Assembly (NCBI GenBank): GCA_026991395.1
Contig: JALXBP010000152.1
Coordinates: 1 to 32,626, forward strand
Reading direction: 5' to 3'
Length of the DNA: 32,626 bases
Source: Anaerolineae bacterium
GTDB taxonomy: Bacteria; Chloroflexota; Anaerolineae; B4-G1; SLSP01
The first letter of the stretch is position 1. Each line of letters opens with the position of its first letter. Shown here piece after piece: positions 1-32,626 of the stretch. The notes under the pieces were generated by a model. That model did no database searches and had not been told where the DNA came from. It saw only the letters and a list, made by a program, of their open reading frames with translations. Position numbers and translations under genes: made by a program.

Positions 1-2442
1 GTTCCTCGCATCCAACGTCGTTGTGTACTGTGCCGGGTTCCACGTGCCGAAGTCGGTGCTGTAGCCGCCGCGCAGCGTTACCGTCTTGCCGATGTAGGCG
101 ATTTGGCTGACGCCGTTGCGGGTGTGAGCGTCGGCGCATATGCCGGCCACTTTGATCAGGTCGCCGCTGGATGCCGCGTCCACCGCCTGTTGCACACTGT
201 GGTATTCGGCGGTGCTACCGTCGATGCGCACGTGGCAGTCGTGCAGGAAGGGCTGTAGCAGTGTAGTTGCGGTGGCGACGTTGCTCCCCCGTGCCGCCAG
301 GTGATTCTCCATCGGGAGAACGGCATCGCCGGAGAAGGCGGTGGTAATCCGGGCGGTGAGGGTGATGAGGGCGGCAGTGCCCGCCGGGATATCCGTCGGG
401 CCGCAGACCACCGTGCTGCCCCAAGAGTGAGCCTGGGTGCAGGTCATTGGTGGCGATACGGCGATGCTCAGTGGCCGCTGCCCGGTGGGCAAGGTGTCGG
501 TGATGCGCACGCCCAAAGCGGTGATGATACCGTTGTTGGGCACGAGGATAGTGTAGGTGATCATCTCACCGGGGTTGTAGAACTGATCGGCAGTCGCCTC
601 GACAGGCTGCAGGGCGGGGCCGTTGAGCGCCTCATCTGCGCCGATGTCGTAGCCGAGAGCCACGGGGCGTGGCTCGCCGTCGATGTCGGTCGTTACCCCG
701 GCGTTCACCCCGGCATCCACGGCGGCGGAGGTGGGGAGGATGTGGTAGTCGCCCGCATCGGGATCGACGAAGGCCGGGTCGCCCTGCAGGTTGACCGTGC
801 CGGTGGTGATGGTGCCCTTGCCGTCCCAGTCGGTGCCGTTGCCCCACAGGGTTGCTTGCAAGGTGGCTGTATTGCCTGTCGTCACGCTGATACCCACCGT
901 GTGGCCGACCAGAATGGTATCGGTCAGCACAGCGTGGCTGGACGCGCTGGGAAGGTTTGTGATGCAGATGCCTGAGCTTCCGTCGTTGCGGGCCAGCGTG
1001 AGATGGCGCAGGACGGGAGATGAGCCTTCGAGATACAACCCGCTGCCGTCCGAGGCCACATTGTCGGCCACGATGTCGTTCCGCAGCTCGGCGTCGCTGC
1101 CCTTCAGGTACAGCCCGCCGCCGTGGCTACTGTAGCCGTAGGGGTTGGAAGCAATGTTGCCGATGATAGTGTTGCCCGTCAGTGCGGCGTCGCTGCCCTC
1201 CAGGTACAGCCCGCCGCCGTACGAGGCGGTGTTGCTCACGATGGCGTTGCCCGTCAGCGTAGCATCGCTGCTGCTCAGACGCAGCCCGCCGCCCTCATAG
1301 GCGGTATTGCCCACGATGGTATTGTCCGCCAACGTGGTGTTGCTGCTGTAATATACTTCAATCCCCCCGCCGCTACCGGAGGCGGTGTTGCTCGCGATGG
1401 TGTTGCCCGTCAGCGTAGCATCGCTGCTGCTCAGACACAGCCCGCCGCCCTCATAGGCGGTATTGCCCACGATGGTGTTGTCCGCCAACGTGGTGTTGCT
1501 GCTGTAATATACTTCAATTCCGCCGCCGCCACCAGCGGCGGTGTTGCTCACGATGGTGTTCCCCATCAGCACGGCGGCGCTGCTCAACAGGGCCAGTCCG
1601 CCGCCGCCACCGGAGGCAGTGTTGCTCACGATGGTGTTGTTCCCCAGCGTGACATTGCCGCTGTAGTACAGGGATAGTCCCCCGCCGAGGTTAGCTGTAT
1701 TGCCACCGATCTGGTTCCCCATCAGCACGGCGGCGCTGCTCCACAGGGCCAGTCCTCCGCCGTCGGAGGCGGTGTTGCTCATGATGGTGTTGTTCATCAA
1801 AGTGGCGTTGCTCCATCCAAAGTACATCCCGCCGCCGCTGTCGGAAGTGATATTGCTCACGATGCGGCAGTTGCTGATGGTGACCGTGGCGGTGGCGACG
1901 TACACCCCGCCGCCGATGTTATAGGACCACGGAAGATCCCCCCGCAGTCCGGTGGCATCGCCGTTGATGAGAGAAAAGCCTTCCATCGTCGGCGTAATGT
2001 CGCCGGTAATGTAGAGCACGCGCCCTGCGCCTTGGGCATCCAGCGTCGTCGTGTATTGTGCCGGGTCCCACACGCTGAAGTCGATGCTGTAGCCGCCGCG
2101 TATGATGACGGTTTTGCTGATGTAAACGACCTGGGTCACGCCGTTGCGGGCGTGGATGTCGGTGTAAACACCCGTAGCGACGTGGATTTCGTCGCCTGCA
2201 GCAGCCCGATCGACGGCGTACTGCACCGTGAGGCAAGGCGAGAGGGCCGTTGTGCAATCGCCGCCGTCGCTCCCCCTCGGCGCAACGTAGCGGATGGCGC
2301 TTCCGGGAGCCGTGGGCAGAGCGGGGCTTGCGCCCTCGTGCGGGGCTGAGGGGGTCGCCGTCGTCGGCAGCCAGGACAAGGACAGAACGATGAACATTGC
2401 TGCCGAGGTCAGGATGACCGGCAGGGCTTTTCTGATGCTCAT
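1..2442 (-). CDS. Secreted giant beta-helix protein with DUF11 domain (partial, 3' end off window)
   Basis: The frame is open from ATG 2442 to the window edge: 814 codons with no stop. The start is chosen because a purine-rich Shine-Dalgarno (GGAGAGGAGAGGGA) precedes it directly and a signal peptide follows (MSIRKALPV, then a hydrophobic stretch to about residue 30). Residues about 75-130 are a lead-in seen in extracellular parallel beta-helix proteins (IIRGGYSIDF). Residues about 160-490 hold some 14 imperfect repeats of about 26 residues with the pattern GNTIVSNTA..GGGL, a right-handed parallel beta-helix of the polymorphic outer-membrane/adhesin type. About 530-600 resembles the choice-of-anchor Q region (GDPAFVDPDAGDYHI; DIGADE). 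About 605-720 is a DUF11 domain (YNPGEMITYTILVPNNG). About 735-814 repeats the lead-in, so a second helix probably follows outside the window. Likely cell-surface or secreted; substrate unknown. Its own promoter lies at 2672-2700. Confidence 0.9.
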   Translation of the reverse strand, partial: MSIRKALPVILTSAAMFIVLSLSWLPTTATPSAPHEGASPALPTAPGSAIRYVAPRGSDGGDCTTALSPCLTVQYAVDRAAAGDEIHVATGVYTDIHARNGVTQVVYISKTVIIRGGYSIDFSVWDPAQYTTTLDAQGAGRVLYITGDITPTMEGFSLINGDATGLRGDLPWSYNIGGGVYVATATVTISNCRIVSNITSDSGGGMYFGWSNATLMNNTIMSNTASDGGGLALWSSAAVLMGNQIGGNTANLGGGLSLYYSGNVTLGNNTIVSNTASGGGGGLALLSSAAVLMGNTIVSNTAAGGGGGIEVYYSSNTTLADNTIVGNTAYEGGGLCLSSSDATLTGNTIASNTASGSGGGIEVYYSSNTTLADNTIVGNTAYEGGGLRLSSSDATLTGNAIVSNTASYGGGLYLEGSDAALTGNTIIGNIASNPYGYSSHGGGLYLKGSDAELRNDIVADNVASDGSGLYLEGSSPVLRHLTLARNDGSSGICITNLPSASSHAVLTDTILVGHTVGISVTTGNTATLQATLWGNGTDWDGKGTITTGTVNLQGDPAFVDPDAGDYHILPTSAAVDAGVNAGVTTDIDGEPRPVALGYDIGADEALNGPALQPVEATADQFYNPGEMITYTILVPNNGIITALGVRITDTLPTGQRPLSIAVSPPMTCTQAHSWGSTVVCGPTDIPAGTAALITLTARITTAFSGDAVLPMENHLAARGSNVATATTLLQPFLHDCHVRIDGSTAEYHSVQQAVDAASSGDLIKVAGICADAHTRNGVSQIAYIGKTVTLRGGYSTDFGTWNPAQYTTTLDARN
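9..195 (-). repeat. Diverged in-frame duplicate of the lead-in module (copy 2; copy 1 at 2037-2226)
   Basis: This segment and 2037-2226 align with only a one-codon length difference. They encode parallel peptides: RNGVSQIAYIGKTVTLRGGY here and RNGVTQVVYISKTVIIRGGY in copy 1, both ending in a PAQYTTTLDA motif. The duplication shows that the protein is built of repeated module sets (lead-in, helix, DUF11). A second beta-helix is therefore expected beyond position 1. Confidence 0.8.
1229..1540 (-). repeat. Two tandem 156-bp repeats inside the beta-helix gene
   Basis: Positions 1229-1384 and 1385-1540 are near-identical direct copies with a 156-bp period, exactly 52 codons. Each encodes two beta-helix turns. 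The copies differ at only a few positions for most of their length and diverge near the junctions. The period keeps the reading frame, so copy number can change without breaking the protein. Shorter 78-bp units with lower identity flank them across about 1100-1850. Confidence 0.85.
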
Positions 2443-2671
2443 TCCCTCTCCTCTCCGAGGCAGGAGCCTTGAATTGGAAATCCAACGCCGTATATTGCTC
2501 CACGGCGGAGACGTTACATCGAAGTCGCGCGATTCCCGACGCCGAAGCCTCAGCCTTGCGCTACGGTGAGCACTGCATCCAGCCCCCGCGGCATGCCTCC
2601 GTATGGCGAGGTCGTCTCGTTGTTTTGGAGCGCATTCCGGTTAAATAATCGCGTGCATTACTCTGGGATAC

Positions 2672-2700
2672 ATTAAACCATCATTGATTTTGTTTGTCAA
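2672..2700 (-). promoter_or_regulatory. Sigma-70 type promoter of the beta-helix gene
   Basis: On the minus strand a perfect -35 TTGACA (2700-2695) and a -10 TTTAAT (2677-2672) are separated by 17 bases, in an AT-rich island within GC-rich DNA. Transcription would start near 2665 and leave a leader of about 220 bases before ATG 2442. I recognise no riboswitch in that leader (2443-2665); it holds only the strong Shine-Dalgarno just before the start. Confidence 0.65.
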
Positions 2701-2735
2701 TTCACGTTCGCCTACGAGAAACAGGGAGAAGGAAC

Positions 2736-2764
2736 TTGCCTAAAACTCTTGAGGTGGGTACAAT
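2736..2764 (+). promoter_or_regulatory. Promoter of the glyA-gcvT fusion gene
   Basis: A -35 TTGCCT (2736-2741) and a -10 TACAAT (2759-2764) are separated by 17 bases. The expected start near 2771 gives a leader of about 60 bases that holds the hairpin at 2780-2800 and the Shine-Dalgarno AAAGGAGAG at 2821-2829. It is divergent from the beta-helix promoter. Confidence 0.55.
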
Positions 2765-2779
2765 GGTCGAGGTCATTGC

Positions 2780-2800
2780 CCCGCCTCCTTCGGGAGCGGG
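2780..2800 (+). other. Leader hairpin with UUCG tetraloop
   Basis: CCCG-C-CTCC, loop TTCG, GGAG-CGGG: eight base pairs with one bulged C (2784) and a UUCG tetraloop, 33 bases before the start of glyA-gcvT. There is no T-run after it, so it is not an intrinsic terminator. It would be the first structure in the transcript if the promoter call at 2736-2764 is right. It could stabilise the mRNA 5' end. I do not recognise it as part of a known glycine or folate riboswitch. Confidence 0.5.
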
Positions 2801-2832
2801 TATCTCAATCTCATATCGTCAAAGGAGAGACA

Positions 2833-5800
2833 ATGAAAGCGTTTCTGTTCCCCCAGTCGTTAGGCGAGATCGATCCGGAGATGGACGATCTCATCAAGTT
2901 CGAGGCCGCCAGGCAGAAGCGAAAGCTGGTGATGGTGCCCTCCGAGTCGTTAGCGCCCACCGGTGTGCATCAGGCGCTCGGTTCCGTCTTCTCCCACATC
3001 TACGCCGAGGGCTACCCGGACGAGCGCACGCGCACGATGACCGAGGAGGAGATCCTCGACTACGAGCACGAGCTGGGGCACTACCGCCGCTACAGCGACC
3101 CCCGCTACTACAAGGGCGTCGAGTACGCCGACATTCTGGAGGCGCTGGCCCGTCGCCGCGTCGCCGAGGTCTTCGCCACGGCGAAGGTCCCCGCCGACAA
3201 GCTCTTCGTCAACGTGCAGGCCCTCTCCGGCGCACCGGCGAATACCGCCGTTCAGTACGCCCTCCTCAAGCCGGGCGATACGATGATGGCGATGGCGCTC
3301 CACGTCGGCGGCCACCTCAGCCACGGCAGCAAGGTGGCCTACTCCGGCAAGACCTACAACGTCGTCTACTACAGCGTGGACGAGAAGACGGAGCGGCTGG
3401 ACTACGACGCCATCCGTGCTCTGGCGCTGGAGCACAAGCCGAAGCTGATCATCGCCGGATACACCTCCTACCCCTGGGCACCGGATTGGGAGAAGTTCCG
3501 CGAGATCGCCGACGAGGTCGGGGCCTACCTGCTGGCCGACATCGCGCACGTCGCCGGTCTGGTCGCGGCGGGTGCCTTCCCCTCGCCGGTGGGGATCGCC
3601 GATGCGGTAACCTTCACCACGCACAAGACCTTCAACGGGCCGCGCGGGGCGGTCATCATCACCCACAGCCGCAAGCTGGGACGCAAGTTCGACCGCGCCG
3701 TCTTCCCCGGCCTGCAGGGCGGGCCGCATATGGAGGCCATCGCCGGGATCGCCGTCGCCGCCAGGCTGGCGAAGACGGAGCAGTTCAAGGCGCTCCAGCA
3801 CCAGACGGTGGCCAACGCCAGGGCGCTGGCCGAGGCGCTGGAGGAGGAGGGGATTCGCGTTCCCTACGGCGGCACGAACAGCCATATGCTCCTCATCGAC
3901 TGCAAGCCGATCAAGGGGCCGGACGGTACGCCGCTGATGGGCGATCCCGCCGCCCGCATCCTCGACCTGGCGGGCATCGTCGCCAACCGCAACACCATCC
4001 CCGGTGATACGACCGCCGCCTATCCCTCCGGCGTCCGCTTCGGCACCCCTTGGCTGACCCAGCGCGGCTTCCGCGAGCCGGAGATGAAGCGCTTGGCGAA
4101 GTCCATCGCCAAGCTGCTCAAGGCGACACAGCCCTACGAAGTCCCGGCGAAGAAGGGGCACGACTATCGCGCCCGCGTCGATTTCGACGTGCTGGAGGAG
4201 GTCAAGCTGGAGATCGCCCAACTCGCCGAGGAGGCCGGCTGCTACGAGAACGTCGAGCGTGCCGAGGTCGGCTACCCGCACTTCTACTTCATCACCGACG
4301 AGCCGCAGGGGAAGGGCGCTTACGAGCGGCTGGAGTTGGACGGTCGGCTCGCCAAGCCCTTCGTGGACTGGTTGACGCCCTCCGATACGGCGGATATGGC
4401 CGACGGCGAGAGCCGCCCCGTCACCCTGCTGGAGCGCGACGGGACGCCGATGAGCGCCGCCATCCTCACCCGCGTGGACGGGCAGCACTACCTCCTCGAC
4501 GTGCCGACGGCGAAGGCCCCGCGCGTGATGACCTGGCTGCGCGAGCTTGTGGACGGCTACGTCGCCACCGATGATGTCTACGGTCGGCTTCCCTTCCTCA
4601 ACGCCGTGCGCGACAAGGGCGAGGCCCCCGCGCCCGCCGAAGCGCCGCAGGTCGAGGAAGGCCCCTTCACCAAGCCCTACTTCATCGGCGCGTGGAGCCG
4701 CAAGGAGCCTGCCGGTGAGCCGCTCCCCCGCTTCACCTGGGAGGAGAAGGAGGATGCCCCGCTGCGCAAGACCCGCCTCCACGACGTCCACGTGGAGATG
4801 GGGGCGCGGATGGTCCCCTTCGGCGGCTGGGATATGCCCGTCTGGTACACCGGCAACCTGGAGGAGCACCGCGCCGTCCGCGAGGCGGCGGGCCTCTTCG
4901 ACGTGAGCCATATGGGCTGCTGGGACGTGCGCGGCCCGGAGGCGGCGGCCTTCCTCAACACGGTGATGGTCAACGACATCAACCTGCTCAAGGTCGGGCA
5001 GTCGCAGTACTCCGCCTTCTTCGATGTGGACGGGATGCCGATCGATGACCTGATGGTCTATCGCCTCGGCGAGGAGCACTACCTCGTCGTCGTCAACGCC
5101 TCGAACAACGACAAGGACTGGGCCTGGGTCAACGCCGTCCTCGAGGGCGAGGTGATGATCGACGCCAACCGCCCGTGGGTCAAGTGGCAGGGGAAGGGTG
5201 TCGAACTCCGCGACCTGCGCGATCCCGCCGTCGGAGCCGACCAGCGCCACGAACTGGCGCTCCAGGGGCCGAAGTCGCGCGACATCCTGATGGCGCTCGG
5301 TGGCAGCAAGGAGGACCTGGCGAAGATCAAGAAGCTCCCCTGGGCGGGGATCGCGCACGTAACCTTGGGCGGCTTCGATCTCTACGTCAGCCGCACCGGC
5401 TACACGGGCGAGCGTATCGCCTACGAGATCTTCGTCCACCCCGACAAGATCGTCGACCTCTGGTGGGCGCTGCTGGAGGCGGGCAAGCCCTTCGGCCTCA
5501 AGCCCTGCGGCCTCGCCGCCCGCGACAGCCTCCGCCTGGAGGCCGGACTGCCGCTCTACGGCCACGAGATGGCCGGGCACTTGGGGCTAACGATGGGCGA
5601 TGCCGGCTTCGGCACCTACGTCAAGTGGTACAAGCCCTTCTTCGTCGGGCGCGAGCCGTACATCAAGCGCGAACTGAAGCGCAAGGCGGTCGTTACGCGC
5701 TTCCGCGTGCCGGAGAAGGGGCAGCCCAAGCCGGAGCCGACCGACAAGGTCGTGGACAAGCGCGGCAAGGTCGTTGGCTACGTAACGAGCTGCGCCATCG

Positions 5801-5994
5801 ACAGCGAGGGCTACCTCCTCGGCCAGGCCTATCTGAAGACGAAGGCCGCCGCCGAGGGGACGGAACTCTTCGTCCTCGTGACGCCGCGCCGCAAGCCCAA
5901 GCCGCAGGACAAGCTGAAGATGGGCGATCGCACCACGCTCCCCGTCCCCATCGTCGTCCTGAGCAAGTTCCCCAAGCGGAAGAAGAAGAAGTAA
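2833..5994 (+). CDS. glyA-gcvT: Serine hydroxymethyltransferase / aminomethyltransferase (GlyA-GcvT) fusion
   Basis: A 1053-residue bifunctional protein. Residues 1-440 are SHMT, a PLP enzyme converting serine + THF to glycine + methylene-THF: LSGAPANTAVQYALL, ADIAHVAGLVAAG, and the PLP-lysine motif TTHKTFNGPRG with K265. An insertion of roughly 25 residues lies between YAEGYP and YKGVEYAD compared with textbook SHMT. Residues 441-644 are a linker region of about 200 residues that I cannot assign; part of it (about 510-600) looks folded, and a proline/alanine-rich stretch follows. Residues about 645-1053 are the glycine-cleavage T protein: FGGWDMPVWY, LFDVSHMG, NASNNDKDWAWV with the expected catalytic Asp, SRTGYTGE and ARDSLRLEAGLPLYGHEM. 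The tail is lysine-rich (KRKKKK). ATG 2833 is preferred over an in-frame upstream start because AAAGGAGAG lies just before it and SHMT homology starts there. The fusion would couple glycine cleavage to serine synthesis. No gcvP or gcvH is in the window. Confidence 0.95.
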   Translation: MKAFLFPQSLGEIDPEMDDLIKFEAARQKRKLVMVPSESLAPTGVHQALGSVFSHIYAEGYPDERTRTMTEEEILDYEHELGHYRRYSDPRYYKGVEYADILEALARRRVAEVFATAKVPADKLFVNVQALSGAPANTAVQYALLKPGDTMMAMALHVGGHLSHGSKVAYSGKTYNVVYYSVDEKTERLDYDAIRALALEHKPKLIIAGYTSYPWAPDWEKFREIADEVGAYLLADIAHVAGLVAAGAFPSPVGIADAVTFTTHKTFNGPRGAVIITHSRKLGRKFDRAVFPGLQGGPHMEAIAGIAVAARLAKTEQFKALQHQTVANARALAEALEEEGIRVPYGGTNSHMLLIDCKPIKGPDGTPLMGDPAARILDLAGIVANRNTIPGDTTAAYPSGVRFGTPWLTQRGFREPEMKRLAKSIAKLLKATQPYEVPAKKGHDYRARVDFDVLEEVKLEIAQLAEEAGCYENVERAEVGYPHFYFITDEPQGKGAYERLELDGRLAKPFVDWLTPSDTADMADGESRPVTLLERDGTPMSAAILTRVDGQHYLLDVPTAKAPRVMTWLRELVDGYVATDDVYGRLPFLNAVRDKGEAPAPAEAPQVEEGPFTKPYFIGAWSRKEPAGEPLPRFTWEEKEDAPLRKTRLHDVHVEMGARMVPFGGWDMPVWYTGNLEEHRAVREAAGLFDVSHMGCWDVRGPEAAAFLNTVMVNDINLLKVGQSQYSAFFDVDGMPIDDLMVYRLGEEHYLVVVNASNNDKDWAWVNAVLEGEVMIDANRPWVKWQGKGVELRDLRDPAVGADQRHELALQGPKSRDILMALGGSKEDLAKIKKLPWAGIAHVTLGGFDLYVSRTGYTGERIAYEIFVHPDKIVDLWWALLEAGKPFGLKPCGLAARDSLRLEAGLPLYGHEMAGHLGLTMGDAGFGTYVKWYKPFFVGREPYIKRELKRKAVVTRFRVPEKGQPKPEPTDKVVDKRGKVVGYVTSCAIDSEGYLLGQAYLKTKAAAEGTELFVLVTPRRKPKPQDKLKMGDRTTLPVPIVVLSKFPKRKKKK

Positions 5995-6021
5995 CGGGCG
6001 CGCGCATCCGTCCGACATCGG

Positions 6022-6050
6022 CGCAGGCGAGGGTATCCCCCTCGCCTGCG
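6022..6050. terminator. Hairpin between convergent glyA-gcvT and lipoprotein gene
   Basis: A perfect 12-bp stem (CGCAGGCGAGGG / CCCTCGCCTGCG) with a 5-base loop lies 27 bases past the glyA-gcvT stop. On the plus strand it is followed by TGCTTTC, a poor U-tract; the minus strand has none. It probably acts as a shared terminator or RNA 3'-end stabiliser between the two converging genes. Confidence 0.6.
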
Positions 6051-6077
6051 TGCTTTCGGGTGCAGAGGAAGGCTCTC

Positions 6078-7112
6078 TCACGGCGTGGCCGACCGGGGCT
6101 GCCAGCGGGGCGAAGTCCCCTCCGTCAGTCGCCGGGGCTGCCCGCCCTCGACCCAGTCGAAGCGGTAGATGGCGAGGTCGGGCCACTGCCCGGCGTCGAA
6201 GACGACCCATCGGCCGTCGGGCGACCAGGAGAAGAGGCCGACGTTCTCCTGCCGGAACTCGGCGGGCAGTCGCTCCAGCACCGCCTCCCGGTCATAGCGG
6301 GGCGGGAGCTTTGCCACCGGTTGCGCTTCACCGAAACCCTCGCCCTGGCAGGGAAGCGCCCACAGCGAGCGGTGCCCCTCCTGCCGCGCCTCGTCCCAAT
6401 CGAGCCGCTCGTAGACCAGCCGTCCATCGGGCAGCCAGACCCTGGGGAAGTAGAGGACCTGGGCCGTGCCCTCCAGGAGCGTCTGCGGCGCTTCCCCGTC
6501 CATCCGCAGGACGGCCAGGCTCACCGAATCCAGCGGCTCGATGGAGATCGGCTGCTCCAGCGGCTGACGTAACCCGATCGCCAGATAGCTCCCGTCGGGA
6601 GACTAGGCGTAGCCGATCGCCTCCACTTCCCGCACGACCTGCCCGTCGGCAACCTCGACGATGCGCAGTGCGCGCACCAGTCCCGTACCGCTATCGAGCA
6701 CGAGGTAGCGGCCATCGGGCGACCAGACGAGTCGGGAGAGCCGTTCGTCGGCAGGGCCGATGACGCGGCGTTGCCGGGTCGAGAGATCGCAGAGCACGGC
6801 CTGCCGCGCTTCGCTCCCCGCCTCCTGCCCGATGCAGGCCAGCGTCTGCCCGTCGGGCGACCAGGCGAGCGCGGAGACCTCCTCCTCCTGGACCAAGGGG
6901 CGGCGGTTCTGTCCGTCCGCATCCATCACCCAGAGCCGCCGATCCAGGTCCAGGTAGGCGATCAGCCCGGGGGAAGGGGCGGAGGCCCCATCCGTCGTCG
7001 GCGTCATCGTGGCGGAAGGGGCCGAGGGCGTGGACGCCGGGGCACAGCCTCCCAGCGAGAGCGCAAGCGCCAGGCCGATGATGATGGTTCCGATAACCTT
7101 CATCCTGTGCAT
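6078..7112 (-). pseudogene. TolB/WD40-like beta-propeller lipoprotein interrupted by an amber codon
   Basis: ATG 7112 has the ribosome site GGGGGAGGT just upstream. The product starts with a lipoprotein signal (lipobox LGGC, Cys23). WSPDG-type propeller motifs follow: LAWSPDGQTLA, LVWSPDGRYLV, then YA-stop-SPDGSYLA, and later FSWSPDGRWVV. At 6605-6603 (codon 170) the frame reads TAG exactly where the motif demands Trp (TGG), a single G-to-A change. The frame stays open and protein-like on both sides, to a TGA at 6080-6078 (344 codons in all). As it stands the gene would give a 169-residue truncated lipoprotein of about half a propeller. Alternatives are a sequencing error or amber read-through; other genes here end in TAG, so TAG is a normal stop. 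Its promoter is at 7145-7173. Confidence 0.85.
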
Positions 7113-7144
7113 CTTGACCTCCCCCAAGTCAGGTTTGCATGCCT

Positions 7145-7173
7145 GTCATAGCATCTGTTATGACTTTTGTCAA
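7145..7173 (-). promoter_or_regulatory. Promoter with palindromic operator for the lipoprotein gene
   Basis: Minus strand: -35 TTGACA (7173-7168), 17-base spacer, -10 TATGAC (7150-7145). A perfect inverted repeat GTCATA-8-TATGAC (7145-7164) covers the -10 and most of the spacer. A dimeric repressor bound there would block polymerase; no regulator gene lies next to it. Confidence 0.55.
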
Positions 7174-7190
7174 GACCCGGCACGGCAGCT

Positions 7191-7337
7191 TGCTATTTTG
7201 TTCGTGGCAATGACGGCAAGACTCCGGTCGTGGCCCCTCTCATTCCCGCAGGACGAGCTGGGGATGGGCGAGCGTATCACGTACACGTACCCCTTCCTCA
7301 TCGTCGTCCCGAGCAGTTCCTCGGACAGAAGAAGTAG
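7191..7337 (+). pseudogene. Decayed remnant of a gcvT 3' end
   Basis: The plus strand at 7191-7316 reads AILFVAMTAR..., then PQDELGMGERIT and PFLIVVPS. It matches the C-terminus of the GlyA-GcvT protein upstream (ELFVLVTPRR, PQDKLKMGDRTT, PIVVLS). DNA identity is high around CCGCAGGAC.AGCTG..GATGGGCGA. A one-base deletion near 7315 shifts the frame. Restoring it gives F-L-G-Q-K-K-stop (7317-7337), against F-P-K-R-K-K-K-K-stop in the intact gene. About 49 codons remain, without a start. It is followed 13 bases later by a strong terminator in the same orientation, so it once ended a real plus-strand gene. It is not an active gene. Confidence 0.75.
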
Positions 7338-7349
7338 CGGACTAACGTG

Positions 7350-7384
7350 AACCGCCCCCTGACCACACAGGGGGCGGTTTTCTG
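7350..7384 (+). terminator. Strong intrinsic terminator (orphaned behind the gcvT remnant)
   Basis: The stem AACCGCCCCCT/AGGGGGCGGTT-type (core 7351-7360 with 7369-7378, loop GACCACAC) is followed by TTTTCTGT on the plus strand. No intact plus-strand gene ends before it; only the gcvT remnant does. The same stem, with another GGGGGCG/CGCCCCC pair in 7385-7435, may also halt the minus-strand glycerol operon, whose last gene ends at 7436. The minus side has only a short T-tract. Together with the promoter and the remnant this accounts for the non-coding stretch 7113-7435. Confidence 0.8.
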
Positions 7385-7435
7385 TGTCGAAGGGGGGCGT
7401 TTTCCGCCGCGGCTGCGCCCCCGCCCGGCGTCTGT

Positions 7436-7762
7436 TCAGCCCAGTCGCAAGATGGCGAAGGTCAGATAGAGGCCGTAGCCGAGGAGGAGCAGCCCCACGA
7501 TGACGAGCGCCGTCGTCAGCCGACGGGCGGCGCGGGCCGGAAGCCCGGTATCCAGCGCGATGGAGCGCACGCCCATCAGCATATGGACGATGACGACGAC
7601 GAGGAAGGCCACCTCCCAGACGACGACCCAAGGCCGCTGCATGTAGGCGATGACGTCGGCGTAGGTGCGCAACCCACCCTCGGCGATGAAGTGCTGTTCG
7701 ACCATGTGCAGGCCGAGCAGGATGACGAGGAGTATGCCGCTTACGGCTTGCCAGAACCACAT
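7436..7762 (-). CDS. SdhD-like cytochrome b membrane anchor
   Basis: 108 residues with three membrane segments (about 5-25, 44-68, 80-104). His19 at the end of helix 1 and His60 in HMLMGVRSIALD of helix 2 sit where succinate dehydrogenase anchors bind haem b. The H-x3-G-x-R pattern is typical of the SdhC/SdhD family. ATG 7762 follows GAGGAGG and lies 12 bases after the previous stop, so it is the last gene of the operon. With the gene before it this makes a six-helix anchor of the two-subunit, possibly di-haem type. In context it is inferred to carry electrons from the iron-sulfur subunit to quinone. Assignment as D rather than C is only by order. Confidence 0.8.
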   Translation of the reverse strand: MWFWQAVSGILLVILLGLHMVEQHFIAEGGLRTYADVIAYMQRPWVVVWEVAFLVVVIVHMLMGVRSIALDTGLPARAARRLTTALVIVGLLLLGYGLYLTFAILRLG

Positions 7763-7774
7763 CGTGTTACCTCC

Positions 7775-8170
7775 TCAAGCCAGGGTGATGATGCCCCACA
7801 TCGCCGCAGCGGTGAGGAGCAGGGTCAGCGCGAAGACCAGCCAGAAGAGCCGTGCCTGTGCCTTCGTCCCGTAGCCGAAGCCCAGCGCGATGACGCGCAG
7901 CCCGTTGAAGGCGTGGAAGAGCAGGCCGAAGATGAGCAGCGCGTCGAGGGACCAGTAGAAGGGCGTGTGGGCACTTTCGATGAAGGCGTTGTAGGTCGCC
8001 TCGCCGATGAGGAGCTGGCGAAGCATGTAGAAGTGCAGCAGCAGGTAGAGCGCCAGTCCAAGGCCGGTCAGGCGCATCAGGATGAAGGCCAGCCAGCCCT
8101 CGCGGCGGCCCCGATAGTCCAGCCAGACCATCGCCTTCTGCAAGCGGGTGTGTTCTTTGGCTTCGATCAT
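7775..8170 (-). CDS. SdhC-like cytochrome b membrane anchor
   Basis: 131 residues with three membrane segments (about 27-50, 72-98, 107-130). Candidate haem ligands are His46 (LLLHFYML) and His86 in HAFNGLRVIALGFG, the classic H-x2-N-G-x-R motif of succinate dehydrogenase/fumarate reductase anchors. The start follows TAGGAGGCGGAC, whose TAG is the stop of the upstream iron-sulfur gene, so the two are probably translationally coupled. It pairs with the 108-residue anchor downstream. No SdhA-type flavoprotein is encoded nearby; the flavoprotein of this operon is GlpA-like. Confidence 0.85.
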   Translation of the reverse strand: MIEAKEHTRLQKAMVWLDYRGRREGWLAFILMRLTGLGLALYLLLHFYMLRQLLIGEATYNAFIESAHTPFYWSLDALLIFGLLFHAFNGLRVIALGFGYGTKAQARLFWLVFALTLLLTAAAMWGIITLA

Positions 8171-8179
8171 GTCCGCCTC

Positions 8180-8863
8180 CTAATGGGGAACCTTTTTCGT
8201 CAGCAGGTAGCGACGGAGCATGCCGATCGCCCCGGAGGGATCGACCCAGGAAGGGCAGACCTCGGTGCATTCCATCGCCGAATGGCAGCGCCAGGCACCG
8301 TGCTCGTCTCCGGCCAAAGCGCAGACGGCAGCGAGGTCGCGTCCGCGCGGCTCCTGGAGCAGGCGGAGCATCATCGCCAGCGGGGCGGGGCCTTGGTAGA
8401 ACTCGTCGCTGCCGACGATGGGGCAGGCCGAGATGCACAGCCCGCATTCGATGCAGTCTTCGAAGCGCATTCCCTCCCCCTCGCCGGGCGTCAGTTCGTC
8501 GCGGCGGACGTAGGCGGCGTGGATGGCGTCCATCCGCTGCATCAGCGGCGTCATATCGACGACCAGATCGCCGACCCAAGGGAAGTTGCGCAGCGGCTCC
8601 AGGGTGATCTCCGCCCCGTCGGCGAAGTCGGCGACGGGGGTGATGCACATCAGCCGCTCACGTCCGTCGATGCGCACGCCGCAGAGACCGCAGGAGGCGT
8701 GATGACAGGCGTGGCGGAAGAGGATCGTCTGATCCTGCTCGGCCCAGACCTTGTGGACGGCGTCGATGATGTTGGCCTTCTCGTCCACCTCCACCTCGTA
8801 GGTGCGGTAGGTCAATCCCTTTTCGGGCGTGCCCCGTGCGATGCGCAGCTTGAGCCTCTTCAT
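8180..8863 (-). CDS. SdhB/FrdB-like iron-sulfur subunit
   Basis: 227 residues, close to the usual SdhB length. The N-terminal plant-type ferredoxin domain has C53, C58, C61 and C73 (ACHHASCGLCG; LMC). The C-terminal domain has C137, C140, C143, C147 (CIECGLCISACP) and C193, C199, C203 (CHSAMECTEVCP). These are the ligands expected for one [2Fe-2S], one [4Fe-4S] and one [3Fe-4S] cluster, followed by the SdhB-like PSWVDPSGAIG. It lacks the CCG domains of GlpC, so it is of complex II rather than HdrD/GlpC type. Its ATG overlaps the stop of the GlpA-like gene (ATGA, 8863-8860), after GGGAGGTGAGCG. I infer that it takes electrons from that flavoprotein. A true succinate dehydrogenase with SdhA encoded elsewhere is the alternative. 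Confidence 0.9.
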   Translation of the reverse strand: MKRLKLRIARGTPEKGLTYRTYEVEVDEKANIIDAVHKVWAEQDQTILFRHACHHASCGLCGVRIDGRERLMCITPVADFADGAEITLEPLRNFPWVGDLVVDMTPLMQRMDAIHAAYVRRDELTPGEGEGMRFEDCIECGLCISACPIVGSDEFYQGPAPLAMMLRLLQEPRGRDLAAVCALAGDEHGAWRCHSAMECTEVCPSWVDPSGAIGMLRRYLLTKKVPH

Positions 8864-10038
8864 CGCTCACCTCCCAGGCGGTAGTAGGCGTGGTAGGGCA
8901 GCAGCTCGACCTCCTTCGTGCGACAGGGCACGTCCACCCCGACCGCCTCGCCGATGAAGTTGGCCATCTGCTCGGCCATGAAGCGGGCCGTCGTCGTTTT
9001 GCCGCCGACGATGGAGAACAGCCCCTCCACGCCGTCCCTGGCGTGATTGAAGGTGTAGGTGCCGCGCGAGAGCCAGCGCTCGTTCCCCGCAACGACGCCG
9101 CCCGTCTTCACCAGCGGACGCGCCGCCGCCGAGACGCCGCGCACGGGGGCTTGATTGAAGTCGGGGACCATCTCCTGGGCGCGGCGGAGCATCAGTTGGA
9201 AGTCGTGATCGGGGATGGGGATGAAGTCCGGGTCTTCCACCCTCCAGGAGGTGGTGCCGATGACGGAGGCGCGGCGCTGGGGGACGATGATGTCCCCGTC
9301 TCCGGGCATATTCAGCCGGTTGATGACGTGGCGCGTCCAGCGACGGGCGACGGCGACCATCACCCCCGCCGTGGGGACGACGCTGAGGTGCAGCCCCGCC
9401 ATCGCGGCGATCCGTCCGGCCCACGGCCCGGCGGCGTTGATGACGAAGTCCGCGCCCAGCTCGTACTCCTTGCCGCTGCGCCGATCGCGCACGTGAACGC
9501 CGGTAACCGTCCGCCCCTCCCAGGTGAAGTCGAGGACCTCGGTGTAGGTGTAAACCTTCGCGCCGTTGGATTTCGCCGTGGCGAGGAAGGCCAGGGCGAA
9601 GTGGAAGGGGTCGAAGACGCCATCGTTGACTTTGACGGCGGCGAGGATATTCGGATTGAGGTTCGGCTCCATCCGCAGCGCCTCCTGCACGTCGATCTCC
9701 TGCGCGGGGACGCCGCAGTTGGCGCAGGCTTCCAGGAAGCGATCCTTGTAGCTCAAGTCCTCCTCGTTGAAGGCGACGAAGAGGCCGCCGTTCAATTCCA
9801 GCAGGCCCGGCATAATGCGCCGCACGATGGCGTTGTCCTCGGCGCATTCGCGGGCGGCCTCCGGATCGCGCATTGCGTAGCGGCCTCCCGAATGGAAGAG
9901 GCCGTGATTGCGTCCGGTCGTTTCGGAGGCGACCTCGCCCCGCTCGACGACCGTGACGCGGTAGCCGCGCAGGGTCAAGTCGTGGGCGAGGGCTGCGCCG
10001 GTCGAACCGGCACCGATGATCAAGGCATGGAATCCCAT
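8860..10038 (-). CDS. glpA: GlpA-like FAD-dependent glycerol-3-phosphate dehydrogenase, short form
   Basis: 392 residues. The FAD Rossmann motif is at residues 9-14 (GAGSTG). The stretch TTGRNHGLFHSGGRYA and the phrases INAAGPWAGR, VINRLN, GTTSWR and GGKTTTARFMAEQ follow anaerobic GlpA of E. coli closely. It oxidises sn-glycerol-3-phosphate to DHAP and passes electrons toward quinone. E. coli GlpA is about 540 residues and has a C-terminal BFD-like [2Fe-2S] domain; this protein ends before it. GlpB and GlpC are not present; an SdhB/C/D-type module follows directly with a 4-base overlap. Start ATG 10038 follows GGAGGTTGGA, 32 bases after the dhaM stop. Relatives such as LhgO share the fold, but the glycerol operon and GlpA-specific motifs favour this call. 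Confidence 0.88.
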   Translation of the reverse strand: MGFHALIIGAGSTGAALAHDLTLRGYRVTVVERGEVASETTGRNHGLFHSGGRYAMRDPEAARECAEDNAIVRRIMPGLLELNGGLFVAFNEEDLSYKDRFLEACANCGVPAQEIDVQEALRMEPNLNPNILAAVKVNDGVFDPFHFALAFLATAKSNGAKVYTYTEVLDFTWEGRTVTGVHVRDRRSGKEYELGADFVINAAGPWAGRIAAMAGLHLSVVPTAGVMVAVARRWTRHVINRLNMPGDGDIIVPQRRASVIGTTSWRVEDPDFIPIPDHDFQLMLRRAQEMVPDFNQAPVRGVSAAARPLVKTGGVVAGNERWLSRGTYTFNHARDGVEGLFSIVGGKTTTARFMAEQMANFIGEAVGVDVPCRTKEVELLPYHAYYRLGGER

Positions 10039-10070
10039 TCCAACCTCCGTGGTGTGGTGTTAGAGATGCT

Positions 10071-12605
10071 TCAGCGACCTGCCTCCAGGCGGGTCTCCAC
10101 TTCGGCGGCGATGTTGCGCAGGTAGCTTTCCACCTCCTGCGCCGTCGTCAGCGAAAGGACGCGGGCGGCGATGCTCCTGGCCTCCTCTTGGCTCAGCGCC
10201 CGGATGAGCTGACGGGTGAGAGGGATGGATTGGGCGGTCATGCTGAACTCGTCCAGTCCCAGCCCGAGCAGGAGCGGGACGGCGAGCCGGTTGCCCGCCA
10301 TCTCCCCACAAAGGCCCACGGGGATCGAGGCGGCGTGCCCGGCTTCGATGGTGCGGGCGATGAGCCGGATGACGGCGGGATCGAGCGGGGTGAGGAGGTC
10401 GCGCAGATGCTCGTTTTCGCGGTCGGAGGCCATCGTGTATTGGGTCAGGTCGTTGCTGCCGATGCTGAAGAAATCGACCTCGTGCGCCAGTTCCTCGGCC
10501 TTCATCGCCGCTGCGGGCGTTTCGATCATAATGCCGAGCGGGAGGTCATCGGCGCAGGCCAGCCCTTCGGCGGCCAGCGCGGCTTTGGCTTCGGCGACCA
10601 TGGCCTTGGCCCAGCGCACCTCATCCAGGGTGGTGATGAGCGGGAACATAATCTGCAGGTTGTGGCCGGGCGCGGCGCGGAGGATGGCGCGGAGCTGGGT
10701 GAGGAAGAGGTCGGGGTAGAGGCGGGAGAGGCGGATGGCGCGGACGCCCAAGGCGGGGTTCTTGTCGGGCGGCTGCTCGATGGCGGGGAGCGGCTTGTCG
10801 CCGCCGACGTCCATCGTGCGCACGATGACCGGGCGCTGTCCCATCACCTCGGCGATGGCGCGGTAGATGGCCACCTGCTCCTCCTCGTCGGGGAGCGTCT
10901 CGCGGTCGAGGTAGAGGAACTCGGTGCGCAGCAGGCCGACGCCCTCCGCGCCCATCGCGACGGCCTCGCGGGCCGATTCCACGCCGCCGATGTTGGCGGC
11001 GACCATCACGCGATGGCCGTCCGTCGTTTCGGCGGCGGCCTCCCTGGTCTGCAGGGCGATGGAGCGCAGCCGTTCGCGGCGCTCGGCGCGGCGTCGGTAG
11101 CCTTCGATGACCTCGGCGGACGGCTCGACGACGACGAGGCCCCGCCCGCCGTCCACGGCGAGCGGGGTGCCGGTGGGGACGGCGAGGATCGCCTCCCCCA
11201 AGCCGACGACGGCGGGCAGGCCGCGCGTGCGGGAGAGGATGGCGACGTGGGAGGTCGCGCCGCCGCCCGCGGTGCAGATGGCCTTGATGCGCGCCATATC
11301 GATCTGGGCGATGTCGGAGGGGGTGAGGTCGCGGGCGATGAGGATGACCGGCTCGTCGGGGAGCGCGACGGCGGCCTCCTCGCCGCTCAGTTCGCGCAGC
11401 AGCCGGAGCGAGACGTCCTCGATGTCGGCGGCCCGCAGGCGGAGGAGGGGGCTTTCCATCGCCCGGAATCGCGCCTGCCACTCGCCGAAGACCTCCTCGA
11501 CGGCGGCCTCGGCGTTGATGGCCTCTCGGCGGATGCTCTCCTCCAGCGCCGCGAGGATGGCCGGATCGTCGAGGACGGTGCGCTGGAATTCGAAGATGCG
11601 CGCGGCCTCGGCATCGTCGCGGGCGACGTCGGCCTGCAGTTTTTCCAGCGCCTGCTTCGCCCGTGCGATGGCTTCCCGCAGGCGGGCGATCTCCGCTTCC
11701 GGCTCGGCGATGCGCCGTTTTTCGACGCGGGGGCGGGCGACGGCGAACTGCCAGGCGGGAGCGATGGCGATCCCTTCCGCGGCGGGGATGCCGCGCAGGG
11801 TCTGACCCGGCTGTGCTGCTTCCGTCGGCTCCGCGTCCGGCTGGGCGGGGGCGGCTTGGGGCGTTCCGGTGGCTTCCTCCAGTTCGCCGAAGCCGCTTTC
11901 CACGAGTGCGCGCAGCGCCTCGACGGCTGCCTGTGCGTCGGGGCCGCGTGCGGTGATGCGGATGCGCTCGCCCTGCTCGGCGGTCGCCTGTCCCAGGACG
12001 GCCATCACGCTCTTGGCGTTGGCGGGCGGGCGTCCCTTGCTGAGGTTCTCGACGGTGATCTCCGCCTGGAAACCGGTGGCGGCCTGGACGAAGCTGGCGG
12101 CGGGGCGGGCGTGCAGGCCGGTGGGGTTGACGATGGTAACCTCGGTTTGGGCAACCGCTTCGTCTGCGGCAGGGGGTTCTGCGGAAGCGGGAGGGGCGCT
12201 TTCCTCGTAGAGCTTGGCAAGCGCGCCTGCCTGACGGGCGGCCTCGACGACGGCGGTCAGGTCGCCGCCGCCCGCTGCCGTCGCTGCGGCGGAGATGGCA
12301 CCTTCGACGAAGGGGGCATCGGCGAGCCGCACCCGTTGCTGGGCCTCCGGCGGGAGGAATTCGACGGCCATCTGCGCCGTCATCACCGCGCTGCCCAGGT
12401 CGGCGAGGATGACGGCGGCTTCGCCCGCCTCCAGGGCCTGGTCGAGCGCCTGCATGATCTTGTCCAGGCTGGTGCCGATCGTCCCCTCGTCGGTGCCGCC
12501 TGCGGCGAAGATGGGGACAGGCTGCCCGCCGGTCATCTGTGCGGCCAGTTCGCGCACGCCTTCGGCGAGTTGCCGGCTGTGTGAGACGAGGACGAGGGCG
12601 ATCAC
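10071..12605 (-). CDS. dhaM: PTS-dependent dihydroxyacetone kinase phosphoryl donor: DhaM-HPr-enzyme I fusion
   Basis: 844 residues from GTG 12605, chosen because GGAGGGAGG precedes it and the DhaM domain begins there; the frame upstream of it overlaps another gene. Residues 1-130 are the DhaM EIIA-like domain (LVSHSRQLAEGV, phospho-His9; GTSLDKI). About 150-237 is HPr (NPTGLHARPAA, His165). About 275-844 is a complete PTS enzyme I: GGGATSHVAILSR with His453, then GAEGVGLLRTEFLYLDR and GLCGEMAG of the PEP-binding half. E. coli DhaM carries only a partial enzyme I, whereas this one looks complete, so it could take phosphate directly from PEP and pass it to DhaL-ADP. Proline/alanine/glutamate-rich linkers join the domains. 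GTGA overlap with the gene before it suggests coupling. Confidence 0.93.
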   Translation of the reverse strand: MIALVLVSHSRQLAEGVRELAAQMTGGQPVPIFAAGGTDEGTIGTSLDKIMQALDQALEAGEAAVILADLGSAVMTAQMAVEFLPPEAQQRVRLADAPFVEGAISAAATAAGGGDLTAVVEAARQAGALAKLYEESAPPASAEPPAADEAVAQTEVTIVNPTGLHARPAASFVQAATGFQAEITVENLSKGRPPANAKSVMAVLGQATAEQGERIRITARGPDAQAAVEALRALVESGFGELEEATGTPQAAPAQPDAEPTEAAQPGQTLRGIPAAEGIAIAPAWQFAVARPRVEKRRIAEPEAEIARLREAIARAKQALEKLQADVARDDAEAARIFEFQRTVLDDPAILAALEESIRREAINAEAAVEEVFGEWQARFRAMESPLLRLRAADIEDVSLRLLRELSGEEAAVALPDEPVILIARDLTPSDIAQIDMARIKAICTAGGGATSHVAILSRTRGLPAVVGLGEAILAVPTGTPLAVDGGRGLVVVEPSAEVIEGYRRRAERRERLRSIALQTREAAAETTDGHRVMVAANIGGVESAREAVAMGAEGVGLLRTEFLYLDRETLPDEEEQVAIYRAIAEVMGQRPVIVRTMDVGGDKPLPAIEQPPDKNPALGVRAIRLSRLYPDLFLTQLRAILRAAPGHNLQIMFPLITTLDEVRWAKAMVAEAKAALAAEGLACADDLPLGIMIETPAAAMKAEELAHEVDFFSIGSNDLTQYTMASDRENEHLRDLLTPLDPAVIRLIARTIEAGHAASIPVGLCGEMAGNRLAVPLLLGLGLDEFSMTAQSIPLTRQLIRALSQEEARSIAARVLSLTTAQEVESYLRNIAAEVETRLEAGR

Positions 12606-12877
12606 GATGGGCCTCCCTCCTCTTCGTCGGTCGGGTGGATGAGCTTTTCCCGCCATCTGGCGGGGAGGATGGGCCATCCGGCGCGGTCCATCGTCGTGTA
12701 CCAGAAGCCGATCCAGGCGAGGGGGAAGACGATCATACTCCAGCCGCGCCCGCCGACGGAGAACATATATTCGCTGGCGATGAGGGGCAGGAGAAAGAGC
12801 AGCCACCAAGCCCAGATGGGGAGCGTGCTCGCCGGGGGTGCTTCCACCGGCGTCTCCTTGTGCTTTTTGTGAGCCAT
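12602..12877 (-). CDS. Small membrane protein of unknown function in the glycerol operon
   Basis: 91 residues from ATG 12877, preceded by GCGGAGGCAACCG. The N-terminus is short and basic (MAHKKHKETPVEAPP). Two hydrophobic segments follow at about 20-42 (WAWWLLFLLPLIASEYMF) and 48-64 (SMIVFPLAWIGFWYTTM), then an acidic tail. It lies between glpK and dhaM, and its stop overlaps the dhaM GTG by four bases. I do not recognise a family. The position suggests a link to glycerol uptake or to membrane attachment of a kinase or the dehydrogenase, but nothing in the sequence proves it. An upstream in-frame start (12997) would add a proline-rich, unlikely N-terminus over hairpin DNA. Confidence 0.75.
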   Translation of the reverse strand: MAHKKHKETPVEAPPASTLPIWAWWLLFLLPLIASEYMFSVGGRGWSMIVFPLAWIGFWYTTMDRAGWPILPARWREKLIHPTDEEEGGPS

Positions 12878-12930
12878 CGGTTGCCTCCGCAGGTGGCGAA
12901 AGGTGAGTTTCTCCCGCCGTGAAGGGGGAA

Positions 12931-12965
12931 GGGGGAACGGGGACGTGGGCTTCTCCCGTTCCCCC
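12931..12965. other. Intercistronic hairpin between glpK and the small membrane protein gene
   Basis: Perfect 11-bp arms GGGGGAACGGG (12931-12941) and CCCGTTCCCCC (12955-12965) enclose a 13-base loop. A weaker GGCGGG/CCCGCC pair lies nearby at 12985-13007. Neither has a U-tract on the minus strand, so RNA processing or stability control is more likely than termination. Confidence 0.5.
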
Positions 12966-12969
12966 CTGG

Positions 12970-12997
12970 ATTCTACGATGATCGGGCGGGTCTTCAA
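12970..12997 (-). promoter_or_regulatory. Possible internal promoter for the second half of the glycerol operon
   Basis: Minus strand: TTGAAG (12997-12992), 16-base spacer, TAGAAT (12975-12970), inside the longest gap of the operon (12878-13022). It could drive the small membrane protein, dhaM, glpA and the sdh-like genes separately. The match is moderate and the GC-rich surroundings make it uncertain. Confidence 0.35.
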
Positions 12998-13022
12998 CCG
13001 TCCCGCCGGTGCGGGCGCGGGA

Positions 13023-14537
<1,515 letters not shown>

Positions 14538-14584
14538 CTCTGCTCACTCCTTTCCTGGTGAATAGGGACTGTGCGAAACGAGGC

Positions 14585-15226
14585 TCATGCTTGCTTGGCG
14601 TGAGCCATCTCGGCCATGGTGCGAATGAGGAGATAGGAGGAGGTCGCGCCCGGGTCCTGGTGCCCGATGCTCCTTTCTCCCAGGTAGCTCGCCCTCCCTT
14701 TCTTGGCGATGAGGGGGATCGTTGCCTTCATTCCCTCTTCCGCGGCTGCGGTTGCCTTGTCGAGGGCTTCGGTCAGGTCAGCCCCGTTCTCCAACGCTTC
14801 GCGCATGGCGTCAATCGCCGGCGTGAGCGCATCGACCATCGTCTTGTCGCCGAGGTTGGCCCGCCCACGCATCAGGACGCCTTTGAGGGCTGCTTCCAGG
14901 ATGGCGAGGAGGTCTTCGGCGGCCAGTTCGCGCTTGCCCGCCGCGGCCATCCCTGCCTGCATGAAGGCCGTGCCGTAGAGCGGTCCACTCGCGCCTCCGA
15001 CAGAGGAGACGAGCGCCATCCCCGCCGTTTTGAGGATGGTGCCGATGTCCTTGTCCTCGACGGCGGGCAGTTTGCGCAGGACGTTCTGGAAGCCACGGTC
15101 CATATTGATGCCGTGGTCGGCATCGCCGATGGCTGAATCCAGCTCCGTCAGGTACTCTTTGTTTTCCGCGAGCACCTCGGCCACTTTACGAAGGTACTCT
15201 GAAACGTCGGATGTCGTAATGGGCAT
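14585..15226 (-). CDS. dhaL: Dihydroxyacetone kinase ADP-binding subunit DhaL
   Basis: 213 residues. The motif DSAIGDADHGINMDRGF gives the three Mg-ADP-binding aspartates D30, D35 and D37. SVGGASGPLYGTAF and GRASYLGERSIGHQDPGA are also typical of DhaL. In PTS-dependent kinases DhaL keeps a bound ADP that is re-phosphorylated by DhaM and gives its phosphate to dihydroxyacetone on DhaK. The start follows GGAGGAG closely. A terminator-like hairpin stands between it and dhaK upstream, so it may be made in lower amount than DhaK. Confidence 0.95.
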   Translation of the reverse strand: MPITTSDVSEYLRKVAEVLAENKEYLTELDSAIGDADHGINMDRGFQNVLRKLPAVEDKDIGTILKTAGMALVSSVGGASGPLYGTAFMQAGMAAAGKRELAAEDLLAILEAALKGVLMRGRANLGDKTMVDALTPAIDAMREALENGADLTEALDKATAAAEEGMKATIPLIAKKGRASYLGERSIGHQDPGATSSYLLIRTMAEMAHAKQA

Positions 15227-15240
15227 TATCTCCTCCAGGG

Positions 15241-15279
15241 AAAAGCGCCCTGTCCACCCGCGGGGGGCGGACAGGGCGC
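15241..15279 (-). terminator. Terminator-like hairpin between dhaK and dhaL
   Basis: On the minus strand perfect 11-bp arms GCGCCCTGTCC / GGACAGGGCGC (15279-15269 with 15255-15245) flank a 13-base loop and are followed at once by TTTT and then the dhaL ribosome site. It has the layout of an intrinsic terminator with a short U-tract. Within an operon it would cause partial termination or protect the 3' end of glpF-dhaK mRNA. Confidence 0.65.
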
Positions 15280-15287
15280 GGATTTGA

Positions 15288-16361
<1,074 letters not shown>

Positions 16362-16414
16362 CCTGTGGCCTCCTTTGAAAGGAACATGCTCTCCCTTGCG
16401 GGAGACTGATACGA

Positions 16415-17203
16415 TTAATCGGGGAGGTTGGCGGTGATGAACCAATCGTAGGTGTAAACGCCGAGAATACCACCGATGATGGGCGCGATGACGGGGGCGA
16501 CGAGCCAGTACAGACCGTCGAACAGCCCCTTGGTGCCGACGATAGCGCCGAAAACGCGCGGGCCGAAGTCGCGGGCGGGGTTGATGGCGTAACCGCTGGG
16601 GCCGCCGAGCGACATACCTACCGCTAGCACGACGCCACCGACGATCCAGACGCCCAGGTTATCCTTCAGGCCGAGGTTCTTGGCGTCGCCACTGGCGAGG
16701 ACGCCCCACATCAGCGTGGCGGTACCGATGATCTCTGCGACGGAGGCGTTGATGAGGGAGTAGCTCCCGACGCCGCTTCGATCGGCCACGGCACCCCAGT
16801 ACGCCTCACCGAAGACGCCGCCCGGACCGGTACACCAGACGTTGGGCATCCCCGCGGCGACCAGCCCGTCGTGATAGACGAGATAGACGCCGAGGGCACC
16901 GAGGAATGCGCCGATGACCTGCGCGATGATGTAGGGTACCACTTTCTTCCAGGGGAAGTCCCTCTTGAAGGCCAGGGCGATGGTAACCGCCGGGTTGATG
17001 TGCGCGCCGGAGACCCCGCCGCTGACGTAGACGGCGATGATCACCGCGAAGGCCCATCCTAAGGTGATGGTGTTCCAGTTGTAGGAGCCGGGAGCGGTCC
17101 GCGGTGCCAGGCCGACGTTGGCCACGACACCATCACCGAGAAGGATGAGGATGAACGTTCCGAACAGCTCTCCGATGAACTCCTTCGACGTCCGGTCTTT
17201 CAT
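16415..17203 (-). CDS. glpF: Glycerol uptake facilitator (aquaglyceroporin)
   Basis: 262 residues, MIP family with six membrane helices and two half-helices. Both pore motifs are intact: [10 protein letters not shown] (NPA 70-72) and [13 protein letters not shown] (208-212). The Asp after the second NPAR is the mark of glycerol rather than water channels. It passively admits glycerol, and perhaps dihydroxyacetone, across the inner membrane. ATG 17203 follows AGGAAAGGAG. It is the first gene of the operon, about 200 bases downstream of the promoter at 17409-17438. Confidence 0.96.
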
Positions 17204-17408
17204 GGGTGAACTCCTTTCCTGTGGGATGAATGGATTGAAAAACAGTGGACTCGAGCGATCGACGATTTAGGGGAATAGCTTCGTGGCTTTCGTCTGGCTT
17301 TGGCCGCGATACACCTCCTTTCCGAACAGGTCTCGTTGCACCTTTTCCAAAGGGTGGACATTGCTGTGCGGGATCAGAGTCAGAATCGCCAAGGTGAATT
17401 CGTTTTTC
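17204..17408 (-). other. Leader region of the glycerol operon
   Basis: About 200 bases lie between the predicted transcription start and glpF. On the minus strand it holds a small bulged hairpin near 17340-17358 (CACCCTTT / AAAGGTG), a Shine-Dalgarno-like AAAGGAGGTG at about 17311-17320 with no convincing ORF after it, and the real glpF ribosome site at 17211-17220. I recognise no known riboswitch. With the promoter and the repeat at 17451-17498 this covers the non-coding stretch 17204-17504. Confidence 0.4.
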
Positions 17409-17438
17409 AGTATAGCCGGACGCGAAAGCCGAGGTCAA
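17409..17438 (-). promoter_or_regulatory. Promoter of the glycerol/dihydroxyacetone operon
   Basis: Minus strand: -35 TTGACC (17438-17433), 18-base spacer, -10 TATACT (17414-17409), five of six matches in each box. It lies in the only AT-rich gap upstream of glpF. No terminator was seen between this promoter and the end of glpF-dhaK. Confidence 0.7.
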
Positions 17439-17450
17439 GTTTTGCGTGTG

Positions 17451-17498
17451 TTATGTTTCAAATTGGTTCGTCTAAAATCTTGTTGTGTTTCACAATGG
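17451..17498. promoter_or_regulatory. Repeated operator-like element upstream of the glycerol promoter
   Basis: Two similar 16-base elements, TTATGTTTCAAATTGG (17451-17466) and TTGTGTTTCACAATGG (17483-17498), match at 12 of 16 positions and are 32 bases apart, about three helical turns. The second contains a perfect TTGTG-TTT-CACAA inverted repeat. They lie just upstream of the -35 box, a typical place for an activator. They are also compatible with a DeoR/GlpR-type regulator, but none is encoded in the window. Confidence 0.45.
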
Positions 17499-17504
17499 GA
17501 CGTT

Positions 17505-18290
17505 TTAATCTCTTTTCGCCGTCGCCGTGCGATCTGCCGCGAGCGACTGCCACCATTCGCGCAGGACCGCTTCCGCGTTGGTAACGATGTGGGCGAGCCA
17601 GGCATCGAGGTCTCCCCAGCCGAGGATCGTGCGGCGTGCCTCGTCGCCGTAACGCCGGTGGGCCGCCTCGACCGCTTCGATCTCCGCCTGCGGCAGCCCC
17701 TTGAGCGCGAGCATCGCGTAGTAGGAAGAGCGCCGGTACGGGCGCTGCAGCACCGTGCGCCCGATCTGCCACGTCCGCTGCAAGGCGGCGTGGGGCACGT
17801 GCGCGAAAAGCGGGGGAAGTCGGCGATAGCGCTGCATGGCACGGGCCAAGCGCGGGAAGTCGGCGAAGCGCGGGGTGCACAGGACGCTGATTTCCGTGAG
17901 GAAGACATCGGCGGGGAAGGGGAGATCGCGCCAGGAGGCGATGCCCAGACGGCGGTACAGACGGTGCAGCGTCGCCTTCCAGAAGGCGTCGGCGGCGAGG
18001 TGGGCCAGATAGCCGCTGGCTAATGCCATCTCCTCCGGTGTCAGCGCTGCAGGCGGTCGCCGCAGCAAGCGGGGCGCGGTGGCGATGAAGCGCCGATAGC
18101 CAAGCCCGCGTGGCTCCTCCTCGCGGCTGACGAGGTGGGTTGCCTCGCGGGGTAACTCCGTGAAGCTGTTGGCGTCCACGATGAGGTTACCGGCGAGGAA
18201 AGGGGCCAGCCGTGCCTTCCCGCCCTGTTCGGCCTGGAGCAGGGGGAAGAGCCGTTCCCCGATGAGCAGGTGCATATTCAGCGGCGGCAT
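17505..18290 (-). CDS. Zinc-dependent phospholipase C-like protein
   Basis: 261 residues from ATG 18290. The start is chosen because the family begins near MPPLNMHLLIG; the ribosome site (GAGGGA) is weak. The pattern fits the zinc-dependent phospholipase C/S1-P1 fold family: His7 near the N-terminus, NLIVDANSF with Asp39, REATHLVSRE with His52, and GYLAHLAADAFW with His97 and Asp101, which would form the zinc sites. No signal peptide is seen, as in many bacterial members annotated as zinc dependent phospholipase C family. True substrate unknown. It is divergent from the kinase gene and upstream of, but apparently separate from, the glycerol operon. Confidence 0.7.
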   Translation of the reverse strand: MPPLNMHLLIGERLFPLLQAEQGGKARLAPFLAGNLIVDANSFTELPREATHLVSREEEPRGLGYRRFIATAPRLLRRPPAALTPEEMALASGYLAHLAADAFWKATLHRLYRRLGIASWRDLPFPADVFLTEISVLCTPRFADFPRLARAMQRYRRLPPLFAHVPHAALQRTWQIGRTVLQRPYRRSSYYAMLALKGLPQAEIEAVEAAHRRYGDEARRTILGWGDLDAWLAHIVTNAEAVLREWWQSLAADRTATAKRD

Positions 18291-18333
18291 CGTCTCGCGT
18301 CCCTCGACCCCCCCTCGATGTGATCTGCCGGTG

Positions 18334-18362
18334 ATTGTAGCCTCATCCGCGGCAGAGGGCAA
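18334..18362 (-). promoter_or_regulatory. Promoter of the phospholipase C-like gene
   Basis: Minus strand: TTGCCC (18362-18357), 17-base spacer, TACAAT (18339-18334), giving a leader of about 35 bases before ATG 18290. It stands back to back with the kinase promoter. Confidence 0.5.
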
Positions 18363-18390
18363 GGCTTCGGACATCCGCAGGCGCGGCTCT

Positions 18391-18418
18391 TTGTCAAAAG
18401 GTTTGCTTGGGGTAGAAT
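18391..18418 (+). promoter_or_regulatory. Promoter of the PASTA kinase gene
   Basis: TTGTCA (18391-18396), 16-base spacer, TAGAAT (18413-18418). The start would fall near 18425, leaving a leader of about 30 bases with the ribosome site AAGGAG before ATG 18457. Confidence 0.55.
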
Positions 18419-18456
18419 GCGGGACAGTCAACGGAAGGAAGAGGGGGCAAGGAGCT

Positions 18457-20343
18457 ATGGAATCCGGGCTACTGAACAACCGTTACCGCCTCCTGGAGCC
18501 GATCGGCAGCGGCGGGCTGGCGGTTGTCTATCGCGGGCACGATCTGCTGCTCGACCGCGCCGTGGCGGTCAAGGTCTTGCGCCATCCCTACGCGGACGAT
18601 CCTCTCTTTCGTCGGCGCTTCCTGGAGGAGGCGCGGGCGGCGGGCAAGCTCGATCATCCGAATATCGTCCACGTCTACGACGTCGGGCTGGAGGCGGACC
18701 GCCCCTACATCGTGATGGAGTTGGTCGAAGGGACCCACCTGCGCCGGGTGATTGCCGAGCGTGCGCCGTTGCCGGTGCAGGAGGCGGTGGAGATCGCCCG
18801 CCAAATCTGCGCCGGTGTCGGCGAGGCGCACAAGGCGGGCATCGTCCATTGCGACCTCAAGCCGCAGAATATCCTGCTCACCGAGGCCGGAACGGTCAAG
18901 GTCGCCGACTTCGGCATTGCGCGGGCCTTCCAGCCTCGCGAGGGGGAGACGGAGCGCCCCAAGACCATCTGGGGCAGCCCGCACTACATCTCCCCCGAGC
19001 AGGCGATGGGCAAGCCGCCGACGCCCGCCTCGGACGTGTACAGCATCGGCGTCATCCTCTACGAGATGCTGACCGGTCGTCCCCCCTTCCACGATGAGGA
19101 GACGCAGGCGCTGCTCTTCAAGCACCTGCGCGAGGCCCCGCCGCCGATGCAGGAGCGAAATCCCCGTGTCCCCGACAAGCTGGAAGCGATCGTGCGCACG
19201 ATGCTTGCCAAGGAGCCGTCCAAGCGCTACCGCAACGCCGTGCAGGCGGCGATGGTGCTGGAGACCTATCGGCGTCAGTTGGGAGAGGCGACGGTGCCGG
19301 TGACCGAGCAGACCGCCCCCCTCCCTTCCGGGGAGGAGGAAGCCGTGCCCGCCGAGGTCGCGGAGGATGACGATCGCCTGCTGTGGTGGCTCTTCGCGCT
19401 GGCGACCGTCCTCGTCCTGGGGTTGATCCCGCTCTGGTGGCACGTGTATCGCGTCTACACGGAGGCGACGCCCCCCGCCCATTCGACCTTCATCACCCCG
19501 ACGCCGACGCTCGATCCGCAGGCCGAGGTCGGTGTCCCCAACCTCGTGGGCCTGAGCGCCGCCGATGCCCGCCGTCTGGCCGAGGACAACAACCTCGTCT
19601 TCGAGATCGCCGGTAGCCGCATCGTGACGAACGTCCTGCCCGGCACGGTCGTCGAGCAGGAGCCGGGCGCGGGGACGATCGTGACGGTGCGCAGTACCGT
19701 GCGGGCGATCCTCGCGGCGGGCCGCCCCTACACGCTGCCGAACCTCGTCGGCTACCAACTGGAGGTCGTCCGTCCCCACCTGGAGACGGAGGGGTTGCTG
19801 GTAACCGTCGAGGAGGCGTGGAGCACCGAGGCGAAGGGGCAGATCATCGCGCAGGAGCCGCCGCCGCAAACGGTCGTCCACGCCGGGCAGACGATAACCC
19901 TCACGGTCAGCGGGGGGACGGATGTCGCCTTGCCGATGCATGTCAACTTCGCCGGTCTCATCATGCTGGACGAGGCGCTGGTGCCTCAGCATCCCTTCCA
20001 TCCGGGAGACAGCATCCCCGTAACGTTGCGCTGGCACGCGCTCCAGCCCGTCCCCACCGACTATACCGTCTTCGTCCACCTCATCGCCCCCGACCTGACC
20101 ACGCTGATCAACACCGCCGACAGCGCCCCCGTCAACGGGACGATGCCGACCAGCCGCTGGCAGCCGGGGGAGATCATCGTCGATCCGCATCTCGTTTCGA
20201 TCCCCCCGCAGACGCCGCCCGGCACCTACCAAATCCGCATCGGCCTCTACAATGCCGATGGGCGGCTCGAGGTGGTCGAAACAGGGGCGACGACGGCGGT
20301 CGATGAGAGCGTCTTCGTCTCCAATGTGGAGATCGTACCCTGA
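18457..20343 (+). CDS. Membrane Ser/Thr protein kinase with two PASTA domains and a C-terminal beta-sandwich
   Basis: 628 residues. The Hanks-type kinase domain spans about 9-275: glycine loop GSGGLAVVYRG, Lys39 (VAVKVL), catalytic loop HCDLKPQN with Asp133, DFG 151-153, SPHYISPEQ. The residue before the catalytic Asp is Cys132 instead of Arg, so it is a non-RD kinase. A single membrane segment lies at about 308-330. Two PASTA-like domains follow outside (about 358-413 with VPNLVGLSAADA, and 425-485 with LPNLVGYQLEVV). The C-terminal domain (about 495-628) has the pattern WHAL...DYTVFVHL...PTSRWQPGEI...PPGTYQIRIGLYN, which recurs in other proteins of this window. PASTA kinases usually sense cell-wall fragments. 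ATG 18457 is preferred over longer in-frame starts because it lies just after AAGGAG and the promoter. It is directly upstream of ftsH. Confidence 0.93.
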   Translation: MESGLLNNRYRLLEPIGSGGLAVVYRGHDLLLDRAVAVKVLRHPYADDPLFRRRFLEEARAAGKLDHPNIVHVYDVGLEADRPYIVMELVEGTHLRRVIAERAPLPVQEAVEIARQICAGVGEAHKAGIVHCDLKPQNILLTEAGTVKVADFGIARAFQPREGETERPKTIWGSPHYISPEQAMGKPPTPASDVYSIGVILYEMLTGRPPFHDEETQALLFKHLREAPPPMQERNPRVPDKLEAIVRTMLAKEPSKRYRNAVQAAMVLETYRRQLGEATVPVTEQTAPLPSGEEEAVPAEVAEDDDRLLWWLFALATVLVLGLIPLWWHVYRVYTEATPPAHSTFITPTPTLDPQAEVGVPNLVGLSAADARRLAEDNNLVFEIAGSRIVTNVLPGTVVEQEPGAGTIVTVRSTVRAILAAGRPYTLPNLVGYQLEVVRPHLETEGLLVTVEEAWSTEAKGQIIAQEPPPQTVVHAGQTITLTVSGGTDVALPMHVNFAGLIMLDEALVPQHPFHPGDSIPVTLRWHALQPVPTDYTVFVHLIAPDLTTLINTADSAPVNGTMPTSRWQPGEIIVDPHLVSIPPQTPPGTYQIRIGLYNADGRLEVVETGATTAVDESVFVSNVEIVP

Positions 20344-20348
20344 GGGCA

Positions 20349-20357
20349 TGGTATAAT
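20349..20357 (+). promoter_or_regulatory. Extended -10 promoter of ftsH
   Basis: TGGTATAAT is a perfect extended -10 element right after the kinase stop; no good -35 is visible. The start would fall near 20364, just before the ribosome site AAGGAGG (20364-20370), which is rather far (12 bases) from ATG 20383. Confidence 0.55.
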
Positions 20358-20382
20358 GGCCTGAAGGAGGTCAGATACGGAT

Positions 20383-22245
<1,863 letters not shown>

Positions 22246-22265
22246 GCCGCCGTCGCGGCGGGAAA

Positions 22266-22302
22266 GGGCGGTGGCGATCTGAGAGGACGCTGCCGCTCTT
22301 TC
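22266..22302 (+). terminator. Terminator-like hairpin after ftsH
   Basis: Arms GCGGTGGCG (22268-22276) and CGCTGCCGC (22288-22296) pair over nine positions, two of them G-T, then TCTTTCGT follows. It is a moderate intrinsic terminator between ftsH and the glycosyltransferases; read-through is likely since no clear promoter for the next gene was found. Confidence 0.5.
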
Positions 22303-22329
22303 GTGTGGGCACCGTGGAGGGCATAGCCG

Positions 22330-24561
22330 ATGAGGTGGAAGGCAAGCCGTGGTCTGTGGCTCCTCCTCGCCGTCTATCTGGCGTTGGCGGCCTGCTGGAA
22401 TGCCCTCGTCCCCCCCTACGAGAACCTCGACGAGCTCGAGCACGCGGAATTCGTCCGCTACGTGGCCGAGCGGGGCGGGTTGCCCGTCCACGGCGAGGCG
22501 GCGCGGCTCGGCTACCGCGTGCGCCAGGAAAGCTCGCAGCCCCCGCTCTACTACCTCGTGGCGGCGGCCTGGGTGCGCCTCTGGCATCTGCCGACCAACC
22601 CCAACGCCCCGCGCCCCGTTCCCGGCTCCGAGGTGGCTTGCAGTCCGACGCCGACGCTCTACGACAAGCTGACCTGGCAGCATCCGCCCGGCGCCGATTT
22701 CCCCTGGCAGGGCGCGGCGCGCACCGTCCACGCGCTGCGCGGCCTTTCGACGCTGATGCAGGCGGCGACGGTCGCCGCGGCCTGGGAACTGGGGCGGCGT
22801 CTCTTCCGCAGCGAGGAGGGGGCGGCGGTAACGGCGGCGTTGCTGGCCTTCAACCCGCAGTTTCTCCTCCTCGCCGCCGACGTGGACAACGACAACCTCG
22901 TCGTCCCCCTGGCCGCGTGGGCCTTGGTCGCCCTCGACGGGGCGGTGCACGCCGCCGAACACCGCGGTCGGCGGCTGGCCCTCTTCGGCCTGCTGACCGG
23001 GCTGGCCGCGCTGAGCAAGCTGAGCGGCTTCGCCCTCCTCGCCTTGGGCGGCGCGGCGTGGCTCTGCCTGCTGCTGCGTGAACGCCCCGCCCCCCGTCGC
23101 GCTCTCCGCTGGGGCACGGCGATCGTCCTGCCCGCTGCGCTCCTCGTCGCGCCGTGGGTGGTGCGCAACCTGCGTCTCTACGGCGACCCGACGGCGCTCG
23201 CCCCGATGCTCGCCGAGGTGGGCGAACGGGGGCCGATGACGCTCGCCGGGCTGGGGGCGGAGTTGAAGCTGCTCGCCCTTTCCTACTGGGGACAGGTTCC
23301 CTGTTCCTTCTACCCGCGCTGGGTCTATCTCCCCTACGCGGCGCTGACGGCGGTCGGGCTGCTCGGCCTGGTCTGGGCCTGGCGTCGGCTGGCGGGGAGA
23401 GGTCGCGCGCTGCTCGTCGGCGCGGCGCTCTGGATGCTCCTCGTCCTCGCCGCCTGGCTGCGCTGGGACGCGATCACCCCCGCGCCGGGCGGACGGCTCC
23501 TCTTCCCGGCGGCGACCGCCTTCGCGCTGCTGCTGGCGGCGGGGCTGACGGCGCTCCTGGGCAGAGCATCCCGCCTCGTCGTCGGCGGAATGGCCCTGTG
23601 GGCGCTCCTCGTGACGGCGACCGTGCCGACGGCGCTCTTTCTCCCCCCGCCGGTTGAAGTCGCCCCGCCCCCGCAGGCGGCGCGACCGGCCTTTGGCTCG
23701 GCGCTGGTCCTCCTCGAGGGGGGCGCGGAAGTGGAGCAGGTGGGGCGACTGGCCTGCTGGCTGACGACCCCCGCCCTCGCCGCGCCGCCCTTCGCGGAGG
23801 ATGGCACGTGCCGCTACCTCGACCTTCACCTGAAGTGGCAGGCGACCGCGCCGCTGCCGGAGGGCCTCGTTTTCACGCAGCAACTCGTCGATCCCGTGCC
23901 CGGCGTGGACGCGGTGAGGATGGCCCATCACGGCTTGCCCGCGCACGGCACCTTTCCGCCGCGCGACTGGCCCGCGGGCGGCGTGATGGAGGAGCGGCTG
24001 CACCTGCCCGTCCCCGCGGGCGAATGGAGGCGGCAGGCGTGGGATGTCGTCCTCATCGCGACGGCGGAGGGGGCGCGGTGGCCCGTCTCGGTGGAGGAGG
24101 TCTCGGCGGGCGACGGCTGGACGGTCGCGCGTGTGCGGCTCCCCGACGCGCAGCCGAACTGCGAGCACCTCGCCGCCGTGGAGCCGCCGCCGCGCTTCGG
24201 GGAAGCCGTCCGACTGGTCGCCGCCTCGGTGGAGACGACGACGGGGGAGGTTCGGCTCTGCTGGCAGGCGGAGAGGGCGCTGCAGCGGGACTACACTGTC
24301 TTCGTCCATGCCTACGATGCGGAGGGGGCGCTCCTGGCGACGGGCGACGGCCCGCCGATGGGCGGCGCTTTCCCGACATCGCTCTGGCAGCGCGGCGACC
24401 GTATCCGCGATCGGCACGCGCTGCCGCCGGAGGCGCTGCGGCAGGCCGAGCGCGTTGTCGTCGGTTGGTACGATCCGGAAAGCGGGGCGCGGCTCCCCGC
24501 CCTGGCCGACGGCGTGCCGCTCCCCGCCGACGGTGCCGTCATCTGGGAGCGCGGGCGATGA
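22330..24561 (+). CDS. GT39-like membrane glycosyltransferase with beta-sandwich tail
   Basis: 743 residues. About ten or more membrane helices fill residues 8-440. The first outside loop has the DE motif ENLDELEH (D34, E35) and SSQPPLYYL, as in the polyprenyl-phosphate-sugar dependent PMT/ArnT superfamily. The enzyme would transfer a sugar from a lipid carrier to an acceptor on the outer face of the membrane; the acceptor cannot be told. Residues about 450-743 are extracytoplasmic with two beta-sandwich-like units; the second (DYTVFVHAYDAEGALL...PTSLWQRGDRI) matches the kinase C-terminus. ATG 22330 follows GGAGG. Its stop overlaps the ATG of the next gene (ATGA), so the two form an operon. 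Confidence 0.85.
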   Translation: MRWKASRGLWLLLAVYLALAACWNALVPPYENLDELEHAEFVRYVAERGGLPVHGEAARLGYRVRQESSQPPLYYLVAAAWVRLWHLPTNPNAPRPVPGSEVACSPTPTLYDKLTWQHPPGADFPWQGAARTVHALRGLSTLMQAATVAAAWELGRRLFRSEEGAAVTAALLAFNPQFLLLAADVDNDNLVVPLAAWALVALDGAVHAAEHRGRRLALFGLLTGLAALSKLSGFALLALGGAAWLCLLLRERPAPRRALRWGTAIVLPAALLVAPWVVRNLRLYGDPTALAPMLAEVGERGPMTLAGLGAELKLLALSYWGQVPCSFYPRWVYLPYAALTAVGLLGLVWAWRRLAGRGRALLVGAALWMLLVLAAWLRWDAITPAPGGRLLFPAATAFALLLAAGLTALLGRASRLVVGGMALWALLVTATVPTALFLPPPVEVAPPPQAARPAFGSALVLLEGGAEVEQVGRLACWLTTPALAAPPFAEDGTCRYLDLHLKWQATAPLPEGLVFTQQLVDPVPGVDAVRMAHHGLPAHGTFPPRDWPAGGVMEERLHLPVPAGEWRRQAWDVVLIATAEGARWPVSVEEVSAGDGWTVARVRLPDAQPNCEHLAAVEPPPRFGEAVRLVAASVETTTGEVRLCWQAERALQRDYTVFVHAYDAEGALLATGDGPPMGGAFPTSLWQRGDRIRDRHALPPEALRQAERVVVGWYDPESGARLPALADGVPLPADGAVIWERGR

Positions 24562-26873
24562 TGAAACGCCGTCTGCTGCTCCTCGGCCTGCTGCTGCTGA
24601 GCTTTGCCCGCCTGGCCGATATGGCCGTGGCGCTCTCGGCGACGGTGGACGAGGGCTTCCACATCACCAGCGGCAACGAGTATCTGCACACCGGCCACCT
24701 CCACCTGCTCGACGAGCACACGCCGCTCGTCAAGGCGTGGATGGCGCTGCCGCTCCTCCCGCTGGATGACCTCACGCCGCCGCAGGCGGCCCCCGGCTAC
24801 GCCGAAGGGGACCTCATCCGCGTGGCGCGGGCGACGACGCTGGCCTACCGCCCCCTCGATCGGGTCATCGTCCCGCCCCGGCTGATGATCGCGCTGCTGA
24901 CGGTGCTCCTCCTGGCTTCCGTCTTTCGCTGGGCGGCGACGCATTTCGGGCCGACGGGGGGCGCGGTCGCGCTGATGCTGGCCGCCTTCGATCCCAACCT
25001 GCTGGCGCACGGCGCGTTGGCGACGACCGATCTCGGAGCGACGCTCTTCATCTTCTGGGCGCTGTGGGCCTTCGAGCGTTATCTCGCCGAGCCGACGCGC
25101 GGCCACTGGTGGCGGGCCGCGCTCCTCTTGGGACTGGCGCAACTGGCCAAGCTGACCGCGCTCCTCCTGCTGCCGGTCGTCTTGCTGCTGATGCTCGCTG
25201 CCGTGCCGCGGAGGCGGTGGTGGTCGGCTTTCCTCAGGCGTTACCTGCCGATGGTCGGCGTGGCCGCCCTCGTCGTCTGGGGGGGCTACGGCTTCGAGTG
25301 GCGTCCGGTGGCGGGGCTTCCGTTCCGCCTCGCCTTGCCTGCGGCGGGCCACATCGAGCGCATCGTGCGGCTGCGCGAGAACCTGGCTTACGGGCGCGAG
25401 GCTTTCCTGCTGGGGGCCAACGGGATGCACGGCTGGACGCTCTACTTCCCGCTGGCCTTTCTGCTCAAGACGCCGACGGCGACGTTAGCCCTCCTGTTCC
25501 TCACGCTGGTGCTGCTGCGCCGTTACCGCCGCGGGCGGCGGGTGGAGCTTGCGCTGTGGCTCTTCCCGCTCCTCTACGGCCTTTCCGCGCTGAGGAGCAC
25601 GATCGACATCGGCTACCGCCATCTGCTCCCCCTCCTGCCGCTGCTGGACGTGGCGATGGGGCGGCTGGCCCTGTGGATGCGGGAGGCTCGTCCCCGCCGC
25701 TGGCTGGTGGCCGCCGCGCTCGGCTGGCTGGCGCTGGAGGGGGGCTGGCTCCATCCGCACGAACTGGCCTACTTCAACCTGATCGCCGGGGGGCCGGGGG
25801 AGGGCTGGCGCTTCCTCGCCGATTCCAACACCGATTGGGGACAGGCGCTCAAGGTGCTGGCCGCGCAGCAGCGGGCCGGGCGGTGGGGGGAGGTGCGCCT
25901 TTCGCAGTTCATCTTCTACGATCCGGCGGCCTATGGCGTCCGCTATCGCCCCATCGCGCCGATGGAGGGCGCGCCGCCGATCCTGCCCCGCCGCTTCGAC
26001 CCGGAGCCGGGGCTGTACGCCATCAGCGCGACGACGTTGGACGGGGTGCCGCTGCCCTATCCGCCGACCTACGACTGGTTCCGCCACCGTGAGCCGCTGG
26101 CGAAGCTGGGCTACGCGCTCTTCCTCTACCGCGTGGAGCCTTCGGGAGGGCGGTGGCTGGCGCAATGCACCGATCCGGTGCCTCCGCTCCCCGAATCGGC
26201 GGTCGTGGAGGGGTTTGGGCGCGATGATCTCCGTCTGCTGCGCTTCGACTGCACGCAGACGTGGGTCGTGCCCGCGGGGCGCGGATGGTACGCCCGCGCC
26301 ATCCCGCCGGAAGAGGGGCTGCACTGGCCGCGCCGCGATGCCCGACTCGACCGGCTGGCCCCGTGGGCGGAGGTGCTGCGTGCTTCCCCGCCCCGCATGA
26401 GCTACCTGCAGCCGCGTCCCGGCGAGCTGCCCGCCTTTGCGCTCTGGTGGTGGGGCGACGGGGTGCCGCCCGCGCCTCCCATTGCCCTGCAGGAGGGGAT
26501 CACCTTTGGCGGGACGGCGACGCTGCTCGGCTGTGCGCTCCCTCGCAAGGCGGCGGCAGGCGGGACGGTCGAGTTGCTCACCTGGTGGCGGGTGGAGCGC
26601 CGTCCGTCGTGTCCCCTTTCGCTGATGCTCCACCTGCGCACGGCGGACGGGGCGACGATCGCCGTGGGGGATGCGTTGGGCTTCTCCGCCGAGCAGTGGC
26701 AGGCGGGCGATCTCGTCATCCAGCGCCATCGGCTGACCATCCCCGCCGGTGTGGCGGCAACGCGCTGCACGCCCTGGGCCGGTGTGTACACGCTGGACGA
26801 CGTAACGCCCCTCGCCTCGCCGCAGGGGGAGGCCGTTGCGCTGCCGACCTTCCCCTGCGGCGGTGAGCCTTGA
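24558..26873 (+). CDS. Second GT39-like membrane glycosyltransferase
   Basis: 771 residues (or 770 from the second of two adjacent ATGs). The start overlaps the upstream stop by four bases. About ten to twelve membrane helices follow an N-terminal signal-anchor. The catalytic DE motif ATVDEGFH (D31, E32) and EHTPLVKAW fit the PMT superfamily, as does the late motif DSNTDWGQALKVL, common in phospholipid carrier-dependent glycosyltransferases. The tail (about 560-771) is extracytoplasmic and contains a degenerate form of the beta-sandwich seen in its neighbour (LMLHLRTADGATI...EQWQAGDLVIQRH). Sugar donor and acceptor unknown. It converges on the SUMF1-like gene with only six bases between the stops. 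Confidence 0.85.
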   Translation: MMKRRLLLLGLLLLSFARLADMAVALSATVDEGFHITSGNEYLHTGHLHLLDEHTPLVKAWMALPLLPLDDLTPPQAAPGYAEGDLIRVARATTLAYRPLDRVIVPPRLMIALLTVLLLASVFRWAATHFGPTGGAVALMLAAFDPNLLAHGALATTDLGATLFIFWALWAFERYLAEPTRGHWWRAALLLGLAQLAKLTALLLLPVVLLLMLAAVPRRRWWSAFLRRYLPMVGVAALVVWGGYGFEWRPVAGLPFRLALPAAGHIERIVRLRENLAYGREAFLLGANGMHGWTLYFPLAFLLKTPTATLALLFLTLVLLRRYRRGRRVELALWLFPLLYGLSALRSTIDIGYRHLLPLLPLLDVAMGRLALWMREARPRRWLVAAALGWLALEGGWLHPHELAYFNLIAGGPGEGWRFLADSNTDWGQALKVLAAQQRAGRWGEVRLSQFIFYDPAAYGVRYRPIAPMEGAPPILPRRFDPEPGLYAISATTLDGVPLPYPPTYDWFRHREPLAKLGYALFLYRVEPSGGRWLAQCTDPVPPLPESAVVEGFGRDDLRLLRFDCTQTWVVPAGRGWYARAIPPEEGLHWPRRDARLDRLAPWAEVLRASPPRMSYLQPRPGELPAFALWWWGDGVPPAPPIALQEGITFGGTATLLGCALPRKAAAGGTVELLTWWRVERRPSCPLSLMLHLRTADGATIAVGDALGFSAEQWQAGDLVIQRHRLTIPAGVAATRCTPWAGVYTLDDVTPLASPQGEAVALPTFPCGGEP

Positions 26874-26879
26874 TCCGCG

Positions 26880-28208
26880 CTACGGCTGGCGCAGGAGGAC
26901 GGGCAGGTAGGCTCTGTAGGAGTTCCCCAGCAGCCCGAAAAGCCCCGTCGTCGTGATTTCGGCCTCGATGTAGTTGGTGCCGCGGCTCAGTGTGGTGAAG
27001 GAGGCGGTCGTCCATCCCTCGGCAGTGCGGCGGTACACCGCCAGGCTTCCGGCGATGCACGGCGGCTGCTCCTCGACGCCGAGGAAGAGGCGCATCGGCT
27101 GCGTGAGGGGGGGCTCCGCTTCGATATTGACGTAGCCGACGCCGCTCAGATCGCCCTGAACGCCGGAGAGGTAGCGCGGGGAGAGGGTGAAGGTGGTCGT
27201 CCGGCTCAGGGTGCCCGACGGGACCTCCAGGACGGCCAGGTGCCCCCCGTCGGCGAGCCAGAGCGCCCCGCCTTCCGGACCGACTGCGGTGGTCGCGAAG
27301 GGAGTAGGGGTCGGCGTGGGCGTCGGCGCGGGGCCGGGCGCGGAGCGGGCGCAGCGAAAGCCGATGCGCTTGTATTTGTAGATGTCTGCCTCGTCCAGCC
27401 GCACGTAGACCGTAACCTGCCGCCAGTTGTTCTCCCACGAGCCACCGCGAACGAGATGCTCGTTCTTGTCGGTGCTTTCCGGGCCGCGCGGGTTGTAGTA
27501 GGGCGATTCGTTGTAGTAGGGCTTGTCGTAGAGGTCGGCTACCCACTCGCTGACGTTGCCCACCATATCCAAAGCGCCGTAGGGGCTGACGTTGAGCGGA
27601 TAGCTGCCGACCGGTGCGGTGTCGCCGACGCAGGGATGCTCGTGTGGATAGGTGCCTGTGCGGTAGTTGGCCCGCTCGCAGGAGACCGGCTCGTTGCCCC
27701 AGGGGAACCAGCGCAGGTCGGTGCCCCGCGCGGCCTTCTCCCATTCGGCCTCCGTCGGCAGCCGCTTGCCGACCCAGTGGCAGTAGGCGTTGGCCCGGTT
27801 CCAGTCCACGTTGATGACGGGGTAGTCGTTGTAGGCCGGGTCGGTGTAGTAGTGCGGACGGGTGGCGGAACCGTCGGCCAAGGGATGCGGACAGGCCCCG
27901 GCCATCTCGCAGGCGCGGTACTGGGCGTTGGTAACCTCCGTGCGGTCGATGTAGAAGGCGTCGAGATAGACGGTGTGGATGGGGCGTGCGTCGTCGTCGC
28001 AGAGACCGTAGCTGTTGTCCACAGCGCAGCCCATCGAAAACGGGCCGGCAGGGACGAAGACCTCCTCGGAGAGCGGCTGCGGGGATCCTGCGGCGGCAAG
28101 GGTGGAAAGCTGAGGCGTGGGGCCGGATGCGGCGACAAGGAAGGTCGTCAAGGTAGCCGCGATGAACGCCAGAGCAACCCATACGAACGAACGAGTCGAT
28201 GCGGACAT
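26880..28208 (-). CDS. Secreted SUMF1/formylglycine-generating-enzyme-like protein without the catalytic cysteines
   Basis: 442 residues from ATG 28208, chosen for the GAGGAGGGAGCA ribosome site and the signal peptide that follows. Residues about 47-312 are a SUMF1-type domain (FSMGCAVDNSYG, RTEVTNAQYRACE, GKRLPTEAEWEKAARG, GNVSEWVADLYD, VRGGSWENNW, RIGFRCAR). The two cysteines that do formylglycine chemistry in human SUMF1, a few residues after GGS, are absent (GGSWENNWRQVTVYVR). It is therefore probably a binding or other-function member. A (TP)n linker leads to a C-terminal ZU5-like region (VGPEGGALW...VPSGTLSRT), and the protein ends with YRAYLPVLLRQP, a YLP-type ending that I associate from memory with Chloroflexota secreted proteins. 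It is the last gene of the minus-strand group, 72 bases after the CotH gene. Confidence 0.85.
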   Translation of the reverse strand: MSASTRSFVWVALAFIAATLTTFLVAASGPTPQLSTLAAAGSPQPLSEEVFVPAGPFSMGCAVDNSYGLCDDDARPIHTVYLDAFYIDRTEVTNAQYRACEMAGACPHPLADGSATRPHYYTDPAYNDYPVINVDWNRANAYCHWVGKRLPTEAEWEKAARGTDLRWFPWGNEPVSCERANYRTGTYPHEHPCVGDTAPVGSYPLNVSPYGALDMVGNVSEWVADLYDKPYYNESPYYNPRGPESTDKNEHLVRGGSWENNWRQVTVYVRLDEADIYKYKRIGFRCARSAPGPAPTPTPTPTPFATTAVGPEGGALWLADGGHLAVLEVPSGTLSRTTTFTLSPRYLSGVQGDLSGVGYVNIEAEPPLTQPMRLFLGVEEQPPCIAGSLAVYRRTAEGWTTASFTTLSRGTNYIEAEITTTGLFGLLGNSYRAYLPVLLRQP

Positions 28209-28280
28209 TGCTCCCTCCTCTGAAAGCCAAGCGCTCGACACCGTTTCCCCCCGGTCGAGGCCTGGAACTTCGCGCTTCCG

Positions 28281-30470
28281 TCAGTGATGGCGGAAGTTCG
28301 CTGCGGTGAGCAGGGCGACAGGCACGAGGATGAGGATGAGCCAAAGGTGCCCGGATGCTGCCTGCTGTCCTTCGTTCGGTGCTCCGGGCGAAAGGATATT
28401 CACCCTTTGCCCTTTTTCGCGATCTCCTGTGAGGGTTGGGGGCGGATCGACGATCCAGGCGACACGCCCGTCGTCGTTGCTGCTTTCCCCTGTTAGGATA
28501 GCACCGTCATCGCGGCCAATGCCGCGGAACGGCTCCGTGAAACGAACACCATCCCCGGCGATGCCGAAGGAACGCGGAGTAACCTCGCTGCCTTCGGCAA
28601 TGAAGTCGATGCCGATATCATCCTCGAAGCGGTTATCATCGCCGGGTGCCAGCAGGATAAGGGCTTCCCGGTGTGTGTCAAGGGCGAAGCCGGGGTCGGT
28701 GTCGCGGTCCAGATGGCCGTTGCCCGCGTAGAGAAGCAGCCGTCCGTCCTCGCCGTCGAGGTCGTCGGCGGGGAAGGTGCGGCTGTTGGTGATGTTCTCC
28801 GTCGCGATGATGAGGATGATCGTCCCGCGGGGGAGATCGGCGAGGGCGGGGAGGTCGGGGAGGATGAGCGAGCCTTCCGCCGTGCTCTCCTTGCGGTCGT
28901 TGTCGGTCAGCCGCCAGCGGCGCAGGTCGAGGTGGGGGCGGCGTGTGCGCAGTTCGATCCAGTCGCCGACGATGCCCCGTCCCCCCAGCGAGGCGTAGGG
29001 CGTGCCGTTGTCGTCCATCCAGTACTCGTTGATCACCACGTCATTGGGACGGGGCGCTTCGGGAGCCGCACGGGGCGGGGCGGAAGCGGTGCCGGTGCCG
29101 TAGCGGGCCGCCAGTGAGGCGAGCCGCGCCCTGAGGGCCTCGCGGTGGTCCTGCAGGCCGGCCTCCCACATCTGACGGGCATCGCCGTACACGCCGGGAG
29201 GGAAGGGCCGGCGGCCGACCTCCCAGCCGATCTCGGCGCGGAGGTCGGCGGCGAGCGCGTCGTAGCGGGCAAGGAGCCGTTCGCCGCTCAGCGGGCCGCC
29301 GAGGCGCTGCGCGGCAAGGGCCTCGAAGCGGGCGCGGTAGCGGGGATTGGCCATCAGGCGGCGGTGCAGGCGGAGGACGGCCTCGTCATCGTCCATCGTC
29401 CCCGCCGGATCGATGAGCCATTGCCAGCGTGCCCCCTCCCGATGGGGACGCCAGGCCAGGATGCGCCCCCGCCCGGTCGCCTCGTGGAGGAGGACGGCGT
29501 CCATCAGCCCCTCGATGTCCACTTGCCGATCGAGCCAGGGGTAGAACGCCTCCGCCGCCGGGTCGCGGCCCTCCGCCTCGTCGAGGAGCGCCAGCCAGCC
29601 GTCCGCAACGCCCGCGCGGGCCTTGTGCCCGCGGATCAGGTCGGCATCGGTCAGGCCGAGCCGCCGTTCGAGGAAGCTGCGATCGAGCCGTTCGCGCAGC
29701 AGGTAGAGGCCCCACGGCTCATCGTTGAGGAAGAGCAGGAGGAAGCGGCTGCGCGGCGCGGTCAGCCCCAGATCGGCGGCGCTTTCGGCCAGCAGGGCCT
29801 CGTCGATGAGCGTCAGGCAGCGTCCGGCGTCGCCGCCGTCGAGCATGAGGTGCTGGCCGACCGCTCCCCGCTCCTCGAAGAAGCGGCTCGCGCTGCCCGC
29901 CTCGTCGTAACGTCGGCGGAAATGCAGCCGGAACGATGGCTTGCCCTCGCTGAAGCCGAGCAGGCGCAGGCCGACCGTCGTCCGGGCTTCGAGCGACCCG
30001 TCGGCGGCGAAGAGCGCCGCCTCCACGGGCAGCTCGAGGTCGGGATCGGGGCGGGTGAGGATGCCGTGGTCGGGCGCGGTCAGCGCCTCCGGCTCGGCGG
30101 CCAGCACGAGGGTGGGGAGCGAACTGTGCATCCCCAGCCGGTAGACGGCGGTGTGCAGCGTGCTGCTCATCCCCTCGAACTCGCGCGCCCGCAGGATGAC
30201 GATCGTCGGCCCCTCCACCGCCAGCGGGATGGGCGCGCGGTAGCGCAGGCCGACCGTCGCCGTGGGCACGACGCCGCCGAAGGCGTAGACGAGCGGATCG
30301 CCGCTGCGGGCAGGGCGCAGGGCGACGCGGATCGTCCCCTCGTAGCTGCCCGGCGGGGGATCGAAGGCGAATGTACCGCGCTCGGCGGCGGGGAGCCTGT
30401 CGCCCAAGCGGAGCAGCAGCCCCAGCAGGAGCAGGCCGATGAGCGGCCAGACGATCGAGCGGCCCTTCAT
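28281..30470 (-). CDS. CotH-like surface kinase with lamin-tail domain
   Basis: 729 residues from ATG 30470, which overlaps the stop of the gene before it (ATGA). An N-terminal membrane segment (PLIGLLLLGLLLRLGD) precedes a chitobiase/Fn3-like stretch (FDPPPGSYEGTIRVAL). A CotH-type protein-kinase domain follows (FLLLFLNDEPWGLYLLRERLDRSF; FYPWLDRQVDIEGLMD; WLIDPAGTMDDDE), then a lamin-tail domain (NDVVINEYWMDD...GDWIELRT...RRWRLTDN). A final hydrophobic segment (LWLILILVPVALLTAANF) suggests a second membrane anchor. CotH kinases phosphorylate surface proteins in Bacillus; the target here is unknown. The kinase residues look divergent, so activity is uncertain. Confidence 0.8.
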   Translation of the reverse strand: MKGRSIVWPLIGLLLLGLLLRLGDRLPAAERGTFAFDPPPGSYEGTIRVALRPARSGDPLVYAFGGVVPTATVGLRYRAPIPLAVEGPTIVILRAREFEGMSSTLHTAVYRLGMHSSLPTLVLAAEPEALTAPDHGILTRPDPDLELPVEAALFAADGSLEARTTVGLRLLGFSEGKPSFRLHFRRRYDEAGSASRFFEERGAVGQHLMLDGGDAGRCLTLIDEALLAESAADLGLTAPRSRFLLLFLNDEPWGLYLLRERLDRSFLERRLGLTDADLIRGHKARAGVADGWLALLDEAEGRDPAAEAFYPWLDRQVDIEGLMDAVLLHEATGRGRILAWRPHREGARWQWLIDPAGTMDDDEAVLRLHRRLMANPRYRARFEALAAQRLGGPLSGERLLARYDALAADLRAEIGWEVGRRPFPPGVYGDARQMWEAGLQDHREALRARLASLAARYGTGTASAPPRAAPEAPRPNDVVINEYWMDDNGTPYASLGGRGIVGDWIELRTRRPHLDLRRWRLTDNDRKESTAEGSLILPDLPALADLPRGTIILIIATENITNSRTFPADDLDGEDGRLLLYAGNGHLDRDTDPGFALDTHREALILLAPGDDNRFEDDIGIDFIAEGSEVTPRSFGIAGDGVRFTEPFRGIGRDDGAILTGESSNDDGRVAWIVDPPPTLTGDREKGQRVNILSPGAPNEGQQAASGHLWLILILVPVALLTAANFRHH

Positions 30471-31690
30471 CGCACGGCCACCTCCGTGAGGACGATGCGG
30501 TCGGCCTCCGCTTCCGCCCCTGTGCCCTCGGCCGGCAGGCGCTCGCCGCTGCGAGGGTCGTAGAAGCCGACCGCCAGATGGTAATCGCCGCGCGGCACAC
30601 CGCTCAGGTCGAGGTGGTAAGTGTCGCGGATGAATTCCCCGCGTTTCCATTGGCCGGTGGGGTAGCTCCAGTGGAGCGGGACGGCGTCCACCTGTGCGAC
30701 CAGTTGCCCGTCCGCCGTGAGGAGGTGGACGAAGACCTTCTCGTCGGCGGGGAGCGGAGCCAGGACGTGCCAGTAGAGGACGAGCGGAAGCGTGCCCCCG
30801 ACGTCCACGCGGGCCGGGGCATCGTAGCCGACGAGGGCGATGGCCGAGGCGAAGGTGGCGTCGAGCGGATGATCGGGCACGGGCGGCGGTGCCAAGCGCA
30901 CGTCGGGCAGGTGGCGGAGCCGGAGGATGTCGATGGGCGTGAGCGGCGGCTCCCCCTCGACGACCTGCAGCGGGGGCGAAAAGCGCAGGCGGAGCGCATA
31001 CGGCCCCGCCTGGAGGGACGGCGGAAGCAGGAGGGTCTCCCGCGTCTCCATCGTCATTCCGGCGAACCAGCTATCGCTGCGCAGTTGGTCGGCCCAGTGC
31101 TGCTCCTGGGCGACGACGGTCAGCCCGTCCGGCCCGACGAGTTGCAGCGTCATTGCCAGGCTGTCGCCGATCGCGGCGTCCACCGTCCAGCGCAGGATGA
31201 GCCGCAGCGTGCCGTCGTCCTCCCAGTGCCGACGGTCGAGGTGGCATTGCCGGAGGTGCAGTCGCCCGCCGGAGGGGGTGATGAAGGTGTAGTCGCACGG
31301 CTCCCACGCGCCCGCGTCGAAGGGGTCATCGAGGCGGCTGTAGAGGCGGTAGGGCTGCGCCGTCTCCCCCTCGCCGAAGGCGGCGACGAAGCGATAGCGG
31401 GCGCGGAAGCGCTCGTCGGCGGTGAGGAGCAGCGTGCGGGCGTTGCGGGGGAGCAGGAGGTAGTCGGTGCGCGCCGTCGTGAGGTCGAGGTCGTCGAGCG
31501 GGAGGCGCGGGTGCTCCCCCTCGATGAGGGAGAGGAGGGAGGCGGGGGCGGCGACGCTTTCGCCGGGGAAGCTGTAGCGCCGGAGGAAGGCCGCGGCCTC
31601 CTCGGCGGCGGGCGAAGGCGCGGCGGTGCATCCGCCGAGCAGGCCGAGCAGGAGGGCGGCGAGGAGGAGCGCCCACCGCTTACGGCCCAT
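30467..31690 (-). CDS. Lipoprotein with beta-sandwich domains
   Basis: 407 residues with a lipoprotein signal (LLGLLGGC, Cys21). No enzyme motif is seen. The C-terminal third carries the same pattern as the kinase and glycosyltransferase tails (LPLVLYWHVL...DEKVFVHLLTADGQLV...YPTGQWKRGEFI...PRGDYHLAVGFYDPRSGERLP). A looser copy seems to lie in the middle (LRLILRWTV...GPYALRLRF). The start overlaps the upstream beta-helix stop by 11 bases and the stop overlaps the CotH start by 4, so the three genes are a tight operon. Probably an outward-facing binding protein; partner unknown. Confidence 0.82.
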   Translation of the reverse strand: MGRKRWALLLAALLLGLLGGCTAAPSPAAEEAAAFLRRYSFPGESVAAPASLLSLIEGEHPRLPLDDLDLTTARTDYLLLPRNARTLLLTADERFRARYRFVAAFGEGETAQPYRLYSRLDDPFDAGAWEPCDYTFITPSGGRLHLRQCHLDRRHWEDDGTLRLILRWTVDAAIGDSLAMTLQLVGPDGLTVVAQEQHWADQLRSDSWFAGMTMETRETLLLPPSLQAGPYALRLRFSPPLQVVEGEPPLTPIDILRLRHLPDVRLAPPPVPDHPLDATFASAIALVGYDAPARVDVGGTLPLVLYWHVLAPLPADEKVFVHLLTADGQLVAQVDAVPLHWSYPTGQWKRGEFIRDTYHLDLSGVPRGDYHLAVGFYDPRSGERLPAEGTGAEAEADRIVLTEVAVR

Positions 31691-32626
31691 AGAGCGCCCC
31701 CACGTCGATCGCCCGACCGGGGATGCGTTCTCCTTCCAGGCGGAGGGTGCAGCCCGCCTGGACGAGCGTGCGATGGGCCTCGTCCGTTTCCACGAAGCGG
31801 ATGCCGTCGGCGGTGAGGGTGGCCGGGCCGTAGGTCGGCTTCTTCACGTATGCGGCGAGTGCCGCAATGCGGGGATGGACGATCTCGGTGTCGATGACCT
31901 CGGCCTGCGAAAGGTCCTTGCTCACTACGCCGAAGTTGCTTTCCGCCAGGAGGCTGTGCCGTACCGTAACCCGCGTGATCTCCCCGGCGGTGACGGCCTT
32001 GTCGGCGATCCGCTGCATGCGCACCGCCTCCACCGTTACGCGGCTGCCGCTCAGGTCGATGCCGTCCCCGCCGATGTCGTGGAAGCTGGATCGGCCCACC
32101 TCGCCCTCGCCGAAGTCCACGTCCAGCGCATCGGAAGCGCTCCATCCGAACTCGGTGCGCGTGATGGCGAAGCGCGAGCGCACGATGTTCAGCGTATCCT
32201 CCGCCCGGCTGTGGAGGAAGGTGCAGTCGCTCATCCGCACGGGGCTGCGTTCGAAGGTCGTGCCGCCGCTGACGAGCCAGCCGCCGCGGGTGATGCCGGT
32301 CGTGGCGCTGACGAGGACGTGGTGCCAGAAGGAAGGGGCCTCGGCGTGGAGGACGATGACGCCGCCCCAGCGATCCTTCCGGGGGAGCAGGCGGACGGGC
32401 GCATCGGCGCTGCCCTCCAGGCGCAGGGGGGCGTCGCCGAAGAGGATAGCGCCCTCCTCGAAGCGCAGCGTCGTCCCCAGCCCGGCGACGAGGCCGCAGC
32501 CCGCGGGGAGGACGAGGTCGCCTTGCACCGACCAGTCGCCCGGACGGACGACGAGCGCCGTGGTATCGGGGCCGCGCTCCAGGAAGGGATAGCGGCGCAG
32601 CGCCTCCTCGAGGGTGGGGCGGGCGG
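31680..32626 (-). CDS. Parallel beta-helix protein (C-terminal part; 5' end off window)
   Basis: The frame is open from the window edge to a TAA at 31682-31680, 314 residues. The residues before the first internal GTG (ALRRYPFLERG, LVVRPGDWSVQGDLVLPAG) read as the same protein, so the gene begins outside. The fold is a right-handed parallel beta-helix, seen as stacked short strands (LRFEEGAILFGDAPLRLEG, DGIDLSGSRVTVEAVRM, TRVTVRHSLLAESNFG). It resembles the helix regions paired with CotH proteins. It is the first visible gene of the surface operon. Function unknown. Confidence 0.75.
   Translation of the reverse strand, partial: ARPTLEEALRRYPFLERGPDTTALVVRPGDWSVQGDLVLPAGCGLVAGLGTTLRFEEGAILFGDAPLRLEGSADAPVRLLPRKDRWGGVIVLHAEAPSFWHHVLVSATTGITRGGWLVSGGTTFERSPVRMSDCTFLHSRAEDTLNIVRSRFAITRTEFGWSASDALDVDFGEGEVGRSSFHDIGGDGIDLSGSRVTVEAVRMQRIADKAVTAGEITRVTVRHSLLAESNFGVVSKDLSQAEVIDTEIVHPRIAALAAYVKKPTYGPATLTADGIRFVETDEAHRTLVQAGCTLRLEGERIPGRAIDVGALYGP

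Follow-up and report, generated by a model that had tools for sequence, protein, structure and literature searches.

A decayed direct copy of the gcvT 3′ end beyond an intact glyA-gcvT gene in an uncultured Chloroflexota lineage

Downstream of an intact, fused glyA-gcvT gene we found a decayed copy of the 3′ end of gcvT at 7246-7340 on the plus strand, identified through alignments, shuffles and codon-position counts. The relic comprises approximately 31 codons of gcvT, the stop codon and three further bases. Judged from sequence comparison, it is best read as a direct copy of the gcvT tail, truncated and without function, that arose in this lineage and has apparently decayed neutrally, a reading to which we assign a probability of roughly 0.78.

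The window, by which we mean the whole stretch of 32,626 nucleotides analysed, is one contig (C152) of a source genome of 2.46 Mb in 153 contigs. According to the titles of the best-matching contigs, the nearest relatives in our set are metagenome-derived members of the Chloroflexota that bear the labels Anaerolineae, Thermoflexales, Thermoflexia or Chloroflexi. The family set searched (n = 24) includes no second genome of the window's genus, the genus label occurring once, for the source genome itself. The window proteins were searched against 18 loci of relatives with very unequal flank lengths, 17 from the family and one from the class. Because its contig ends inside gcvT, one locus (L076) was excluded from the comparison of gcvT ends.

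The glyA-gcvT gene (2833-5994, plus strand) is intact and encodes both an SHMT and a GcvT domain (Pfam SHMT, 1.7e-120; GCV_T, 3.2e-88; also recognised by NCBIfam). It forms a single frame of approximately 1050 aa, and the fusion is conserved in the family at approximately 69-75% identity. Long open frames at the gcvT matches of more distant relatives suggest that the genes are fused there too; a literature search for a glyA-gcvT fusion in Chloroflexi returned no matching paper. On the other side of the gene, a large open frame on the minus strand (1-2442) opens with a signal-peptide-like stretch, contains numerous imperfect repeats approximately 78 bases long and runs off the contig end; its product presumably resembles a surface beta-helix protein. 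The second direct repeat of the window (8-134 and 2036-2162) was set aside, as it lies inside this one large repeat protein.

Local alignment of 7140-7400 with 5750-6100 produced one strong match, which pairs 7246-7340 with 5902-5997, a segment made up of the terminal 31 codons of gcvT, its stop codon and three bases. The repeat is direct, with both copies on the plus strand, and 77 of the 102 aligned columns are identical. The alignment score was 77, compared with a mean of 18.6 (sd 2.3, maximum 30) for 2000 dinucleotide-preserving shuffles, none of which reached it. The match has an E-value of 9.1e-11 in its own genome, where no other place passes 0.001 as a further copy of the gcvT tail, and of 1e-12 in the window. 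Within the window the relic is the second-best place for the gcvT end, with a wide margin over all others; along a 63-base stretch of that end, the relic as it stands matches at 44/63 bases and the next best place at 36. A chance likeness of GC-rich sequence, in favour of which only the short length of the match can be cited, is ruled out by the shuffles (0/2000, none getting to half of the score) and by the E-value of 9e-11, and we regard its probability as negligible.

A sequence-only reading of this DNA had aligned 7191-7337 with some 45 codons of the gene and had named a pairwise alignment as one check, to be failed by scores no better than those of shuffled sequence. The stretch 7246-7340 passes that check. 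Because 7191-7245 aligns no better than shuffles, we set the length of the match at approximately 31 codons instead: taken alone, 7181-7245 scored 8.5 against 5800-5901, with a shuffle mean of 8.49 and 50% of the shuffles equal or better. Under softer scoring the alignment of the relic extends both ways, though 7181-7245 alone stays at the shuffle level. The edges of the homology are sharp, with nothing significant 5′ of 7246 and nothing past 7340 (the latter by eye). The core of that reading, namely that the 3′ end of gcvT is present a second time as a relic and that the two ends flank a lipoprotein gene as direct repeats, is borne out by these alignments.

The reading frame of the relic is broken: its translation changes frame, and the alignment of the tail contains gaps of 1, 4 and 2 bases. 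A single deleted base had been proposed to bring the tail into line; what we found was these three gaps together with a 6-base unit that stands in two tandem copies inside the relic (7278-7289, plus strand), a doubling that is probably due to slippage. When one of the two units is omitted, the relic matches gcvT at 52/63 bases without a gap. Over the 21 codons compared, changes between the relic and its own gcvT fell on codon positions 1/2/3 as 4/4/1 in the best-scoring alignment, as 4/5/2 when one tandem unit was skipped and as 4/4/3 with the insertions placed in codon phase. When the own gcvT is compared with those of the relatives, third positions carry the most changes in 16/17 cases (the exception is L073, with 10/5/9). 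Because the changes in the relic do not favour third positions, unlike those in 16 of the 17 relatives, they carry no signal of coding constraint; with counts this small (9-11 substitutions), the result argues against a period as a working gene, though a coding phase of the copy before its decay would be compatible with it. Had mutations struck both copies, more third-position changes would be expected than are seen (P approximately 0.02-0.11, p = 1/2), which counts against our reading. The relic is predicted to make no working protein.

These observations bear on one of the origins offered by the sequence-only reading, in which a full second gcvT, or glyA-gcvT, once stood in tandem and was mostly deleted, leaving its last codons. 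The relic lies close to gcvT in the same orientation and includes the stop codon, as the tail of a gene would. Because nothing is left upstream of the last 31 codons and the changes show no coding constraint, we consider a lost full copy quite unlikely. The own genome holds a single gcvT, a weak extra match (E = 0.09) sitting within the same fused gene. A protein search for the gcvT tail gave a match in 20/24 family genomes, at one place in each; it also misses the relic in its own genome and is thus blind to decayed relics. The better test for decayed tails is a DNA self-search, which covered the 1.1-6 kb available downstream of gcvT in 16 family loci and found no second tail beside gcvT in any of them, the other matches being 15-25 bases long (L064, L065, L068).

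To place the copy in time, we compared the relic with the gcvT ends of the relatives. It scores 77 against its own gcvT end, 11-28 against 16 ends from the family and 18 against the seventeenth (G002). Depending on gap placement, it shares 18-20 of 21 third-codon bases with the own gcvT, whereas the 17 relatives keep 5-13 of them; counted as differences from the own gcvT, this is 1-3 for the relic and 8-16 for the relatives. Because the relic is far closer to its own gcvT in third positions than any of the 17 relatives, the copy is lineage-specific: the third positions indicate that it derives from the gcvT of its own lineage, after the split from the compared relatives. At 7/9 sites at which the two copies differ, the own gcvT carries the commonest base of the family. 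One exception is codon 4, position 1, where 11/17 relatives have the base of the relic and 1/17 that of the own gcvT; at the other, codon 13, position 1, the base of the relic has a narrow majority (9 relatives against 8).

The favoured course of events would begin with a local, direct duplication of the last approximately 31 codons of glyA-gcvT after that split. The copy, which we infer to have been truncated at birth, would have been dead from the start and would then have decayed through neutral substitutions, small deletions and the one 6-bp slippage duplication. The lipoprotein gene may already have lain between the copies, may have arrived later or may have come together with one of them.

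That gene (6078-7127, minus strand) is of the TolB/PD40 beta-propeller type and was recognised from two ORFs in one frame with PD40/TolB hits. It carries an in-frame stop near 6603-6605, its frame is otherwise open, and homologues from the family and the order align across the stop; it is probably a pseudogene, or else the stop is an assembly or sequencing error. On the 3′ side of the relic lie two sdh membrane-anchor genes, an sdhB-like and a GlpA-like gene, all on the minus strand and running towards the relic; the last of the cluster is a succinate dehydrogenase membrane-anchor gene (7436-7762; Pfam Sdh_cyt, 1.3e-9). These sdh genes (7436-10038) follow the GlpA-like gene and not an ordinary SdhA, an order that is the same in a genome of the same family (G006). 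There, the GlpA-like/sdhB/sdhC/sdhD cluster is on a separate contig, and neither gcvT nor the lipoprotein gene was found beside it in the 7001 bases read.

A hairpin with a perfect 12-bp stem (7350-7361/7368-7379) separates the relic from the convergent sdh genes and can form on both strands (7350-7379; -30.3 kcal/mol on the plus and -28.1 kcal/mol on the minus strand, z approximately -4). The sequence-only reading had described a strong plus-strand terminator at 7350-7384 that was still in place behind the relic. The stem is as perfect as that description implies; the T run on the plus strand is short, and a terminator consensus scan, which needs 5 T in 8 bases, does not list the hairpin. That it is a terminator left in place by gcvT is doubtful, since it also stands at the end of the convergent sdh genes. 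Because the relic and the end of an sdh gene lie on either side, a terminator here is not unexpected; its inferred role is most likely to end the convergent sdh operon, and it may be an old gcvT terminator as well. Another hairpin, a perfect 12-bp inverted repeat at 6022-6050 (-37 kcal/mol, z -3.1), lies 3′ of the intact gcvT, in the interval where that gene and the lipoprotein gene converge, and the two hairpins differ from each other. Counted from the respective stop codon, the hairpin of the relic starts at base 13 and that of the intact gene at base 28. In a search for perfect stems, the gcvT hairpins of 7/17 relatives begin 9-38 bases past the stop, at 9-14 in L070, L083 and L178 and at 23-38 in four others; the same search found no hairpin in 10/17, several of which seem by eye to have imperfect stems. 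These distances do not tell which of the two hairpins is older.

The sequence-only reading had also suggested that the lipoprotein segment was inserted by recombination at gcvT, which is possible. In the form that we weighed, the segment recombined in at the gcvT 3′ end and brought the present end with it, so that the relic and the hairpin at 7350-7379 would be the displaced original. Some integrative elements target the 3′ end of a gene for insertion, and the end that they displace stays behind as a direct repeat; here, too, a direct repeat of a gene 3′ end flanks a segment. The relic's hairpin distance resembles that of the three relatives with 9-14 bases; the order gcvT-lipoprotein-sdh was seen only in the window, the 18 loci of the relatives having given glyA-gcvT alone; and in two family genomes (G005 and G013) the lipoprotein homologues and gcvT are on different contigs. 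Against this, and unlike in integrative elements, the segment measures 1.25 kb and holds just one broken lipoprotein gene with its flanks. No recombinase gene was found between or in the repeats, where the lipoprotein gene alone among the long frames searched gave family hits, and no long identical core was found, the longest exact stretches common to both repeats being approximately 10-12 bases; an older core could have decayed. A donor end would need third positions nearly identical to those of the own gcvT, and it is the present gcvT, not the relic, that has the commonest family base at most of the differing sites. None of the 18 loci shows the same neighbourhood, with or without the lipoprotein gene, and they thus offer no empty site, with gcvT next to sdh, for a comparison in either direction. 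We regard an insertion of the segment as unlikely. We consider very unlikely the fuller proposal, in which the gcvT 3′ end was a recombination target, today's gcvT would be chimeric and the relic would be what was displaced, namely the original tail followed by the terminator that belonged to it.

The strong hairpin after the relic could also mean that a function preserves the repeat, for example as an RNA element or a transcription-end signal. This hairpin is not part of the repeat and is unlike the one after the intact gene, the relic has decayed through substitutions and indels, and its DNA gave only short, chance-level matches in 79 relatives (best E = 0.005). We consider a retained function highly improbable.

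A truncated duplicate thus remains our preferred reading. The relic is real, its standing as a gene fragment is secure statistically, and fragments of this kind are known and ordinary. It matters little, being the trace that a small, local duplication left in a lineage of uncultured Chloroflexota. It illustrates that short copies of gene tails can be found by eye and can be separated from living paralogues by codon-position counts. Pseudogenes of prokaryotes have been surveyed (PMC522871, PMC9336565). Like the truncated duplicate pseudogenes of prokaryotic intergenic regions, the relic is short, non-coding and decaying and represents part of a nearby intact gene, with partial homology to that gene, a broken frame and, within small counts, no coding constraint. 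Nothing notable sets it apart from them, and the part that it represents is the 3′ end, including the stop codon.
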